Made by a program: the position numbers and the translations under genes. Below, piece after piece: positions 1 to 64,000 of a DNA stretch of 64,000 bases; position 1 is the stretch's first letter, and every line of letters begins with the position of its first letter. Origin of the DNA: Streptomyces sp. Mut1. Its GTDB lineage: Bacteria; Actinomycetota; Actinomycetes; Streptomycetales; Streptomycetaceae. Below the pieces are notes generated by a model. It was not told where the DNA came from. It searched no databases and saw only the letters and a program-made list of their open reading frames with translations. The stretch is taken from positions 5,219,501 to 5,283,500 of the forward strand of contig NZ_CP120997.1 in the NCBI RefSeq assembly GCF_030719295.1. The letters run 5' to 3'.

Positions 1-1338
1 TCCGGTCCCACCACGGGCCCGGCAGCCGGCAGCTCGGCGCTCACCCCGAACCTCGACGGCCCCGGACCGTTCCCGCCGGGCCCCGGCGCGCAGGCGCCCG
101 GCGTCCCCGGCGTCCCCGGAGCGGTGCCGCCGCGGATGTCCGACGACACGGCCGTGCTGACCCCGCAGTTCGCGCAGCCCCCCGGCGGCAACGTCTCGGG
201 TGACACGCTGAACAGCGGCATCCCCGTCGTGCCCGGCGACCGGCACAACCCCTCGCCGTTCCCGGGCGGTGACGGTGCCGGGGCCCCGGCCGACCCGATG
301 GGCACCGGACCCGCCGGGCAGGACGGCTTCGCCCCGAAGCCGCCGGCCCCCGCGGCCCGGACCGCCCCGAAGCAGCAGGCCCCCGCCAAGAAGGGCCGCT
401 CCAAGCTGGTGCTGCTCGCCGTGGCGGCCGTCTGCCTGCTGGGTGTCGCGTACGGCGCCGGGCTGCTGATGAACCACTCGGACGTGCCCAAGGGCACCAC
501 CGTGCTCGGTGTCGACATCGGCGGCGGCACGAAGGAGCAGGGCGTCGAGAAGCTGGACGCCGCGCTCGCCAAGCGCGCCGCGGCCCCGCTCCAGCTGAGC
601 GTCGACGGCAAGAAGACGCAGCTCGCGCCGGACAAGGCCGGGCTCGCCCTGGACAGCCAGGCGACCGTGCGCTCCGCCGCGGGCGCCGACTACAACCCCG
701 TCTCCGTCATCGGTTCGCTCTTCGGCGGCGAGCGGACCGTCGAGCCGGTGTTCCCGGTGGACCAGGAGAAGCTCGCCGTCGCGCTCCAGGACCTGGCCGG
801 TGTCTCGGGCACCGCGCAGGACGGGACGATCAAGTTCGAGCCCGGCAAGGCCGTCGCCGTACCCGGCAAGGCCGGCCAGGCGCTCGACGTGAACAAGTCG
901 GTCGTCTCCGTCCGGGACGCCTACCGCGCCCAGGTCGAGACCGGCCGTACGAACACCGTCGAGCTGCCCGTCGTCACCAAGCAGCCCACCATCACCCAGG
1001 CCGAACTGGACCGGGCGATGAAGGAGTTCGCCGAGCCCGCGATGTCCGGCCTGGTCGTCATCAAGGCGGGCGGGAGGCAGATCCCGTTCGGCCCGGCCAA
1101 GTCGCTGCCGCAGATCCTGTCGATGAAGGCGGTCGACGGCAAGCTCGTCGACTTCTACGACAAGAAGGCCATCGAACGGCTCTGCGGCGGCGTCTTCGAC
1201 GGCGTCATGATCACCAAGAGCGACGGCAAGAAGCACCAGCTCGGCGCGGACGACGTGGCCACCGCCATGAAGGGCGCGCTGCTCGGCAAGACCGAGGCCG
1301 AGCGGACCGTCACCATCGACCTCGACGGCAAGGGCTGA
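1..1338 (+). CDS. Membrane-anchored extracytoplasmic protein, 5'-partial
   Basis: The frame is open from the first base, so the true start probably lies outside the window; the first internal ATG is at 124. About 445 residues are visible. A Pro/Gly/Ala-rich, probably disordered cytoplasmic part of about 130 residues is followed by a basic patch and one membrane helix (VLLAVAAVCLLGVAYGAGLLM). The extracytoplasmic part of about 285 residues has repeated segments such as GTTVLGVDIGGGTKEQGVEKL and a following lysine-rich stretch. This layout is like proteins with VanW/peptidoglycan-binding-type (YoaR-like) domains, though I cannot assign one firmly. A strong hairpin follows the stop. The role is unknown; cell-envelope function is inferred from topology only. 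Confidence 0.7.
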   Translation, partial: SGPTTGPAAGSSALTPNLDGPGPFPPGPGAQAPGVPGVPGAVPPRMSDDTAVLTPQFAQPPGGNVSGDTLNSGIPVVPGDRHNPSPFPGGDGAGAPADPMGTGPAGQDGFAPKPPAPAARTAPKQQAPAKKGRSKLVLLAVAAVCLLGVAYGAGLLMNHSDVPKGTTVLGVDIGGGTKEQGVEKLDAALAKRAAAPLQLSVDGKKTQLAPDKAGLALDSQATVRSAAGADYNPVSVIGSLFGGERTVEPVFPVDQEKLAVALQDLAGVSGTAQDGTIKFEPGKAVAVPGKAGQALDVNKSVVSVRDAYRAQVETGRTNTVELPVVTKQPTITQAELDRAMKEFAEPAMSGLVVIKAGGRQIPFGPAKSLPQILSMKAVDGKLVDFYDKKAIERLCGGVFDGVMITKSDGKKHQLGADDVATAMKGALLGKTEAERTVTIDLDGKG

Positions 1339-1356
1339 CCCGCCCGCACCACCTGT

Positions 1357-1392
1357 CGCCGCCCCCGGCCGGACCTCCGGCCGGGGGCGGCG
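1357..1392 (+). terminator. Intrinsic-type terminator hairpin
   Basis: Perfect 16-bp inverted repeat (1357-1372 with 1377-1392) around an ACCT loop, 18 nt after the stop at 1338. There is no U tract, as is usual for streptomycete terminators. Confidence 0.75.
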
Positions 1393-1510
1393 GCGTTCCC
1401 GGGCCGGTCCGCGCGCCCGCCCCGTCATCCGTGAGCCATGACATCTGTCATCCCGTATCCACGACCCGTGACCCTGCCGGGCGCACCCCCCGGTCCGCCA
1501 GGCTGGACGC

Positions 1511-2446
1511 ATGACAACGACAGCCACCGAAACGACCGCGGCGAGGACCGCCGTGGTCAGCTTCGACCAGGTCACCAAGGCCTACGGAGACGTACGCGCC
1601 GTCGACGGACTCACCCTCGACCTGCACCCTGGCGAGACCGTCGCGCTGCTCGGCCCCAACGGCGCCGGGAAGTCCTCCACCCTCGACCTCCTCCTCGGCC
1701 TGCGCACCGCGGACTCCGGCAGCGTCCGCCTCTTCGGCACGTCCCCGCAGGAGGCCATCGCGGCCGGCCGGGTCGGCGCCATGCTCCAGAGCGGCGGCCT
1801 GATGGAGGACGTCACCGTCGAGGAACTGGTCCGGCTGGTCTGCGATCTGCACCCGCACCCCTACCCGGTGAGCGAGGTGCTGGCCCGGGCCGGCGTCGCG
1901 TCGATCGCCGGCCGCATGGTCAACAAGCTCTCCGGCGGCCAGGAACAGCGCGTACGGTTCGCCCTCGCCACCGCGGGCGCCAACGACCTGATTGTGCTCG
2001 ACGAACCGACCACCGGCATGGATGTGACCGCCCGCCAGGCGTTCTGGGCCACCATGCGCGAGCAGGCCGAGCAGGGTCGTACCGTCCTGTTCGCCACCCA
2101 CTACCTCGAAGAGGCCGACGCGATCGCCGACCGCGTCCTGGTCCTGCACAAGGGCCGCCTCCTCGCCGACGGCACCGCCGCCGAGATCAAGGCGAAGGCG
2201 GGGGCCCGCCGGATCTCCTTCGAACTGGAGGGCGCGGTCGACGAAGCGGCCCTGCGCGCACTGCCGTTCCTCGCCACGCTCGACATCAGCGGCCGGCGGG
2301 TGCGCATCCAGTCGCACAACGCGGACGCGACCGTGCACGCCGTCTACGGGCTCGGCCTCTACCCGCGCGAGCTGGAAGTCGCCGGACTCGGCCTGGAACA
2401 GGCCTTCGTCGCCATCACCGAGGCCGAGGAGGCCAGGACCGTATGA
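1511..2446 (+). CDS. ABC transporter ATP-binding protein (drug/ABC-2 export type)
   Basis: 311-residue ABC ATPase that would energise the permease encoded next. Walker A (GPNGAGKSS), signature (LSGGQEQ), Walker B with catalytic Glu (VLDEPTTG) and the H-loop (ATHYLEEAD) are all intact. The C-terminal 80 residues are the usual extra domain of DrrA/CcmA-like exporters. The ATG at 1511 precedes MTTTATETTAA. The stop overlaps the permease start (ATGA at 2443-2446), so translation is coupled. With the sensor kinase and regulator beyond the inserted TnpB element this formed an exporter/two-component operon. The substrate cannot be predicted. Confidence 0.93.
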   Translation: MTTTATETTAARTAVVSFDQVTKAYGDVRAVDGLTLDLHPGETVALLGPNGAGKSSTLDLLLGLRTADSGSVRLFGTSPQEAIAAGRVGAMLQSGGLMEDVTVEELVRLVCDLHPHPYPVSEVLARAGVASIAGRMVNKLSGGQEQRVRFALATAGANDLIVLDEPTTGMDVTARQAFWATMREQAEQGRTVLFATHYLEEADAIADRVLVLHKGRLLADGTAAEIKAKAGARRISFELEGAVDEAALRALPFLATLDISGRRVRIQSHNADATVHAVYGLGLYPRELEVAGLGLEQAFVAITEAEEARTV

Positions 2447-3183
2447 ACACGCTCATCAAGCTCGAAGTGACCCGCACCCTGCGGAACAAGAAGTTCATGT
2501 TCTTCTCGGTCATCTACCCGTCGGTGATCTACCTGCTGATCTCCGGCACTCAGAACACCACCGACACGGTGCCGGGCACCGATCTGACGCTCCAGGCCTT
2601 CTTCATGGTCTCCATGGCCTCCTTCGGCGCGCTGACCGCCGTCCTGATGGGCAACAGCGAACGCATCGCGAAGGAGCGCGAGAAGGGCTGGGTGCGCCAG
2701 CTGAGGCTGACCGCGCTGCCCGGCCGCGGCTACGTCCTGGCGAAGATCGCGAGCGCCGCCATGGTGACGCTGCCCTGCATCGTCGTCGTCTTCCTCGTCG
2801 CGGCGGCGGCCAAACACGTCCGCTTCGACCTGTGGCAGTGGCTCGCGCTGACCGGCGTCATCTGGGCCGGCTCGCTCGTCTTCGCCGCGCTCGGCGTCGC
2901 CATCGGCTACCTCACCAGCGGTGACGCGGTCCGCCCGGTCACGATGATCATCTACTTCGGCCTCTCGATCCTCGGCGGCCTGTGGATGCCGAGCGCGACC
3001 TTCCCGCAGTGGCTCCAGAACATCTCCGAGTGGCTTCCCACACACGCGTACGCTGCACTCGGCCAGGCCGTCGAAATGGGCGGCGCGCCGCACGCCAGGG
3101 ACATCGCCGTCCTCTGCGTCTACTTCCTGCTCTTCGCGGGCGGCGCGGCCTGGCTCTACCGGAAGGACACCTTGAAGGCTTGA
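2443..3183 (+). CDS. ABC-2 type transporter permease
   Basis: 246 residues with about six hydrophobic segments, beginning MNTLIKLEVTRTLRNKKFM, the usual cytoplasmic N-terminus of ABC-2 permeases; an EREKGWVRQLRLTALP coupling-helix-like segment is present. The start overlaps the ATPase stop by ATGA. The stop codon at 3181-3183 lies at the very edge of the inserted TnpB element, so the last residues or the stop may have been supplied or changed by the insertion. It acts in the cytoplasmic membrane with the upstream ATPase. Confidence 0.9.
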   Translation: MNTLIKLEVTRTLRNKKFMFFSVIYPSVIYLLISGTQNTTDTVPGTDLTLQAFFMVSMASFGALTAVLMGNSERIAKEREKGWVRQLRLTALPGRGYVLAKIASAAMVTLPCIVVVFLVAAAAKHVRFDLWQWLALTGVIWAGSLVFAALGVAIGYLTSGDAVRPVTMIIYFGLSILGGLWMPSATFPQWLQNISEWLPTHAYAALGQAVEMGGAPHARDIAVLCVYFLLFAGGAAWLYRKDTLKA

Positions 3184-3188
3184 AACCT

Positions 3189-3208
3189 CCCCTCCCCGGC
3201 GGGAGGGG
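3189..3208 (-). repeat. Right-end hairpin of the TnpB element / guide-RNA 3' hairpin
   Basis: Perfect 8-bp stem (CCCCTCCC with GGGAGGGG) and 4-nt loop, directly after the tnpB stop codon (3213-3215). In characterised TnpB systems the omega/reRNA comes from the 3' end of tnpB plus the right end, with the adjacent flank as guide. That role is inferred here. Confidence 0.6.
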
Positions 3209-3212
3209 ATTC

Positions 3213-4439
3213 CTAGCTCACTTCGCCTGACCTCTGGCAGGGGGCAGGGCTTACGAGATCAGCACCAGCCGGGTTGAGACCAGCCCGGACGAGCATCACA
3301 TGGGCGGAGTTCTTGTCCCTGGGGGACGAGGTTCCGCATGCGGTGCACGTGTACGTTCGTTCGGAGAGGGGGAGTGCGTGCTTGGTTCTCGCTCCGCACC
3401 GTGCGCAGTCCATGGTGGTGTGCGCGGGGTGGACCAGGTGCACGGTTCTGCCGTGCTTGCGGGCCTGCTCGATCAGCGCTGTCTTGGTGGCGCCGATCGC
3501 GGCGTCCGCGGCCTTGCGGGCCATGGTGGTCTTCGCGAGGAACTTCGGGCGGAAGTCTTCCACGGCGAGTTGGTCGAAGTCACGGACGACGGTCCTTGCC
3601 CATTTGCGTGCGGTGTCGGTCCGCTGCCGGGCGGTCTTCTTGTGCAGCTTTGCCACGGCCGTGCGGGCCTTGCGGTATCCGGCGGTGTCAGGCCGGTTCT
3701 TCGGCGTCTTCCTGCGTGCCATCATCCGCTGGTAGCGGGCAAGCTGGTGCGCGGCCGACCTGCCGTGCTGGGCGTGCGGGAGGTCGTGTCTGTCGGAGGT
3801 GGTGGTCGCGACCTCCTTCACACCCCAGTCGACGCCGATCGCCCGGCCGGTGGCGGGCAGCGGCACGGTCTCGGTGGCGACGACGAACGAGCAGTACCAG
3901 TGTCCGAGGCGGTCCCGGTACACCCGGACCGACGACGGTGCGGACGGAAGGTCACGGGACCACACCACCGACAGCACCATCCCGCCGGCCAGGTGCAGGC
4001 GCCCGTCCTTGATCCGGAATCCGCGCCGGGTGTAGTTCAGCGTGGGCAGTGCGTCACGCCTGCGCTTGGCACGGGGCATCCCGGCGCGCTGCCACATCGG
4101 CAGACCGGCCTTGATGTCCTTCAACGCCTTCGTGCGGGACTTCGCGAAGTCCCGGATGATCTGCTGCTGCGGAACGCTCGCACCCTCACGCAGCCATGCC
4201 ATCGACTGCCGGGCCTCGGTCAGTATCCTGTCGAGCTGCGCCGGACCACACGTGACCTTCTTCGCGGCGCCCCGGTTCGCGGCGTGGACCTTGCGGGACA
4301 TGGCCACGCACTCGTTCCACACCCACCGACAGCGCGCCCACTCGGCCTCAAGACCGGCCAGGGCGGTCGAGGACATACGGAGCCGGAAGGTGTACCGGGC
4401 ATGCCCGGACCCCTGCTCGGTCACTGCTGTCGTCGTCAT
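3213..4439 (-). CDS. tnpB: RNA-guided endonuclease TnpB family protein (IS605 OrfB)
   Basis: 408 residues from the ATG at 4439; a TTG at 4469 would add ten residues without a ribosome site. The C-terminal half is a RuvC-like nuclease. The three acidic positions appear intact: D204 in GVDWGVKE, E294 in AVEDF and D375 in RDKNSAH. The zinc ribbon has C345/C348 and C365/C368. The N-terminal half (helical plus WED-like) carries RYTFRLRMSS and the WARCRWVWN segment typical of OrfB. Characterised relatives cut DNA matching an RNA guide taken from the element's right flank and thereby favour retention of the element. No inactivating change is visible. It is transcribed opposite to the operon it sits in. 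Confidence 0.92.
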   Translation of the reverse strand: MTTTAVTEQGSGHARYTFRLRMSSTALAGLEAEWARCRWVWNECVAMSRKVHAANRGAAKKVTCGPAQLDRILTEARQSMAWLREGASVPQQQIIRDFAKSRTKALKDIKAGLPMWQRAGMPRAKRRRDALPTLNYTRRGFRIKDGRLHLAGGMVLSVVWSRDLPSAPSSVRVYRDRLGHWYCSFVVATETVPLPATGRAIGVDWGVKEVATTTSDRHDLPHAQHGRSAAHQLARYQRMMARRKTPKNRPDTAGYRKARTAVAKLHKKTARQRTDTARKWARTVVRDFDQLAVEDFRPKFLAKTTMARKAADAAIGATKTALIEQARKHGRTVHLVHPAHTTMDCARCGARTKHALPLSERTYTCTACGTSSPRDKNSAHVMLVRAGLNPAGADLVSPAPCQRSGEVS

Positions 4440-4583
4440 GATCGGCAACCTAACAGCCCCCACTGACAACGGAAGAGAGCGCAGGTCAACACAGATGCGC
4501 AGAGAAATGCACCGCTTCGCGGCTCAGCGGCGAGGACCCACTCCTCCCCGCTCTGAAGGGTGGGGCGTTCCGGGAGAAACAAG

Positions 4584-5762
4584 GTGAACGAGGACGAGAC
4601 GTCGGTGGGTATCGGCAGTCCGCCGGAGCGGCGCAAGCAGATGCGGCTCAAGGCCCTGTGGATCGGGATCTGGCTCGCCTTCATGAGCGCCCCGGTGAAG
4701 GACCTCGTGGACGCCCACCACACCGCGTGGGCGACGGCGCTGGGCACGTTCGGCCTGCTGGTGTTCGTCGGCAGCTATCTGCTCCTGGTCTACCGCCACA
4801 CCTCGAAGGCGCTCGACCCCCTGCGGGTCCGTTCCGCGCTCGCCTTCCTCGGGGTCCTGGCCGTCGTGCTGTCGCTGACGCTGGGCACCCCCTGGCTGGT
4901 GCTGTTCGTCTACGTCTCGGTCTCCGTCGGGGCCACCCTGCCCCTCGCGGCCGCCCGCTGGCTGATCCCGCTCGTGACCGCCGTCCTGATCGGCATCGGC
5001 GCGGCCGGCGGACACCCCAGGGAGGTCATCAGCGCGCTGGCCTTCCCGGCGCTGCTCGGCGGCTTCGCGATGGCCGGCGTCCGGCAGATGATCCGCACCA
5101 CGATCGAGCTGCGCGAGGCCCGCGCCACCGTCGCCCAGCTCGCCGCCAACGAGGAACGCCTCCGCCTCGCCCGCGACCTGCACGACCTGCTCGGCCACTC
5201 CCTCTCCCTGATCACCCTCAAGAGCGAGCTGGCCGGGCGGATGCTCCCCGGCCGGCCGGAGCAGGCCGCCGCGCAGGTCGCCGACATCGAACAGGTCAGC
5301 CGCCAGGCGCTGGTGGACGTACGCAGCGCAGTCACCGGCTACCGCAGGCCCACCCTCCCCGGCGAACTGGCCGGGGCCCGGACCGCGCTGGCCGCGGCCG
5401 GAGTCACCGCCGACATCCCCACCGACGTCCCCGACGGCCTGCCCGAGGAACCGGAGGAGGTGCTCGCCTGGGGGCTGCGGGAAGCCGTCACCAACGTCGT
5501 ACGCCACAGCGGCGCGCACCGCTGCACGGTCACCGTCGCCCCCCGCCAGACGCTCGGCGGCCGGGTCCTCGAACTCACCGTCGCCGACGACGGCCGCGGC
5601 GCCGGCGGCACCCGGCCCGGCAACGGCCTCACCGGTCTCGCCGAACGCCTCGCCACCGTCGACGGAACCCTCACCACCCGGCCCACCCACCCCCGCTCGG
5701 GCAAAGGCTTCACCATGGTCCTCAGTGTTCCGTTCGAATCCGGCCTAGGATCCGCGGAATGA
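4584..5762 (+). CDS. Sensor histidine kinase, NarL/DesK type (HisKA_3)
   Basis: 392 residues from the GTG at 4584, which has GGGAG seven to eight bases upstream. About five membrane helices (residues 25-165) are followed by a dimerisation helix with the phosphorylation box ARDLHDLLGHSL (H200). The HATPase domain has the N-box EAVTNVVRHSG and the G-box VADDGRGAGG with GNGLTGLAERL. There is no large extracytoplasmic sensor domain, so the membrane part may sense the envelope or the neighbouring transporter. The stop overlaps the regulator start (ATGA). It probably controls the ABC exporter genes from which the TnpB element now separates it. Confidence 0.93.
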   Translation: MNEDETSVGIGSPPERRKQMRLKALWIGIWLAFMSAPVKDLVDAHHTAWATALGTFGLLVFVGSYLLLVYRHTSKALDPLRVRSALAFLGVLAVVLSLTLGTPWLVLFVYVSVSVGATLPLAAARWLIPLVTAVLIGIGAAGGHPREVISALAFPALLGGFAMAGVRQMIRTTIELREARATVAQLAANEERLRLARDLHDLLGHSLSLITLKSELAGRMLPGRPEQAAAQVADIEQVSRQALVDVRSAVTGYRRPTLPGELAGARTALAAAGVTADIPTDVPDGLPEEPEEVLAWGLREAVTNVVRHSGAHRCTVTVAPRQTLGGRVLELTVADDGRGAGGTRPGNGLTGLAERLATVDGTLTTRPTHPRSGKGFTMVLSVPFESGLGSAE

Positions 5763-6370
5763 GCATGATCAGACTCCTCCTCGCTGAGGACCAGTCCATG
5801 GTGCGCGAGGCCCTCGCGGCGCTCCTCGGGCTGGAACCCGACATCGAGGTGGTCGCCCAGGTCGCCCGCGGCGACGAGGTCCTCGCGGCGGCCCGGGAAC
5901 ACGGCGTCGACGTGGCCCTCCTGGACATCGAGATGCCCGGCATGACCGGCATCGAGGCCACCGCCCAGCTGCGCGACGCCCTCCCGGACGTCAAGGTCGT
6001 CGTCGTCACCACGTTCGGCAGGCCCGGCTATCTGCGCCGGGCGATGGAGTCCGGCGCGGACGCCTTCCTGGTGAAGGACGCCCCCGCGGCCCAGCTCGCC
6101 GCGGCGGTACGCAAGGTGCTCGCCGGGGAACGCGTCATCGACCCCACCCTGGCCGCCGCCGCCCTCGCCGACGGGGCGAGTCCGCTGACCGAGCGGGAGC
6201 GCGAGGTGCTGCGCACCGCGGCGGACGGCTCGACCAACGCGGAGATCGCCGCCGCGCTCCACCTCTCCCAGGGCACGGTCCGCAACTACCTCTCCATGGC
6301 GATCCAGAAGATGGCCGCCCGCAACCGCGCGGAGGCCGTCCGGATGGCCCGCGAGAAGGGCTGGCTGTAG
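5759..6370 (+). CDS. LuxR/NarL-family response regulator
   Basis: 203 residues. The receiver domain has the phospho-acceptor D56 (ALLDIEMPG), N-terminal acidic pair (LAEDQ), a Thr in VVTTFG and the Lys in FLVKDAP. The C-terminal HTH_LuxR has LTEREREVLRTAADG and AALHLSQGTVRNYLS. The ATG at 5759 overlaps the kinase stop; an ATG at 5765 is an alternative. It is the partner of the upstream kinase and likely regulates the exporter operon. Confidence 0.94.
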   Translation: MSMIRLLLAEDQSMVREALAALLGLEPDIEVVAQVARGDEVLAAAREHGVDVALLDIEMPGMTGIEATAQLRDALPDVKVVVVTTFGRPGYLRRAMESGADAFLVKDAPAAQLAAAVRKVLAGERVIDPTLAAAALADGASPLTEREREVLRTAADGSTNAEIAAALHLSQGTVRNYLSMAIQKMAARNRAEAVRMAREKGWL

Positions 6371-6384
6371 GACCGGCGCGCCGG

Positions 6385-6432
6385 GCCGGGGCCGGACTCC
6401 GGCGCGCTCACCGGCCGGAGGCCGGCCCCGGC
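6385..6432 (+). terminator. Long hairpin after the two-component operon
   Basis: Stem of 11 bp (6385-6395 with 6422-6432) continued after one A-G mismatch by seven more pairs (6397-6403 with 6414-6420), starting 15 nt after the response-regulator stop. Confidence 0.65.
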
Positions 6433-6488
6433 ACGGACCGCGGCGCGCTCCCCCGGCCGGTGAGCACGGGGGAGACCGGCCCCGCCTC

Positions 6489-6698
6489 GTGATCCTCAGC
6501 GACCAGCGCCACCTGACGGCGGTTCTCCGGCACGCGCAGCCCGTCAGCGGGTGGGAGCGGCTTTCGGAGGTGGCGTTCCCGAAGGGCGCGCCCGCGCTCT
6601 TTCCGTGGTCGGAGACGGGCGCGTGGACCGTCCACGTCCTGTGGGCCCTGGTGGCGGGAGCGGTGACGGTGCTCGCGGTGCACCGCCGTGACCAGTGA
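6489..6698 (+). pseudogene. Possible C-terminal remnant of an ABC-2 permease-like protein
   Basis: A 69-codon frame from GTG 6489 with strongly GC-biased third positions. It encodes one hydrophobic segment (VHVLWALVAGAVTVLAV) ending HRRDQ, the kind of tail seen on ABC-2 permeases. It has no convincing ribosome site and no other permease part is visible, so it looks like a decayed gene end. A genuine small membrane protein remains possible. Confidence 0.3.
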
Positions 6699-6742
6699 CG
6701 ATGCGGAAGACACCGCACTCGTATCGCCAACTCGCCTTCCCG

Positions 6743-6777
6743 GCAAAACATTTCAGAAACATGCTGGAATTTCTTGC
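6743..6777 (+). promoter_or_regulatory. Candidate operator upstream of the alpha-amylase gene
   Basis: Imperfect inverted repeat, 11 of 14 positions matching: GCAAAACATTTCAG (6743-6756), 7-nt spacer, CTGGAATTTCTTGC (6764-6777). It lies just upstream of the likely -35. Streptomycete amylase promoters are known to be controlled by LacI-family MalR/Reg1 regulators binding CTTGC-containing repeats. The assignment to that family is an inference. Confidence 0.5.
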
Positions 6778-6785
6778 GCCATCTC

Positions 6786-6815
6786 TTGACGTGCTCACCG
6801 CCATCGCGGCAGGCT
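6786..6815 (+). promoter_or_regulatory. Likely alpha-amylase promoter
   Basis: TTGACG (6786-6791) and CAGGCT (6810-6815) with an 18-bp spacer resemble a vegetative (HrdB-type) promoter. The predicted transcript leader is about 80 nt to the TTG start at 6903. Confidence 0.5.
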
Positions 6816-6902
6816 CCGAACTCCCCCCACGGTGGCCAGGCGCGTGGCCGCCCCCGCAGGGTACGGACCCCATTTCCGTACCCGCGACCGAAGGAGCCGC
6901 AA

Positions 6903-8279
6903 TTGAGTTCCCGCGCCCTCCGCGTGACGCTGGCCGGGCTGCTCGCAGCCGCCGGGGCCACCGCGCTCACCGCCTGGCCCTCCCAGGCCACCCCGCCGGG
7001 CGAGAAGACCGTCACCGCCACCCTGTTCGAGTGGAAGTACGACGCGGTGGCCCAGGCCTGTACGGACTCCCTGGGCCCGGCAGGCTACGGGTATGTGGAG
7101 GTCTCGCCCGCCTCCGAGCACATCCAGGGCGACCAGTGGTGGACCTCGTACCAGCCGGTCAGCTACAAGATCGCCGGGCGCCTCGGCGACCGTGACGCCT
7201 TCGCCTCGATGGTGGAGAGCTGTCACTCGGCCGGGGTGAAGGTGATCGCCGACGCGGTCATCAACCACATGTCGTCCGGTTCCGGCACCGGGACCGGCGG
7301 CACCGCGTACACGAAGTACGACTATCCCGGGTACTTCCAGGACCAGGACTTCCACGGCTGCCGCAAGGACATCAGCGACTACGGCGACCGCGACGACGTC
7401 CAGAACTGCGAACTGGTCGGCCTGGCCGACCTGGACACCGGCAGCGACGCCGTCCGTACGACGATCGCCGCCTACCTCTCCGACCTGCGGGGCCTGGGCG
7501 TCGACGGCTTCCGCATCGACGCCGCCAAGCACATGGCCGCCGACGACATCGCCGCGATCAAGGGCAAGATGGACGACCCGGGCTACTGGGTCGGCGAGGT
7601 CATCTACGGTGGCGGCGAGGCGGTCCAGCCCGAGGAGTACACGGGCGTGGGCGACGTGGACGAGTTCCGCTACGGCGGCCACCTCAAGAGCGCCTTCCAG
7701 GGCGGCGGCATCAGCGGGCTCCGGGGCGTGGCCGACGGCAAGCTGGCGAGCGGGAGCGCCCGTACGTTCGTCGACAACTGGGACACCGAGCGCAACGGTT
7801 CCACGCTGACCTACAAGGACGGCGCGGCCTACACCCTGGCCAACGTCTTCATGCTGGCCTCGCCCTACGGCTCGCCGAACGTCTTCTCCGGCTACGAGTG
7901 GTCGGACAAGGACGCCGGCCCGCCGAACGGCGGCGCGGCGGCCTGCGGGAGCGACGGCTGGACCTGCACGCACGCGCGGACCGCGATCACCGGCATGGTC
8001 GGCTTCCACAACGCCACCGAGGGCGCGGAGCTGACGGACTGGTGGGACAACGGTTCGTCGGCGATCGCCTTCGGCCGGGGCGACAAGGGGTTCGTGGCCA
8101 TCAACAACGGGGAGGGCGAGCTGACCGGGACGTTTTCCACCTCGCTCCCGGCGGGCACGTACTGCAACGTGGCGCAGGCTTCCCCGGACGCCTGTGACGG
8201 AAACACGGTTCAGGTCGGTGACGACGGCACGCTGACCGCGACCGTCCCGGCGAAGGGCGCGCTGGCCCTGCACGGCTGA
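6903..8279 (+). CDS. Secreted alpha-amylase (GH13)
   Basis: 458 residues from the TTG at 6903, chosen because AAGGAG lies six bases upstream and a signal peptide follows directly (basic start, hydrophobic [15 protein letters not shown], cleavage near SQA/TPP). It hydrolyses internal alpha-1,4-glucosidic bonds of starch outside the cell. Catalytic residues are visible: nucleophile D206 (GFRIDAAKH), acid/base E232 (VGEVI) and D294 in FVDNWDTER, where the usual His of the FVDNHD region is Trp293. The protein stops after domain C and lacks a C-terminal starch-binding domain. An operator-like repeat and a promoter lie upstream. A hairpin shared with the convergent SDR gene follows. Confidence 0.95.
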
Positions 8280-8301
8280 TCCCGGCACGCGGCGCACACC
8301 G

Positions 8302-8341
8302 CCGGCCGCTGCCGCCCCTCCGCGGGGGCGGCGGCGGCCGG
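8302..8341. terminator. Bidirectional terminator between convergent genes
   Basis: 17-bp stem (8302-8318 with 8325-8341, one G-T pair) between the amylase stop (8279) and the stop of the opposing SDR gene (8359). Confidence 0.7.
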
Positions 8342-8358
8342 TTCCGTCGTCGGGCGGG

Positions 8359-9276
8359 TCAGGCGAAGTAGTGCCCCTGGTCGAGGTCTTCGAGGAGCCC
8401 CGGGCCGGTCGGCCGCCACCCCAGCGCCTCACGGGTCAGCGCGGAGGACGAGGGTCCGTCGATCCCCACGAGGCCGCCCAGCCAGGCGAAGTGACCGGCC
8501 GCCTCCTCGGGCGGGACCGAGGCCGTGGGGACGCCGAGGCGGCGCCCGAAGACCTCGGCGACGGCCCGCAGCGGGACGCCCTCCTCGGCCGCGGCGTGCA
8601 GCGTCGAACCGGCGTCGGCGTTCTCCAGGGCCAGCCGGAACAGGTGGGCCGCGTCCGAGCGGTGCACGGCCGGCCAGCGGTTGGAGCCGTCGCCGACATA
8701 GCCGGCCACACCCTTCTCGCGGGCGATGCCGATCAGGGCGGCCATGAAGCCGTTGTCCCCGTCGCCGTGGACCGTCGGGGGCAGCCGGACGACGGACGAG
8801 CGGACATCTCGGGAGGTGAGGGCGAGGGTCGCCCTGGCGTTGTCCTGCCGGCCGCCGGGGCCCCCGGACGGCGCCTGCGGGTCGGGGCTCTGCCCGTCCC
8901 GCTCGGTCGCCAGACGGCCCGGGGCGAGTCCGAGGAGACCGGACGCGATGACGAATGGCCTGCCGGAGCCGGCGAGCGCGTCGCCGAAGGTGTCGATGGC
9001 CCGGCGGTCCGCGTCCGTGGCGCCCTGGAAGTCGCCGGAGAATGCGATGTCGTGCTTGAAGGCGAGATGGATGACGCCGTCCGCGTCGGCGGCCGCCTCG
9101 CGCAGAACACCGAGGTCGTCCAGCGACCCGCGCCGCACCTCGGCCCCCGCGGCGGCGAGCGCCTCGGCCGAGGCGTCGGAACGGGCGAGCCCCACGACCC
9201 GGTGGCCCGCTCCGATGAGCTCGGGAACGACGGCGGAACCGATCCAGCCGGACGCTCCGGTGATGAACACACGCAT
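8359..9276 (-). CDS. NAD(P)-dependent epimerase/dehydratase-like SDR
   Basis: 305 residues from the ATG at 9276, which has AGGAGG upstream. The N-terminal Rossmann fold has GASGWIG. This is the extended/atypical SDR type; no clear catalytic YxxxK is visible, so it may bind a nucleotide or act as an atypical reductase. It is divergent from a TetR gene, with a long palindrome between them that suggests control by that regulator. The substrate is unknown. Induction by a small toxic or redox-active molecule would fit many SDR/TetR pairs. Confidence 0.85.
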   Translation of the reverse strand: MRVFITGASGWIGSAVVPELIGAGHRVVGLARSDASAEALAAAGAEVRRGSLDDLGVLREAAADADGVIHLAFKHDIAFSGDFQGATDADRRAIDTFGDALAGSGRPFVIASGLLGLAPGRLATERDGQSPDPQAPSGGPGGRQDNARATLALTSRDVRSSVVRLPPTVHGDGDNGFMAALIGIAREKGVAGYVGDGSNRWPAVHRSDAAHLFRLALENADAGSTLHAAAEEGVPLRAVAEVFGRRLGVPTASVPPEEAAGHFAWLGGLVGIDGPSSSALTREALGWRPTGPGLLEDLDQGHYFA

Positions 9277-9350
9277 GGGAAACCTCCTGGAACAGGCCGA
9301 CATGCCGGCGGTCCGGGCCGGTCGGAGGACGAGGGCCGGACCTCCGATGT

Positions 9351-9390
9351 CAGCGACTGTCATCAGCGTACTCCCCGATGACAGTCACTG
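9351..9390. promoter_or_regulatory. Long palindromic operator between the SDR and tetR genes
   Basis: CAGCGACTGTCATC (9351-9364) and GATGACAGTCACTG (9377-9390) are inverted repeats matching at 13 of 14 positions with a 12-bp spacer. They sit in the 135-bp divergent promoter region. The span suits two TetR dimers or a large operator; binding by the adjacent TetR protein is inferred. Confidence 0.65.
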
Positions 9391-9411
9391 CCGTCCCATA
9401 CACTCGGCCGT

Positions 9412-9978
9412 ATGGGTCGATGGGAGCCGAACGCACGCGGCAGGCTGGAACAGGCCGCCATGGAGCTCTACGGCGAGCGGGGTTACGAGCAGACGACCGT
9501 GACCGAGATCGCCAAGCGCGCCGGGCTCAGCGAGCGCACGTTCTTCCGGCACTACGCCGACAAGCGGGAGGTGCTGTTCGGCGGGTCGGCCGCGCTCCAG
9601 GACCTGCTGGTCGCCGGCCTGGGCGACGCGCCCGCGTCCGCGCCAGCGATCGACGTGGTGGCGGCGGCGCTCGACGCGGTCGCGGCCTCCTTCGACGGGC
9701 GGCGCGAGTTCGCGCTGCGGCGCCAGGGGATCATCTCCGCCAACGCGGAGCTGCGGGAACGCGAGCTGATCAAGCTCGCCTCGCTGTCCGCCGCGCTCGC
9801 CGGGGCCCTGCGCGCACGCGGTGTCGCGGAACCGGCCGCGAGCCTGGCCGCCGAGGCCGGCATCGCCGTCTTCAAGGTCGCGTTCGAACGCTGGACCGAC
9901 GGCGACGGAACCCGGAGCATGGACCACTTCACGCACGAGGCCCTCGAAGCGCTCAGAGCGGTGACGGCGGGCGCATAG
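9412..9978 (+). CDS. TetR-family transcriptional regulator
   Basis: 188 residues. The N-terminal HTH has TVTEIAKRAGLSERTFFRHYADK, and the rest is an all-helical ligand-binding domain with little family-specific signal. It is transcribed away from the SDR gene, sharing the palindrome at 9351-9390. The likely role is repression of itself and the SDR gene, with the ligand unknown. Confidence 0.92.
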   Translation: MGRWEPNARGRLEQAAMELYGERGYEQTTVTEIAKRAGLSERTFFRHYADKREVLFGGSAALQDLLVAGLGDAPASAPAIDVVAAALDAVAASFDGRREFALRRQGIISANAELRERELIKLASLSAALAGALRARGVAEPAASLAAEAGIAVFKVAFERWTDGDGTRSMDHFTHEALEALRAVTAGA

Positions 9979-10018
9979 CCGAGGGCCCGGACCGCGTGGA
10001 GGCGGTCCGGGCCCTCGG
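9979..10018. terminator. Bidirectional terminator hairpin
   Basis: Perfect 17-bp stem (9979-9995 with 10002-10018) and 6-nt loop between the convergent tetR and beta-helix protein genes; the tetR stop touches the stem. Confidence 0.8.
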
Positions 10019-10052
10019 ATGTCCGGCCGTGCTGTGCTTCAGCCGTGCTGCT

Positions 10053-11867
10053 CTACGGGAACGACACGACCTGCGACGGAATGGTGTCCGTCCCCGAGGT
10101 GGGCGACCCCGTGTCGTTGATGACGTGGTTGTACTGTCCCTGGCCGCCGAGGGAGACGACGATCAGGTCGTGGAACTTCACGCCGGGCTTGACCGGGGCT
10201 TCGAAGCCGTGGTCCTGGCGGATGCTCGGGTCGACGTTGAAGTAGCAGTAGCTGCCGAGCCCCCAGCCCTCGTGGGTGGTGACGGAGTCGTCGACCTTGT
10301 AGGCGGCGAAGCCCTTGATGTCACCGTTCTGGATGGCGTCCTGGTTGGGAACGTCGTACGCCTTCTCGTTCTGGAAGAAGATCGTCCTGCCGTTCTCGCC
10401 GGACCAGCGGACGTCGTACTTGTTGAAGTGCTCCACGAAGAGGCCGGTGGCCAGGACGTTGTCGCCGTTGACCTGGAGGCCGTAGTCGGACCGGTTGGTG
10501 TCCCAGCCGATGCCCTCGCCGTGGTCGGCGCGCCACAGCCAGGTGTGGTCGATGATCGTGTCGTTGCTGTTGATCACCATGCCCGTGGTCGCCTTGCCGG
10601 CGCCCGCGCCGCCGACCCGGACGAAGACGTCCTGGAGGGAGGTGGGGTTGTCGGCGTGGCTCGCGGACGCGCCCTGGGGGCCGACCTCGATCAGCGAGTC
10701 GGAGTTGGTGGTGCCCGCGTCGACCAGCAGCCCGGCGAGCTTGACGCCGTCCACGTCACCGACCTTGATGGCGGTGACCCCGTTGTCCGGGATGATCGTG
10801 GCGAGGCCGAGGCCGAGCACGACGGTGTCGGCGCGGTCGATGTCGATCGTCTGGTCCACGTGGTAGACACCCGGCGTGAACAGCAGGTGCAGACCCTGCT
10901 GCACGGCCGCGTTGATCGTCTCCGCGCTCGCGCCGGGCTTCACCACATAGAACTGGTCGAGCGCGATCGACTCGCCCTGCGGCGTGCCGTTGCCCCACGA
11001 AGTGCCGCGCGCGTTGGTGCGCTTGGCCGGGACGAAGACCTTGTAGTCGTCACCGTCCAGGTAGAGGAACGGCTTCTCGCGGGAGACCGGGGTGGTGTCG
11101 AGCGTGGTGTACGGCGGCTCGGGGAAGCTCTGCGCGGGAGCGCCCTCGACGCCGGAGAACGTCATGTTCCAGACGCCGTTGCCCCAGCCGCCGACCGAAC
11201 TGTCCCGGGTGTACCACTGCTGCTGCGAGTACGGCCCTACCTCGCCGTCGATCTTGCTGTCGGCGATGTACCCGCCGCTCGCCCAGCCGTAGCCGTCGGG
11301 CGCCAGGTTGAGCCCGCCCTTGACGTGCATCCGGCGGAACGGAGCCGCCTGCGAGACGGCCCAGCGGTCGGTGCCGTTGACCGGGTTGAGCGCGAGGTTC
11401 TCGGCCGAACGCCAGAAGTTCTGCGTGGCGTTGCCGTCGAACCAGCCCGCGTCGACGGTGACATCACCGTTGAACGTGGTGTCGTCCGGGTTCAGCCCCA
11501 GACCGGCGATCGAGGTGTAGAAGCCGATCTGGGCGTTGATGTTGTCGTACGTGCCGGGCTTGAACATCAGCGCGTAGCGGCCGGTGCCGAACTGCGCCGA
11601 CTCCTGCTGCTTGAAGATCTCGTCGACCTTGCCCTGGATGTCCGGCGTCGACGGGTCGAACACCAGGACGTTGGGGCCGAGATCGCCGCCGCCCTCGACG
11701 GCCTGCGCGTCCTGGCCGAAGGCGGTCTGCGCGGTGGGGACGGCGAGCAGCAGGGAGGTGGCGAACGCGGCGAACCCGAGGGCCCGCCCGCGGCGCCGCC
11801 TGCGGCGTGGTGTCGCGGAGGTGGGTGTGGGGGGAGTTGTGGGGGCTTCCGTGGGGGGAAGGTGCAT
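10053..11867 (-). CDS. Secreted parallel beta-helix protein, polysaccharide-active candidate
   Basis: 604 residues from the ATG at 11867 (GGAG upstream). A long basic N-region with six arginines precedes a hydrophobic stretch and a cleavage site near FGQ/DAQA, so it is exported, possibly by Tat. The mature part shows recurrent short beta-strand motifs (TVVLGLGLATIIP, DGVKLAGLLVDAG, DTIIDHTWLWRADHG, NVLATGLFVEHF) typical of right-handed beta-helices of the pectate-lyase/GH55-like clan. Automated annotation of relatives as adenylyl cyclase has no visible support here. A CebR-like box lies 60 bp upstream, which suggests induction on glucans or cello-oligosaccharides. The exact substrate and catalytic residues are unknown. 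Confidence 0.75.
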   Translation of the reverse strand: MHLPPTEAPTTPPTPTSATPRRRRRRGRALGFAAFATSLLLAVPTAQTAFGQDAQAVEGGGDLGPNVLVFDPSTPDIQGKVDEIFKQQESAQFGTGRYALMFKPGTYDNINAQIGFYTSIAGLGLNPDDTTFNGDVTVDAGWFDGNATQNFWRSAENLALNPVNGTDRWAVSQAAPFRRMHVKGGLNLAPDGYGWASGGYIADSKIDGEVGPYSQQQWYTRDSSVGGWGNGVWNMTFSGVEGAPAQSFPEPPYTTLDTTPVSREKPFLYLDGDDYKVFVPAKRTNARGTSWGNGTPQGESIALDQFYVVKPGASAETINAAVQQGLHLLFTPGVYHVDQTIDIDRADTVVLGLGLATIIPDNGVTAIKVGDVDGVKLAGLLVDAGTTNSDSLIEVGPQGASASHADNPTSLQDVFVRVGGAGAGKATTGMVINSNDTIIDHTWLWRADHGEGIGWDTNRSDYGLQVNGDNVLATGLFVEHFNKYDVRWSGENGRTIFFQNEKAYDVPNQDAIQNGDIKGFAAYKVDDSVTTHEGWGLGSYCYFNVDPSIRQDHGFEAPVKPGVKFHDLIVVSLGGQGQYNHVINDTGSPTSGTDTIPSQVVSFP

Positions 11868-11926
11868 GGACGTACGTCTCCTGAGTCGTGGTACGGGTGA
11901 CACGACGAGCTGTCCGGAGAGCGCCG

Positions 11927-11940
11927 TGAGAGCGCTCTCT
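11927..11940 (-). promoter_or_regulatory. CebR-like operator upstream of the beta-helix protein gene
   Basis: TGAGAGCGCTCTCT contains a perfect 12-bp palindrome (GAGAGCGCTCTC, 11928-11939). It matches the streptomycete CebR operator TGGGAGCGCTCCCA at 11 of 14 positions, including the whole centre. It lies 60 bp before the start codon, where a repressor would block the promoter. The rest of the 297-bp gap to the methyltransferase gene shows nothing else convincing apart from the -10 box at 12151. Confidence 0.6.
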
Positions 11941-12150
11941 CGTGGGAGTTGATGGTTCCGTCGCCACCCGGGAAACGTCAAGAGGTGTGCAACAGAAGCC
12001 TCACCCGAACCAGCTGGGCGCAACAATTAACGGCAGGGGAACGGCAATTGACCCGTTCTGCGCTCAGTTCGGGGCGCTCTTGGGTTCAGGAGATGATGTT
12101 GCGCCGTTCGGTGCGGGAGGGCACTGGGGCCTGATCCGAACGACAGGCCC

Positions 12151-12156
12151 TAGGCT
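12151..12156 (+). promoter_or_regulatory. -10 box of a probably leaderless methyltransferase mRNA
   Basis: TAGGCT ends seven bases before the ATG at 12164 and no ribosome site is present, so transcription should begin at or next to the start codon. Confidence 0.5.
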
Positions 12157-12163
12157 CCTGCGG

Positions 12164-12793
12164 ATGACCGAACTCGATGCCACCCGCGCCTATTACGACA
12201 CCGTCGCCGAGGAGTACGCCACGCGCGTCCCCGGTCTCTTCGCCGAGGATGTGACGGGGCGCGCGATGCTCGGCGCCTTCGCGGAGGAGGTGCGGGCGGA
12301 CGGCGGCCTGCCGGTGGCCGATGTCGGCTGCGGGCCCGGCCATGTGACGGCCCATCTGGACGGACTCGGGCTCGGCGTCCACGGGGTGGACGCGTCGCCG
12401 CGGATGGTGGACGTCGCCCGGCGCCGCCACCCGGGACTCCGGTTCGAGGCGGGGACGATGGACGCGCTCGGCCTGCCGGACGGCGGGCTGGGCGGGATCG
12501 TCGCCTGGTGGTCGATCCTGCACACCGCGCCGGAGCTCCTGCCTTCACTCTTCGTCGAGTTCCGCCGCGTCCTGGCCCCCGGCGGCCGGCTGCTGCTGGG
12601 CTTCCACGCCGGGAACGGGGAGCCCTACACCGGACAGCCGCGGCCCGAAGGCGTCGCGTACGCCATTCACCTGCTGTCGCCCGACCACGTCGGACAGCAG
12701 CTCGAAGAGGCCGGTTTCACCGTCACCGCCCGGCTGACCGCCGCGGGCGACCGCTGGCCCCAGGTGTGCCTGCTGGCGCGCGCGGGAACGTGA
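12164..12793 (+). CDS. Class I SAM-dependent methyltransferase
   Basis: 209 residues. The SAM-binding motif I is VADVGCGPGHVTAHL, the acidic residue after beta-2 is in GVDASPRM, and motif IV/post-I features follow (AGTMDALGLPDGGL, FRRVLAPGGRLLLGFHAG). This is the Methyltransf_11/25 type. The acceptor cannot be predicted. It is a monocistronic unit with a hairpin 4 nt past the stop. Confidence 0.9.
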   Translation: MTELDATRAYYDTVAEEYATRVPGLFAEDVTGRAMLGAFAEEVRADGGLPVADVGCGPGHVTAHLDGLGLGVHGVDASPRMVDVARRRHPGLRFEAGTMDALGLPDGGLGGIVAWWSILHTAPELLPSLFVEFRRVLAPGGRLLLGFHAGNGEPYTGQPRPEGVAYAIHLLSPDHVGQQLEEAGFTVTARLTAAGDRWPQVCLLARAGT

Positions 12794-12796
12794 GGA

Positions 12797-12834
12797 CCTG
12801 GCCGGCACCTTGGTCAGGTGGGGTGCCGGCCAGG
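12797..12834. terminator. Terminator between convergent methyltransferase and tetR genes
   Basis: Perfect 13-bp stem (12797-12809 with 12822-12834) and 12-nt loop, ending 16 nt from the stop of the opposing tetR gene. Confidence 0.7.
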
Positions 12835-12850
12835 AGTTGGGGTGCGCGCG

Positions 12851-13393
12851 TCAGGCGCGGGTGATGCGGGCGATGGCCTCGACGGTCAGGGCGCGGTCGT
12901 GCGGTTCGGTCTCCAGGGCGCGGTGGATCGACAGCCCCTCGATCAGCGCGTCCAGCTGGCGGGCCGTCGCCGGGTCGAAGTGCCACTCCAGGGCGACCCG
13001 GCTGCGGCGCATCCACTCCCGGGTCAGCTCGCGGTAGGCGGGCTTGCGGGCGGCCAGGGTGTACAGCTCATGGGTGAGGACCAGTTCGCGCTGGTTGCCG
13101 CCGGACAGGTGGTGCACCAGGTCGGCGACCGCCTCCCGGGCCTCGTCCCGCGTGGTGGCGGCGCCGAGACGCTCCTCGAAGACGGCGACGATGCCGCCGG
13201 AGAAACGGGTGAACGCCTCCCGCAGCAGCTCGTCCATGCCCGCGAAGTGGTACGTCATCGAGCCGAGCGGCACGCCCGCGCGGGCGGCGACCTTGCGGTG
13301 CGAGGTCCCGGCGACCCCCTCCTGCGCGATCAGGTCGAGCGCCGCGCCGATGATGCGTTCCCGCCGCTCGGGGTCGTTCTGTCCGGTCGCCAC
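12851..13393 (-). CDS. TetR-family transcriptional regulator
   Basis: 180 residues from the GTG at 13393 (GAGGA upstream). The HTH has SHRKVAARAGVPLGSMTYHFAGMDEL, a well-conserved TetR recognition segment. Its start lies 64 nt inside the 3' end of the acetyltransferase gene in another frame, so the two are co-transcribed and coupled. Two identical palindromes in front of the acetyltransferase gene and the divergent MFS gene are the likely targets, giving autoregulation. Confidence 0.9.
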   Translation of the reverse strand: MATGQNDPERRERIIGAALDLIAQEGVAGTSHRKVAARAGVPLGSMTYHFAGMDELLREAFTRFSGGIVAVFEERLGAATTRDEAREAVADLVHHLSGGNQRELVLTHELYTLAARKPAYRELTREWMRRSRVALEWHFDPATARQLDALIEGLSIHRALETEPHDRALTVEAIARITRA

Positions 13394-13995
13394 GCTGAGT
13401 CCTCGTCGTCCCTCGTCTGGATCGAACGGATCACCCGGGCCGGATTGCCCACGGCGACCACATTGGCGGGGATGTCCTTGGTGACGACGGCTCCCGCGCC
13501 GATGACGCTGTTCTCCCCGATGGTCACCCCGGCGAGCACGATCGCCCCGCCGCCGAGCCATACATTGTCGCCGATCGTGATCGGCCGCGCCGCCTCCAGC
13601 TTGTCCCGGCGGGGCTCCGGCTCCACCGGGTGGGTGGGCGTGAGCAGCTGGACGTTCGGCCCGATCTGGCAGTCACGGCCGATGGTGATGGGGGCGACGT
13701 CCAGGGCGGTGAGGTTGTAGTTGACGAAGGTGTCCTCGCCGACCGTGATGTACGTGCCGTAGTCGACGTACAGGGGCGGCCGGATGTGCGCGCCGGCGCC
13801 GAGACCGCCGAGGAGTTCGGCGACCACGGGCCGCGCCGCGTCCGGGTCCTCGGTGTAGGCGGCGAGGTAGCGGGCGGCCAGCCGCACGGCACGCCGCTGG
13901 GCCTCGACGATCTTCGGGTCGTCGGCGATGTAGAGGTCCCCGGCGAGCATCCGCTCCTGGTTGGTACGCGGATCTCCCGCGAAGTGGTCCGTCAT
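13330..13995 (-). CDS. Sugar O-acetyltransferase (maltose/galactoside acetyltransferase type)
   Basis: 221 residues. An N-terminal Mac domain (ERMLAGDLYIADDP) is followed by a left-handed beta-helix hexapeptide domain (ITIGRDCQIGPNVQLLTPTHP, ITIGDNVWLGGGAIVLAGVTIGENSVIGAGAVVTKDIP, abridged segments) with the catalytic His in TPTHP. It transfers acetyl from acetyl-CoA to a sugar hydroxyl. The last 30 residues (IQTRDDEDSAWRPD onward) exceed the usual family length and run into the tetR gene, so the C-terminus may be a recent read-on. Confidence 0.88.
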   Translation of the reverse strand: MTDHFAGDPRTNQERMLAGDLYIADDPKIVEAQRRAVRLAARYLAAYTEDPDAARPVVAELLGGLGAGAHIRPPLYVDYGTYITVGEDTFVNYNLTALDVAPITIGRDCQIGPNVQLLTPTHPVEPEPRRDKLEAARPITIGDNVWLGGGAIVLAGVTIGENSVIGAGAVVTKDIPANVVAVGNPARVIRSIQTRDDEDSAWRPDRTTPSGGNASSARRST

Positions 13996-13997
13996 GG

Positions 13998-14030
13998 GTA
14001 CGATCGTACACTCAAGGCGTACGATCGTAC
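13998..14030. promoter_or_regulatory. Tandem operator: two identical 12-bp palindromes
   Basis: GTACGATCGTAC occurs at 13998-14009 and again at 14019-14030, 21 bp centre to centre (two helical turns), in the divergent region between the acetyltransferase and MFS genes. Both are perfect palindromes, fitting cooperative binding of two TetR dimers on one DNA face. The regulator at 12851-13393 is the obvious candidate. Confidence 0.75.
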
Positions 14031-14079
14031 GCTCGTGGCGTCCGCCACCTTCCCGACCCGTCTGCCGAGGCCCCGCTGT

Positions 14080-15291
14080 ATGGATGCCGCCACACGCCGC
14101 TGGCGTGCCGCACTGTTTCTCTTCATGCTCGCCGCCGGCACCGGCATGGCCTCCTGGGTGGCGCGCACCCCGGCCGTGCGGGACGGGCTCGACGTGTCCA
14201 CCGGGTCGATGGGCCTGGTGCTGTTCGGCCTTTCCACCGGCTCGATGGCCGGTGTCACGGCCTCCGGCCCGCTCGTACGCCGTTACGGGGGCCGGACCAC
14301 GATCCTCGGCGGGGCCTCGCTGATCGTCGCGGGCCTGCTCGTCGTCGCCCTGGGCACCGCCCTGCCGCTGGCGGCCGTGGTCTTCGGCGGACTGGCCCTG
14401 TTCGGCGGCGGGATGGGGATGAGCGAGGTCGCGTTCAACATCGAGGGCGCCGCCGTCGAGAGCGCCATCGGCCGGCCCGTCCTGCCGGTGCTGCACGGCT
14501 GCTTCAGCCTGGGCACCGTCGTCGGGGCGCTCCTCGGCATGGCGCTGACGGCGGCCGAGTTCCCCGTCGGATGGCATCTGACACTCGTCGCGGTGCTGAT
14601 AGCGGCGGCCGGTACGCGGGCGGTCCTCGCCATCCCGCACGGCACCGGCAAGGAGACCGGCCCGGCCGCCGGGTCCGGGCAGGGCGGCCTGCGGGGGCAG
14701 CTGCACGTGTGGCGGGACCGGCAGCTCGTCCTCATCGGCGTGATCGTGCTGGCCATGGCGTTCGCGGAGGGCGCGGCGAACGACTGGCTGCCGCTGCTGA
14801 TGGTCGACGGGTACGAGGTGAGCGCCACCGCGGGCTCGCTGACCTTCCTGCTGTTCGCCTCCTCGATGACGCTCGGCCGGTTCGCCGGCGGCCCCCTGCT
14901 TGAACGGTTCGGCCGGGTGCGGGTCGTACGGATCAGCGGGGTGACGGCCGCGCTCGGCCTGGTGGTGGTGATCGTCGCGCCGAGCCCGGCGATGGCGGGC
15001 GCCGCCACCGTGCTGTGGGGGCTCGGCGCCTCGCTCGGTTTCCCGGTCACCGTGTCCGCGGCGGGCGACCATCCGCACGACGCGGCGGCCCGGGTCGCGG
15101 CCGTCTCCACGGCGGGCTACGGCGCCTTCCTGGTCGGCCCGCCCGCCCTCGGCTTCCTCGCCGACCACATCGGGCTGCGCCTCGCGATGACGGTGGTCCT
15201 CGCCCTGGTGGCCGTCGCCGCGATGCTGGCCGGGGCGCTGGGCCCCGACCGCACCGCGACCGATCCGCGGAGCGAGCCGGTCACCCCCTGA
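14080..15291 (+). CDS. MFS transporter
   Basis: 403 residues with about twelve hydrophobic segments and MFS loops (e.g. GPLVRRYGGRTTIL after helix 2 and GPLLERFGRVRVVR after helix 8). The ATG at 14080 has GAGG about ten bases upstream; a GTG at 14035 would add 15 residues but has no ribosome site. It is divergent from the acetyltransferase/tetR pair and shares their palindromic operators, so it is probably an efflux or uptake pump induced with them. The 3' end overlaps the end of the opposing thrS gene by 11 nt. Confidence 0.9.
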   Translation: MDAATRRWRAALFLFMLAAGTGMASWVARTPAVRDGLDVSTGSMGLVLFGLSTGSMAGVTASGPLVRRYGGRTTILGGASLIVAGLLVVALGTALPLAAVVFGGLALFGGGMGMSEVAFNIEGAAVESAIGRPVLPVLHGCFSLGTVVGALLGMALTAAEFPVGWHLTLVAVLIAAAGTRAVLAIPHGTGKETGPAAGSGQGGLRGQLHVWRDRQLVLIGVIVLAMAFAEGAANDWLPLLMVDGYEVSATAGSLTFLLFASSMTLGRFAGGPLLERFGRVRVVRISGVTAALGLVVVIVAPSPAMAGAATVLWGLGASLGFPVTVSAAGDHPHDAAARVAAVSTAGYGAFLVGPPALGFLADHIGLRLAMTVVLALVAVAAMLAGALGPDRTATDPRSEPVTP

Positions 15292-16522
15292 CCGGCTCCG
15301 CCTCCCCGTCGTCCCACAGCGCGGTGCTGTGCGCGGCGGTCAGCGCCCCGATCCGGGCCAGCGCCTCACCGGCCGGCACCGGGTCGAGCCGCCGGCCGTC
15401 GCGCAGCCGCAACGCGACGAGCCCGTCCGCCGCCTCCGCCGCGCCGATCACCGCCTGGTACGGCACCAGCCGGGCCTGGCGGATCCTGGCCCCGAGGCTG
15501 CCGTGTTCCCGGCCGCTGACCTCCGCGCGCAGCCCCAGGTCGGCGCAGCGCCCGGCCAGCGCCTCGGCCTGCGGGAGTTCGGCGTCGGAGACGGGCATGA
15601 CCATCAGCTGGACGGGGGCCAGCCAGCCCGGGAACGCGCCGCCGTGCTGCTCGACGAGATGAGCGACGGCCCGCTCCACGCTGCCGATGATGCTGCGGTG
15701 CACCATGACCGGCCGGTGCTTCGCCCCGTCCGCGCCGGTGTAGTGCAGACCGAACCGCTCCGGCTGGTGGAAGTCGACCTGCACGGTCGACATGGTCGAC
15801 TCGCGGCCCGCCGGGTCCTCGACCTGGACGTCGATCTTCGGCCCGTAGAACGCGGCCTCGTCCTCGGCCGCCTCGTACGGCAGCCCGGACGCGTCCAGCA
15901 CCTCGGTCAGGAGCGCGGTCGAGCGCCGCCACATCTCCGGGGCGGCGACGTACTTCCCGCCCGGCCCCGGCAGGGAGAGCCGGAAGCGGGCCGGGCGGAT
16001 GCCCAGCGCCTCGTACGCCTGCCGGATCATGTCGAGCGCGCCCCGTGCCTCGTCGGCGACCTGGTCCAGGGTGCAGAAGATGTGCGCGTCGTTCAGCTGG
16101 ATGGCCCGCACCCGGGTCAGCCCGCCGAGCACCCCGGACAGCTCCGAGCGGTACATCCCGCCCAGCTCCGCCATCCGCAACGGCAGTTCGCGGTAGCTGT
16201 GCGCGCGGGAGCGGTAGATCACCGCGTGGTGCGGACACAGGCTCGGCCGCAGCACGACCTGCTCGGAGCCCAGGTCCATCGGCGGGAACATGTCGTCGCT
16301 GTAGTGCGACCAGTGCCCCGAGATCTCGTACAGCTCCCGTTTGCCGAGCACCGGCGAGTACACGTGGCGGTAGCCCGCCCGGCGCTCGGCGCCGCGGACG
16401 TACTCCTCCAGGGTGTGCCGCAGCGCCGCACCGTCCGGCAGCCAGTAGGGGAGGCCCGCCCCGATCAGCGGGTCGGTGTCGAACAGCTCCAGCTCACGGC
16501 CGAGCCTGCGGTGGTCGTGCAT
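15281..16522 (-). CDS. thrS: Threonyl-tRNA synthetase, short form without TGS and editing domains
   Basis: 413 residues from the ATG at 16522 (GAGGAG upstream), against about 650 for housekeeping ThrRS. It contains only the class II catalytic core and anticodon-binding domain: motif 2 YRSELSGVLGGLTRVRAI, the DAHIFCT segment and motif 3 HRSIIGSVERAV. The three catalytic zinc ligands appear kept (Cys in LRPSLCPHH, His in DAHIF, His in VMVHRS). It charges tRNA-Thr but cannot proofread in cis. This is probably a second, conditional copy, for example used under Thr or zinc limitation or for inhibitor resistance. A leader ORF rich in Thr codons and a terminator precede it. Confidence 0.88.
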   Translation of the reverse strand: MHDHRRLGRELELFDTDPLIGAGLPYWLPDGAALRHTLEEYVRGAERRAGYRHVYSPVLGKRELYEISGHWSHYSDDMFPPMDLGSEQVVLRPSLCPHHAVIYRSRAHSYRELPLRMAELGGMYRSELSGVLGGLTRVRAIQLNDAHIFCTLDQVADEARGALDMIRQAYEALGIRPARFRLSLPGPGGKYVAAPEMWRRSTALLTEVLDASGLPYEAAEDEAAFYGPKIDVQVEDPAGRESTMSTVQVDFHQPERFGLHYTGADGAKHRPVMVHRSIIGSVERAVAHLVEQHGGAFPGWLAPVQLMVMPVSDAELPQAEALAGRCADLGLRAEVSGREHGSLGARIRQARLVPYQAVIGAAEAADGLVALRLRDGRRLDPVPAGEALARIGALTAAHSTALWDDGEAEPVRG

Positions 16523-16563
16523 GGTGGTCTCCTCGCGTACGGAGGGCGAGCGACCCCACGACA

Positions 16564-16591
16564 AAGCCCCGGGGCACTCGCCCCGGGGCTT
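16564..16591 (-). terminator. Attenuator terminator in the thrS leader
   Basis: 12-bp stem (AAGCCCCGGGGC with its complement) around a 4-nt loop, then a short T run on the minus strand. It lies between the leader-peptide stop (16605) and the thrS start (16522), where it would end transcription before thrS. Confidence 0.7.
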
Positions 16592-16604
16592 GACTGGTCA
16601 TCGG

Positions 16605-16655
16605 TCAGCGCGCCGGGACACTCTCCGGCGTCGTCGTCATAGCGGCACGCTTCAT
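16605..16655 (-). CDS. Thr-codon leader peptide of thrS (putative)
   Basis: Sixteen-codon ORF, MKRAAMTTTPESVPAR, with three consecutive ACG threonine codons, ending 82 nt before thrS and 13 nt before the attenuator hairpin. Just upstream, TAACGT (16668-16663) lies 7 nt before the ATG, so the leader could be leaderless. A small hairpin (CGCCGG/CCGGCG) begins right at the Thr codons. Ribosome stalling on ACG when Thr-tRNA is short could prevent that hairpin and favour an antiterminator. The ORF is seen; the mechanism is inferred. Confidence 0.55.
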   Translation of the reverse strand: MKRAAMTTTPESVPAR

Positions 16656-16680
16656 GCGGGAGACGTTAACAGCCGTCCCG

Positions 16681-16711
16681 TACCGGGCGCGCGGGGTTTT
16701 TCCGCCCGTAC
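16681..16711 (-). terminator. Possible terminator downstream of the sortase gene
   Basis: Imperfect inverted repeat (TACCGGGCG and CGCCCGTA arms with a bulge) 16-46 nt past the sortase stop. It would separate the sortase transcript from the thrS leader promoter. Confidence 0.35.
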
Positions 16712-16726
16712 GCGGGGAAGGCCGGC

Positions 16727-17434
16727 TCATGCCTTCTTGACCGAGTCGAGGTGGGCGAAGACCACGACGTTGTCCTCGTAGTCCTTGGCCTTCCGGTCGT
16801 AGTTGCCGCCGCAGGTGATCAGGCGCAGCTGGGCGTCCGGGGTGTCGGCGTACACCTTCTTGTCGGGGAAGTCCGCCTTGCTGAACGTCTCCACGGTGTC
16901 GACCGAGAACGAGGCGACCGTGCCGTCGGCGCGGGTGATGTCGACGCTCGCGCCGGGCCGCAGGAACCGCAGCTGGAGGAAGACGGCCGGGCCGGTCGTC
17001 GTGTCGACATGGCCCGCGACGATCGACGCCCCGCGCTCGCCGGGCGTCACCCCGTCCTTGAACCAGCCGACCAGGTTCTTGTCGTTCGGGGGCGGCGCGT
17101 CGAGCCGGCCGGACGCCCCGATCGACAGCTGGGTGAACGGCGCGTCCACCGCGATGGCCGGGATGCGCAGACGCGTCGGCAGCGAGCGCGGCAGCGCGGG
17201 CGCGGGGCTCGGGGCGGCCGTCCCGGAGGCGGAGGCCGCGGGGGAGGGGGCGGCGGGCGCGGCCGCGGCGGGCGGGGCGGGGGCCTTGTCGTCGACGGGG
17301 GCGCCGATGGAGTGGTAGATGAGCAGCGCGCCGAGGCCGGCCGCCGCGACGGGCCAGAACAGGGCCCGGCCGAGCGTGCCGGTGCCGGACGCGGCCCCGG
17401 TGGAGGGGGAGTCGGAGGACTGCGGGGCGGCCAT
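16727..17434 (-). CDS. Class F sortase
   Basis: 235 residues from the ATG at 17434. A short cytoplasmic part, one membrane helix (residues about 23-41) and an Ala/Pro linker lead to a sortase beta-barrel. The catalytic triad is visible: H142 (AGHVDT), C208 (LITCGG) and R214 (NYDRKAKD). Sortases cleave a C-terminal sorting signal and join the protein to cell-wall peptidoglycan; class F enzymes are typical of actinobacteria. The gene follows, on the same strand, a gene for a secreted protein with a C-terminal membrane anchor that may be its substrate. Confidence 0.92.
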   Translation of the reverse strand: MAAPQSSDSPSTGAASGTGTLGRALFWPVAAAGLGALLIYHSIGAPVDDKAPAPPAAAAPAAPSPAASASGTAAPSPAPALPRSLPTRLRIPAIAVDAPFTQLSIGASGRLDAPPPNDKNLVGWFKDGVTPGERGASIVAGHVDTTTGPAVFLQLRFLRPGASVDITRADGTVASFSVDTVETFSKADFPDKKVYADTPDAQLRLITCGGNYDRKAKDYEDNVVVFAHLDSVKKA

Positions 17435-17558
17435 GGGAACGTGCCTTTCGTGCGTGCGGTGCGGTGCGGGCGAGCGCGGACCCGGGAAACGCGGGCGCCG
17501 CGGTCGCCGTCCGCAGGGACGGCGACCGCGACGGCCAGGGGCCCGCTGAGCGGCCTGG

Positions 17559-18212
17559 TCAGGCCATCGCACCGCCGGACGCCTGGCGGCGGCGGAGCCG
17601 GTACGCGGCGACACCCGCGCCACCGAGCAGCAGCAGCGAACCGGCGGCCAGACCGCTGCCGGTCATCGCCATCGCGCCGCCACCCGTGTGCATGCCACCG
17701 CTGGGCTTGTCCTTCTTCCAGCCCTCGTCCTCGGACTTCGACGCGGAGCCGGTCTTGCCGCTCTCGTCGTTGCCCGGCTGCCACTCCTTGGCGACGGTGT
17801 TGGCGAGGGCGCCGCCGCCGGTGTGGACGCCGCCGTGGGGCTTGTCCTCGTCCTTGTACTTGCCGCCTTCGTCGCCGGGCTGCCAGCCTTCGGCGACGGT
17901 GTTGGCGAGGGCGCCGCCGCCGGTGTGGACGCCGCCGTGGGGCTTGTCCTCGTCCTTGTACTTGCCGCCCTCGTCACCGGGCTGCCACTCCTTGGCGACC
18001 GTCATCGACAGCGCGCCGCCGCCGGTGTGGACGCCGCCGTGCGGCTTGTCCTTCTTCCAGCCGTCGTCGTCGGACTTGCCGTGCTCGTGGGCGCTGGAGG
18101 AGCCGCCGTCGTGCTGGTCGGCGGCCACGGTCAGGGCGTAGGCCGAGGGAGCGGTGATCGTGAGGACCGCCGTCACGGCGGCCGAAGCGAACAGTGTGCG
18201 GGCAGAGCGCAT
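17559..18212 (-). CDS. Secreted His/Gly-rich repeat protein with C-terminal sorting-like anchor
   Basis: 217 residues: a signal peptide (cleavage near AYA/LTVA), a hydrophilic repeat region, and a C-terminal anchor (LAAGSLLLLGGAGVAAYRLRRR). The core is made of about 34-residue repeats built on KPHGGVHTGGGAL and WQPGDEGGKYKDED, each with two His. Four HTGGGA units are present. Directly before the anchor is MAMTG, close to the LAXTG signal of class E sortases but lacking its Leu; no LPXTG occurs. It probably ends up in the membrane or wall, anchored by the neighbouring sortase or simply by the helix. Metal binding by the His repeats is possible but untested. Confidence 0.75.
   Translation of the reverse strand: MRSARTLFASAAVTAVLTITAPSAYALTVAADQHDGGSSSAHEHGKSDDDGWKKDKPHGGVHTGGGALSMTVAKEWQPGDEGGKYKDEDKPHGGVHTGGGALANTVAEGWQPGDEGGKYKDEDKPHGGVHTGGGALANTVAKEWQPGNDESGKTGSASKSEDEGWKKDKPSGGMHTGGGAMAMTGSGLAAGSLLLLGGAGVAAYRLRRRQASGGAMA
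17805..18050 (-). repeat. 102-bp in-frame tandem repeats within the wall-protein gene
   Basis: Near-identical blocks recur at exact 102-bp spacing (for example at 17809, 17911 and 18013), the last one diverging. They encode the 34-residue KPHGGVHTGGGAL units. Copy number may vary between strains. Confidence 0.85.
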
Positions 18213-18449
18213 CTGAACACATTTCCTTTCGTCGCCCCTGCGAGGAGTGACGGTGTGTCGACTCCCGGTGACGCAGCGGCTACGTGATCCACCGTCAGCC
18301 GGAACGCCGGAGCGCGCCATCGGAGAGCCCCGCATTGGAGCTACGGCGTGGGCTCATCGAGTGGCGAAGAACGGATAATCACCCGTTGGACGGCATGGCG
18401 CGCCCCGCGAGGTTTGGGCACGGCCCACCCCGCACCGCGTTCCGCCCCG

Positions 18450-19289
18450 TCAGTTCAGGAGCGCCCGCGCGGCCCGCGCGCTGTGCCGCACCGACTCGGC
18501 CGCGGCCGGCTCGATCTCCTCGACCACCCGCGCGTACTCCTCCATCTCCTCGGCCCCGCGCAGGAACTCCCCGGCGCGCACCAGGAGCTGGGCGTGCTCG
18601 TAGCGCAGCCGGGCCGGGTGCGACGGCAGCAGCAGGGACAGCTCGACCGCCCACAGCGCCACGGCCATCTGCTCGGGACGGGCCGCCGCCCACGCCCGGA
18701 TGTTGTTCAGGATCCGCAGCACGACCTCCAGCGGCCGGGCCGGCTCCAGGGCGGCCGGCTCCCACCGCTCCCCGGTCGCGCTCGTCACCAGCAGCTCCGC
18801 GTCCTGGTCCGTCAGCGGCCGGCCCCCGGCGAACGGATCGGCGAGCACCCGCTCGGAGGGATCGCCGAAGCCGACCACGAAGTGGCCCGGCAGAGCCAAC
18901 CCGTACACCGGGGCGCCCGCCCGCCGCGCGACCTCGATCCACACCACCGACAGCAGGATCGGCAGCCCGCGCCGCCGCCGCAGCACCTCGTGCAGCAGGG
19001 ACGACTCCAGGCGCCGGTAGTCCGCGGGCGCGCCCTCGAACCCGTACCGCTCACCGAGCAGTTCGGCCAGCGCGGACGCCCAGGCGCGGCCGTCGCGCAG
19101 CCCGTACGGGAGCAGTCCGGCGAGCCGGTCCAGCTCGATCTGGGCCGTGTCGATGCCATGCGTGTCCAGCTCGGGGTCCGCCTCGGCGGCCACCAGCAGA
19201 CACAGCAGCGCCAGGTCGGGCCGCTCGGCGCGGGCCTCGTCGGCGAACCGGCGGCGCCGCTCCTCGCAGTCGTTCCTCCCGGGGGCCAC
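18450..19289 (-). CDS. SirB1-type transglutaminase-like protein
   Basis: 279 residues from the GTG at 19289. The central domain has RRRGLPILLSVVWIEVARRAGAP and LPGHFVVGF, characteristic of the transglutaminase-like SirB1 family; the Cys-protease nucleophile is not evident, so it is probably non-catalytic. The C-terminal third is helical and TPR-like. It starts four bases after the GNAT gene stop and has no ribosome site of its own, so translation is coupled. The function is unknown. Confidence 0.8.
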   Translation of the reverse strand: MAPGRNDCEERRRRFADEARAERPDLALLCLLVAAEADPELDTHGIDTAQIELDRLAGLLPYGLRDGRAWASALAELLGERYGFEGAPADYRRLESSLLHEVLRRRRGLPILLSVVWIEVARRAGAPVYGLALPGHFVVGFGDPSERVLADPFAGGRPLTDQDAELLVTSATGERWEPAALEPARPLEVVLRILNNIRAWAAARPEQMAVALWAVELSLLLPSHPARLRYEHAQLLVRAGEFLRGAEEMEEYARVVEEIEPAAAESVRHSARAARALLN

Positions 19290-19292
19290 CGG

Positions 19293-20294
19293 TCACACCG
19301 GCCGGAAGTGGTGGTAGAGGTGGTGGGCGGCGAACCCCATCCCGTCGTACAGCGCGCGGGCGCCCTCGTTGTCCTCCTCCACCTGGAGCCAGGCCGCCGA
19401 CGCGCCCTCGTCCATCGCCTGCCGGGCCAGCGCGGCCATCACCGTGGTGGCCAGCCCCCGCCTGCGGTGCTCGGGAGCCACCTCGACGGCCATGAACCCG
19501 GCCCACCGCCCGTCCACCACGCACCGCCCGATCGCGGCGGGCGCCTGATCCCCGGGCTCGCCGGGCACGGAGGCGAACCACACCGAGGGGCCGCCGTTCA
19601 GCACGGAGGTCACCTCCGGGCCCGGGGTCCCGACGCGCTGATAGCGGCCGAGCCACGCCTCGTCGGCCGTACGGCCCAGCCGCACCCGGGACACCTCGGC
19701 CGGCAGATCACCGATCGGGGCCAGGGCGGCGATCCGTACGGACGCCGTCACCTCGCGCCGCCAGCCGTGCTCCTCCAGCGCCGCGCACAGCTCCTCCTGC
19801 GCGCCCTCGGCACCGGTCGCGGTCTGTACGTACGCGGGCAGACCCCGGTCCGCGTACCACTGCTTCACCCGCCCGAGCGCCACGTCGAGCGGCACGCCCG
19901 GGTCGCCGAGCGGAAGGACGGAATTGGCGCGCCGGGTGAAACCGCCGGAGGCGCGCAGCAGCCACTCGCCCAGCGGTTCGCTCTCCACGGGCTGCCAGGC
20001 ACGCGCGGTCACCCGGGCGAGTTCCCCGAAGGAGGCGGCGGGTCCGCGCCTGCGGGCCGGGGCGGACGGCACGACCTTGCCCGCTACCAGGGACGACTCC
20101 GGGATGCGCACCGAATCCCCGTTCTTGGGTGTGACGGAGAGCACACCGTCGTCCCACGATGTGAGAACGCCGACCGTGTCGGTGAACTTCGGTCCTTGCG
20201 GGCCGTCCTCGGCCACCCGCCGGACTGATACCCGTTTGCCCACGTCAGCTGGTGCAATTCGGACCTCAAGCCGTCCGCCGATGGTGAATTCCAC
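19293..20294 (-). CDS. GNAT acetyltransferase, cg3035/Rv0428c type
   Basis: 333 residues. An N-terminal SH3-like/beta-barrel region (residues 1-75, GGRLEVRIAPADVGKRVSVR) is followed by a degenerate and then a true GNAT domain. The acetyl-CoA motif is VAPEHRRRGLATTVM and the C-terminal end is EEDNEGARALYDGMGFA. The two-part layout matches the actinobacterial cg3035/Rv0428c family. It transfers acetyl from acetyl-CoA to an unknown amine. It is the first gene of a two-gene unit, divergent from the ferredoxin gene. Confidence 0.88.
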   Translation of the reverse strand: MEFTIGGRLEVRIAPADVGKRVSVRRVAEDGPQGPKFTDTVGVLTSWDDGVLSVTPKNGDSVRIPESSLVAGKVVPSAPARRRGPAASFGELARVTARAWQPVESEPLGEWLLRASGGFTRRANSVLPLGDPGVPLDVALGRVKQWYADRGLPAYVQTATGAEGAQEELCAALEEHGWRREVTASVRIAALAPIGDLPAEVSRVRLGRTADEAWLGRYQRVGTPGPEVTSVLNGGPSVWFASVPGEPGDQAPAAIGRCVVDGRWAGFMAVEVAPEHRRRGLATTVMAALARQAMDEGASAAWLQVEEDNEGARALYDGMGFAAHHLYHHFRPV

Positions 20295-20411
20295 AGCTCT
20301 GTCCGCCCCTCCTGTTCGGATCGTGCCCGCGAACGGAGATACTAGGTGCGGGCATCGACGACGCCGCGCTCCCGCGCGAGAGCCAACGCCCTACCGAGGA
20401 GGAACGACAGC

Positions 20412-20732
20412 GTGACCTACGTCATCGCGCAGCCTTGTGTCGACGTAAAGGACAAGGCCTGCATCGAAGAGTGCCCCGTCGACTGCATCTATGAGGGCCA
20501 GCGGTCCTTGTACATCCACCCGGACGAGTGTGTCGACTGCGGAGCCTGCGAGCCGGTCTGCCCGGTGGAAGCGATCTTCTACGAGGACGACACTCCGGAC
20601 GAGTGGAAGGACTACTACAAGGCGAATGTCGAGTTCTTCGACGACCTCGGATCGCCGGGTGGTGCCTCCAAGCTGGGCCTGATCGAGCGCGACCACGCGT
20701 TCATCGCCGCGCTGCCGCCGCAGAACCAGTAA
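20412..20732 (+). CDS. fdxA: 7Fe ferredoxin FdxA
   Basis: 106 residues from the GTG at 20412 (GAGGAGGAA upstream). The N-terminal cysteines (CVDVKDKACIEECPVDC) bind one [3Fe-4S] and part of one [4Fe-4S] cluster, and CVDCGACEPVCP supplies the rest. It is a cytoplasmic low-potential electron carrier. The pairing with dapC downstream is conserved in actinobacteria. The 117-bp gap to the divergent GNAT gene must hold both promoters. Confidence 0.95.
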   Translation: MTYVIAQPCVDVKDKACIEECPVDCIYEGQRSLYIHPDECVDCGACEPVCPVEAIFYEDDTPDEWKDYYKANVEFFDDLGSPGGASKLGLIERDHAFIAALPPQNQ

Positions 20733-20853
20733 CAGCGCCCCGGCACGTGCGCCACCCCGGTCCCGTACGGCTCGTCGCCGTGCGGGACCGAGGTGTTTCC
20801 CGCGGCCCCTTCCGGGCCGCCCGCGTGTACCCCGTACGAGAAAGCAGAGAGCC

Positions 20854-21948
20854 GTGTCCGCAGTCTCCTCCCGCCTCCCGGTCTTCCCCTGGGACAAGCT
20901 GGCGCCCTACAAGTCGACGGCCGAGGCCCACCCGGACGGCATCGTGGACCTGTCCGTCGGCACACCGGTCGATCCGGTGCCCGAGCTGATCCGCGAGGCG
21001 CTCGTCGCGGCCGCGGACAGCCCCGGCTATCCGACGGTGTGGGGGACGGCCGCGCTGCGCGACGCGCTCACCGGCTGGGTGGAGCGGCGGCTCGGCGCGG
21101 TCTCGGTGGCCCACGAGAACGTGCTGCCCGTTGTCGGCTCCAAGGAACTGGTGGCCTGGCTGCCGACCCAGCTCGGCCTCGGCGCCGGCGACAAGGTCGC
21201 CCACCCGCGGCTCGCCTACCCGACGTACGAGGTCGGCGCCCGGCTCTGCGGCGCCGAGCCCGTCGCCTACGACGACCCGACCGAGCTGGACCCGGCCGGG
21301 CTGAAGCTGCTCTGGCTCAACTCCCCGTCCAACCCGACCGGCCGGGTCCTCGCCAAGGACGAACTGACCCGGATCGTCGCCTGGGCGCGCGAGCACGGCG
21401 TACTGGTCTTCAGCGACGAGTGTTACCTGGAGCTGGGCTGGGAAGCGGAACCGGTCTCCGTGCTCCACCCGGACGTTTGCGGCGGCAGTTACGAGGGCAC
21501 CGTCGCCGTCCACTCGCTCTCCAAGCGGTCCAACCTGGCCGGCTACCGCGCCGCGTTCATCGCGGGCGACGCGGCCGTGCTGGGCGACCTGCTGCTGATC
21601 CGCAAGCACGGCGGGATGATGACGCCCGCGCCCGTCCAGGCCGCGACCGTCGCCGCTCTCGGCGACGACACGCACGTCGCCGAGCAGCGCACCCGCTACG
21701 CGGACCGGCGCGCCGCCCTGCGCACGGCCCTGGAGGCGCACGGCTTCCGGATCGAGCACAGCGAGGCGAGTCTCTACCTGTGGGCGACCCGCGACGAACC
21801 GTGCTGGGACACCGTGGCGTACCTGGCGGAGCTGGGCATCCTGGTGGCGCCCGGCGACTTCTACGGACCGGCGGGCGACCGCTTCGTGCGCGTGGCGTTC
21901 ACGGCCACCGACGAGCGCGTGGCGGGCGCGGTCAAGCGGCTGGGCTGA
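20854..21948 (+). CDS. dapC: Succinyldiaminopimelate aminotransferase DapC
   Basis: 364 residues, fold-type I PLP aminotransferase. The PLP lysine lies in SLSKRSNLAGYR, with SNPTGR and FSDECY upstream as cofactor-binding segments. It makes N-succinyl-LL-2,6-diaminopimelate from the keto acid in lysine/peptidoglycan synthesis, upstream of DapE, whose gene lies 1.8 kb away. The GTG at 20854 is preceded by GAGAAAGCAGAGAG. A strong terminator follows. Confidence 0.93.
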   Translation: MSAVSSRLPVFPWDKLAPYKSTAEAHPDGIVDLSVGTPVDPVPELIREALVAAADSPGYPTVWGTAALRDALTGWVERRLGAVSVAHENVLPVVGSKELVAWLPTQLGLGAGDKVAHPRLAYPTYEVGARLCGAEPVAYDDPTELDPAGLKLLWLNSPSNPTGRVLAKDELTRIVAWAREHGVLVFSDECYLELGWEAEPVSVLHPDVCGGSYEGTVAVHSLSKRSNLAGYRAAFIAGDAAVLGDLLLIRKHGGMMTPAPVQAATVAALGDDTHVAEQRTRYADRRAALRTALEAHGFRIEHSEASLYLWATRDEPCWDTVAYLAELGILVAPGDFYGPAGDRFVRVAFTATDERVAGAVKRLG

Positions 21949-21966
21949 GCCCTTCGGGGACGGCGT

Positions 21967-22008
21967 GCGTGAGGGCCCCGGGAGTGCGCACTCCCGGGGC
22001 CCTCACGC
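21967..22008. terminator. Bidirectional terminator after dapC
   Basis: Perfect 19-bp stem (21967-21985 with 21990-22008) and GCGC loop between the convergent dapC and secreted-protein genes. Confidence 0.85.
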
Positions 22009-22031
22009 ATGGCTACGAAACCGGCAGGGCC

Positions 22032-22442
22032 TCAGCCGAGCGGCAGGCCCTTGGTGAGGGCGTCGGTGGGCAGGCCGCCCTCGGCGGTCTTGGAGACGGT
22101 GCCGACGGCGTCGCCGTCAGCCGCGCCCTTGGTGGTCCTGGTGACGTTCTTCGCGGCGGGGGCGGCCTTGGTGCCGACGTCCCCGAGGGTCTTGCTCGCC
22201 ACCGGAAGCGTGGTGCCGACGACCTTGCCGCCGGCCTTGCCCGCGGTGTCGGAGGCCGGCTGGGCCGCGCCTTCGACCGTCTTACCGAGACCGGAACCCT
22301 CGACGCTGGTGAGACCGCCGAGGTCCGGGGCCTGCGGGAGCTCCGCGGCACCCGCGGCGCCGGCCGCACCGACCACGGGGGCCGCACCCGCCGCGATCAG
22401 CAGCGCGGTACGGGCGATCCGACGGGTCAGGGGGAGGGACAT
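22032..22442 (-). CDS. Small secreted protein of unknown function
   Basis: 136 residues from the ATG at 22442 with AAGGAG six bases upstream. A clear signal peptide (MSLPLTRRIARTALLIAAG, cleavage near AGAA/ELPQ) is followed by a low-complexity Gly/Ala/Thr/Lys region without Cys or recognisable domain. Relatives are often labelled ATP-binding, which nothing here supports. Confidence 0.75.
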   Translation of the reverse strand: MSLPLTRRIARTALLIAAGAAPVVGAAGAAGAAELPQAPDLGGLTSVEGSGLGKTVEGAAQPASDTAGKAGGKVVGTTLPVASKTLGDVGTKAAPAAKNVTRTTKGAADGDAVGTVSKTAEGGLPTDALTKGLPLG

Positions 22443-22754
22443 GATGCTCCTTCGACGGGAGGGAAATTCGGGCTGTCCGTGGGTCGGACGCCATGACAAC
22501 CGTCGTGGGGGCGGGTGAGGTTGCGGTGCGACGACGTAAAGAGTGAGTAATGCGTCGGATAATCCTCAGCGGAGGAACCCGGGCAAACGCAGCATTCCGC
22601 GATCACCCGCCGAACCGTCACTCCCCGTGCGGCACAAGGGAATCGGGGGAGCGGAGAGACGGGCCGGGCACCCCCGCGCCGGGGGTATCCGCACGGGCCA
22701 GGGTCCCCCCGCGCGGATGACACCTCGTACGCACGCGCGGGCGTCGGACGGGCC
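22443..22754. other. Intergenic region without recognised gene
   Basis: 312 bp between two minus-strand genes. It must hold the promoter of the small secreted protein. No clear promoter, riboswitch or terminator was recognised; a few short GC-rich inverted repeats such as CCCCCGCGCCGGGGG near 22672 are present. Confidence 0.4.
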
Positions 22755-23678
22755 CTATCGCACGAGGCGCATCCGGACCTCGGCGGTGTCGGATTCCGTG
22801 CGCTTCGACTCCTCGCGCTCCGTGTGCCAGCCCGATCCGGCGCTCCACACCCGGCCCCCGTACGCCACCTCATCGATGCCCAGCGCCTCGGACTGGGCCA
22901 CCGCCCAGTGCGCCAGCTCCCAGCCCCGCTGCGGCGCACCGTCCCGGGCGGCACGGCGGTCGGCCCGCACCGGCACCGTGAGCGCGCCCGAGGCCGACGC
23001 GCCCGCCGTGGGCGCGGGCCCCGGCAGCACCTTCTCGCCGAAGGCCCGCACCAGGGCGGCCCGCACCTTCGACGCGTCGCCCGTCCCGGCCGTGGACCGC
23101 GGCGGCTCGCAGTCCAGCGCGCCCGGCGTGCGCCCGGTCAGCGCGGCGGCCAGCAGCGCGGCGTCCGGCTCGTGCTTCGCGTACGCCTGCGGGAAGCCGC
23201 TGCGCTGGACGCGCTGCGCGGCCTCGGTCAGCGGCAGCCGCGAATAGCCGGGCACCTCGGCCAGGTGCGCGTAGAACTTCCCGGCCGCGTACACCGGGTC
23301 CATGACCTCCTTCTCGCTGCCCCAGCCCTGCGAGGGGCGCTGCTGGAACAGCCCCAGCGAATCCCGGTCGCCGTGGTCGAGGTTGCGCAGCCCGGACTCC
23401 TGCAACGCCGTCGCCAGCGCGATCGTCACCGCCCGCTCCGGCATCCCGCGCGTGGTGCCGACCGCGGAGATCGTCGCCGCGTTCGCGGCCTGCTCGGGCG
23501 TCAGCCGGTACGTGCCGTCCGCCGACCGCACCGTGCACTGATCGGACCCCCGGCCGCCCGAAACGTACTGGAAGGTCAGATATCCACCCACCGCGACAAG
23601 CACCCCGAAGGCCGCCGCGATCCGCAGCCGGCGGCTGCGGCCGGGGCGTGGGCGGTCAGCGGGAACGGTCCTGGGCAC
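22755..23678 (-). CDS. Membrane-anchored lysozyme/transglycosylase-like protein
   Basis: 307 residues from the GTG at 23678. One N-terminal membrane helix (IAAAFGVLVAVGGYLTFQYV) leads to an extracytoplasmic region. The segment TALQESGLRNLDHGDRDSLGLFQQRPSQGWG resembles a lytic-transglycosylase-type lysozyme core with the catalytic Glu in QESG. Relatives carry the automated name heavy metal transporter, which this architecture does not support. It probably acts on peptidoglycan. It is divergent from dapE with a 35-bp gap. Confidence 0.75.
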   Translation of the reverse strand: MPRTVPADRPRPGRSRRLRIAAAFGVLVAVGGYLTFQYVSGGRGSDQCTVRSADGTYRLTPEQAANAATISAVGTTRGMPERAVTIALATALQESGLRNLDHGDRDSLGLFQQRPSQGWGSEKEVMDPVYAAGKFYAHLAEVPGYSRLPLTEAAQRVQRSGFPQAYAKHEPDAALLAAALTGRTPGALDCEPPRSTAGTGDASKVRAALVRAFGEKVLPGPAPTAGASASGALTVPVRADRRAARDGAPQRGWELAHWAVAQSEALGIDEVAYGGRVWSAGSGWHTEREESKRTESDTAEVRMRLVR

Positions 23679-23713
23679 GGGGTCACCGTACGACAGACGC
23701 TAGGGTCGTAGCC

Positions 23714-24793
23714 ATGGCCGAAAGCACGCTTGACCTCACCCTGGACGGACCCGCGCTCACCGCCGCGCTCGTCGACTTCCCCTCGGTCAGCGGGGAGGAG
23801 AAGGACCTGGCCGACGCCATCGAGTCGGCGCTGCGGCCGCTGCCGCACCTGACGGTCGAGCGGTACGGGAACAACGTCGTGGCCAGGACGAATCTCGGCC
23901 GCTCCGAACGCGTCATCCTGGCCGGTCACATCGACACCGTGCCGATCGCCGACAACGTGCCCTCCCGGCTCGACGCCGACGGCCTGCTCTGGGGCTGCGG
24001 CACCTCCGACATGAAGTCCGGCGTCGCCGTCCAGCTGCGGATCGCCGCCACCGTGCCCGAGCCCAACCGCGACCTCACCTTCGTCTTCTACGACAACGAG
24101 GAGGTCGCCGCCCACCTCAACGGCCTCGGCCACATCGCCGACGCCCACCCCGACTGGCTGGCGGGCGACTTCGCCGTCCTCCTGGAGGGCTCCAACGGAG
24201 AGGTCGAGGGCGGCTGCCAGGGCACCCTGCGCGTCTTCCTCCACCTCGACGGCGAGCGGGCGCACTCCGCGCGCAGCTGGAGGGGGTCCAACGCCATCCA
24301 CGCCGCCGCCCCGGTCCTCGCCCGCCTCGCGGCCTACGAGCCGCGCCGGCCGGTGATCGACGGCCTGGAGTACCACGAGGGCCTCAACGCCGTACGCGTC
24401 GAGGGCGGCGTCGCCAACAACGTCATCCCCGACGCCTGCACGGTCGTCGTCAACTACCGCTACGCCCCCGACCTCGGCCAGGAAGAGGCCCTGGCCCACG
24501 TCCGTGAGGTCTTCGACGGCTGCGGCGTCGCCGAGTTCACCGTCGACGACCACTCCGGCGCGGCCATGCCCGGCCTCTCCCACCCGGCGGCCAAGGCGTT
24601 CATGGACGCGGTCGGCGGCACCGCCCGCCCCAAGTTCGGCTGGACGGACGTCGCCCGCTTCGGCTCCCTCGGCGTCCCCGCGGTGAACTACGGCCCCGGC
24701 GACCCGATCCTCGCCCACAAGCGCGACGAGCACGTGAAGGTCGAGCGCATCACCCACTGCGAGGACCGTCTGCGCTCCTGGCTCACCGCCTGA
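23714..24793 (+). CDS. dapE: Succinyl-diaminopimelate desuccinylase DapE
   Basis: 359 residues of the M20 metallopeptidase family. Metal and catalytic segments are visible: AGHIDTVP, WGCGTSDMKSG, YDNEEVAAH, LEGSN and a final HKRDEHV. It releases succinate to give LL-diaminopimelate for lysine and peptidoglycan. TAGGGT (23701-23706) lies seven bases before the ATG, so the mRNA is probably leaderless. Confidence 0.94.
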   Translation: MAESTLDLTLDGPALTAALVDFPSVSGEEKDLADAIESALRPLPHLTVERYGNNVVARTNLGRSERVILAGHIDTVPIADNVPSRLDADGLLWGCGTSDMKSGVAVQLRIAATVPEPNRDLTFVFYDNEEVAAHLNGLGHIADAHPDWLAGDFAVLLEGSNGEVEGGCQGTLRVFLHLDGERAHSARSWRGSNAIHAAAPVLARLAAYEPRRPVIDGLEYHEGLNAVRVEGGVANNVIPDACTVVVNYRYAPDLGQEEALAHVREVFDGCGVAEFTVDDHSGAAMPGLSHPAAKAFMDAVGGTARPKFGWTDVARFGSLGVPAVNYGPGDPILAHKRDEHVKVERITHCEDRLRSWLTA

Positions 24794-24902
24794 CCCACGA
24801 TCCGACCTCCCGCATTCCTCCGCCCTTAACCCGCGGCGATCTACGCTGGCACGAGACGGAGGCGCCGCAGAGCGCCTCCGACGTCGGCGGAGGGAGCAGG
24901 TC

Positions 24903-25688
24903 ATGGGCAATCCCGAGGATGCGCGCATTCCCGAGGGTGCGGAGATCCCCGAGGGCGCGGTACTGCCCGAGGAGCAGCGGCTCGGCCCGGTACTGCGCCG
25001 CAGGGACCAGGTACAGCCCGGCACGACCGATCAGCGGCTGCTGGACTCCGAGGACGACTCCGAGTGGGTGCACACCGACCCGTGGCGGGTGATGCGCATC
25101 CAGTCGGAGTTCGTCGAGGGCTTCGGCGCGCTCGCCGAACTGCCGAGCGCCATCAGCGTCTTCGGCTCGGCCCGCACCCCGGCCGGGGCGCCGGAGTACG
25201 AGGCGGGCGTACGGATCGGCCGGGCGCTGGTCGACGCGGGCTTCGCGGTCATCACGGGGGGCGGTCCCGGCGCGATGGAGGCGGCGAACAAGGGGGCGCG
25301 CGAGGCGAAGGGCGTCTCGGTCGGCCTCGGCATCGAGCTGCCCTTCGAGTCCGGCCTCAACCAGCACGTCGACATCGGCGTCAACTTCCGCTACTTCTTC
25401 GTCCGCAAGACGATGTTCGTGAAGTACGCCCAGGGCTTCGTCGTCCTGCCCGGCGGCCTGGGCACCCTGGACGAACTCTTCGAGGCGCTGACCCTCGTCC
25501 AGACCGGCAAGGTCACCCGCTTCCCGATCGTCCTGTTCGGCACGGCCTACTGGGGCGGCCTGGTCGACTGGCTGCGCGACACGGTGGTGGCCCAGGGCAA
25601 GGCCTCGGAGAAGGACCTCCTGCTCTTCCACGTGACGGACGACGTGGACGAGGCGGTGGCCCTGGTCACGAAGGAGGTCGGCCGCTGA
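24903..25688 (+). CDS. LOG-family (TIGR00730) Rossmann-fold protein
   Basis: 261 residues. The family motif PGGLGTLDELFEALTLVQTGK and the nucleotide-binding GGGPGAMEAANKGA are intact. Such proteins are cytokinin-riboside-monophosphate phosphoribohydrolases or related nucleotidases; the bacterial role is unclear. An N-terminal extension of about 60 residues contains IPEGAEIPEGAVLPEE-type repeats. The ATG has GGAGGGAGCAGGTC before it. A TACGCT -10 (24842-24847) and a leader hairpin (CGGAGGCGC/GCGCCTCCG, about 24855-24880) precede it. It lies beside dapE as in mycobacteria. Confidence 0.9.
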   Translation: MGNPEDARIPEGAEIPEGAVLPEEQRLGPVLRRRDQVQPGTTDQRLLDSEDDSEWVHTDPWRVMRIQSEFVEGFGALAELPSAISVFGSARTPAGAPEYEAGVRIGRALVDAGFAVITGGGPGAMEAANKGAREAKGVSVGLGIELPFESGLNQHVDIGVNFRYFFVRKTMFVKYAQGFVVLPGGLGTLDELFEALTLVQTGKVTRFPIVLFGTAYWGGLVDWLRDTVVAQGKASEKDLLLFHVTDDVDEAVALVTKEVGR

Positions 25689-25690
25689 GC

Positions 25691-25791
25691 CCGGGGGCGC
25701 TGCCCCCGGACCCCTGCTCCTCAATCGCCGGAGGGGCTGGATCTCGCCCACCGGCGGAGGCGAATTCAAGCCCCTCCGGCGCTTGAGGAGC
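25691..25791. repeat. Long intergenic inverted repeat of a common Streptomyces type
   Basis: Arms 25716-25738 and 25769-25791 are near-perfect 23-bp inverted repeats (GCTCCTCAATCGCCGGAGG and its counterpart) around a 30-nt loop. A second GC-rich hairpin (CCGGGGGC/GCCCCCGG) precedes them. From memory, sequences of this kind are dispersed between genes in many streptomycetes. Lying between convergent genes, it probably acts as a bidirectional terminator. Confidence 0.75.
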
Positions 25792-25842
25792 GGGGCCCGG
25801 GGCAGCGCCCCGGTTCCGGGAAGGGGCGGGTAGGGGAACAGG

Positions 25843-25890
25843 CCCACCCGCAGGCGCCCCCACCCGCAGGCGCCCCCACCCGCGGGCGCG
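25843..25890. repeat. Three tandem 16-bp repeats
   Basis: CCCACCCGCAGGCGCC is repeated exactly at 25843 and 25859, and with three changes at 25875. They lie just downstream of the folP stop. No function is evident. Confidence 0.8.
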
Positions 25891-25908
25891 ACGCCCGCCC
25901 CGCCCCGC

Positions 25909-26781
25909 CTACGCCAACCCTCGCCGCGCGACCGCCGGCGCCCGCCACCCCGCGATGGACGCCACCATGTCCAGAACCTCCCGCGTCTCGCCCACCTCAT
26001 GCACCCGGTACACCCGCGCCCCCAGCCACGCCGACACCGCCGTCGTCGCCAGCGTCCCGAGCAGCCGCTCCTTCACCGGCCGGTCCAGCGTCTCGCCCAC
26101 GAAGTCCTTGTTGGAGAGCGAGACCAGCACCGGCCACCCCGTCTCCGTCATCTCGCCGAGCCGGCGCGTCGCCTCCAGCGAGTGCCGGGTGTTCTTCCCG
26201 AAGTCGTGACCGGGGTCGATCATGATCCCGTCCGGCCGGACCCCGAGCTTCACGGCCCGCTCGGCCAGCCCCACGGTCACCCCGAGGATGTCGGCCATCA
26301 CGTCCTCGTACCCCACCCGGTGCGGCCGGGTCCGCGGCTCCGCGCCCCCGGCATGCGTGCAGACGAGCCCCGCCCCGTACCGCGCGGCGACCTCCGCCAG
26401 CTTCGGGTCCACCCCGCCCCACGCGTCGTTCAGCAGATCCGCCCCGGCCTCGCAGACCGCCTCGCCGACCTCGTGGCGCCAGGTGTCGACGCTGATCACC
26501 ACGTCCGGGTGACGGCGGCGCACCTCGGCGACGAACCCCACCGTGCGGCGGGCCTCCTCCTCGGCGGTGACCTCCTCGCCGGGCCCGGCCTTGACCCCGC
26601 CGATGTCGATGATCGCCGCGCCGTCGGCCACGGCCTGCTCGACCCGGGCGAGCGCGGGCTCGTCCCGGAAGGTGGCGCCCCGGTCGTAGAAGGAGTCCGG
26701 GGTGCGGTTCACGATCGCCATGATCACCGGCTCGTGCGCACCGAATTCGCGCCGCCCCAGCCGGAGCGCACCGCTTGCCAT
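25909..26781 (-). CDS. folP: Dihydropteroate synthase
   Basis: 290 residues from the ATG at 26781. Pterin-binding signatures are MAIVNRTPDSFYDRG, IIDIGGVKAGPGEEV, LNDAWGG and MIDPGHDFGKNTRHS. It joins dihydropterin pyrophosphate and p-aminobenzoate in folate synthesis. The position between the LOG gene and the DivIVA-domain/tag genes matches the mycobacterial folP2 locus, and FolP2-type paralogues there are reported not to rescue DHPS loss, so enzymatic activity is likely but not certain. No other folate gene is adjacent. Confidence 0.9.
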   Translation of the reverse strand: MASGALRLGRREFGAHEPVIMAIVNRTPDSFYDRGATFRDEPALARVEQAVADGAAIIDIGGVKAGPGEEVTAEEEARRTVGFVAEVRRRHPDVVISVDTWRHEVGEAVCEAGADLLNDAWGGVDPKLAEVAARYGAGLVCTHAGGAEPRTRPHRVGYEDVMADILGVTVGLAERAVKLGVRPDGIMIDPGHDFGKNTRHSLEATRRLGEMTETGWPVLVSLSNKDFVGETLDRPVKERLLGTLATTAVSAWLGARVYRVHEVGETREVLDMVASIAGWRAPAVARRGLA

Positions 26782-26902
26782 CCGAGTCCCTCTCTGTGAA
26801 TCCGCCCGGCAGATGACCTGCCGAGGCCAACTGCCGACCCTAACTGTCACTGCCTCATGGCACGATCGGACCCGGACGAATTCCGCTCCCGGGGAGATAC
26901 GC

Positions 26903-27364
26903 GTGTTCTGGTTCTTGCTGCTGGCGATGGTGGTGGTGGTTGCCGCGGTCACCCTCGCGGTGGTCGGTGGAGGCAGGAGCGCCATCCTGCAGGACGTGGC
27001 GCCCGAGCAGCTGACGGACCCGCTGCCCGCCGCCCGTCCGGTCGGCCGGGCGGATGTCGAGGCGCTGCGGCTGCCCGTGGCCGCCCGGGGCTACCGGATG
27101 GCCGATGTGGACGACGCGCTGAGCCGGCTCGGCGCCGAGCTCGCCGAGCGGGACGCGCGGATCGCGGAGCTGGAGGCGGCGCTCGCCGGAGCGCAGGCCA
27201 CCCGCCCCGGCCGCCCCGACCTGCTCAAGGAGCCGCCGGCCGGCCCGGACCGGCCCCGGCATGCCCCCACGGAGCCCGCCGGACAGGCCGCCCCGCCGGA
27301 GACCGCCCGGCAGGCCCCGCAGGACGCCGGGACGGACCGCACCGACGGGGAGACCGGCCGATGA
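26903..27364 (+). CDS. DivIVA-domain membrane protein
   Basis: 153 residues from the GTG at 26903 (GGGGAG upstream). One N-terminal membrane helix (FWFLLLAMVVVVAAVTLAVV), a DivIVA-type motif (LPVAARGYRMADVDDALSRL), a short coiled coil (ELAERDARIAELEAAL) and a disordered Pro/Ala-rich tail. It is probably a membrane-tethered partner of polar growth or septation machinery; this is inferred from the domain. The stop overlaps the tag start by ATGA. Confidence 0.85.
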   Translation: MFWFLLLAMVVVVAAVTLAVVGGGRSAILQDVAPEQLTDPLPAARPVGRADVEALRLPVAARGYRMADVDDALSRLGAELAERDARIAELEAALAGAQATRPGRPDLLKEPPAGPDRPRHAPTEPAGQAAPPETARQAPQDAGTDRTDGETGR

Positions 27365-27948
27365 CCGGCGAGGCCGTGGCGGCGGCCGACGGCGAGCTGC
27401 GCTGCCCCTGGGGCCTGTCCACCGAGGACTACCTCTGGTACCACGACACCGAGTGGGGCCGCCCGGTCCGCGGCGACGACGCCCTGTTCGAGCGGCTGTG
27501 CCTGGAGGCGTTCCAGTCCGGGCTGTCCTGGCTGACGATCCTGCGCCGCCGGGAGGGCTTCCGCAGCGCGTTCGCCCGGTTCAGCATCCCGGCGGTGGCG
27601 GCGTTCACGGACGCGGACCGCGAGCGGCTGCTGGCCGACGAGGGCATCATCCGCAACCGGGCGAAGGTCGACGCGACCATGGCCAACGCCCGGACGCTGG
27701 CGGGCTGGCGGGCTGGCGAGCTGGACGAGCTGATCTGGTCGTACGCCCCGGACCCGGTGGGCCGGCCGGCCCCGAAGACCCTCGCGGACGTACCGGCGGT
27801 CACCACCGAGTCGACGGCCCTGGCGAAGGAACTGAAGAAGCGGGGGCTGCGGTTCATCGGTCCGACCACGGCCTACGCACTGATGCAGGCGTGCGGGCTG
27901 GTCGACGACCACCTCGCCGACTGCGTCTCCCGCCCCACCCCCGCGTAA
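27361..27948 (+). CDS. tag: DNA-3-methyladenine glycosylase I
   Basis: 195 residues. The typical N-terminus LRCPWGLSTEDYLWYHDTEWGRPV and FQSGLSWLTILRRREGFR (catalytic Glu within), with zinc-site residues (early Cys, YHDTEWG His, late His and Cys in DDHLADC), are present. It excises 3-methyladenine from alkylated DNA. It is translationally coupled to the upstream DivIVA-domain gene. Confidence 0.94.
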   Translation: MTGEAVAAADGELRCPWGLSTEDYLWYHDTEWGRPVRGDDALFERLCLEAFQSGLSWLTILRRREGFRSAFARFSIPAVAAFTDADRERLLADEGIIRNRAKVDATMANARTLAGWRAGELDELIWSYAPDPVGRPAPKTLADVPAVTTESTALAKELKKRGLRFIGPTTAYALMQACGLVDDHLADCVSRPTPA

Positions 27949-27981
27949 GGGAACGCGTCGGGGCGGGACGGGCCCGCCGGG

Positions 27982-28794
27982 CTACCGCCCGAGATACTTC
28001 GGCTTCTCCTTGGCGAGGAAGGCCCGCACCGCGATGGAGTGGTCCTCGGACACGCCCGCCTTCGTCTGGAGCTCGTCCTCCTTCTCCAGCGCCTCGCCCA
28101 GGGTGTGCCCGGCGCCGAAGGCGAGCGATTCCTTGAGCGCCGCGTACGCCACCGTCGGCCCGTCGGCCAGGGCGCGGGCCACGGCGGCGGCCTCGGCGGC
28201 GAGATCGGCCGCGGGCACCAGCTTGTTGACGATGCCCAGGCCGTGGGCGTCCTGCGCCGAGATGGAGCGCGGGAAGAGCAGCAGGTCGGCGGCGCGGCTG
28301 TGGCCGATCAGCCGGGGCAGGGTCCAGGAGACGCCCGAGTCCGCGGTCAGGGCCACCCCGGCGAACGAGGTGTTGAACGAGGCGGTGTCGGCGGCCACCC
28401 GGTAGTCGCAGGCGAGCGCGAAGCCGAAGCCCGCGCCGGCGGCGGCCCCGTTGATCCCGGCCACGACCGGCTTCGGCATCTCGGTGAGGGCCCGCACGAT
28501 CGGGTTGTAGTGCTCGCTCACCGTGCTGAGCGCGTTGCCGCCGCCCGGCGCCTGGGCCTCCGCGAGCTTGGTCAGGTGCTCCTTGAGGTCCTGGCCCACG
28601 CAGAAGGCCCTCCCGCCGGACGCGGTGAGCAGCACGGCCCGTACGCCGGTGTCGGCGCCGGCCGTCCGCAGGGCGTCGCGCAGCGCGACCTTGGCCGCGG
28701 TGTTCATGGCGTTCATCGCGTCGGGGCGGTTGATCGTGATCGTCGCGAGCCCGTCGCTGAGGTCGTAGAGCACCGCGTCGTCGTGATCGGCCAT
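27982..28794 (-). CDS. Enoyl-CoA hydratase/isomerase family protein
   Basis: 270 residues of the crotonase fold. The oxyanion-hole segments are GGRAFCVGQDLKEHL and INGAAAGAGFGFALACD; the usual catalytic Glu positions read ALTADSGVSWTLPRLIG, like PaaG/MenB-type isomerases (an Asp is present). The ATG at 28794 has AAAGGGGA upstream. It acts on an acyl-CoA of unknown chain. It is monocistronic. Confidence 0.9.
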   Translation of the reverse strand: MADHDDAVLYDLSDGLATITINRPDAMNAMNTAAKVALRDALRTAGADTGVRAVLLTASGGRAFCVGQDLKEHLTKLAEAQAPGGGNALSTVSEHYNPIVRALTEMPKPVVAGINGAAAGAGFGFALACDYRVAADTASFNTSFAGVALTADSGVSWTLPRLIGHSRAADLLLFPRSISAQDAHGLGIVNKLVPAADLAAEAAAVARALADGPTVAYAALKESLAFGAGHTLGEALEKEDELQTKAGVSEDHSIAVRAFLAKEKPKYLGR

Positions 28795-29107
28795 GGATGG
28801 TCCCCTTTGCGTGTCGTTCACCAGCCTGTCCACGCAAGCATGGCCGACTTCGCCCTGGGCGGACATGTGACCTGCGTCAAATAATTCTGTGCCGCAGAGG
28901 GGGTGCAGAGGCCGGAGTATCGCAGTCGGATCGCCGAATTGGGTGGTTTTGAGTGTGCGCGTTGCGCAAGCGATGCAGAGCGATGTTGGTCATCGGGGTC
29001 GGTGATGCGGGATAATGACCTGGAAGCACTGTGTTCGATGCCGGTGAGGCAGCGCCTGTCATGGGGCCGCCGGTTGCGATGAGCTGGTTTCAGGAAGGGG
29101 AACGAGC
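28795..29107 (+). promoter_or_regulatory. Intergenic region with likely promoter of the DUF3117 gene
   Basis: 313 bp between divergent genes. TTGGTC (28986-28991) and GATAAT (29011-29016) with a 19-bp spacer make a plausible vegetative promoter for the DUF3117 gene at 29108. No other element was recognised. Confidence 0.45.
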
Positions 29108-29275
29108 ATGGCGGCCATGAAGCCGCGGACGGGCGACGGCCCGCTCGAGGTGACAAAGGAGGGGCGGGGCATCGTCATGCGCGTTCCGCTCGAAGGCGGC
29201 GGTCGGCTTGTCGTGGAGCTGACTCCGGACGAGGCCGATGCCCTCGGCGATGCCCTCAAGAAGGTCGTCGGCTGA
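29108..29275 (+). CDS. DUF3117 small conserved actinobacterial protein
   Basis: 55 residues, MAAMKPRTGDGPLEVTKEGR onward, ending DALKKVVG. It is close to identical to what I recall of the DUF3117 family, whose members are nearly always this length and highly conserved. AGGAAGGGG precedes the ATG. Short charged beta-rich sequence without motif; the function is unknown. It is short enough to be missed by gene finders. A strong terminator follows. Confidence 0.93.
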   Translation: MAAMKPRTGDGPLEVTKEGRGIVMRVPLEGGGRLVVELTPDEADALGDALKKVVG

Positions 29276-29293
29276 GCAGAGGCGCCCACACTT

Positions 29294-29334
29294 CACTACT
29301 GCCCCGGCACGGTTCCCGTGCCGGGGCAGTAGTG
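29294..29334. terminator. Bidirectional terminator after the DUF3117 gene
   Basis: Perfect 19-bp stem (29294-29312 with 29316-29334) and 3-nt loop, between convergent genes. Confidence 0.85.
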
Positions 29335-29369
29335 CGTCCGGGGCCGGACGCCGGAGGGAGCCGTACGGC

Positions 29370-30035
29370 TCAGCCCCGGCGGACCGCGCAGAGCAGGCCG
29401 TCACCCACCGGCAGCAGGGTCGCCATCAGCTCCTGGCTCTCGCGGACCGCGCGCAGCAGCTCGCGCAGCCGCAGCACCTCCGCGGGCTGGGCCGCGGAGT
29501 CGACCGTACGGCCGTCCGCGAAGACGCCCTCGAAGCAGACCAGGCCTCCGGGCCGCAGAAGGCGCAACGATTCAGCGAGGCAGTCCAGGCTCTCCATGCG
29601 GTCGCCGTCGCAGAAGACGAGGTCGTAACCGCCGTCCGCGAGCCGGGGGAGCACGTCGAGCGCGCGGCCGGGGATGAAGCGGGAGCGGTTGGCGGCGAAG
29701 CCCGCGGCCCGGAAGGCCTCACGGGCGAACTGCTGGCGCTCGGGCTCCGGGTCGACCGTGGTCAGCACCCCGTCCGGCCGCATCCCGTGCAGCAGATAGA
29801 TGCCGGACACGCCGGTGCCGGTGCCGATTTCCGCCACGGCTTTGGCGTCCGTCGTGGCAGCGAGCAGGCGCAGCGCTGCGCCGGTGCCTGGCGACACCGA
29901 GCGGAGCCCCGCGTCCCGGGCACGGTCCCGGGCCCAGCGCAGTGCTTCGTCCTCGGCGACAAAGGCGTCGGCGAACGCCCAGCTCGTCTGCCGGTTGGCG
30001 GTAATGACCCTCTCCTGTCCCCTTAGTTGGCGCAA
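29370..30035 (-). CDS. O-methyltransferase (class I, caffeoyl-CoA/catechol type)
   Basis: Up to 221 residues from a TTG at 30035. SAM motif I is [19 protein letters not shown], followed by [10 protein letters not shown] and the metal-binding DLVFCDGDR. It methylates a hydroxyl with SAM and a divalent cation. The start is unusual: no ribosome site precedes the TTG, while AGGAG lies six bases before an ATT codon (30005-30003, ...[10 protein letters not shown]) and a TACAGT -10 lies next to the TTG. Divergent placement beside sigE matches the mycobacterial Rv1220c-sigE pair. Confidence 0.88.
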
Positions 30036-30213
30036 CGGTGACTGTATCCGCTGGACCCGGGAACCCGCAGATGGGACCGGGCGTTGTGTAAGCGCGGGGG
30101 AAAGCCCGTGGATCAGGCCCGCCGACCGGGTCCGGTGCGCGGGCGGCGGTTCCGGGGAGATCCCCGGCCCCAGCTGGAAAAAGGCTTATCCGGAGCTAAC
30201 GGGCGAGGTGGCT

Positions 30214-30975
30214 ATGGTAGGGGTTCCACTGGACACCACCAGAGCCGACAGGGGAGGTGCGGCTGCGCCTGTGGATCGGGGAGGAGTGCTGCGGCGCTTT
30301 CTCAGGTCGGCGGGTGAGCCGAAATCCGTGACCGACATTGCTGACCGTTCTTCCAACGACTCCGCACCGACCGCGACCTTCGCCTCAGATGCGGAATCCC
30401 AGGCGTGGACCCCGCCCACATGGGAAGAGATCGTCAGCACGCACAGCGGTCGTGTCTACCGCCTTGCCTACCGGCTGACAGGAAACCAGCACGACGCCGA
30501 GGACCTCACGCAGGAGGTCTTCGTCCGTGTCTTCCGTTCGCTGTCGACGTACACGCCCGGCACCTTCGAGGGCTGGCTGCACCGCATCACGACCAACCTC
30601 TTCCTGGACATGGTCCGCCGCAAGCAGCGCATCCGCTTCGACTCCCTCGGGGACGACGCGGCCGAGCGCCTGCCCAGCCGCGAGCCCTCCCCCCAGCAAG
30701 TGTTCAACGACACCCACTTCGACGCGGACGTCCAGCAGGCGCTGGACACCCTCGCGCCCGAGTTCCGGGCCGCCGTCGTGCTCTGTGACATCGAGGGACT
30801 GTCGTACGAGGAGATCGCCGCGACGCTCGGCGTGAAGCTCGGTACGGTGCGCAGCCGCATCCACCGCGGGCGTTCCCACCTGCGCAAGGCGCTGCGGCAC
30901 CGCTCGCCCGAGGCGCGCGCCGAGCAGCGCTCGCTGGCGGGCGCCCTCCTGGCAGGGGAGGGCGGCACGGCGTGA
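30214..30975 (+). CDS. sigE: ECF sigma factor, SigE type
   Basis: 253 residues. Region 2 is [20 protein letters not shown] with [14 protein letters not shown] and [19 protein letters not shown]; region 4 is [21 protein letters not shown] with [16 protein letters not shown]. About 75 N-terminal residues precede region 2. The start is uncertain: ATG 30214 or in-frame GTG 30208, with GAGG nearby. The next genes encode a zinc anti-sigma factor, HtrA and TatB, as in the M. tuberculosis sigE envelope-stress locus, so it is the orthologue of that factor rather than of the S. coelicolor protein also named SigE. A hairpin (CCGGGG/CCCCGG near 30155) sits in its leader. Confidence 0.93.
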
Positions 30976-31976
30976 GCGGCACAGTTCCGACCCCCGCGGA
31001 ACAACACCTGGGGGACCGCCTCGCCGCGCTCGTCGACGGCGAGCTCAAACACGACGCCCGCGACCGGGTCCTCGCCCACCTCGCGACCTGCGCCCGGTGC
31101 AAGGCCGAGGCGGCCGCCCAGCGCCGCCTGAAGGACGTGTTCGCGCAGGCGGCCCCTCCCTCGCCCTCCGAGGGGTTCCTGGCCCGCCTCCAGGGCCTTC
31201 CGGGCGGCCCGCCGGGTGGTGACGACGACCGTCAGGGAAGACCCCTGGGCGGCTCCGGGCGATTCGGTGACGGACCGGTGCCCGGGACGCGCCCCGCGAA
31301 CGGCAGGGCCGACCTCACCCCGGGCGGCGGCCCCCTGGACGGCTTCGGCTACCTCCCGACCGTCCACGGCTCCGGCACCGCGCTCCCCGCGGGACCGGCC
31401 GGCTCCGTCTTCCGCATCCACGAGGTGGGCCGCGAGGCCGACCGCTCGCCCTGGCGGGGCCGCAGGTTCGCCTTCGCCGCCGCGAGCGCCGTCTCGCTGG
31501 CCGCCATCGCGCTCGGCGGCGCCCTGCCGACGAGCACCGGCTCCGACGCCAACACCCGCGCCGGAGGCTCCGGCAACACCGTGACCCCGGTCGACGCCAA
31601 CACCCGCGCCGGTACGGGCGCCACGGCCGGCCGCCGGAGCGGTTCGGGGCAGGGATCGCTCACCGCGCAGCGCCGGGACGACCTCCCGGTCTCCCTGGTG
31701 GTGAACACCGCGCCCCCCGCGTACACCCCGGCGCCCTCGCTCCTGGCCACCGGCCGGCTGACGGCGAGCCCGTTCGGACTCTCCCTCCGCTCCGACGAGT
31801 CCGAGCCCGCGCTGATACGCCCCGGTGGGGCCGATTCCCTGCTCACCCATGCCCTGGGCAGCGGGCTCGATCCGGTCCTGCCCGTCCGCTCGGCGACGTC
31901 CTTTCTGCCGCCCACGTCGGCCGCCGCGAAACCGGCCTCCTCCGACCACGGGCTGCCGCTCTCCCCGCGTCGCTGA
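30972..31976 (+). CDS. Zinc-finger anti-sigma factor of SigE (RseA-like)
   Basis: 334 residues from a GTG overlapping the sigma-factor stop (GTGA), the standard arrangement for a cognate anti-sigma. The N-terminal ZAS domain has HLATCARC (HxxxCxxC). A Gly/Pro-rich linker, a possible membrane helix ([20 protein letters not shown]) and a 130-residue Thr/Ser/Pro-rich extracytoplasmic tail follow. It would hold SigE at the membrane until released by redox or envelope stress. The tail is longer than in mycobacterial RseA and lacks a domain I recognise. Confidence 0.88.
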
Positions 31977-32098
31977 TCCAGCGGCCCGCACGGGCTGCAC
32001 AGGTCCGGCTCAAACCTGGTTGAATTCCGGCAGGATTTTCGGGTGGGACGCCCCTGCGGGGGCGTGCGGAGGCCGGTTGCGGCAGTTGCGGGGAGACG

Positions 32099-33808
32099 AT
32101 GGACGACGGGAAGCCGACCGAGCCCAGGGCGAAGTGGTGGAGCCGGCCCACGGCGGGGCGCACCACCCCCACGGCGTCCGATGAGCCGACCGTCCAGGAC
32201 GCGGCCCCGTCGCCGACGGACACGGCCGGCGCGCCGCCCGCACCCGGCCAGGAGCCGGAGACCGCGCAGCGGGAGCACGCGACGCCCGGGTCCCCGGTGG
32301 CGCCCGGGGCCGCCGGGGCTCCCGATGCCGGGGAAGCCCCCGTGGCCGTCGACACCCCGCGTCCCGCACAGCCCCTGCACGAGCCGGACCCGTACAGCAC
32401 GCCGCCCTACGGCGGCCCCGGACCGTGGGCGCCCGCCCCTCCCGTGCAGCGGCCGACGCCCCCGCACGGCACGCCCGTACCGCCGCCGTACGCGGGGACG
32501 AACGGCGCGGGCATGACCCTCGCGCCCGCCGACCCGGCGCCCGCCTTCCCACCCCCGACGGCGCCCCAGCAGCCGCAGGAGGCCGCGCACGCGCCCGCAC
32601 AGCACCCGCCGGCCCCGCAGTGGCAGAGCTACGACCCCTGGGGGGCGCCCCGGCAGCCCCTCGTCACCCAGCCGGGCCCCCCGCTCCCCGACGGCCGGCG
32701 GAAGAACCGGCGCGGTGCGACGCTGGTCGGCGCGCTGCTCCTCGCCCTGGTCGCGGGCGGGATCGGCGGCGGGATCGGCGCCTACATAGAGCGCAACGGC
32801 GGCCTCACCAGCGTCGAGCTGCCGCAGGACGAGCGGGACGGCGGCGGCCGCGCCCCGGACAGCGTGGCGGGCATCGCGGCCAGTGCCCTGCCCAGCGTGG
32901 TGACCCTGCACGTCAGCGGTACCACCGAGTCCGGCACCGGCACCGGCTTCGTCCTGGACGACCGGGGCCACATCCTCACCAACAACCACGTGGTCGCCCC
33001 GGCCGGTTCCTCCGGCGAGATCACCGTGACGTTCAGCGGGGGCGAGACCGCCAGGGCAGAGGTCGTCGGCAAGGACAGCGGCTACGACCTGGCCGTGGTC
33101 AAGGTCAGCGGCGTCTCCGGGCTGAAGCCGCTGCCGCTGGGCAACTCCGACAACGTCCAGGTCGGCGACCCGGTGGTGGCCATCGGAGCCCCGTTCGACC
33201 TGTCCAACACCGTCACCTCCGGCATCATCAGCGCCAAGGACCGGCCGATCACCGCGGGCGGCGAGAAGGGCGACGGCAGCGACGTCAGTTACGTCAACGC
33301 GCTCCAGACCGACGCCCCGATCAACCCGGGCAACTCCGGCGGCCCGCTGGTGGACACCGACGCCCACGTCATCGGGATCAACAGCGCCATCCGCGCCGCC
33401 GACAGCGGCTCCTCGGCCGAGGGCGGGCAGGCCGGGTCCATCGGCCTCGGCTTCGCCATCCCGATCAACCAGGGCAAGCGCGTCGCCGAGGAGCTGATCA
33501 ACACCGGCAAGGCGACCCACCCCGTGATCGGTGTCACTCTCGACATGAAGTACACCGGGGACGGCGCCAAGGTCGGGTCGGGCGCCCGGGGCGCCTCGCC
33601 CGTGACACCGGGCGGTCCGGCGGACAAGGCGGGCATCAGGCCGGACGACATCATCACCGGGGTGGACGGGAAGCGGGTGCACAGCGGCGAGGAGCTGATA
33701 GTCAAGATCCGCTCGCACCGGCCGGGGGACCGTCTTGAGTTCACCCTGACCCGTGGTGGTAAAGACCTGTCCATAACTTTGACCCTGGGGTCGGCAACCG
33801 GCACGTGA
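32099..33808 (+). CDS. htrA: HtrA/DegP-type membrane serine protease with PDZ domain
   Basis: 569 residues. A Pro/Ala-rich cytoplasmic region of about 200 residues, one membrane helix (VGALLLALVAGGIGGGIGAY), a trypsin-like domain and a C-terminal PDZ domain. The catalytic triad is H297 (TNNHVVAP), D330 (GYDLAVVKV) and S413 (NPGNSGGPL). It degrades or refolds damaged proteins outside the membrane. The 122-bp gap after the anti-sigma gene may hold its own promoter. Membership in the sigE locus suggests stress induction and a possible role in clearing the anti-sigma. Confidence 0.94.
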   Translation: MDDGKPTEPRAKWWSRPTAGRTTPTASDEPTVQDAAPSPTDTAGAPPAPGQEPETAQREHATPGSPVAPGAAGAPDAGEAPVAVDTPRPAQPLHEPDPYSTPPYGGPGPWAPAPPVQRPTPPHGTPVPPPYAGTNGAGMTLAPADPAPAFPPPTAPQQPQEAAHAPAQHPPAPQWQSYDPWGAPRQPLVTQPGPPLPDGRRKNRRGATLVGALLLALVAGGIGGGIGAYIERNGGLTSVELPQDERDGGGRAPDSVAGIAASALPSVVTLHVSGTTESGTGTGFVLDDRGHILTNNHVVAPAGSSGEITVTFSGGETARAEVVGKDSGYDLAVVKVSGVSGLKPLPLGNSDNVQVGDPVVAIGAPFDLSNTVTSGIISAKDRPITAGGEKGDGSDVSYVNALQTDAPINPGNSGGPLVDTDAHVIGINSAIRAADSGSSAEGGQAGSIGLGFAIPINQGKRVAEELINTGKATHPVIGVTLDMKYTGDGAKVGSGARGASPVTPGGPADKAGIRPDDIITGVDGKRVHSGEELIVKIRSHRPGDRLEFTLTRGGKDLSITLTLGSATGT

Positions 33809-33907
33809 CGGCCACGGGAAGCTACCGTCCGGACAGATTCCCCGGGTACCGTGGGCCGAGTCCGGACCTCATCCGAGCTGGTCGCGGAGAAGACGAGGAG
33901 CCGCAAG

Positions 33908-34384
33908 GTGTTCAACGACATAGGCGCACTGGAGCTGCTGACGCTCGCGATTCTCGGCGTGCTCATCTTCGGTCCGGACAAGCTGCCCAAGGTCATCCAG
34001 GATGCCTCCCGCTTCATCCGCAAGATCCGTGAGTTCTCGGAGAGCGCCAAGGAAGACATCCGCACGGAGCTCGGGCCGGAGTTCAAGGACTTCGAGTTCG
34101 AGGACCTCAACCCCAAGACGTTCGTCCGCAAGCAGCTCATGGACGGCAACGACGACCTGGGGCTGAAGGAGATCCGCGAGAGCTTCGACCTGCGCAAGGA
34201 AGTCACCGAGATCACCGATGTGGTGAACGGGCGGAGCACGGAGTCCGTCGAGGCGAAGACCGGCGTGTCGGGCGGTGCGTCCGTCACCGCGGCGAACGGC
34301 TCGAAGGGCGCCCCCGACCTGCTCAAGAAGGGCGGGCAGCCGCCGAAGGACACCCCGCCGCCGTTCGACGCGGACGCCACCTGA
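33908..34384 (+). CDS. tatB: Sec-independent (Tat) translocase subunit TatB
   Basis: 158 residues from the GTG at 33908 with GAGGAG seven bases upstream. The N-terminal helix FNDIGALELLTLAILGVLIFGPDKLPK with the conserved Glu and FGPxKLP hinge is followed by an amphipathic helix (VIQDASRFIRKIREFSESAK) and a long acidic/Lys-rich tail. It forms the Tat receptor with TatC, encoded elsewhere. (Motifs shortened: key residues are E in GALEL and GPDKLPK.). Confidence 0.94.
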   Translation: MFNDIGALELLTLAILGVLIFGPDKLPKVIQDASRFIRKIREFSESAKEDIRTELGPEFKDFEFEDLNPKTFVRKQLMDGNDDLGLKEIRESFDLRKEVTEITDVVNGRSTESVEAKTGVSGGASVTAANGSKGAPDLLKKGGQPPKDTPPPFDADAT

Positions 34385-34501
34385 GGGCTGCCAATCCCGG
34401 GTCGCCCGGACGGTATGGCTATTCTCCATCTGTCCGGTTGTGAGACGCCCGCGGGGGGCGGGCCGCTCCGGACCCTATGGATCGAGGAGGCGGCCGGGCT
34501 G

Positions 34502-35161
34502 ATGGAGACAACGAGTCGGGTGGGCGCACAGGACGCGCCGGACACGGTCACGGCGGAGGCGGTCCCGGCGGCCCGGCTCGTGGTCGACGACTATCTGCGG
34601 TCCCCTTTCCCCTGGTACGCGCTGGACGAGGCGTTCACCGGCCCGCGCCGGCTGATGCCGCTGGGCACCGCGGCGGACGGCTCCGTGCAGCACGGTTCCA
34701 TCGGCCACGGTGACGAGCCCCTGGTGCGGGGCGACTCCGGCGCGGACAAACAGCGCTTCGCGGTCGTGGTCACCGTGGGCAGCAGCCCCGTACGGCGCAG
34801 CGGCGACGGCACCGGGGTCCTGGAGGCCACGACGGTCTCCTCCGCGGCCTGGCTGGCGGGCTCGGGCCTGCTGGCCTGCACCTGGCCCCCGCAGCTGGAC
34901 CACACCCTGCGCGACGACTGGCTGGACCAGCAGACGGAGACGGCGTTCGAACTCGCCGACGACTTGGAGGGCCCCGCCTGGTCGGCGCTGTCCCTGCCGG
35001 TCGACGGTGTGCCGGTGCCCTTCCACTACCGCGAGTCGGAGTTCGGCTGGGTACTGGCCGGCTCCGCGCCCGGCGGGGTGCACATCGGCGCCTACGGGCG
35101 CGGGATGAGCGCGTACGGCCTGGGCTTCTCGGAGGTCAAGGACGTCGAGTCGTACGCCTGA
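34502..35161 (+). CDS. Conserved actinobacterial hypothetical protein
   Basis: 219 residues from the ATG at 34502, AGGAGG about eleven bases upstream. Soluble, no signal peptide, no motif I recognise; contains ARLVVDDYLRSPFPWYALDE and a C-terminal VLAGSAPGGVHIGAYGRGMS. It lies between tatB and the opposing mrp gene; a terminator separates it from mrp. The function is unknown. Confidence 0.8.
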   Translation: METTSRVGAQDAPDTVTAEAVPAARLVVDDYLRSPFPWYALDEAFTGPRRLMPLGTAADGSVQHGSIGHGDEPLVRGDSGADKQRFAVVVTVGSSPVRRSGDGTGVLEATTVSSAAWLAGSGLLACTWPPQLDHTLRDDWLDQQTETAFELADDLEGPAWSALSLPVDGVPVPFHYRESEFGWVLAGSAPGGVHIGAYGRGMSAYGLGFSEVKDVESYA

Positions 35162-35204
35162 CCCGGCCCGGGACGGCGTACGCGCATGACCGGGCACGGG
35201 ACGG

Positions 35205-35236
35205 GGAAGGCCGGGGCCATCTGGCCCCGGCCTTCC
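35205..35236. terminator. Terminator between convergent genes
   Basis: Perfect 14-bp stem (35205-35218 with 35223-35236), ATCT loop, between the hypothetical gene and mrp. Confidence 0.8.
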
Positions 35237-35252
35237 GCGCGCGTGTCCGGTG

Positions 35253-36386
35253 TCAGAACTTGTTGCGCGGGGTGATGCCCAGCGACATGCCCGACAGGCC
35301 GCGCTGACGGCCGCCCAGCTTGCCCGCGATGGTGCGCAGTGCCTTGCCGGCGGGGGAGTCGGGGTCGGACAGCACGACGGGCTTGCCCTCGTCGCCGCCC
35401 TCACGCAGCCGTACGTCGATCGGGATGGAGCCGAGCACCGGCACCTCGGCGCCGACCGTCTTCGTCAGCCCCTCGGCGACCCGGGCGCCGCCGCCGGAGC
35501 CGAACACGTCGACCATCTCGTCGCAGTGCGGGCACGGCATGCCGGACATGTTCTCGACGACGCCGACGATCTTCTGGTGGGTCTGGACGGCGATCGAACC
35601 GGCCCGCTCGGCCACCTCGGCCGCGGCCTGCTGAGGGGTCGTGACGACCAGGATCTCCGCGTTCGGCACGAGCTGGGCGACCGAGATCGCGATGTCACCG
35701 GTGCCCGGCGGCAGGTCGAGCAGCAGGACGTCCAGGTCGCCCCAGTACACATCGGCGAGGAACTGCTGGAGCGCGCGGTGCAGCATCGGGCCGCGCCACA
35801 CCACGGGGGCGTTGCCCGGGGTGAACATGCCGATGGAGATGACCTTCACGCCGTGCGCGGACGGCGGCATGATCATGTTCTCGACCTGGGTGGGCTTGCC
35901 GTCCGCACCGAGCATCCGCGGCACGCTGTGCCCGTAGATGTCCGCGTCCACGACGCCGACCTTGAGCCCGTCCGCCGCCATCGCCGCCGCGAGGTTCACC
36001 GTCACCGAGGACTTGCCGACGCCGCCCTTGCCGGAGGCGACCGCGTACACCCGGGTCAGCGAGCCGGGCTTGGCGAAGGGCACCTCGCGCTCGGCCGTAC
36101 CGCCGCGCAGCGACGCCGCGAGGTCCTTGCGCTGCTCGTCGCTCATGACGTCGAGGGTCACCTCGACCCGCGAGACGCCCTCGACGAGGGCCACCGCCTC
36201 GGTCACGTTCCTGGTGATCGTCTCGCGCATCGGACAGCCGGAGACGGTGAGGTACACCGTGACAGCGACCACACCGTCAGGATCGATGTCGACCGATTTC
36301 ACCATGCCCAGCTCGGTGATCGGGCGGTGGATCTCCGGGTCGTTCACTGTCGCCAGTGCCTCAAGCACCGCGTCTTCCGTAGCCAT
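35253..36386 (-). CDS. mrp: Mrp/ApbC family P-loop ATPase, Fe-S carrier
   Basis: 377 residues. An N-terminal MIP18/DUF59 domain (VLEALATVNDPEIHRPITEL, Cys in VSGCPM) precedes a ParA-like ATPase with the deviant Walker A SGKGGVGKSS and VVDADIYGHS. The Fe-S binding CPHC motif is in GMPCPHCDEM. It carries Fe-S clusters to target proteins in the cytoplasm. It lies opposite the htrA-tatB group, as in M. tuberculosis. Confidence 0.94.
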   Translation of the reverse strand: MATEDAVLEALATVNDPEIHRPITELGMVKSVDIDPDGVVAVTVYLTVSGCPMRETITRNVTEAVALVEGVSRVEVTLDVMSDEQRKDLAASLRGGTAEREVPFAKPGSLTRVYAVASGKGGVGKSSVTVNLAAAMAADGLKVGVVDADIYGHSVPRMLGADGKPTQVENMIMPPSAHGVKVISIGMFTPGNAPVVWRGPMLHRALQQFLADVYWGDLDVLLLDLPPGTGDIAISVAQLVPNAEILVVTTPQQAAAEVAERAGSIAVQTHQKIVGVVENMSGMPCPHCDEMVDVFGSGGGARVAEGLTKTVGAEVPVLGSIPIDVRLREGGDEGKPVVLSDPDSPAGKALRTIAGKLGGRQRGLSGMSLGITPRNKF

Positions 36387-36470
36387 ACATCGATAGTACG
36401 GGTGCGCGGAGCGCTCCCCGCGTGACGGGAGGGAGGTACGGCGCCGTAGCGTACGCGTGGGTAGGGCCCG

Positions 36471-37025
36471 TCAGCGGTCTTCGTCACTCTCCGCGGAGGC
36501 CGGCGCGCGCCGGTCGTCCAGATCCCTCACCAGGTCCTCCAGTTCGGAGCGGATCCAGTCCCGGGTGGCGACCTCGCCGAGCCCCATCCGCAGCGCCGCG
36601 ATCTCCCTGGTCAGGTACTCGGTGTCGGCGATGGAGCGCTCGTTCTGCGTGCGGTCCTGCTCGTGCGTGACGCGGTCGCGGTCGTCCTGCCGGTTCTGCG
36701 CGAGCAGGATCAGCGGGGCCGCGTACGAGGCCTGGAGCGAGAGCATCAGGGTGAGGAAGATGAACGGGTACTCGTCGAACCGGACGCCGGTCGGGGCGAA
36801 GATGTTCCACACCACCCACACGATGATGATCAGCGTCATCCAGACGATGAACCGGCCCGTGCCCAGGAAGCGCGCGATGCGCTCCGAGAACCGGCCGAAC
36901 GCCTCGGGGTCGTACTCCGGCAGCAGCTTCCGGCGCGGCGCCCTCGGCTGGTCGAGCCGGGTCCTGGGCGTACGGGTCAGCGCCGTCGCGCCGTTCGACG
37001 CCCTGGCACGGTCCTCAGCGGCCAC
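36471..37025 (-). CDS. DUF1003 membrane protein
   Basis: 184 residues from a GTG at 37025 that overlaps the upstream CBS/MgtE gene by 11 nt, so translation is coupled. Two membrane helices (FIVWMTLIIIVWVVWNIFA and FIFLTLMLSLQASYAAPLIL) precede a charged helical tail with QNRQDDRDR, the DUF1003 signature. The function is unknown. Coupling to an MgtE-like protein and nearness to corA suggest Mg2+ homeostasis, as an inference. Confidence 0.9.
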   Translation of the reverse strand: MAAEDRARASNGATALTRTPRTRLDQPRAPRRKLLPEYDPEAFGRFSERIARFLGTGRFIVWMTLIIIVWVVWNIFAPTGVRFDEYPFIFLTLMLSLQASYAAPLILLAQNRQDDRDRVTHEQDRTQNERSIADTEYLTREIAALRMGLGEVATRDWIRSELEDLVRDLDDRRAPASAESDEDR

Positions 37026-38289
37026 GGAGCACCCCCTCCTGGCCGTGGAAGTCGGTCTCGCGCCAGTCGTCGGGCAGCAGGTGGTCCAGGACGTCGTCCA
37101 CGGTCACCACGCCGAGCAGCGAGCCGCTCTCGTCCACCACGGGCACCGACACCAGGTTGTACGCCGCCAGATAGCTGGTCACCACCGACAGCGGGGTGTC
37201 CGGCGGCAGCGGCACCAGATCACTGTCTAGGAGCGAGCTGACCAGGGTGAACGGCGGGTCGCGCAGCAGCCGCTGGAAGTGCACGGTGCCCAGGTACTTC
37301 CCGGTCGGCGTCTCGTCCGGCGACCGGCACACGTACACCTGCGCGGCGAGCGCCGGGGACAGGTCGGACCGGCGGACCCGGGCCAGCGCGTCGGCGACGG
37401 TGGCGTCCGGGCGCAGGATGACCGGCTCGGTCGTCATGAGCCCGCCCGCCGTGCGTTCCTCGTAGGACATCAGGCGCCGCACGTCCGCCGCGTCGCCCGG
37501 CCGCATCAGCGTCAGCAGCCGTTCCTTGTCCTCCTCCGGCAGCTCGGAGAGCAGGTCGGCCGCGTCGTCCGGGTCCATCGCCTCCAGGACGTCCGCCGCG
37601 CGCTCCTCCTGGAGCTTGCCGATGATCTCGATCTGGTCGTCCTCGGGCAGTTCCTCCAGGACGTCGGCGAGCCGGTCGTCGTCCAGCGCCGCGGCGACCT
37701 CCGCCCGGCGCTTCGGCGACAGGTGGTGCAGGGCGTTGGCGACGTCGGCGGGGCGCAGCCGCTCGAAGGTGGCCACCAGCGACTCGGCGCCCTGCCCGTG
37801 CTCCTCCAGCGAGAAACCCTTCACGGCCGACCACTCGACGGTCAGCGTCTCGCCCTTGCGGCGCAGCGCCCCGCCGCGGCCCTTGCGGACGAAGTACTTG
37901 TCGATCTCCCAGTCCCGGCGGGCCGGCAGCTGCTGGATCGCCACGTCCAGGATGGTGACCTCCTCGTCCGTCTCCACCAGGCGCACCCGGCGGTCGAGGA
38001 ACTCGCCGAGCACCAGGCGTTCGGTGGGCCGCTGTTCGAAGCGCCGCATGTTGACCACGCCCGTGGTGATCACCTGTCCCGACTCGACGCCCGTCACCCG
38101 GGTCATCGGCAGGAAGATCCGGCGCCGGCTCACCACCTCGACCACCATGCCGAGCAGCCGGGGCGGGCGGCCGCCGACCCGGAGCATCGCGACCAGGTCA
38201 CGGACGCGGCCCACCTGGTCGCCGTTGGGATCGAAGACCGGCACACCGGACAGGTGCGAGACGAAGACGCGGGGCGTGACCGGTGTCAT
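37015..38289 (-). CDS. MgtE N-terminal/CBS domain protein without channel
   Basis: 424 residues: an N-terminal PRC-barrel-like region (VFVSHLSGVPVFDPNGDQVG), the MgtE N domain with tandem helices (SPKRRAEVAAALDDDRLADV, EELPEDDQIEIIGKLQEERA, MDPDDAADLLSELPEED) and two CBS domains (LMTTEPVILRPDATV; SVVTSYLAAYNLVSVPVVDE). The five-helix membrane pore of true MgtE is missing. It resembles the cytosolic Mg2+-sensing half of MgtE used as a stand-alone regulator. The ATG has GAGGAGG upstream. It forms an operon with the DUF1003 gene. Confidence 0.9.
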   Translation of the reverse strand: MTPVTPRVFVSHLSGVPVFDPNGDQVGRVRDLVAMLRVGGRPPRLLGMVVEVVSRRRIFLPMTRVTGVESGQVITTGVVNMRRFEQRPTERLVLGEFLDRRVRLVETDEEVTILDVAIQQLPARRDWEIDKYFVRKGRGGALRRKGETLTVEWSAVKGFSLEEHGQGAESLVATFERLRPADVANALHHLSPKRRAEVAAALDDDRLADVLEELPEDDQIEIIGKLQEERAADVLEAMDPDDAADLLSELPEEDKERLLTLMRPGDAADVRRLMSYEERTAGGLMTTEPVILRPDATVADALARVRRSDLSPALAAQVYVCRSPDETPTGKYLGTVHFQRLLRDPPFTLVSSLLDSDLVPLPPDTPLSVVTSYLAAYNLVSVPVVDESGSLLGVVTVDDVLDHLLPDDWRETDFHGQEGVLRGR

Positions 38290-38493
38290 GCCTGTGCCTC
38301 CTCGCTCGCGTCGGGCCGCGCGGCCCGCCCGCTTTCGACAGTTATTGCCCTGTTATGACGTGATCAGGCTAGCCCGTACCCCTGCGGACCGCCCCGGTGG
38401 ACCGTCCGTACGGCTCTGCGCCCAATGGCGTAGGCCGCCCGGGTACGCTGCCGTCTGCCACCCCCCACCATGAAGATGAGAGGCAGTGCGCCT

Positions 38494-39258
38494 GTGACCT
38501 CTTTCGTGCCGTCCGTCCGGGCCCGCCGCCGGACCGTCCCGCTCGCCGTCGTGCTCTGCGCGGGGCTGACCGCGGCCCTGACCGCGTGCGGGAGCGAGGA
38601 CCCGGACGAGGGGACCAACGGAGTCGGCAGACTCTCCGCACCGGAGATCGAGAAGAAGGCGCAGACCGCGGCGGACGCCGCGGACGCGGTGCGCCTCGCC
38701 GGCACGCTGGTGAGCAAGGGCGGCACGTACAAGATCGACATGCGGCTCAAGAACAAGGGCGGCGCGGGCTCCGTCACCTCGAAGAACAGCACCTTCGCGC
38801 TGCTGCGGATCGGTGACGAGCTCTACCTCAAGGCCGACGCCGGCTTCTGGAGCCACGACGAGAAGGACGGGGCCGACGGCGCCTCGGCGGCGGACAAGCT
38901 GGAGGACAAGTACGTCAAGGTCCCCGAGGACGACCCCACGTACAAGCAGCTGAGCGGCTTCACCGACAAGAAGGTGCTGCTCGACGGGCTGCTCACGCTG
39001 CACGGCGAGCTGACCAAGGGCGACCGCGACAAGGTCGCCGGGGTGCGCACCGTACGGATCATGGGCGGCGAGGGCAAGGGCGGCGCGCTGGACGTGTCGC
39101 TGGAGGGCAAGCCGTATCCGCTGCGCTTCGCCCGGGGCGGCGGCGGGGGCGTCGTCACGCTCGCGGACTGGGGCAAGGACTTCACGCTCAAGGCCCCCGC
39201 CGAGGACGAGACGGTCGACTACGGCAAGCAGCTGCCGAAGACGTCGCCCTCCTCGTAA
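38494..39258 (+). CDS. Secreted lipoprotein, LppX/LprG-like
   Basis: 254 residues from the GTG at 38494 (GAGAGG ten bases upstream); an ATG at 38470 is the alternative. A lipoprotein signal peptide ends in the lipobox ALTAC. The body (AADAVRLAGTLVSKG, YKIDMRLKNKGGAGSV, LYLKADAGFW) resembles the LppX_LprAFG lipid-carrier fold in length and strand pattern; the assignment is tentative. It is anchored outside the membrane. TACGCT (38444-38449) is a likely -10. Confidence 0.82.
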   Translation: MTSFVPSVRARRRTVPLAVVLCAGLTAALTACGSEDPDEGTNGVGRLSAPEIEKKAQTAADAADAVRLAGTLVSKGGTYKIDMRLKNKGGAGSVTSKNSTFALLRIGDELYLKADAGFWSHDEKDGADGASAADKLEDKYVKVPEDDPTYKQLSGFTDKKVLLDGLLTLHGELTKGDRDKVAGVRTVRIMGGEGKGGALDVSLEGKPYPLRFARGGGGGVVTLADWGKDFTLKAPAEDETVDYGKQLPKTSPSS

Positions 39259-39263
39259 CCGGG

Positions 39264-39779
39264 TTACTTGCGCAGCGAGCGCTTCAGGAGGCGGGGCAGG
39301 CCCGCCGGGACCGGGAGCCGGGTCGTCGCCGGGGTGGGCAGCGGCGCGGCCGCCCCCGAGGTGTCCGGCAGCTCGGTGCGGGCGTCGCGGGGCGTGAGCC
39401 GTACGATCCGGCACTCGCGGGCCCACCGCTCCGTCATCCGCTCCGCGTCCGGGGCGTTCAGCCGCTTGCCCTTCAGCTCGGCGACCGCGGCCTCCCACTC
39501 CTTCGAGTGCGGCGTCGGCTCGGTCACCGATGCCGACCAGGCGACGAGGCGGCCGCCCTTGTCCTTGCTGCGGACGGTCACCTCCGCGGTGGCGCCGTCG
39601 GTGAGGCCGGCCGGGAACGGCTGCTCACCCGGGCCGTCACCGACCAGATGCGCAGCCCCCTCGTGCCACACGTGCCACAGCGCCCGCGCGGGGCCGGTGC
39701 CGCGCACCCAGATGAGGCCCGACTTCTTCGTGGCCTCCTCGACGAGGGCCGGCCCGAGCAGCGTGTCAGCAGCAGTCAT
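39264..39779 (-). CDS. Conserved hypothetical protein, flavin split-barrel-like
   Basis: 171 residues. The N-terminal half (ATKKSGLIWVRGTGPARALWHVWHEGAAHLVGDG, abridged in parts) resembles pyridoxamine-phosphate-oxidase-like split barrels, a weak match by eye. No catalytic signature is visible. The ATG at 39779 is convergent with the lipoprotein gene six bases away. Confidence 0.75.
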   Translation of the reverse strand: MTAADTLLGPALVEEATKKSGLIWVRGTGPARALWHVWHEGAAHLVGDGPGEQPFPAGLTDGATAEVTVRSKDKGGRLVAWSASVTEPTPHSKEWEAAVAELKGKRLNAPDAERMTERWARECRIVRLTPRDARTELPDTSGAAAPLPTPATTRLPVPAGLPRLLKRSLRK

Positions 39780-39815
39780 GGGCAGAGCTTAGAACGTCCG
39801 GTACTGGGGAGGACG

Positions 39816-40937
39816 TCAGAGCCAGCCATTGCGCTTGAGCATGCGGTGGATGGAGAAGCAGACCGCGGCGATGACGCCCATCACCATGGGGTAGCCGTAC
39901 CGCCAGTGCACCTCCGGCATGTTGGTGAAGTTCATGCCGTAGACGCCGCAGATCATCGTCGGTACGGCGACGATGGCCGCCCAGGACGTGATCTTGCGCA
40001 TGTCCTCGTTCTGCGCGACGGTCGCCTGCGCCAGATTGGCCTGGAGGATCGAGTTCAGCAGCTCGTCGAAGCCGATGACCTCTTCCTGGACCCGCACCAG
40101 GTGGTCCGCGACGTCCCGGAAGTACTTCTGGATGTCGGGGTCGATCAGCCGCATCGGCCGCTCGCTGAGCAGCTGCATGGGGCGCAGCAGCGGCGAGACG
40201 GCGCGCTTGAACTCCAGCACCTCGCGCTTGAGCTGGTAGATCCGGCCCGCGTCCGAGCCGCGCGAACTGCCTTTGTCCGGGGTGGAGAAGACCTCGATCT
40301 CCACCTCGTCGATGTCGTCCTGCACCGCGCCCACCACCGCGATGTATCCGTCCACGACGTGGTCGGCGATGGAGTGCAGCACCGCGGAGGGGCCCTTGGC
40401 GAGCAGCTCGGGGTCCTCCTCCAGGCGGTGGCGCAGCGCCCGCAGTGAGCCGTGGCCGCCGTGCCGCACGGTGATGACGAAGTCCCGGCCGGTGAAGCAC
40501 ATGACCTCGCCGGTCTCCACGAGCTCGCTGGTCGTGGTCAGTTCGGTGTGCTCGACGTAGTGGATGGTCTTGAAGACGGTGAACAGGGTGTCGTCGTACC
40601 GCTCCAGCTTGGGCCGCTGGTGGGCGTGGACGGCGTCCTCCACGGCCAGCGGGTGCAGCCCGAACTCCCGGGCGATGCCCGCGAATTCCTCCTCGGTCGG
40701 CTCGTGCAGGCCGATCCAGGCGAAACCGCCGCTCTCCCGCACCCGGAGCATCGCCTCGTGCGGCGTGCGGCAGGTGCCGTCCTGCTCGGCGATGCGACGG
40801 CCGTCGCGGTAGACCGCGCAGTCGACGACCGCGCTGGAGGCGGAGGGGTCACGGGTGGCGTCGTAACTGTTGTGCAGGACGGTGTTCCTGCGCAGGGACG
40901 GGCGCACGACGGCGCGCAGGTCACGGATCATCGACAT
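39816..40937 (-). CDS. corA: CorA-family magnesium/cobalt transporter
   Basis: 373 residues from the ATG at 40937 with AAGGAG upstream. A large cytosolic domain with long coiled helices is followed by two C-terminal membrane helices and the selectivity motif GMNF (CGVYGMNFTNMPEVHWRYGY, abridged). It is a pentameric Mg2+ channel. Its location three genes from the MgtE-like/DUF1003 pair marks a Mg2+-related neighbourhood. Confidence 0.94.
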   Translation of the reverse strand: MSMIRDLRAVVRPSLRRNTVLHNSYDATRDPSASSAVVDCAVYRDGRRIAEQDGTCRTPHEAMLRVRESGGFAWIGLHEPTEEEFAGIAREFGLHPLAVEDAVHAHQRPKLERYDDTLFTVFKTIHYVEHTELTTTSELVETGEVMCFTGRDFVITVRHGGHGSLRALRHRLEEDPELLAKGPSAVLHSIADHVVDGYIAVVGAVQDDIDEVEIEVFSTPDKGSSRGSDAGRIYQLKREVLEFKRAVSPLLRPMQLLSERPMRLIDPDIQKYFRDVADHLVRVQEEVIGFDELLNSILQANLAQATVAQNEDMRKITSWAAIVAVPTMICGVYGMNFTNMPEVHWRYGYPMVMGVIAAVCFSIHRMLKRNGWL

Positions 40938-41346
40938 GGCTGGCTCCTTCACGGAGGGCCGTCGGCGAGGGCGTGGAACAGCCCGGAATGGGGACGTGGG
41001 CTCACATCCGCAAAGCGGGCGGCACCGCGGCAGCGCGATGACGGCGATCGCTACAGACAGGCAAAAAAAGACGTGCTCTTCCGTCGTGCGAAATGCCGTG
41101 GCCTTGACCGGGGAGGCGTCAGTTCACGCGGAAAGGTGTCGAGCGGAAGAGCGGTTGGTACTGCACGGTCGACTTGGATCCACCGCAGCCCCACCTCCTC
41201 CGGTCGGTCCCCCTTGGGGGATGACGTTGCGCCGGGACTTGAGAGCGACGCTTCTGCGTGCTGTCCCGGCCGGGACCCCAGGCTAGCAGCCGGTTCAGGG
41301 CCAATCCCTTCCTTTGCCCGTTCCATACGCGTCCTATGCTCGCCGC
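40938..41346. other. 409-bp intergenic region upstream of corA
   Basis: Between divergent corA and the hypothetical gene at 41347. On the minus strand it has a seven-T run (41064-41070) preceded by a very weak GACG/CGTC stem, possibly a leader terminator of corA. On the plus strand there is the -10 at 41335. No M-box or other riboswitch fold was recognised. Confidence 0.35.
41335..41340 (+). promoter_or_regulatory. -10 box of a probably leaderless mRNA
   Basis: TATGCT ends six bases before the ATG at 41347; no ribosome site is present. Confidence 0.5.
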
Positions 41347-41931
41347 ATGGCAGAAATTCTTGCGCTGGTCGAGGCGCGTCTGCGGACGGCCCTGGGTGAA
41401 CCGGACGCACGCGCGGCAGTGACGTTTCTCGGGACGGACCGGATCGAGGTGCTCCGATTCATCGACGGCGACATCGTGCGGTACGCCACGCTCGGTATGT
41501 CCGCCCAGCCGATGTCCGACCCGACCGCCGCCCTCGCCGACCCGGTGAAGGGCCCGCGCGCCGAGCTGGTGCTGTCGGTACGGGGCGGGCTCGCCGACAC
41601 CGACCAGGTGCTGCGCAAGCTCGCGGTGCTGGCGGCGTCCCCCCAGGTGGAGGGCCTGATCGTGGCGCCCGGGGCCTCGCTGGACGTCGGCGAACCGCTG
41701 TGGCCCGGGGCCCCGTTCACCTCGGTGCTCGTCGCGGAGGGCGGAGGTCTGGTGGCGGACCTGGAACTGGATGAGCCGGCGGAGCCGGTGCGCTTTCTGC
41801 CGCTGCTGCCGATGACGCACAACGAGGCCGCCTGGAAGCGGGTCCGCGGTGCGCAGGAGCTCCAGGAGAGATGGCTGTCGCAGGGGACGGACCTGCGCGA
41901 TCCCCTGCGACATTCGGTGACGCTGGACTGA
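41347..41931 (+). CDS. Suppressor-of-fused-like domain protein
   Basis: 194 residues. The pattern (VLRFIDGDIVRYATLGMSAQPM, abridged; AELVLSVRG; LLPMTHNEAAWKRVRGAQEL) matches bacterial SUFU-domain proteins, often linked to polymorphic-toxin immunity or of unknown role. No toxin gene is adjacent. Probably leaderless. Confidence 0.75.
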   Translation: MAEILALVEARLRTALGEPDARAAVTFLGTDRIEVLRFIDGDIVRYATLGMSAQPMSDPTAALADPVKGPRAELVLSVRGGLADTDQVLRKLAVLAASPQVEGLIVAPGASLDVGEPLWPGAPFTSVLVAEGGGLVADLELDEPAEPVRFLPLLPMTHNEAAWKRVRGAQELQERWLSQGTDLRDPLRHSVTLD

Positions 41932-41936
41932 CGGGG

Positions 41937-43184
41937 TCAGCCCGCGAAGACGGTGACACCGTCCTCGGTGGCGTGCTTCGGCTCCAGTTCCTCGGCCTCG
42001 TGGGTCAGCGCGGAGCGCCTGACCCGGACCACGACGGCGCCCAGCAGCGCGGCGACGGCGGCGACGACGAACGGGATGTGGATGTTGCTCCACTCCTCGA
42101 TCCTGGGGGCCAGGTAGGGCGCCGCCGCCGCGGCGAACCAGCGGACGAAGTTGTAGCCGGCGCTGGCCACCGGGCGCGGGGCGTCCGAGACGCCGAGTGC
42201 CAGCTCCGTGTAGACGGTGTTGTTCATGCCGATGAGGGCGCCGGAGACGATGGTGCAGACGATGGCCGTCGTGTGGCTGCCGTAGCCGAGGACCACCAGG
42301 TCGGCGGCGAACAGCACCAGCGAGGCGCCGAGCACCTTCAGCGAGCCGAAGCGCCTCTGGAGCCGGGGCGCGACGAGCACCGAGAAGACCGCGAGCAGCA
42401 GACCCCAGGCGAAGAAGACGGCGCCGGACTTGTACGGCGTCATGTTCAGCACGAACGGCGTGAACGCCAGGATCGTGAAGAACGCGTAGTTGTAGAAGAA
42501 CGCGGAGGCGGCGACGGAGGCGAGCCCGCCGTGGCCGAGGGCCTTGACCGGGTCGAGCAGTGACGTCCTGCGGGCGGGCTTGGGCTGTTCCTTCAGAAAG
42601 GCCGTGATGCAGACGAAGCCGATCGCCATCAGCGCGGCCGTCCCGAAGAACGGGTAGCGCCAGCTGGCGTCACCGAGCAGCGCGCCGAGCAGGGGCCCGC
42701 AGGCCATGCCGAGGCCGAGCGCCGACTCGTACAGCAGGATCGCCGCCGAACTGCCGCCGGCCGCGGCGCCGACGATCACGGCGAGCGCGGTCGAGACGAA
42801 GAGGGCGTTGCCCAGGCCCCAGCCGGCCCGGAAGCCGACGAGTTCGGCGACGGACGACGAGGTGCCGGAGAGGGCCGCGAAGACCACCACGAGCGCCAGT
42901 CCGGCCAGCAGCGTCCTGCGGCCGCCGATGCGGCTGGAGACGAATCCGGTGACGAGCATCGCGACGGCGGTGATCAGGAAGTACGAGGTGAACAGGAGCG
43001 ACACCTGACTCGGTGTCGCCTCCAGTCCCTTGGCGATGGACGGCAGGATCGGGTCCACCAGGCCGATTCCCATGAACGCGACGACGGACGCGCCCGCCGT
43101 CGCCCAGACGGCCTTCGGCTGGCGCAGGAGGCTGACCGTCTCCTGATCGAATGGATCCTCTCCCGGTGTGGACTCGCTCCGCAT
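41937..43184 (-). CDS. MFS drug-efflux-type transporter
   Basis: 415 residues with about twelve hydrophobic segments. The N-terminal half has GIGLVDPILPSIAKGL and FVSSRIGGRRTLL, typical of DHA1-type exporters. The ATG at 43184 is preceded by GAGAAGG. A TTAGA/TCTAA palindrome lies 48 bp upstream. The substrate is unknown. Confidence 0.9.
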   Translation of the reverse strand: MRSESTPGEDPFDQETVSLLRQPKAVWATAGASVVAFMGIGLVDPILPSIAKGLEATPSQVSLLFTSYFLITAVAMLVTGFVSSRIGGRRTLLAGLALVVVFAALSGTSSSVAELVGFRAGWGLGNALFVSTALAVIVGAAAGGSSAAILLYESALGLGMACGPLLGALLGDASWRYPFFGTAALMAIGFVCITAFLKEQPKPARRTSLLDPVKALGHGGLASVAASAFFYNYAFFTILAFTPFVLNMTPYKSGAVFFAWGLLLAVFSVLVAPRLQRRFGSLKVLGASLVLFAADLVVLGYGSHTTAIVCTIVSGALIGMNNTVYTELALGVSDAPRPVASAGYNFVRWFAAAAAPYLAPRIEEWSNIHIPFVVAAVAALLGAVVVRVRRSALTHEAEELEPKHATEDGVTVFAG

Positions 43185-43231
43185 GGGCCTTCTCACTCTC
43201 CGCTAGATCGATGCGTTATGCACAGAATAAG

Positions 43232-43244
43232 TTAGAGGATCTAA
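43232..43244 (-). promoter_or_regulatory. Candidate MarR-type operator upstream of the MFS gene
   Basis: TTAGAGGATCTAA: perfect TTAGA/TCTAA arms with a 3-nt centre, in a stretch unusually AT-rich for this genome. No MarR gene is adjacent, so the regulator would act from elsewhere. Confidence 0.4.
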
Positions 43245-43352
43245 TGAGTGCAAGCTACATCTAAATTGGCCGGTGGGAGCAGGAGCGATCCCGCTCGGCC
43301 GAGGGGTGATCGTCCTTGACGCGGCGACGGCCGGGGAGGACCGTTGGACGGT

Positions 43353-43997
43353 ATGAGGGGCGAACCAAGTTGCCCGAAGTGCGCAGGCCGGGTCAGGGCG
43401 CCGGGTCTCTTTGCCGACACCTGGCAGTGCGACGCCCACGGCAGCGTGCACCCGCTCCAGCCGGTCATCCCGCCGAGCGTCGAGGCGCTCGGGGTCGTGG
43501 TGCACCGGGCGCAGGTGCCCGTCTGGATGCCGTGGCCGCTGCCGGTGGGCTGGCTGTTCACGGGCGTGGCCTGCGCCGGCGACGACCGCAGCGGGGGCCG
43601 GGCCACCGCCGTCGCCTGCACCGGACCGGGACCGCTCGGCGGCATGGGCGAGCTGCTGCTCGTCGCCGAGGAGCTGGGCGTCGGACTCGGGGCGCGGTAC
43701 GCCGGGATCGAGGGGCCCGATCCCGGGCCGGGACTGCGGGTGGACGGCCCCCCGGACGCCAAGGTCCTCGCCGCGGGCCGCCCGACGCCGCTCTGGCACG
43801 TCAAGGACGCCCCCGCCGACCGCGCCGTCTTCGCGGGCGAGGCGCGCGGGCTGTGGCTGTGGGCCATCGTCTGGCCCGAGCAGTCCGGGCTCCTCATGTA
43901 CGACGAGCTGGTCCTCACCGACCTGCGCGACGCCGGGGGAGAGGTCGACCTGGTGCCCTGCGGCGCGCTCACGCCCCGCCTGCTGACCAGGCCCTGA
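43353..43997 (+). CDS. Conserved Streptomyces hypothetical protein (DUF6758-like)
   Basis: 214 residues from ATG 43353; a TTG at 43344, closer to GGGGAGGA, would add three residues. The N-terminus MRGEPSCPKCAGRVRAPGLF with a later Cys/His (WQCDAHG) looks like a zinc ribbon; the rest is an unassigned domain. The function is unknown. The gene precedes the PHP phosphoesterase gene. Confidence 0.78.
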   Translation: MRGEPSCPKCAGRVRAPGLFADTWQCDAHGSVHPLQPVIPPSVEALGVVVHRAQVPVWMPWPLPVGWLFTGVACAGDDRSGGRATAVACTGPGPLGGMGELLLVAEELGVGLGARYAGIEGPDPGPGLRVDGPPDAKVLAAGRPTPLWHVKDAPADRAVFAGEARGLWLWAIVWPEQSGLLMYDELVLTDLRDAGGEVDLVPCGALTPRLLTRP

Positions 43998-44072
43998 GCG
44001 GGGCCGGAGGGGTCCCGCGCGCCGGTTATCCTTGGGTGTCCCCTATCGGCCGCGAGCACTGGAGTCCGTGTC

Positions 44073-44939
44073 GTGCGCATCGACCTGCACACCCACTCCA
44101 CCGCGTCCGACGGTACGGACACCCCCGCCGAGCTGGTGGGCAACGCCGCGGCCGCGGGCCTCGATGTCGTCGCCCTCACCGACCACGACACCGTGCGCGG
44201 CCACGCCGAGGCGATCGGCGCACTCCCTGAGGGGCTCACGCTCGTCACCGGCGCCGAGCTGTCCTGCCGTATCGACGGCGTGGGCCTGCACATGCTGGCG
44301 TACCTCTTCGACCCGGACGAGCCCGCGTTCGCCCGCGAGCGCGAGCTGGTGCGCGACGACCGGGTGCCGCGCGCCCGGACCATGGTGCGCAAGCTCCAGG
44401 AGCTGGGCGTGCCGGTCACCTGGGAGCAGGTCGCCCGGATCGCCGGGGACGGCTCGGTCGGCCGGCCGCACGTCGCCACCGCCCTGGTCGAGCTCGGCGT
44501 CGTCGAGACCGTCTCCGACGCCTTCACGCCCGACTGGCTCGGCGACGGCGGACGCGCGTACGCCGACAAGCACGAGCTGGACCCCTTCGACGCCGTCCGG
44601 CTGGTCAAGGCCGCCGGCGGCGTCACCGTCCTCGCCCATCCGGCCGCCGTCAAACGCGGCCGTACGGTCCCCGAGTCCGCCATAGCCGAACTGGCGGCCG
44701 CCGGGCTCGACGGCATCGAGGTCGACCACATGGACCACGACGAGCCGACCCGGACCCGGCTGCGCGCACTCGCCGGCGAGCTGGGGCTGCTGACCACCGG
44801 CTCCAGCGACTACCACGGCAGCCGCAAGACCGTGGAGCTCGGCGCGTACACCACCGACCCCGAGATCTACGGCGAGATCACCCGGCGCGCCACGGGAGCC
44901 TTCCCGGTGCCGGGCGCCGGCGGACCCACCGCCTCGTAA
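44073..44939 (+). CDS. PHP-domain phosphoesterase (RNase AM/YciV-like)
   Basis: 288 residues from the GTG at 44073. PHP metal motifs are RIDLHTHSTASDGTDTP, ALTDHDTVRG, ELSCRIDG, TVLAHPAA and GSSDYHGSRK. Relatives hydrolyse 3',5'-bisnucleotides or trim RNA 5' ends. Cytoplasmic. It is followed after 151 bp by marC. Confidence 0.9.
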   Translation: MRIDLHTHSTASDGTDTPAELVGNAAAAGLDVVALTDHDTVRGHAEAIGALPEGLTLVTGAELSCRIDGVGLHMLAYLFDPDEPAFARERELVRDDRVPRARTMVRKLQELGVPVTWEQVARIAGDGSVGRPHVATALVELGVVETVSDAFTPDWLGDGGRAYADKHELDPFDAVRLVKAAGGVTVLAHPAAVKRGRTVPESAIAELAAAGLDGIEVDHMDHDEPTRTRLRALAGELGLLTTGSSDYHGSRKTVELGAYTTDPEIYGEITRRATGAFPVPGAGGPTAS

Positions 44940-45090
44940 CGGCACACGGGCCCCGCCCGTTCGCACCGCTCACCCCCACCCGCGCACCGGCCGCCCCCGG
45001 CTGTCCGTCCGGACCGCCCGGCGGTCTTGTGGCGCGCCTCTTCCCCGCGGCCACCCACCGCGTTCCCGCTCTCTCCTCGCAAGGCTCACC

Positions 45091-45696
45091 GTGTTCGACG
45101 TCGCTGTCTTCGGATCCCTTTTTCTCACCCTTTTTGTGATTATGGATCCACCGGGGATCACCCCGATCTTCCTCGCCCTCACCGCCGGCCGCCCCGCCCG
45201 GATGCAGCGCCGGATGGCCCTCCAGGCCGTCGCCGTCGCGTTCGGCGTGATCGCCGTCTTCGGCCTGCTCGGCCAGCAGATCCTGGACTACCTGCACGTC
45301 TCCGTCCCCGCGCTGATGATCGCCGGCGGGCTGCTCCTGCTGCTGATCGCGCTCGACCTGCTGACCGGCAAGACCGACGAACCGACGCAGACCAAGGACG
45401 TCAACGTCGCCCTCGTACCGCTCGGCATGCCGCTGCTCGCGGGACCCGGCGCGATCGTCTCGGTGATCCTCGCCGTGCAGCACGCCGACAGCGTGGCGGG
45501 CCAGGTGTCGGTCTGGTCGGCGATCGTCGCCATGCATGTCGTGCTCTGGCTGACCATGCGCTACTCGCTGCTGATCATCCGCGTCATCAAGGACGGCGGC
45601 GTCGTGCTCGTCACCAGGCTGGCGGGCATGATGCTCTCCGCCATCGCCGTGCAGCAGATCATCAACGGCGTCACCCAGGTCATCCAGGGCGCCTGA
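45091..45696 (+). CDS. MarC-family integral membrane protein
   Basis: 201 residues with six hydrophobic segments. The family motif FVIMDPPGITPIFLALT and the repeat-symmetric PLGMPLLAGPGAIVSVIL are present. The transport function is unproven in the family. It ends before a strong terminator. Confidence 0.9.
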   Translation: MFDVAVFGSLFLTLFVIMDPPGITPIFLALTAGRPARMQRRMALQAVAVAFGVIAVFGLLGQQILDYLHVSVPALMIAGGLLLLLIALDLLTGKTDEPTQTKDVNVALVPLGMPLLAGPGAIVSVILAVQHADSVAGQVSVWSAIVAMHVVLWLTMRYSLLIIRVIKDGGVVLVTRLAGMMLSAIAVQQIINGVTQVIQGA

Positions 45697-45726
45697 CCCC
45701 GGCCCGGTGTCCGGCCCGCACACCAC

Positions 45727-45761
45727 AGCGCCCCCGTACGGACATTCCGTACGGGGGCGCT
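45727..45761 (+). terminator. Terminator after marC
   Basis: 15-bp perfect stem (45727-45741 with 45747-45761) and 5-nt loop, followed by TCGTCTTCGTT. Confidence 0.8.
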
Positions 45762-45823
45762 TCGTCTTCGTTACGTCGACCATTCACATCGGCAAGGCGC
45801 TGGGCAAGGTGCTCAACAAGGTG

Positions 45824-45976
45824 TTACGAAGCCGGACTTTCGGCCGGTCGGATATAGATGCGCTGGCCCGTCGCGGCGGCCTGCTGCACGATCCGGTTGA
45901 CGGAGGCGGCGTCCACAACAGTGCTGTCCACGGCGGTACCGTCGACATCGCTGAGTCGCATGATCTCGAAGCGCAT
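45824..45976 (-). CDS. Small conserved hypothetical protein
   Basis: 50 residues, MRFEIMRLSDVDGTAVDSTV onward, ending RIYIRPAESPAS. The ATG at 45976 has AAGGGA eight bases upstream, in an otherwise ordinary intergenic stretch. Third-position GC and acidic/Val-rich composition support coding. I recall similar short proteins in other streptomycetes; the function is unknown. Confidence 0.75.
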   Translation of the reverse strand: MRFEIMRLSDVDGTAVDSTVVDAASVNRIVQQAAATGQRIYIRPAESPAS

Positions 45977-46113
45977 ACGGCTTCCCTTCGTCTGATCCTC
46001 CTGCTGGAGAACTACTGGAGGACGGTCTCCCGTCCGCAAGGATGAGGAGCGCCAGGCATGACTGTCGTGCGCTCCACAGGGGGTACAACGGCTTGCCCCC
46101 TGCAAACATTCCC

Positions 46114-46119
46114 TACGCT
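46114..46119 (+). promoter_or_regulatory. Possible -10 box for the NYN gene
   Basis: TACGCT with CTTGCC about 16 bp upstream, in a local AT-rich patch (AAATTTTTT). It would give a leader of about 70 nt. Confidence 0.3.
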
Positions 46120-46196
46120 AAGGAAATTTTTTGGATGTCTAAGTACCAGCGGGTAATCACGCGTGTGCGCACGACCGGCTCCCCGACGGGAACCGC

Positions 46197-47084
46197 ATGA
46201 ACGACGCGGAGATCGGCGAGCGGCTGGACCGCACCAACACCCTGCTCCAGCGGGTGCTCGCCGAGGTCTCGAAGACCCCCTCGACCCACGCGATCTTCGT
46301 GGACGCGGGCTATGTGTACGCCGCCGCCGGGCTGCTCGTCACCGGCACCGAGGACCGGCGCTCCTTCGACCTCGACGCCGAAGGGCTGATCGAGGCCTTC
46401 ATCGACAAGGCCCGCACCATCTTCGCGGACAGCAGACTGCTCCGCGTGTACTGGTACGACGGAGCCAGACGCCGTATCCACACCACCGAGCAGCAGGCCA
46501 TCGCCGAACTCCCCGACGTCAAGGTCAGACTCGGCAACCTCAACGCCAACAACCAGCAGAAGGGCGTCGACTCCCTCATCCGCACCGACCTGGAGTCCCT
46601 CGCCCGCCACCGCGCCATCAGCGACGCCGCGCTCATCGGCGGCGACGAGGACCTGGTCCCGGCCGTCGAGGCCGCCCAGGGCTACGGAGCCCGGGTCCAC
46701 CTCTGGGGCATCGAGGCGGGCGAGGGACGCAACCAGGCGGAGCCGCTGCTCTGGGAGGTGGACAGCCAGCGCACCTTCGACCTGGACTTCTGCAGCCCCT
46801 ACGTCACCAGACGCGCCGTCACCACCTACGAGGACGACGCCCCCGCGCCTTCGCGCGAGGACGTCCGCTTCGTCGGAGCCCAGATCGCCGGTGCCTGGCT
46901 CGCCGCACGGGGCCGCGAGTCCCTGGCGGACCTGCTGCCCGGCCATCCGTATCTGCCGGGCTCCGTCGACCAGGACCTGCTGAACGAGGCCGAACGCCTC
47001 CTCCAGCGCTCACTGCGCGGCTACGCCCCCCTGCGCAGGGCCCTGCGCGACGGCTTCTGGCAGCACCTCAAAGCGCAGTACTGA
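46197..47084 (+). CDS. NYN-domain RNase-like protein
   Basis: 295 residues. The PIN-like NYN fold has its acidic residues in AIFVDAGYVYAAAG, KGVDSLIRTDLESLA and ALIGGDEDLVPAVEAAQ. The C-terminal part (residues about 215-290) resembles an OST-HTH/LOTUS-like module seen with NYN proteins. It is probably a metal-dependent ribonuclease; the target is unknown. The stop is followed by a short direct repeat (GTACTGACAGCCCTC at 47079 and 47096). Confidence 0.88.
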   Translation: MNDAEIGERLDRTNTLLQRVLAEVSKTPSTHAIFVDAGYVYAAAGLLVTGTEDRRSFDLDAEGLIEAFIDKARTIFADSRLLRVYWYDGARRRIHTTEQQAIAELPDVKVRLGNLNANNQQKGVDSLIRTDLESLARHRAISDAALIGGDEDLVPAVEAAQGYGARVHLWGIEAGEGRNQAEPLLWEVDSQRTFDLDFCSPYVTRRAVTTYEDDAPAPSREDVRFVGAQIAGAWLAARGRESLADLLPGHPYLPGSVDQDLLNEAERLLQRSLRGYAPLRRALRDGFWQHLKAQY

Positions 47085-47108
47085 CAGCCCTCGCGGTACT
47101 GACAGCCC

Positions 47109-47954
47109 TCAGAGGCCGTCCCAGAAGGAGACGAGCGCGGCGGCCGTGGCGTCCGGCCGGTCCGTGTTGGGGGAGTGCTCCGCACCCCCGATCCGGGTCC
47201 GGCGGGCGCCCAGCCGTACCGCCATCTCGTCCAGCACGGGCACCGGCCACACATCGTCGCTCTCGCCGGAGAGCACATGGACCGGCAGCCCGGCGGCGGC
47301 GAGCTCGGCCACCCGGTCCGGCTCGGCGGCCAGCCGGCGGCCCGTGGCGATCAGCTGGGCCGGGTGGTGGCGCAGCCAGCGCCGCCGCAGGTCCTCGCCG
47401 TCCGTGTCCGCCTCGGCCGGCGGGTCGAAGGCACGCATCGCCGCCCAGACGTCGTCCATGGTCATGGTCGCCAGCGCGTCGCCCAGGATCTTCAGCTTGA
47501 CCCGCTGCGCCTCCACCACGGCGGCGGGCCCCGACGACATCAGGGTCAGCGAACGGAACGGCGCGACGTCCAGGAGGACGGCGGCCCGGCCGATCTGCCC
47601 GCCGAGCGAGTGCCCCACCAGATGCACCGGGTCCTCGCCCGCACCGAGCGCGGCCGCCTGCGCGAGCACGTCACGGGCCAGCTCCTCCTGGGCGTAGCTC
47701 TCCTGGCGGTCCGTCCCCGGGGTCTCGAACTGCCCGCGCCCGTCGACGGCGACGGCACGGTATCCGGCGTCCGCGAGGGGTTCCAGCAGCGCGATGAAGT
47801 CCTCCTTGCTGCCCGTGTACCCGGGAACCAGCAGGGCGGTGCCGCGCGGGGCGGCGGGCGGGGAGGCGTCCAGCACGGCGAAGTCGCCGCGCGCGGTGTG
47901 CAGCGCGCGGGCCCGCGCGCAGGGGGGCGGGGTGAAGGTGGGTGGCCTGCTCAT
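47109..47954 (-). CDS. Alpha/beta hydrolase
   Basis: 281 residues. Nucleophile elbow GHSLGG, oxyanion segment LVPGYTGSKEDF, acidic residue near SGESDDVWP and a late His in GAEHSPNTD. Cytoplasmic esterase/lipase-like enzyme of unknown substrate. Convergent with the NYN gene. Confidence 0.9.
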   Translation of the reverse strand: MSRPPTFTPPPCARARALHTARGDFAVLDASPPAAPRGTALLVPGYTGSKEDFIALLEPLADAGYRAVAVDGRGQFETPGTDRQESYAQEELARDVLAQAAALGAGEDPVHLVGHSLGGQIGRAAVLLDVAPFRSLTLMSSGPAAVVEAQRVKLKILGDALATMTMDDVWAAMRAFDPPAEADTDGEDLRRRWLRHHPAQLIATGRRLAAEPDRVAELAAAGLPVHVLSGESDDVWPVPVLDEMAVRLGARRTRIGGAEHSPNTDRPDATAAALVSFWDGL

Positions 47955-47986
47955 GGGACGAGGTTAGAACCTGTGCGGCCGGGTAC

Positions 47987-48024
47987 GCGGGACGGCCCCG
48001 GGGAAGTCCCCGGGGCCGTCCCGC
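47987..48024 (-). terminator. Terminator downstream of the DEAD-box helicase gene
   Basis: Perfect 17-bp stem (47987-48003 with 48008-48024), AAGT loop, about 110 nt past the helicase stop and before the hydrolase start. Confidence 0.75.
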
Positions 48025-48131
48025 AGGCGGTGAGTCGTCCGCCGGGCCGTGTCCGCAAAGCCCAGCCCGGCCCGCGAGGCCTGCCGCGGGCCACGCCCTT
48101 CGGGCGTACGACGGGACCTTGCGGACGGGTC

Positions 48132-50204
48132 CTAGCTCTCGGCCTTCGCGGCGGCGGCGCGCGGTGCCCGGCGCCGGCGCGGCTTGGCCTCGCCCTCGGC
48201 GGTCGCGGTCTCCGCCACGGCCTCCGTCTTGGGCTTCGAGACCGCGCGGGTGCGGCGGCGCGGCGGCTCGGGCTCGGAGACCGGAGCGATCTGGAAGTCG
48301 ACCTCGTCCTCGGCCGGCTTGATCACCCGGGCGCGGCGGCGCGGCCGGGTGACGGCGGGCGCCTCCGGCTCGGCGACGGGCGCGGTCTGGAAGTCCGCCT
48401 CCTGGGTCACCGGCTTGGCCACCCGGGCGCGGCGCTGACGCGGCTTGGCCGCCTCGGTCACCGTCTCGTCGGTCACCGGCTCAGCGGCCACGGCGTCCAC
48501 GACGGCCTCCGCCTTGGGCTTGGCCGTCCTGGTCCGGGTGCGCTTCTTCGGCTCGGCCCCGGCCTCGGGCTCGACGGCCACGGGGGCCTCGGCCACGGCG
48601 ACCGCTGCCTCGGCCGCGATGTCCGCCGCACCGACGCGGGTGCGCCGGCGGCGGCGCGGGGTGCGCGGGCCCTCCACGGCGTCGGCGGGCGCCGCTGCCT
48701 CGGTCACGGCCTCGGTGGCCGGTGCGGGCACGGTCGCCGCGCCCTCGGCGAGGGCCGAGCCGCCACGGGTGCGGCGGCGCTGACGCGGGGTACGCGGCGG
48801 GCGCTCCTCGCGGACGGCGGGCGCCGGGGCGGCGGACTTGCGGCCGCGGCCGCCCGTCTCACCGAGGTCCTCGATCTCCTCGGCCCGCAGACCGGCCCGG
48901 GTCCGCTCGGTGCGCGGCAGGACACCCTTGGTGCCGGCCGGGATGTCGAGCTCCTCGTACAGGTGCGGGGAGGTGGAGTACGTCTCGACCGGGTCCGGGA
49001 ACTTCAAATCCAGGGCCTTGTTGATCAGCTGCCAGCGCGGGATGTCGTCCCAGTCGACCAGCGTGATCGCGATGCCCTTGGCGCCCGCGCGGCCGGTCCG
49101 GCCGATGCGGTGCAGATAGGTCTTCTCGTCCTCGGGCGACTGGTAGTTGATGACGTGCGTGACGCCCTCGACGTCGATACCGCGAGCGGCGACGTCGGTG
49201 CAGACCAGTACGTCCACCTTGCCGTTGCGGAAGGCGCGCAGCGCCTGCTCGCGGGCGCCCTGGCCGAGGTCGCCGTGGACCGCGCCGGAGGCGAAGCCGC
49301 GCTTCTCCAGCTGCTCGGCGATGTCGGCCGCGGTGCGCTTGGTGCGGCAGAAGATCATCGCGAGCCCGCGGCCGTTGGCCTGGAGGATGCGCGAGACCAT
49401 CTCGGGCTTGTCCATCGAGTGGGCGCGGTAGACGTACTGCGCCGTGTTCTTGACGGTCGTGCCCTCGTCGTCGGGCGAGGTGGCGTTGATGTGCGTCGGC
49501 TGCGACATGTAGCGGCGCGCGAGGGAGATGACCGCGCCCGGCATGGTGGCCGAGAACAGCATGGTCTGGCGCTTGGCCGGCAGCATCGTGATGATGCGCT
49601 CGACGTCGGGCAGGAAGCCCAGGTCGAGCATCTCGTCGGCCTCGTCGAGGACGAGCGCGCGGACCTTGGAGAGGTCGAGCTTGCGCTGGCCCGCCAGGTC
49701 GAGCAGCCGGCCCGGGGTGCCGACGATCACATCGACGCCCTTCTTGAGGGCCTCGACCTGCGGCTCGTACGCCCGGCCGCCGTAGATCGCGAGGACCCGG
49801 ACGTTACGCACCTTGCCGGCGGTCAGCAGGTCGTTGGTGACCTGCTGGCACAGCTCGCGGGTGGGCACGACGATGAGGGCCTGCGGAGCGTCGGTCAGCT
49901 CCTCGGGCTTGGCGCGGCCCGCCTCGACATCGGCGAGGACGGTGACGCGCTCCAGCAGCGGCAGACCGAAACCGAGGGTCTTGCCGGTGCCGGTCTTGGC
50001 CTGCCCGATGACATCGGAGCCGGAGAGGGCGACGGGGAGCGTGAGCTCCTGGATGGGGAAGGGGGACATGATGCCGACGGCCTCAAGGGCCTCGGCGGTC
50101 TCGGAAAGAATCCCGAGGTCTCGGAACGTAGTCAGGGTGCTGCCTCTTCTGTGAGACGCGGCCCGAGGCGAACGAAGGGGGTCGTACCGTGCCGGGTTGG
50201 TCAT
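48132..50204 (-). CDS. DEAD-box RNA helicase (RhlE-like) with long basic tail
   Basis: 690 residues counted from ATG 50204. All helicase motifs are present: Q motif FPIQELTLP, AKTGTGKT, PTRELCQQV, GTPGRLLDL, DEAD in LDEADEMLD, SAT, and ARGID/HRIGRTGRAG in the second RecA domain. It unwinds RNA in ribosome assembly, decay or cold adaptation. The last 260 residues are disordered with recurrent Arg clusters (RTPRQRRRTR, TPRRRRRTRV, RPRRRARV) in acidic/Ala spacers, an RNA-binding tail. The start is uncertain: the best ribosome site (GAGG) serves a CTG at 50135 just before LTTFRDLGI. Confidence 0.92.
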   Translation of the reverse strand: MTNPARYDPLRSPRAASHRRGSTLTTFRDLGILSETAEALEAVGIMSPFPIQELTLPVALSGSDVIGQAKTGTGKTLGFGLPLLERVTVLADVEAGRAKPEELTDAPQALIVVPTRELCQQVTNDLLTAGKVRNVRVLAIYGGRAYEPQVEALKKGVDVIVGTPGRLLDLAGQRKLDLSKVRALVLDEADEMLDLGFLPDVERIITMLPAKRQTMLFSATMPGAVISLARRYMSQPTHINATSPDDEGTTVKNTAQYVYRAHSMDKPEMVSRILQANGRGLAMIFCRTKRTAADIAEQLEKRGFASGAVHGDLGQGAREQALRAFRNGKVDVLVCTDVAARGIDVEGVTHVINYQSPEDEKTYLHRIGRTGRAGAKGIAITLVDWDDIPRWQLINKALDLKFPDPVETYSTSPHLYEELDIPAGTKGVLPRTERTRAGLRAEEIEDLGETGGRGRKSAAPAPAVREERPPRTPRQRRRTRGGSALAEGAATVPAPATEAVTEAAAPADAVEGPRTPRRRRRTRVGAADIAAEAAVAVAEAPVAVEPEAGAEPKKRTRTRTAKPKAEAVVDAVAAEPVTDETVTEAAKPRQRRARVAKPVTQEADFQTAPVAEPEAPAVTRPRRRARVIKPAEDEVDFQIAPVSEPEPPRRRTRAVSKPKTEAVAETATAEGEAKPRRRRAPRAAAAKAES

Positions 50205-50520
50205 CCGGCCGGGATGGGCCGGGTGGCGCGGGACCACTGCCGTCGCTCAGAGCGCTCGTGCCGCTGAGGGGGCCCCTCATGGTGCGGTCGTACGTGTCGC
50301 ACGCACCGCGTGGAGGGCTGTCAGGTCGGAGCCGATCGGGCCACCGACCGGGCATCCTCATTCAATTTCGCGCCACGAGCAGATGCAAAGTGCTCAGTAA
50401 GCGCATTACCACTGTACCCCGGATCCGCGCATCTGTGTTGGGCGAATTCGTCGGAAGGGTGTGACGTCGGTCGGCGGCCGGACCGTTCCGCACCCCTGCG
50501 GGCGGGCTATTCTGCGCTGC
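50205..50520. other. Intergenic region between helicase and ferritin-like genes
   Basis: 316 bp with a locally AT-richer centre (50360-50420, on the minus strand GCGCGAAATTGAATGAGG), probably the helicase promoter and a long leader. TATTCT (50508-50513) is the -10 of the divergent gene. Nothing else was recognised. Confidence 0.35.
50508..50513 (+). promoter_or_regulatory. -10 box of a probably leaderless mRNA
   Basis: TATTCT ends seven bases before the ATG at 50521, with no ribosome site. Confidence 0.45.
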
Positions 50521-51255
50521 ATGGAGACGCCTGACAACGCCACTGAAGCCCCCGCGACCACCAGAATCGCCGACCAGGACTGGACCACCGCTTCCGCGGA
50601 GCCGCAGTACCGGGCCGCCGTGGTCGACCTGCTGGGAGCACTCGCCTACGGGGAACTGGCGGCCTTCGAGCGGCTCGCCGAGGACGCCAAGCTCGCGCCG
50701 ACCCTGGCCGACAAGGCGGAGCTGGCGAAGATGGCGTCCGCCGAGTTCCACCACTTCGAGCGGCTGACGGAGCGGCTCACGGCCATCGAGGTGGAGCCGA
50801 CCGGCGCGATGGAACCGTTCGCCAGGGCTCTGGACGAATTCCACCGCCAGACCGCGCCGTCGGACTGGCTGGAGGGCCTGGTCAAGGCGTACGTCGGTGA
50901 CTCGATCGCCAGCGACTTCTACCGGGAGGTCGCGGCCCGGCTCGACTCCGACACCCGCTCCCTGGTCCTCGCCGTGCTCGACGACACGGGCCACGGCAAC
51001 TTCGCCGTCGAGAAGGTGCGCGCCGCGATCGAGGCGGACCCGAGGCTCGGCGGCCGGCTCGCGCTGTGGGCGCGGCGGCTGATGGGTGAGGCGCTGTCGC
51101 AGGCGCAACGCGTGGTCGCGGACCGTGACGCGCTGTCGACCATGCTGGTGGGCGGCGTCGCCGACGGCTTCGACCTGGCCGAGGTCGGCCGGATGTTCTC
51201 GCGGATCACCGAGGCGCACACCAAGCGGATGGCCGCCCTGGGGCTGGCCGCCTAG
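50521..51255 (+). CDS. Ferritin-like fold protein (Rv3210c-like)
   Basis: 244 residues, helical. Segments YGELAAFERLAED and EFHHFERLTERL supply Glu/His positions expected for a ferritin-like di-iron site; the family is sometimes linked to tRNA hydroxylase MiaE. Actual metal binding is unproven. The position next to the RhlE-type helicase matches mycobacteria. Probably leaderless. Confidence 0.82.
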   Translation: METPDNATEAPATTRIADQDWTTASAEPQYRAAVVDLLGALAYGELAAFERLAEDAKLAPTLADKAELAKMASAEFHHFERLTERLTAIEVEPTGAMEPFARALDEFHRQTAPSDWLEGLVKAYVGDSIASDFYREVAARLDSDTRSLVLAVLDDTGHGNFAVEKVRAAIEADPRLGGRLALWARRLMGEALSQAQRVVADRDALSTMLVGGVADGFDLAEVGRMFSRITEAHTKRMAALGLAA

Positions 51256-51289
51256 CGTCCCGTCCGTCGGGGCCGGACAGGCCCCGGCG

Positions 51290-51559
51290 TCAGGCCGCGG
51301 CCGACCGGCCCAGCGGTCGGCTGCGCGGCCGGATCAGCAGGGAGACCGTCACCGCCGCGATCAGCACGGCGCCCACCACCGTGACCGCCGGATGGCCGGA
51401 GCCGAGCACCGAGCGCATCAGGGACGTGCCGAACAGGGCCCCGAGCGCCCCGGCGGCGAACACGGTGCGACGGGCCGGGAGGCGGCCGGGCAGCGAGCGC
51501 AGGGCCGCCCAGGAGAGGGCCACTCCGAGCACGACGGCGCTCAGCGTTTCCAGGATCAC
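51290..51559 (-). CDS. Small membrane protein
   Basis: 89 residues from a GTG at 51559 (GAGGTGA upstream). Three hydrophobic segments (LETLSAVVLGVALSWAAL; TVFAAGALGALFGTSLM; AVTVVGAVLIAAVTVSLLI). The function is unknown. The place corresponds to Rv3209 in the mycobacterial order, but similarity was not tested. Confidence 0.72.
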   Translation of the reverse strand: MILETLSAVVLGVALSWAALRSLPGRLPARRTVFAAGALGALFGTSLMRSVLGSGHPAVTVVGAVLIAAVTVSLLIRPRSRPLGRSAAA

Positions 51560-51689
51560 AGACGATCACCTCGCAGGACGACGGGCCGGGTATATCGGTC
51601 CTGGTCGTACTACCCGTGAGCGCCCGGTCACAATCCTTTCACGCACAGGCTTCGCTCAGCCGCCGCACAGGGAAGCGGACGGGCGCATA

Positions 51690-51730
51690 CGGAGAGCGGC
51701 CCGGCGGGATTCCCGCCGGGCCGCTCTCCG
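51690..51730 (-). terminator. Terminator downstream of the DUF3107 gene
   Basis: 18-20-bp stem (51690-51709 with 51711-51730) just past the DUF3107 stop at 51753. Confidence 0.8.
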
Positions 51731-51752
51731 CGTCTTGCGCGTCCGTACGCCG

Positions 51753-51980
51753 TTACAGCGTGCCGAACCCCACCCGTCGTGCGCTGGGCTCGCCGATCTC
51801 CACGTAGGCGATCCGGTCGGCCGGCACGAGGACCTTGCGGCCCTTCTCGTCCGTGAGGCTGAGCAGCTGCGCCTTGCCGGCGAGAGCCGCGGCGACCGTG
51901 CTCTCGACCTCTTCGGCGGAAAGCCCGCTCTCCAGAACGATCTCCCGGGGCGTGTGCTGCACCCCGATCTTGACCTCCAC
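51753..51980 (-). CDS. DUF3107 small protein (TB9.4-like)
   Basis: 75 residues from the GTG at 51980 (GGAGGGA upstream): VEVKIGVQHTPREIVLESG onward with VPADRIAYVEIGEPSARRVG. This matches the DUF3107 family of actinobacteria, always short and close to a TetR gene. The function is unknown. Confidence 0.9.
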   Translation of the reverse strand: MEVKIGVQHTPREIVLESGLSAEEVESTVAAALAGKAQLLSLTDEKGRKVLVPADRIAYVEIGEPSARRVGFGTL

Positions 51981-52111
51981 GGCTATGTCCCTCCGACGGT
52001 CAGTCCCTGCGCGGTGAACCGCGCCGTACGCAGCACACATTAGCCCGCTGAGGGGACTCGTCCGGGCGCCACGGGCCACGCCCGCAGCGAACAGCGGGCG
52101 CCGCCCGGCGG

Positions 52112-52753
52112 TCAGTGCTGATCGATGCCGTGCAGCGGGAAGCCCGCGATGCCCCGCCAGGCCAGCGAGGTCAGCAGCTGGACCGCGGTGTCGCGCGGGA
52201 TGGCCGACCGGCTGGAGAGCCAGTAGCGGGCGACCACCTGGGACACCCCGCCGAGACCCACCGCGAGCAGCATCGACTCGTCCTTGGACAGGCCCGTGTC
52301 ACCCGCGATCACGTCGGAGATGGCCTCGGCGCACTGGAGCGAGACCCGGTCCACCCGCTCGCGGACGGCGGGCTCGTTGGTCAGGTCGGACTCGAAGACG
52401 AGCCGGAAGGCACCGCCCTCGTCCTCGACGTACGCGAAGTACGCGTCCATCGTCGCGGCCACGCGCAGCTTGTTGTCCGTGGTCGACGCCAGCGCCGTGC
52501 GCACCGCCTGGAGCAGTGACTCGCAGTGCTGGTCGAGGAGGGCCAGATACAGCTCCAGCTTGCCCGGGAAGTGCTGGTAGAGCACCGGCTTGCTGACCCC
52601 GGCCCGCTCCGCGATGTCGTCCATCGCCGCAGAGTGGTAGCCCTGCGCGACGAAGACCTCCTGTGCGGCTCCCAGCAGCTGGTTGCGTCGGGCGCGGCGG
52701 GGCAGGCGAGTGCCCCGCGGGCGCGCCGCCTCGGTCTGCTCGATGGCTGTCAC
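52112..52753 (-). CDS. TetR-family regulator (Rv3208-like)
   Basis: 213 residues from the GTG at 52753 (GGAGG close upstream). HTH segment MDDIAERAGVSKPVLYQHFPGKLELY; the C-terminal domain has the conserved YFAYVEDEGGAFRLVFESD. It lies upstream of DUF3107 in the same direction, the order found in mycobacteria. The targets are unknown. Confidence 0.92.
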   Translation of the reverse strand: MTAIEQTEAARPRGTRLPRRARRNQLLGAAQEVFVAQGYHSAAMDDIAERAGVSKPVLYQHFPGKLELYLALLDQHCESLLQAVRTALASTTDNKLRVAATMDAYFAYVEDEGGAFRLVFESDLTNEPAVRERVDRVSLQCAEAISDVIAGDTGLSKDESMLLAVGLGGVSQVVARYWLSSRSAIPRDTAVQLLTSLAWRGIAGFPLHGIDQH

Positions 52754-52921
52754 GCCGCCTCCCAAATTCGTGGTCAGACACAGCCGTTCCGTACACGCCG
52801 TGCCCTACCGACATCGTACTTTTGGGTAACCCCGGTATGCGCGGCGCGGACGCAGAATTTCACGGACCGGACGGCTGCGGAAGCCATGCACTGCCCTGCC
52901 CTCGGCACAGATGGGGACGTA

Positions 52922-53137
52922 TCAGCGGTAATCGTCCTCATCCTGGGGGACGACGCGGGCCTGTTCCGCCGCATCGGCCTCGCTGACCTCGTCGCGGTCG
53001 TGGTCCGTGAGGGCTTCGTCGCTCTCGGGGCGCAGATCCGTCCGCTGCTCGGCGGCGTCCGCGTCGGGTGTCTCCTGGTCGGGCTCGTCCGGCTGGACGT
53101 CCTCGAAGGTCTCGGGGTCCCTCGGGTCGACCGTCAT
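52922..53137 (-). CDS. Small acidic protein
   Basis: 71 residues, about 40 percent Asp/Glu, starting MTVDPRDPETFEDVQPDEPD; ATG 53137 with GGGAG upstream. Low complexity, probably disordered. The function is unknown. Confidence 0.68.
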   Translation of the reverse strand: MTVDPRDPETFEDVQPDEPDQETPDADAAEQRTDLRPESDEALTDHDRDEVSEADAAEQARVVPQDEDDYR

Positions 53138-53247
53138 GGTGACTCCCTTCCTCGGTTCGAGCCTATGGGGTACCCCCGGAAGCCGCTATGCGATCTGTGA
53201 CGGCGAACACATGAATCGTCGTGTGATCATCTCGTAACATTGCCCGC

Positions 53248-54213
53248 ATGTCTTCGACCGAGCTGCCGGGAGTCCGCGCCGCCGCCGCAGCGGTGGCCCC
53301 CACGGTGAGCGCCGTCAGGGTCGCCGAGGGGGAGCGGCTGCGCTCCGTCGAGCTGCCCGGACTGACGCTCACCCTCCGTTCGCGGCCCTCCCGGCGGCCC
53401 GGACTGCCGCCCGCCCTCTTCGTGCACGGCCTCGGCGGCTCCTCGCAGAACTGGACGGCGCTGATGCCGCTCCTGGAGGACGTGGTGGACTGCGAGGCGG
53501 TCGACCTGCCCGGATTCGGCGACTCCCCGCCGCCCGACGACGGCAACTACTCGGTCACCGGTCACGCCCGCGCGGTGATTCGTCTCCTGGACGCCCAGGA
53601 GCACGGCCCCGTCCATCTGTTCGGCAACTCGCTGGGCGGCGCGGTGGCCACCCGGGTCGCCGCCGTCCGCCCCGACCTGGTGCGCACCCTCACCCTGGTC
53701 TCGCCCGCGCTCCCCGAGATCCGGGTCCAGCGCACGGCCGCCCCGACCGCGCTGCTCGCACTCCCGGGCGTCGCCTCCCTGTTCTCCCGGCTGACCCGGG
53801 ACTGGAGCGCGGAAGAGCGCACCCGCGGAGTCATGGCACTCTGTTACGGCGATCCGGCACGGGTCTCCGAGACGGGCTTCCGCGACGCGGTGGCCGAAAT
53901 GGAGCGCCGACTGGAACTGCCGTACTTCTGGGACGCCATGGCGCGTACCGCCCGTGGCATCGTCGACGCGTACACCCTGGGCGGACAGCACGGGCTGTGG
54001 CGCCAGGCCGAGCGGGTGCTCGCGCCGACCCAGCTGGTGTACGGCGGACGGGACCAGCTCGTCTCGTTCCGGATGGCCCGCAGGGCGTCCGCGGCCTTCC
54101 GCGACGCGCGCCTGCTGACACTGCCCGACGCCGGGCACGTGGCGATGATGGAGTACCCGGAGGCGGTCGCCCAGGCGTTCCGGGAATTGCTCGACGAATG
54201 CGGCGGGAGCTGA
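53248..54213 (+). CDS. Alpha/beta hydrolase
   Basis: 321 residues. FVHGLGGSSQNW oxyanion region, nucleophile elbow GNSLGG, Asp in YGGRDQLV and His in DAGHVAMME make a complete triad. The substrate is unknown. TAACAT (53235-53240) lies seven bases before the ATG, suggesting a leaderless mRNA. Its 3' end abuts the DUF3152 gene, and the two are probably co-transcribed. Confidence 0.92.
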   Translation: MSSTELPGVRAAAAAVAPTVSAVRVAEGERLRSVELPGLTLTLRSRPSRRPGLPPALFVHGLGGSSQNWTALMPLLEDVVDCEAVDLPGFGDSPPPDDGNYSVTGHARAVIRLLDAQEHGPVHLFGNSLGGAVATRVAAVRPDLVRTLTLVSPALPEIRVQRTAAPTALLALPGVASLFSRLTRDWSAEERTRGVMALCYGDPARVSETGFRDAVAEMERRLELPYFWDAMARTARGIVDAYTLGGQHGLWRQAERVLAPTQLVYGGRDQLVSFRMARRASAAFRDARLLTLPDAGHVAMMEYPEAVAQAFRELLDECGGS

Positions 54214-54221
54214 TCCGGGGC

Positions 54222-55577
54222 GTGGGACGACACAGCCGTAAGGGCCCTGCGCCCAGGGTGCCCGAGACCGGGCAGGCGGAGGCGAACGAGGCGGGGCGCG
54301 AGGCCGCCCGGCCGGTCGCCGGCAGCGGGCGGCGCAGACGGCAGGCCGAGCAGGCCGGCCCGGGGCCGTTCCCGGGCGCGCCCGAGGTACGTGGCGGTCA
54401 CCCCGAACAGCGTGAACCCGGCGGCGGCTGGGGCGCGGGCCCCATGGGCCGAGGCACCGAGGGCAGGGGCCAGGGGCGGCCCGGTCTCCAGGCGCCCGCC
54501 CCCGGCGGCAGGCCGGGCGGCCCGCGTCCCGCGCACCACCCGCAGGGCCCCACGCACCATCAGCAGGCGACCTCCACCCGGCCGCTGATACCGGGTCCGC
54601 GGCGCGAGTTCGTCGAGGCCTTCGACAATCCGCCCGCACCGCCCGCGCCGCGTCGGCAGGCGGCGGCGCCCGCCGACCCGTTCGCCTCCGTCACCGAGTG
54701 GGACGAGCGCCCGCCGGAGCGCGGGCGCGACGAGGCGGCCGGGACCAGGGACGCGAAGGACGCCAAGGGCGGCAAGGGCCGTACGTTCACCGGCATCGCC
54801 GCCGCCGCGGTCACCACCGTGCTCGCGGTCGTCGTGGCCGGCCAGGTCGCCCACGACGGCACCGGCGGCAACGGAGCGGCGCGGGCCGCGGGCGTGGACC
54901 GGGGCGAGAGCGACGACGCCTCCCGGTCGGACAGCCGGAACACCCCGTCCCCCGGAACGGCGGCGGTCAAGCCCCTTTCGTATGAGCAGAAAATGGCCAA
55001 GCCTTATCCGCTGGCTCCGGCGCTCGTGGGACCGGGGGACTTCGAGACGGTCCCCGGCTCGGCCAAGGCGCCGGGCAAGGGCACGAAGCACCGCTACCGC
55101 ATCGATGTCGAGAAGGGGCTCGGGCTCGACGCCGAACTGTTCGCGCAGGCCGTGCAGAAGACGCTCAACGACGACCGGAGCTGGGCGCACGACGGCGATA
55201 TGACCTTCGAACGGATCTCCAAGGGCGATCCGGATTTCGTCATCACGCTGGCAAGTCCCGGCACCACCGCCACGTGGTGCCGGAAGTCGGGCCTGGACAC
55301 CACCGAGGACAACGTCTCCTGCGACTCGGCCGCCACCGAGCGCGTGATGATCAACGCCTACCGCTGGGCGCAGGGTTCGGCCACCTTCGGGCCGGACAAG
55401 CTGTTCTCCTACCGGCAGATGCTGATCAACCACGAGGTCGGCCACCGGCTCGGCCACAACCATGTGAGCTGCCGTACGGAGGGCGCCCTCGCGCCCGTCA
55501 TGCAGCAGCAGACCAAGACGCTGAACCTCGACGGCATCAAGTGCCGGGCCAACCCCTGGGTGTATCCCGAGGACTGA
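54222..55577 (+). CDS. DUF3152 membrane-anchored metalloprotease-like protein (Rv3207c-like)
   Basis: 451 residues from the GTG at 54222 (VGRHSRKGPAP, a common streptomycete N-terminus); an ATG at 54198 overlapping the hydrolase gene is the alternative. A Gly/Pro-rich cytoplasmic region of about 190 residues, one membrane helix (FTGIAAAAVTTVLAVVVAG) and an extracytoplasmic domain with a zincin motif NHEVGHRLGHNH (H404, E405, H408 and a third His), with paired Cys. It is probably a zinc peptidase or a relative; substrate unknown. Confidence 0.88.
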   Translation: MGRHSRKGPAPRVPETGQAEANEAGREAARPVAGSGRRRRQAEQAGPGPFPGAPEVRGGHPEQREPGGGWGAGPMGRGTEGRGQGRPGLQAPAPGGRPGGPRPAHHPQGPTHHQQATSTRPLIPGPRREFVEAFDNPPAPPAPRRQAAAPADPFASVTEWDERPPERGRDEAAGTRDAKDAKGGKGRTFTGIAAAAVTTVLAVVVAGQVAHDGTGGNGAARAAGVDRGESDDASRSDSRNTPSPGTAAVKPLSYEQKMAKPYPLAPALVGPGDFETVPGSAKAPGKGTKHRYRIDVEKGLGLDAELFAQAVQKTLNDDRSWAHDGDMTFERISKGDPDFVITLASPGTTATWCRKSGLDTTEDNVSCDSAATERVMINAYRWAQGSATFGPDKLFSYRQMLINHEVGHRLGHNHVSCRTEGALAPVMQQQTKTLNLDGIKCRANPWVYPED

Positions 55578-55706
55578 ATGGGTGTCAGGAGGCCGGTGCG
55601 CGGGTAGCGCCCGCGGTGCCATGAGCCTGACCGCGAGTGACCTTTCGCCTCCATAGCGCGACTAAACGTTATTCGCGCGGGAAAGTTACGACGGTTCACC
55701 CCTTTC

Positions 55707-55740
55707 GGTGGTGCGACGGACAACCGTCCGTCGCACCACC
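55707..55740. terminator. Perfect hairpin upstream of the glycosyltransferase gene
   Basis: 15-bp perfect inverted repeat (55707-55721 with 55726-55740) and AACC loop, 130 bp after the DUF3152 stop and 80 bp before the glycosyltransferase start. It may end the DUF3152 transcript or be an operator/leader hairpin of the following cluster; the AT-richer block at 55655-55690 just before it could hold a promoter. Confidence 0.5.
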
Positions 55741-55820
55741 GGCGTATCCGCTTACGGTCGTCCCGCCGCGAGTCGCCGATCCAACGGCGGCCGCACACAA
55801 GGGAGATCGGGGGTGCACTC

Positions 55821-57608
55821 GTGCGGATCGGACTGCTCACCGACGGTGGTTATCCGTACGCGACCGGTGAGTCCAGGCTCTGGTGCGACCGCCTGGTACG
55901 CGGGCTCGCCCAGCACGAGTTCGACCTCTTCGCGCTCAGCCGTACCGCCGAACAGGAGGCGCGGGGCTGGGTCAGGCTCCCCGCCCAGGTCGGCCAGGTG
56001 CGTACCGCCCCCCTGTGGACCGCCGACGAGGAATCCCTCGGACTGCACGCACCCAGGGGACCGTTCTCGCGCCTGCTGACCGGAGGGGGCGCGCGGACCT
56101 ACGCGCGGCGCGAACGGCGGCGCTTCGCCACCCACCTCACCTCCCTCGCGGCCTCGGTCTGCACGGCGGGCGGCGAGCCCGGCGGGGCGGACACGGCCCG
56201 GCCCGCCGGTACGGGTGACGGAGCCGGCCCCCGGGCCGCCGACGAGCAGTTCACCCAGGGCCTCTACGGGCTCGCCGAACTGGCCTGGGAGCACGGCGGA
56301 CTGCCCGCCGCGCTCCGCTCCGAGACCGCCGTGCGCATCCTGGAGGCCGCCTGCCGCGCCCCCGGCACCGGGCGCACCGTGCAGACCGCCACCGTCGCCG
56401 ACCTCCTCGCCTTCACCGCTGAACTGGACCGGGTGCTGCGCCCGCTCTCCCTGGACTGGTACGAGGAGGACGGCCTCGCAGCCGTCGACCTCTGCCATGC
56501 CGCGTCCGGTGGTGCGGCCGCTCTGCCGGGTCTGCTGGCCAAACGCTTCTTCGGCGTCCCCCTGCTGGTCACCGAGTACTCGGTGCGGGTGCGGGCGCAC
56601 TACCTCTCGTCGGGGGGCGCGCCCGTGAGCGCGCCGGTGCGCGCCCTCCTGGCGAACTTCCACGGGCGGCTCGCCACCGAGGTGTACCGGCAGGCCGCGC
56701 TCATCACCCCCGGCAACACCCACGCCCGCCGCTGGCAGGAGCGCTGCGGCGCCGACCCCGCCAAGGTGCGGACGGTGTACCCCGGCATGGAGTCCGCCCG
56801 GTTCGCGGCACTCGGTGAGCGTGAGGACGACGGCGGCCCCGACACGCTCGTCTGGGTCGGCCGGATCGAGCCCGCCAAGGACCTGATCGCCCTCCTGCAT
56901 GCCTTCGCCGAGGTGCGCCGGGCCGAGCCGGACGCCCGGCTGCGGATCATCGGGGCGCCGGCCCCGGGCCCGGCGGGCGCCACCTATCTCGCGCACTGCC
57001 GGGCGGTGGCCGCCGAGCTGTTCCCCGACGAGGCGGCCGGTACGCACGCCGGGGGCGAGAATCCGGTCTCCTTCGAGGACATCGGGGACGACGGCGTACC
57101 CGGCCTCGCCCAGGCGTATGCGGCGGGCGGCGTCGTGGTGCTGTCCAGCGTGGTCGAGGGCTTTCCGATCAGCCTGGTCGAGGCGATGTTCTGCGGCCGG
57201 GCCACCGTGTCGACGGACGTCGGCGCGGTCGTCGAGGTCATCGGCGGCACCGGGCTCGTGGTCCCGCCGCGCAACCCCCGGGCGCTCGCGGACGCCTGCC
57301 TGGCGCTGCTGCGCGACCCGGAGCGCCGTGCGCGCCTGGGTGCGGCGGCTCGCGCCCGAGCCCTGGAACTCTTCACCGTCGAACAGAATCTCGCGGCATT
57401 CCGCGGCATCTACCTGGAGCTGATCGCGCAGGCGCCGGTACGCAGCGCGCCGCGCCCGGAGCCCGGTGAGGGGCCGCGCCCCTTCGCCACCCCGCCGGAG
57501 GCCCACGTCCTGGGCCTCCGACCGGAACCGGAACCGGAGCCGCACCCCGGCGATCGCACCCCCAGCTGGGCGGGCGCGGCGCCGGGGCCGGGGGCGAGCG
57601 ATGCGTGA
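55821..57608 (+). CDS. PelF-like glycosyltransferase (DUF3492 plus GT4)
   Basis: 595 residues from the GTG at 55821. The N-terminal DUF3492-type domain (IGLLTDGGYPYATGESRLWC, LLVTEYSVRVRAHYL) is that of PelF, the cytosolic polymerising transferase of Pel exopolysaccharide. The C-terminal GT4 domain has DTLVWVGRIEPAKDLIALL, LRIIGAPAPG and the nucleotide-sugar Glu in SSVVEGFPISLVEAMFCG. A 60-residue Pro-rich tail follows. It probably transfers GalNAc/GlcNAc-type sugars. The next gene starts inside its 3' end or just beyond it, and an epimerase and a spherulin-4 hydrolase follow. Confidence 0.87.
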   Translation: MRIGLLTDGGYPYATGESRLWCDRLVRGLAQHEFDLFALSRTAEQEARGWVRLPAQVGQVRTAPLWTADEESLGLHAPRGPFSRLLTGGGARTYARRERRRFATHLTSLAASVCTAGGEPGGADTARPAGTGDGAGPRAADEQFTQGLYGLAELAWEHGGLPAALRSETAVRILEAACRAPGTGRTVQTATVADLLAFTAELDRVLRPLSLDWYEEDGLAAVDLCHAASGGAAALPGLLAKRFFGVPLLVTEYSVRVRAHYLSSGGAPVSAPVRALLANFHGRLATEVYRQAALITPGNTHARRWQERCGADPAKVRTVYPGMESARFAALGEREDDGGPDTLVWVGRIEPAKDLIALLHAFAEVRRAEPDARLRIIGAPAPGPAGATYLAHCRAVAAELFPDEAAGTHAGGENPVSFEDIGDDGVPGLAQAYAAGGVVVLSSVVEGFPISLVEAMFCGRATVSTDVGAVVEVIGGTGLVVPPRNPRALADACLALLRDPERRARLGAAARARALELFTVEQNLAAFRGIYLELIAQAPVRSAPRPEPGEGPRPFATPPEAHVLGLRPEPEPEPHPGDRTPSWAGAAPGPGASDA

Positions 57609-57678
57609 CCAGGAGACGGCCGGCCCGCCCCGCCCCAGCCGGCCGGGACCGGACGAACAGCAGCACGGAGGAACGACG

Positions 57679-59166
57679 ATGGGCCCCCAGACGGACGCCC
57701 GCACGGAAGCCCTGGAAGACCTCGCCCCCACGCCGGCGGGCGAAACGGCCGGGCCCGAGCTGATCGGATCCGGGCCCGCCGCCCCCGGGCCCGCCGGCCT
57801 CGCGCCGGCCGCCCCCGCGCCGTCCGGCCTCGCGCCGGCCGCCCCCGCGCCGTCCGGCCTCGCGCCGGCCGACCTCGCGCCTGTCGACCCCGGGCCCGCC
57901 GCCCCCGCCCCAGCCGACCTCGTGCCCCCCGACCCCGCGCACGCCCCCGCCCGGACGGCCGCCGATGCGCCGGAGCGCAACCCGGAGCACACCCCGGCGC
58001 GTAATCCCGCGCGCGCCCCCGAGGTGGCCCGCGTCCACCCGCGCACCGCCCACCCCGCCCGCGACACCGCGACCGCCGCGCGCCAGGCGGCCGGTGGGGC
58101 GCACGGGACCGCCGACCCCGTGAAGGCCCTCATGCACCGGCACCGTGAGCTGTGCGAGCGGGCCGTCGACCCGCTGGAGATCGCCGCCGGGCTCGAAGCC
58201 CACGGCGTCACCGACCGCACCGCCGCCCGCTACCGGCACCGCGACGTGTTCTCGCTCGCCGAGGAACTCTTCGCCCGGGTCCCGGCCGTCGCGGGGGAGT
58301 CCGCCGCCGCCGGCCCCGCTCCGGCGCGCGACATCGAGACGCGCGCCGCCTGGTCGCTGCGCGCCCTGCTGCCGGGCGCCGCCTGCCTGGCCACCTTCGT
58401 CGCGCTTCGCCTCACCGACGGGGTGCTCGGCGGCGACGCCCGGCTCGCCATCGGCGCCGGCGGCACGCTGCTCGCGCTCATCGGCCTGGCCCTCGCCCTG
58501 CGCACCGGCCCCCTCAGCGCCCGCACCGGCTCATCGGGCACCGCAGCCCTCTGCGCCTGCTGGCTCCTCGGCTACGTCCTGTACGGCGACGACCTGCTCC
58601 ACCAGGTCCTCAGCGGCGGCCCCGAAGGCCCCTGGACGCTCACCCCGGCGCCCCTGCTCGGGCTCGCCCTCGCGGTGGCCCCCGCCGCCTGGTGCGCCCA
58701 CCTCTTCTCCCTGTACGCCCACCGCAGACTCCACGGCAGCCACGCGCTGGAGGAGTTCGCCGCCGGCGTGCGCCCCCTGCTCTTCGGCGCCGTCGCGCTC
58801 TTCGCCTGCGTCCTGGCCGCGCTGCTGTACCTGGCCCGGCTCGGGCTCGGCACCGGCGGCTCCCCGGCCGCTGCCGCCGCCCTCGGGGTGCTGCTCCTGC
58901 TGGCCCGCCTGCTCACCGTCCACGGCTTCCCGGAAGCGGCCGCCACCGGCCTCGCCGCCGCCTGCGCCGTCGAGGCCGCCGCCCCCGCCCTGATCCTGGC
59001 CGGACGGCTGCCCGGACTCGACCCGCTCGCCCGCCCGGTCGATGCCCTGATCGAGGCGGCGGGCACCGGGGCCGTGCCCGCGCTCGCCTGCGGCGCGGCC
59101 GCCCTCGGCCTGCTGACCACCGCCACCCTCGCCCTCTCCAGGGCATCCGCCCACACCGCCGCCTGA
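57679..59166 (+). CDS. Polytopic membrane protein of the Pel-like cluster
   Basis: 495 residues from ATG 57679 (GGAGG seven bases upstream); an ATG at 57601 overlapping the glycosyltransferase stop would add 26. A disordered Ala/Pro region of 140 residues includes PSGLAPAAPA repeats. A conserved-looking helical segment follows (MHRHRELCERAVDPLEIAAG, YRHRDVFSLAEELFARVP). The C-terminal 300 residues have about eight membrane helices. It is not an obvious PelG or PelE by eye; by position it is the export or assembly component of the cluster. Confidence 0.8.
   Translation: MGPQTDARTEALEDLAPTPAGETAGPELIGSGPAAPGPAGLAPAAPAPSGLAPAAPAPSGLAPADLAPVDPGPAAPAPADLVPPDPAHAPARTAADAPERNPEHTPARNPARAPEVARVHPRTAHPARDTATAARQAAGGAHGTADPVKALMHRHRELCERAVDPLEIAAGLEAHGVTDRTAARYRHRDVFSLAEELFARVPAVAGESAAAGPAPARDIETRAAWSLRALLPGAACLATFVALRLTDGVLGGDARLAIGAGGTLLALIGLALALRTGPLSARTGSSGTAALCACWLLGYVLYGDDLLHQVLSGGPEGPWTLTPAPLLGLALAVAPAAWCAHLFSLYAHRRLHGSHALEEFAAGVRPLLFGAVALFACVLAALLYLARLGLGTGGSPAAAAALGVLLLLARLLTVHGFPEAAATGLAAACAVEAAAPALILAGRLPGLDPLARPVDALIEAAGTGAVPALACGAAALGLLTTATLALSRASAHTAA
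57796..57880 (+). repeat. 30-bp tandem repeat within the membrane-protein gene
   Basis: Two exact copies of a 30-bp unit (57796-57825, 57826-57855) and a partial third encode GLAPAAPAPS repeats in the disordered N-terminus. Confidence 0.85.
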
Positions 59167-59249
59167 GGCGCCCCAGAACCCCCGCGGAGCCGACGCCGCG
59201 GGTCGTCATCACCCGTTCCACCCGTAACTGCCCCAAGGAGACACCGGAC

Positions 59250-59363
59250 ATGACCCCCCAATCCCCCGCACCGGCAGCCCGCCGTCGGCCCCCAGGCCGG
59301 GTCCGCCCATTCGCGCCCGGTTCGCGACGCCCGGGTGGACCGGGCCTGGGCGGTGCGCGATGA
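59250..59363 (+). CDS. Very small Pro/Arg-rich ORF coupled to the epimerase gene
   Basis: 37 codons (MTPQSPAPAARRRPPGRVRP onward), with AAGGAG (59235-59240) nine bases before the ATG, the best ribosome site in this 190-bp gap. Its TGA overlaps the epimerase ATG as ATGA. It may encode a small protein or simply deliver ribosomes to the epimerase, which has no good site of its own. Confidence 0.45.
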   Translation: MTPQSPAPAARRRPPGRVRPFAPGSRRPGGPGLGGAR

Positions 59364-60325
59364 GGGTGCTGCTGCTCGGAGCCAACGGATTCATCGGCCG
59401 GTTCGTGGCCGACCGGCTGCTCGCCGACCCCGCCGTCCACCTCACCGCCCTCGGGCGCGGCGACGACGCCGACGTACGGTTCGACCTCGCCGGCGGCAGT
59501 CCCGGAGCGCTCACCCGCTTCCTGGACGCCGTCCACCCCGGAGTCGTCGTCAACTGCGCGGGCGCCACCCGGGGCGGCGCCCGCGACCTCACCCGGCACA
59601 ACACCGTCGCCGTCGCCACCGTCTGCGAGGCGATGCGGCGCAGCGGCTGCTCGGCCCGCCTCGTCCAGGTCGGCTGCGCCTCCGAGTACGGTCCCTCGCA
59701 GCCAGGATCCTCCACCGCCGAGGACGCGATCCCGCGCCCCGGCGGCCCGTACGGCGTCAGCAAGCTCGCCGCCACCGAGCTCGTCCTCGGCTCCGGCCTC
59801 GACGCGGTCGTGCTGCGGGTCTTCTCACCGGTCGGCCCCGGCACCCCCGCGGGCTCCCCGCTGGGCCGGCTCGCCGAGGCCATGCGGCGCACCATGCAGT
59901 CCGGCGACGGCGAGCTGAAGCTCAGCGGCCTCGGCGTGCAGCGCGACTTCGTGGACGTACGCGATGTGGCGCGCGCCGTGCACGCCGCCTCGCTCTCCGC
60001 CGCGCAGGGCGTCGTCAACATCGGCACCGGCCGGGCCGTCCGGCTCCGCGACGCGGCGGCCGTCCTCGCCAAGGTCGCCGGATACGCCGGCGCGCTCCAC
60101 GAGCTGGACACGCCCCCCGCGCGCCTGCCCATCGGCGCCCCCCGCACCTCCACCGAATCGGTCATCGAGCACCTCTCGGCCACGCCGTCCCCGTACCCGG
60201 ACGGTTGCGGGGCCTGGCAGCAGGCGGACGTACGCACCGCCCGCGACCGGCTCGGCTGGCGCCCCCGGATCAACCTGGAGGAGTCACTCGCCGACATCTG
60301 GATGGAGGCGGCGTGCCGTATCTGA
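59360..60325 (+). CDS. NAD-dependent sugar-nucleotide epimerase/dehydratase
   Basis: 321 residues, extended SDR. GANGFIG binds NAD; the catalytic pair is in GGPYGVSKLAATE (YxxxK) with Ser in GCASEYGPS; GLGVQRDFVDVRDVARAV and VNIGTGRAV are typical of GalE/RmlD-like enzymes. In context it may make UDP-GalNAc or UDP-GalNAc-like precursors, as PelX/Uge3 epimerases do for Pel and galactosaminogalactan. It overlaps the small ORF upstream and the spherulin-4 gene downstream (GTG 60313). Confidence 0.9.
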   Translation: MRVLLLGANGFIGRFVADRLLADPAVHLTALGRGDDADVRFDLAGGSPGALTRFLDAVHPGVVVNCAGATRGGARDLTRHNTVAVATVCEAMRRSGCSARLVQVGCASEYGPSQPGSSTAEDAIPRPGGPYGVSKLAATELVLGSGLDAVVLRVFSPVGPGTPAGSPLGRLAEAMRRTMQSGDGELKLSGLGVQRDFVDVRDVARAVHAASLSAAQGVVNIGTGRAVRLRDAAAVLAKVAGYAGALHELDTPPARLPIGAPRTSTESVIEHLSATPSPYPDGCGAWQQADVRTARDRLGWRPRINLEESLADIWMEAACRI

Positions 60326-61134
60326 CCAGCACCGGCACGGCCCGGCGGAGCAGCGGCGCCGAACAGCTCGGCTTCGGCGTCCCCGGCTACGCGCACCCGC
60401 TGCTCGCGACGGCCGAGTGGGCCGAGCTCACGCGCCCCGGAACGCCGCTGCACTGGGCTGTCCTCAACGTCGACAACGGCCCCGGCAGCCGGCCCGACCC
60501 GCACTGCCTGGAGGCGGCGGGCCGGTTCCGCAACGCCCGCGCGCCGCGCGGCGGTGAGCCGCCCGACACCGTGCGGGCGGCGGGCGGGCGGCTGCTCGGG
60601 CGGCTCGACCTCGCGCACGGCCGGCGGCCCTTCACGGAACTGCTCGCGGACGCCCGGTCGTTCCTGGAGTGGTACCGCGTGGACGGCTTCTACCTCGACC
60701 GCTGTCCGGTCGACCGCGCCGATCTGCCGGCCGTCCGCCGCCTCGCCGGGACCCTCAGGGCCTTCCTCACGGACGCGGACGGCCCCCTCGTGCTCGGACA
60801 CGACACCCACCCGTACCCCGGCTACGCGGAGGCCGCCGACCAGCTCGTCACCTTCCGCGGCGCGTGGAGCGACTACCGCTGGTCGCAGGTGGCGGAGTGG
60901 ACCGCCGCTTATCCGCCCGGCCGGTTCGCCCACTTCGTCCACGGCGTCCCGCGCACCCACCTGGAGGAGGCCATGCGCATCGCCCGCTGGCAGGGAGCCG
61001 GGACGATCTTCTTCACCGACCGCGGCGGGCAGTCGGAATCCGGACGCGGGCGCGGACAAAGCGACCCATTCGCGGCACTGCCCAGTTACTGGGACGAAAT
61101 TGTCTCGCGGATCGGACTCGGTATCTCGGAATGA
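60313..61134 (+). CDS. Spherulin-4-like (GH135-type) glycoside hydrolase
   Basis: 273 residues from GTG 60313 (GGAGG close upstream), overlapping the epimerase gene by 13 nt. Spherulation-specific family 4 features: FGVPGYAHPLLATAEW, WAVLNVDNGPGS, FLEWYRVDGFYLDRCP, LVLGHDTHPYPGY and a C-terminal WQGAGTIFFTDRG. In the fungal member Sph3 this fold cleaves galactosaminogalactan. The segment usually ending in FFDE reads FYLDR here, keeping the Asp but not the next Glu. No signal peptide is visible, so it may act inside the cell or leave by another route. Confidence 0.85.
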   Translation: MPYLTSTGTARRSSGAEQLGFGVPGYAHPLLATAEWAELTRPGTPLHWAVLNVDNGPGSRPDPHCLEAAGRFRNARAPRGGEPPDTVRAAGGRLLGRLDLAHGRRPFTELLADARSFLEWYRVDGFYLDRCPVDRADLPAVRRLAGTLRAFLTDADGPLVLGHDTHPYPGYAEAADQLVTFRGAWSDYRWSQVAEWTAAYPPGRFAHFVHGVPRTHLEEAMRIARWQGAGTIFFTDRGGQSESGRGRGQSDPFAALPSYWDEIVSRIGLGISE

Positions 61135-61219
61135 GAGGGGGCGTGGCAGTGTTACCGCAAGAACAACCGTACGTAGTCGAAGTACGTAGAAACCGACCAC
61201 CTGCATTGTTGAGGTTCCT

Positions 61220-62398
61220 GTGTCGCTGCCACCCCTGGTCGAGCCAGCTGCTGAGCTCACCGTCGACGAGGTCCGCAGGTACTCCCGCCACCTGATCATC
61301 CCGGATGTCGGGATGGACGGGCAGAAGCGGCTGAAGAACGCGAAGGTGCTCTGTGTCGGCGCCGGGGGCCTCGGCTCGCCGGCCCTGATGTACATGGCCG
61401 CCGCCGGTGTCGGCACGCTCGGCATCGTGGAGTTCGACGAGGTCGACGAGTCGAACCTGCAGCGCCAGGTCATCCACAGCCAGGGTGACATCGGCAAGTC
61501 CAAGGCGCTGTCGGCCAAGGAGACCGTGCAGGGAATCAACCCCCTGGTCAACGTGGTCCTTCACGAGGAGCGGCTCGAAGCCGACAACGTGATGGACATC
61601 TTCTCCCAGTACGACCTGATCGTGGACGGCACGGACAACTTCGCCACCCGCTATCTCGTCAACGACGCCGCGGTCCTGCTGAACAAGCCCTACATCTGGG
61701 GTTCGATCTACCGCTTCGACGGCCAGGCGTCCGTGTTCTGGTCCGAGCACGGACCCTGCTACCGCTGCCTGTACCCGGAGCCGCCCCCGCCGGGCATGGT
61801 TCCGTCCTGCGCCGAGGGCGGCGTCCTCGGCGTGCTCTGCGCCTCCATCGGCTCCATCCAGGTCAACGAGGCCATCAAGCTGCTCGCCGGCATCGGCGAC
61901 CCGCTGGTCGGCCGGCTGATGATCTACGACGCCCTGGAGATGCAGTACCGCCAGGTCAAGGTCCGCAAGGACCCCGACTGCGCGGTCTGCGGCGAGAACC
62001 CCACCGTCACCGAGCTCATCGACTACGAGGCCTTCTGCGGCGTCGTGTCCGAGGAGGCCCAGGAGGCGGCTGCCGGTTCCACGATCACTCCGAAGCAGCT
62101 CAAGGAGTGGATCGACGCCGACGAGAAGATCGAGATCATCGACGTCCGAGAGCCGAACGAGTACGAGATCGTCGCGATCCCGGGCTCCCGGCTGGTCCCG
62201 AAGAACGAGTTCCTGATGGGCAACGCCCTCCAGGACCTCCCGCAGGACCGGCGCATCGTCCTGAACTGCAAGACGGGTGTCCGCAGTGCGGAGGTCCTCG
62301 CGGTCCTCAAGTCGGCGGGCTTCGCCGACGCGGTCCACGTGGGCGGCGGCGTGATCGGCTGGGTCAACCAGATCGAGCCCGAGAAGCCGGTCTACTAG
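61220..62398 (+). CDS. moeZ: MoeZ adenylyltransferase/sulfurtransferase
   Basis: 392 residues from the GTG at 61220. The N-terminal E1-like domain has VGAGGLGSPALMYMAAAGVG, the adenylation R/D residues (NLQRQ, DGTDNF) and zinc Cys pairs (CYRC, CAVC). A C-terminal rhodanese domain has the active Cys in NCKTGVRS. It adenylates and thiolates small ThiS/MoaD-like sulfur carriers for molybdopterin, thiamine and secondary-metabolite thio-groups. It belongs to the conserved Rv3206c-like position. Confidence 0.95.
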   Translation: MSLPPLVEPAAELTVDEVRRYSRHLIIPDVGMDGQKRLKNAKVLCVGAGGLGSPALMYMAAAGVGTLGIVEFDEVDESNLQRQVIHSQGDIGKSKALSAKETVQGINPLVNVVLHEERLEADNVMDIFSQYDLIVDGTDNFATRYLVNDAAVLLNKPYIWGSIYRFDGQASVFWSEHGPCYRCLYPEPPPPGMVPSCAEGGVLGVLCASIGSIQVNEAIKLLAGIGDPLVGRLMIYDALEMQYRQVKVRKDPDCAVCGENPTVTELIDYEAFCGVVSEEAQEAAAGSTITPKQLKEWIDADEKIEIIDVREPNEYEIVAIPGSRLVPKNEFLMGNALQDLPQDRRIVLNCKTGVRSAEVLAVLKSAGFADAVHVGGGVIGWVNQIEPEKPVY

Positions 62399-62411
62399 AA
62401 CGGCGCTTCGA

Positions 62412-62448
62412 AAGGGGGCCGGTCCGCGTCATGCGGGCCGGCCCCCTT
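62412..62448. terminator. Terminator after moeZ
   Basis: 16-bp stem (62412-62427 with 62433-62448, one G-T pair) ending in CCCCCTTCG, between convergent genes. Confidence 0.8.
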
Positions 62449-62463
62449 CGTCGTGCCCGGGGA

Positions 62464-64000
62464 CTACGAACAGGTGGTGCCGTCCGCCGGGACCTTGCCG
62501 TCCAGGAAGTACGCGTCCACGGCCGAGGTGACGCAGCTGTTGCCGCCGTAGGCGCCGTGCCCCTCGCCCTTGTTGGAGAGCAGGACGCCGACGCCCTTGC
62601 CCAGCTCGTCCGCCATCCTGCGCGCACCCTCGTACGGTGTCGCCGGGTCGCCCGTCGTCCCCACGACCAGGATCGGACCGGCTCCCGGGGCGCTCGCCTC
62701 GGGCGTGTCGTGCTCGCCCTCCACCGGCCAGCCGGAACACCAGCCGGCCGTGTCCCAGGCCAGGAACGGACCGAAGACCGGAGACAGCTTCTCGAACTCG
62801 GGCAGCAGCGCCTTCGCCTCGGCCGCCGTGGGCCTGGCCCTGCTGTCCGCGCAGGAGATGGCCCGCTGGGAGTGGCTCTCGGTGTCGTAGTGCCCGTTCT
62901 CGTCGCGGCCGTTGTACGAGTCGGCGAGTCGCAGCAGCGTGGCGCCGCTGCCGTTCTCCGCCTCGTCCAGGGCCCGGGTGAGGGTCGGCCAGCTGCTCTT
63001 GGAGTAGAGGGGGAGCACGATGCCGGTGATCGCCAGCGACTCGTTGAGCTCGCGGTCGGTGCCGGTGGGCAGCGGTTCGGCGTCGATCCGCTTCAGCAGG
63101 GCGGCGATGCGCCGCGTCGCGGCCTTCGGGTCCTGGCCGCGGTCCTTGAAGTAGTTCTCCAGCGCCCGCTGGAAGCCGGTCGCCTGGTTGCGGGCGTGCC
63201 CGGTGGTGTCCGCGGTCGGGTCGACCACCGCGTCGAAGACCGTACGCCCCACGTTCGCCGGGAAGAGGTGGGCGTAGGTGCCGCCCAGCTCGGTGCCGTA
63301 CGACATGCCGAAGTAGGTCAGCTTCCGGTCGCCGAGGACCTCGCGGACCAGGTCCATGTCGCGGGCGGCGTTCGTCGTGCCGACGTACGGGAGGACCTTG
63401 CCCGACAGGCGTGCGCAGCCGGCTCCGAAGGCGGCGCCGTCCTTCATGAACTCGGCCTGCTCGGCCGCCGTGTCCGGGGTCATGTCGACGTCCCGGTAGG
63501 CGTCCTCCTGCTCCTTGTCGTCGCGGCACCGCACCCCGGCGCTCCCGGCGACCCCGCGCGGGTCGAAGCCCACCAGGTCGTAGCGGGTGTTGAGGGTGGT
63601 GTACGAGGCGGCGGCGCGCGGCAGTATCGAGACGCCCGAGCCGCCGGGCCCGCCGAAGTTGAACAGCATGGAGCCCAGGCGCCGGCCCTTGTCGCGGGCC
63701 TCCTTGCGGACCAGGGCGATGCCGATCGTGTCGCCCCGGGGCTTCGCGTAGTCCAGCGGCACCCTTACCTCGGCGCAGCGCCACTCCGCTCCCGGGGCGC
63801 TGCCGCCCTTGGGGGCCTCGCAGCGCTTCCAGTCCAGGTGCTGGGAGGTGAGCGACGTGGGCAGGGCCGGCAGCCCGTCCGCGGCGGACGGACGGGCGGC
63901 GGACGGCGAGGCGGCCGAAGAGGCCGTGCCACCGTCCGCCGCCTTGCCCGGCTTGTCGTCCGAACCGTCCTCGCAGCCCGCGAGCACCCCCGTCAGGAGC
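62464..64000 (-). CDS. TAP-like alpha/beta-hydrolase peptidase lipoprotein, 5'-partial
   Basis: The frame runs off the window end; at least 511 residues. The visible N-terminus reads LLTGVLAGC, a lipobox, so the signal peptide is only partly present and the GTG at 63987 is not the real start. Fold and motifs match streptomycete tripeptidyl aminopeptidase/SlpD-E proteins: NFGGPGGSG, YFGMSYGTELGG (nucleophile Ser), VVGTTGDPATPYEG (Asp) and GEGHGAYG (His), with the C-terminal TAP-like domain. It is a membrane-anchored exported exopeptidase. Confidence 0.92.
   Translation of the reverse strand, partial: LLTGVLAGCEDGSDDKPGKAADGGTASSAASPSAARPSAADGLPALPTSLTSQHLDWKRCEAPKGGSAPGAEWRCAEVRVPLDYAKPRGDTIGIALVRKEARDKGRRLGSMLFNFGGPGGSGVSILPRAAASYTTLNTRYDLVGFDPRGVAGSAGVRCRDDKEQEDAYRDVDMTPDTAAEQAEFMKDGAAFGAGCARLSGKVLPYVGTTNAARDMDLVREVLGDRKLTYFGMSYGTELGGTYAHLFPANVGRTVFDAVVDPTADTTGHARNQATGFQRALENYFKDRGQDPKAATRRIAALLKRIDAEPLPTGTDRELNESLAITGIVLPLYSKSSWPTLTRALDEAENGSGATLLRLADSYNGRDENGHYDTESHSQRAISCADSRARPTAAEAKALLPEFEKLSPVFGPFLAWDTAGWCSGWPVEGEHDTPEASAPGAGPILVVGTTGDPATPYEGARRMADELGKGVGVLLSNKGEGHGAYGGNSCVTSAVDAYFLDGKVPADGTTCS

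Follow-up and report, generated by a model that had tools for sequence, protein, structure and literature searches.

Does the row of four genes upstream of moeZ in Streptomyces sp. Mut1 encode a minimal, working exopolysaccharide system, or what is left of a larger one? The genes are situated in the 64,000-nucleotide stretch that we analyzed (the window; contig NZ_CP120997.1, positions 5,219,501 to 5,283,500), and a preliminary description of its sequence had proposed a minimal active system of the Pel or galactosaminogalactan (GAG) type. Our computational analyses support the family kinships, the co-occurrence of the genes and their descent from a Pel/GAG-like aminosugar system, but argue against the hydrolase activity, the 4-epimerase and the word "minimal". 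No study of this moeZ-adjacent block was among the matches listed from the open-licence literature.

Organization of the moeZ-Linked Block

The four genes follow one another on the forward strand and encode, as previously described, a PelF-like DUF3492 + GT4 glycosyltransferase (GT; 55821..57608), an orphan membrane protein (MEM; 57601..59166), an extended SDR (59360..60325) and a spherulin-4 (PF12138) protein (SPH; 60313..61134). Downstream of them, on the same strand, is moeZ (61220..62398), which encodes an adenylyltransferase/sulfurtransferase (NF005902, 744.2 bits; cut-off 647) and was the constant downstream neighbor of the block in our synteny comparison. In S. coelicolor, moeB has the number SCO5178 (PMC4340878). 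The genes had been characterized as overlapping or tightly spaced, which holds for GT and MEM (an 8-nt overlap, the first ATG of MEM preceding the GT stop) and for SDR and SPH (a 13-nt overlap), but not for MEM and SDR, which are separated by a 193-bp gap. SPH begins with the GTG at 60313, not at 59335, and an in-frame ATG or GTG exactly 13 nt inside SDR is present in 21 of 21 loci (the window included), some of which have further upstream starts; translation of SDR and SPH may be coupled. The four-gene block is common in Streptomyces, and the order GT, MEM, SDR, SPH, moeZ was kept in all 20 same-genus regions compared, these having been chosen through their match to MEM.

The Glycosyltransferase and the Membrane Protein

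Profile searches confirmed the kinship of GT with DUF3492 (82.7 bits; cut-off 23.3) and identified a Pfam GT4 domain, while the score against the NCBIfam PelF model (NF038011) was 98.9 bits, just under the curated cut-off of 100. Relatives scored 164.1 (L086), 161.0 (L108), 119.9 (L127) and 67.2 (L197, whose coordinates may be partial) against this model. The window GT has the E-x7-E pair of a PelF-like GT4 enzyme (E446 and E454) as well as R348 and K353, four positions that are presumably catalytic, as in GT4 and PelF proteins. All four are complete in 44 of the 53 moeZ-linked loci that this check covered (L184–L203 lie outside it) and at least one is changed in the other nine; a few moeZ-linked loci (L137, L149, L151, L189, and L190) lack GT, MEM or both. 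It seems likely that GT is active in the window strain.

MEM has a Pro/Ala-rich variable N-terminus followed by a conserved stretch of ~50 residues (LCERAVDPLEIAAGLEAHG...RHRDVFSLAEELFARV) and a multi-helix membrane part; the conserved stretch also occurs in clusters away from moeZ. It had no Pfam or NCBIfam family match, PelE and PelG included, and its low-confidence structure model (mean pLDDT 63) had no fold match; based on gene position alone it is a putative export protein. The Gram-positive pelDEADAFG operon, as described by Whitfield et al. (2020; PMC7112168), likewise has a PelF-like GT. Unlike that operon, the block encodes no protein of the pelD, pelE, pelADA, or pelG families, in agreement with the earlier remark that PelD, PelE, PelG and a deacetylase are missing, and its MEM is without a family match.

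The Spherulin-4 Protein Is a Predicted Pseudo-Glycosidase

The proposed kinship of the last gene product with spherulin-4 was borne out by its score against PF12138 (58.8 bits; cut-off 30.2), by the match of its profile to the Sph3 structure 5c5g (E 6.3e-10) and by the fact that 5c5g was also the best Foldseek match of its structure model (2.9e-11; mean pLDDT 64.6). Family profile and fold thus place SPH in GH135 (spherulin-4, Sph3). Its residues D129, R130, and R182 occupy the places of Sph3 D166, E167, and E222; the Asp is kept and the acid/base Glu is replaced by Arg, and with R182 the window SPH has only the Asp of the catalytic Asp and Glu of GH135. The acid/base Glu was absent from all 118 readable sequences among the 120 nearest SPH homologues, whereas both residues are intact in all 23 copies taken from loci whose fetched stretch contains no moeZ (for the short contigs L083, L084, and L099 this means no moeZ on the piece). 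We therefore predict, from these residues, that SPH of the window lineage is an inactive pseudo-glycosidase.

None of the 21 SPH N-termini that were inspected had a signal-like stretch, and a simple hydropathy scan found no SPH signal, although the same scan missed the signal-like N-terminus of a second, weak copy in L082. Since SPH is predicted to be inactive and to be without a secretion signal, it should not trim exported polymer as Sph3 and PelA do, contrary to the suggestion that it acts on the polymer; it would instead be cytosolic, with a role there. According to the sources on the fungal GAG cluster (PMC12054363, PMC7229062), this cluster encodes Sph3 (GH135), Ega3 (GH114), and Agd3, and Sph3 is a membrane-bound protein that works on the polymer after its export. 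SPH is akin to Sph3 in fold and sequence, but differs from this membrane-bound protein in having neither a signal-like N-terminus nor the acid/base residue. A PF12138 family search of the strain's own genome was empty even though the window encodes a member; it was insensitive and provides no evidence of absence.

The SDR Is More Likely of the 4-Keto-Sugar Reductase Type

By sequence, the closest PDB relatives of SDR are the GDP-6-deoxy-4-hexulose reductases 2pk3 (E 2.4e-20) and 6x3b (E 1.3e-16), while no NCBIfam equivalog reached its cut-off, the best weak match being GalE (37.6 of 262.3 bits). SDR has the Gly motif and Y131/K135, with Cys106 at what is presumably the catalytic Ser/Thr place, judging from general SDR motifs and the Ser of relatives; the change from Ser to Cys marks one large clade. 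This Cys sets the window SDR apart from the solved reductases, as does the absence of a 4,6-dehydratase gene from the block. In complete clusters (below), SDR is accompanied by a LegB-like dehydratase and a nucleotidyltransferase, and because it travels with this pair and has 4-keto reductases as its foremost PDB relatives, a 4-keto-sugar reductase type of activity is more likely than the UDP-GlcNAc 4-epimerase (PelX/Uge3 type) proposed previously.

Complete Clusters, Intermediates, and Relics

The complete cluster consists of eight genes, which encode an Agd3-like deacetylase, GT, MEM, a LegB-like dehydratase, a nucleotidyltransferase, SDR, a spherulin-4 protein, and GH114, and all eight are present in L086, L119, L120, L121, L122, and L108. 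Neither the Agd3-like deacetylase nor the GH114 gene is found between DUF3152 and moeZ in the window, and this pair, which characterizes an Agd3-type exopolysaccharide operon, is carried by L108 and by clusters away from moeZ. The bacterial agd3-containing operons, as described by Bamford et al. (2020; PMC7229062), have a cytoplasmic GT, a multi-spanning membrane protein and, in some actinobacterial ones, a spherulin-4 gene. These three are shared by the moeZ-linked block, and the clusters away from moeZ and L108 share the Agd3-like and GH114 genes in addition, so that the complete clusters match a kind already in print; the moeZ-linked block differs in having no deacetylase or GH114 gene and an SPH without the catalytic Glu.

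Taken alone, the Agd3-like gene had no Pfam, NCBIfam, or PDB match, nor one in PDB as a profile, which argues against its label. However, two relatives 64–65% identical to the L086 gene scored 27.1 and 29.9 against a Pfam Agd3_CE cut-off of 27.6, and this domain was precomputed for 12 of the 120 listed homologues; these scores and domains point to kinship with Agd3. The fetched stretch of L108 begins within the deacetylase gene, and the remaining piece scored 12.2 against Agd3_CE. A search of the strain's own genome with the Agd3-like profile, which had no positive control, was empty. The closest matches to the LegB-like gene in that genome are 33% identical, and one GH114 gene is located elsewhere in it, so the strain as a whole does not lack GH114 activity.

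L108 is the one genome found with the complete set beside moeZ, with one opposite-strand ORF between GH114 and moeZ, and it keeps both the SPH Asp and Glu and the SDR Ser. In a quick GT tree it was sister to the other 28 moeZ-linked GTs (SH-aLRT 99), and in the quick SPH and SDR trees it was at or near the base; the base of an SDR tree with more genera was an unresolved fork holding L108, which was flagged as a long branch in both SDR trees. Other long branches were flagged for SPH (L085 and L098) and for SDR (L091, L119, and L149, among others). L112, L109, and L103, taken as the same genomes as L127, L149, and L145, and the short pieces L084, L099, and L100 were left out of the quick SPH and SDR trees, and the SDR of L085 fell outside the comparison because the gene finder gave no genes for this locus. 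The "full" rows were not on one side of a branch in the larger SDR tree, owing to full_L094, a fragment read in the wrong frame (17% filled). Based on the complete set and intact residues in L108 and on its GT being the outermost moeZ-linked branch, we favor erosion in place, and for the same reason the block is better termed "reduced" than "minimal".

Stages of reduction were also found. Wenjunlia tyrosinilytica (L127) has the reduced gene set yet keeps the SPH Asp and Glu and the SDR Ser, suggesting that genes were lost first and active-site residues later. In L148 and L153 no SPH lies between SDR and moeZ, in L188 SPH is a relic of 33 residues, and L151 (the same genome as L194) and L189 retain only SDR beside moeZ.

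Retention and Selection

SDR is the most conserved of the four genes. Its dN/dS was 0.03–0.09 in 11 moeZ-linked pairs, which are not independent, compared with 0.16–0.40 for SPH, 0.20–0.49 for GT and 0.24–0.49 for MEM in the usable pairs. Comparisons under 60 codons were not used (GT of L107/L113 and L104/L145; MEM of L131/L143), and those of L050/L051 were partial (356 codons of GT and 86 of MEM) and within the given ranges. The SDR type was detected in 237 of 249 family genomes at E <= 1e-90 and the moeZ-type spherulin-4 gene in 132 of 249 at the different cut-off of E <= 1e-80. Among 36 genomes picked for lacking moeZ-type SPH, 30 have the SDR type, in every case upstream of moeZ on the same strand. 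That SDR is kept almost unchanged indicates that it probably does something that matters to the cell.

Origin and Fate of the Block

We consider it somewhat better than even (a probability of about 0.55) that the block is an in-place remnant of an operon, with a residual neutral glycan, a pseudo-glycosidase and an SDR with a gained role. An ancestor of the family would have had a complete Agd3/Pel-type (GAG-like) exopolysaccharide operon beside moeZ, from which the Agd3-like deacetylase, the GH114 galactosaminidase, the LegB-like 4,6-dehydratase and the nucleotidyltransferase would have been lost. Loss of the catalytic Glu would later have made SPH a pseudo-glycosidase, and the SDR Ser would have become Cys in one large clade; each of these changes may be a single event, and their association therefore carries little weight. 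In the window strain, GT and MEM would most likely still make and move a neutral (not deacetylated) HexNAc-type glycan, SPH may bind or chaperone the chain instead of cutting it, and SDR would have acquired a role that is selected much more strongly than those of the other three. The reverse history, in which the reduced block is ancestral and the complete clusters (that of L108 among them) arose as further genes joined it later, appears improbable. Short forms without SDR, the LegB-like gene and the nucleotidyltransferase do exist (L082, L093, L096, and L101), showing that the gene content of these clusters is labile, and the fork at the base of the SDR tree is compatible with it; however, GT, SDR, and SPH of L108 are on the moeZ-linked side with its GT outermost, complete clusters are among the outgroups, and intact catalytic residues are likelier to be the older state.

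A more serious competitor, although a distinctly less favored one, is that only the function of SDR is under selection, be it a housekeeping sugar-nucleotide or another NAD(P) reaction, and that GT, MEM, and SPH are passengers in slow decay. It gains from the wider retention of SDR than of SPH (with the cut-offs differing), from its persistence upstream of moeZ in genomes lacking SPH, from the loci reduced to SDR and moeZ, and from the changed GT positions and the few losses of GT and/or MEM. Against it, dN/dS of GT, MEM, and SPH is still well under 1, most moeZ-linked loci have complete GT positions and the gene order is unbroken in the MEM-selected regions. The minimal active system of the Pel/GAG type, in which a PelF polymerase, a 4-epimerase and an export protein would operate together with a functional spherulin-4 hydrolase, accounts for the family matches and the co-occurrence, but is hard to reconcile with an SPH without catalytic Glu or signal-like N-terminus, with a block without a deacetylase gene (the own-genome search, without a positive control, being empty as well), and with an SDR whose kin and companions are those described above; we regard it as very doubtful.

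Read as an in-place remnant, the presumed minimal biofilm operon becomes an example of operon erosion that can be followed through extant relatives, from complete clusters through intermediates to relics. We also tentatively entertain the possibility that an SDR from exopolysaccharide synthesis was taken over for a near-essential family function; it would be fixed beside moeZ, with its Ser-to-Cys change in one large clade, while the rest of the operon decays, including a conserved and probably cytosolic pseudo-glycosidase whose start overlaps SDR by a constant 13 nt. The PF12138 label in Streptomyces need not signify hydrolase activity, and the complete clusters suggest where to look for a GAG/Pel-like polymer in Streptomyces. 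The analysis also flags an uncharacterized, highly constrained SDR that is present in nearly all of the sampled family genomes and is beside moeZ wherever its position was examined.

The four-gene block in the window

The preliminary description had proposed a minimal Pel/galactosaminogalactan (GAG)-like aminosugar polymer system, and its four genes are indeed present in the window, all on the + strand and upstream of moeZ (61220-62398, +). They encode a glycosyltransferase (GT, 55821-57608; DUF3492, 82.7 bits, plus GT4), an orphan membrane protein (MEM, 57601-59166), for which the family search returned no family match, an SDR protein (SDR, 59360-60325; Epimerase, 127.9 bits) and a spherulin-4 protein (SPH, 60313-61134; Spherulin4, 58.8 bits). 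A minimal active Pel/GAG machine is, however, probably not what they form: the block is probably a reduced system, in which SPH is without the catalytic Glu and SDR has probably become the fixed part.

The window GT scored 98.9 bits against NCBIfam PelF (cut-off 100), and its own genome holds one DUF3492 match and one SPH-type match. Of 61 genomes, 36 had a MEM match, the window's own genome counted (35/37 in the genus, plus G057 outside it). The order GT-MEM-SDR-SPH-moeZ was present in all 20 same-genus regions, which had been fetched on account of a MEM match, and in these and the window (21/21) an ATG or GTG lies 13 nt inside SDR. SPH-type matches occurred in 32 of the 296 genomes of a class-wide sample, 26 of them within the genus.

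Directly upstream of the block is a gene for a DUF3152 protein (53997-55577; 205 bits), whose metallopeptidase matches were sub-threshold. Several relatives have about 5-6 kb between this gene and GT that, by a look at the sequence only, resembles an oligopeptide-type ABC transporter (e.g., locus L032, 4604-10069); it is absent from the window (55577-55821). The window is DNA of the Streptomyces type; its G+C is 70-78%, with 77.9% across 56001-60000 vs. 70-74% in the other 4-kb steps. The MEM N-terminus (57760-57900) is an imperfect Pro/Ala repeat (LAPAAPAPSG-like), and the length of this N-terminal part differs widely between relatives.

Complete clusters and the probable origin of the SDR

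Eight genes, for an Agd3-like secreted protein, GT, MEM, a LegB-like dehydratase, a nucleotidyltransferase, SDR, SPH and GH114, occur together in loci L086, L119, L120, L121, and L122, and also in L108, there beside moeZ. Other loci carry fewer of the eight, and some are cut by the fetched stretch. In L086 the scores were 164.1 bits for PelF, 458.9 for the LegB-like protein (cut-off 475) and 286.4 bits for GH114. Two relatives of the secreted protein were scanned with Pfam Agd3_CE (cut-off 27.6), one reaching it (29.9) and the other scoring 27.1; the secreted protein had no match in the PDB. The passages on agd3 operons in Bamford et al. (2020; PMC7229062) describe a cytoplasmic GT, a multi-spanning membrane protein and GH114, with spherulin-4 in some Actinobacteria, and the complete cluster is therefore of a kind already known. 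Those same passages make no mention of the moeZ-linked remnant.

SDR, LegB-like and nucleotidyltransferase genes co-occur in 14 loci without moeZ (that is, with moeZ absent from the fetched piece) and in L108, while all three are absent from L082, L093, L096, and L101; L085 has the latter two (SDR not resolved there). In the PDB, the window SDR has GDP-6-deoxy-4-hexulose reductases as its nearest relatives. Based on this co-occurrence and these relatives, we infer that the ancestral SDR would have performed the 4-keto-reductase step following the LegB-like dehydratase. L093, L096, and L101 show a short form with Agd3-like, GT, MEM and SPH genes, GH114 being called in L101.

The catalytic Ser/Thr place of the window SDR is Cys106. 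Ser occupies this place in all 13 SDR copies that were read at loci lacking moeZ, as well as in the moeZ-linked L108, L109/L149, L112/L127, L151, and L170-L183 (L170 being from the genome of L151); the remaining readable moeZ-linked copies have Cys. In the L149 SDR the catalytic Tyr is replaced by Phe.

The spherulin-4 protein

Fourteen SPH copies combined into a profile matched Aspergillus clavatus Sph3, a fungal GH135 hydrolase (5c5g; E 6.3e-10), which was also the top fold match of the SPH model (E 2.9e-11, TM 0.63/0.68; model mean pLDDT 64.6). In the fold alignment, window D129 falls at 5c5g chain position 116 (FFDE) and window R182 at position 172 (VVFE). An offset of 50 turns position 172 into Glu222, and hence makes the Asp 166; we take the Sph3 numbering to be D166/E167. 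The catalytic residues are printed as Asp196/Glu222 in a passage of PMC12054363, where we take 196 as a slip for 166, since the residue spacing in that paper's other enzymes fits 166.

Among the best 120 of 1227 homologues, the nearest of which mostly bear Streptomyces names, the Glu place is R, Q, S or C and never Glu (0/118 readable), and the Asp is retained in 56/118. Where the fetched piece has no moeZ, every SPH copy that could be read carries both residues (23/23). Of the moeZ-linked loci that were read, L108 and L112 (= L127) alone keep both, and in L109 (= L149) an Asp occupies the Glu place. No signal-like stretch was seen at the N-termini of 21 SPH copies (the 20 same-genus regions and the window), and intact copies also mostly start directly at the barrel, so both the Glu-less and the intact kinds are likely cytosolic. 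The window SPH is predicted to be dead and is probably cytosolic. L082 has a second, weak spherulin-4 copy (6704-7510; ~32 bits to the block profile) with a signal-like N-terminus.

Probable erosion in place of the moeZ-linked loci

L108 (genome G359) combines intact SPH residues with a Ser SDR in the order Agd3-like (cut by the start of the fetched stretch), GT, MEM, LegB-like, nucleotidyltransferase, SDR, SPH, GH114, one opposite-strand ORF, moeZ. In quick-search trees, the moeZ-linked GT rows formed one side of a branch (support 97), with L108 sister to the other 28 (99 SH-aLRT). The moeZ-linked rows also fell on one side in the SPH (91) and SDR (100) trees, L108 outermost in each (quick searches, long branches flagged). 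Adding genera to the SDR tree gave an unresolved fork at its base, between L108, Mangrovactinospora (L149), a clade of the genera g120/g121/g128/g131 and all other rows.

Wenjunlia tyrosinilytica (L127) has only GT-MEM-SDR-SPH-moeZ, residues intact; SPH is gone from L148 and L153 and a relic of 33 residues in L188, and W. vitaminophila (L151) has only SDR and moeZ left. L137 reads SDR-SPH-moeZ, GT and MEM being absent within 10 kb upstream, and L190 reads MEM-SDR-moeZ, without GT.

Selection and retention

The four GT positions (R348, K353, E446, E454) were complete in 44/53 moeZ-linked loci vs. 18/18 other loci. Altered moeZ-linked GTs include those of L049, L050, L051, L148, L150, and L152, where D or A replaces E446, or K353 is substituted or absent.

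Across 11 moeZ-linked pairs, some with a common member, NG86 dN/dS was 0.03-0.09 for SDR, 0.03-0.18 for moeZ and 0.16-0.40 for SPH, and in usable pairs 0.20-0.49 for GT and 0.24-0.49 for MEM. In loci without moeZ, SDR gave 0.29-0.31 and SPH 0.11-0.21, and the order of constraint is therefore reversed, albeit in two pairs only.

The SDR type was found in 237 of 249 family genomes (single-protein search, E <= 1e-90) and moeZ-type SPH in 132 of the same 249 (profile, E <= 1e-80), counts for which the cut-offs differ and split SPH matches (e.g., G534) drop below threshold. Among 36 genomes picked for no moeZ-type SPH match, 30 had the SDR type (31 with any match at E <= 1e-30), in every case lying upstream of moeZ and co-directional with it (30/30); two of these 30 (L164 and L165) nonetheless show SPH at that place. 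As for the GT and MEM of the window's strain, their residues and the selection acting on them suggest that the two likely still make a glycan.
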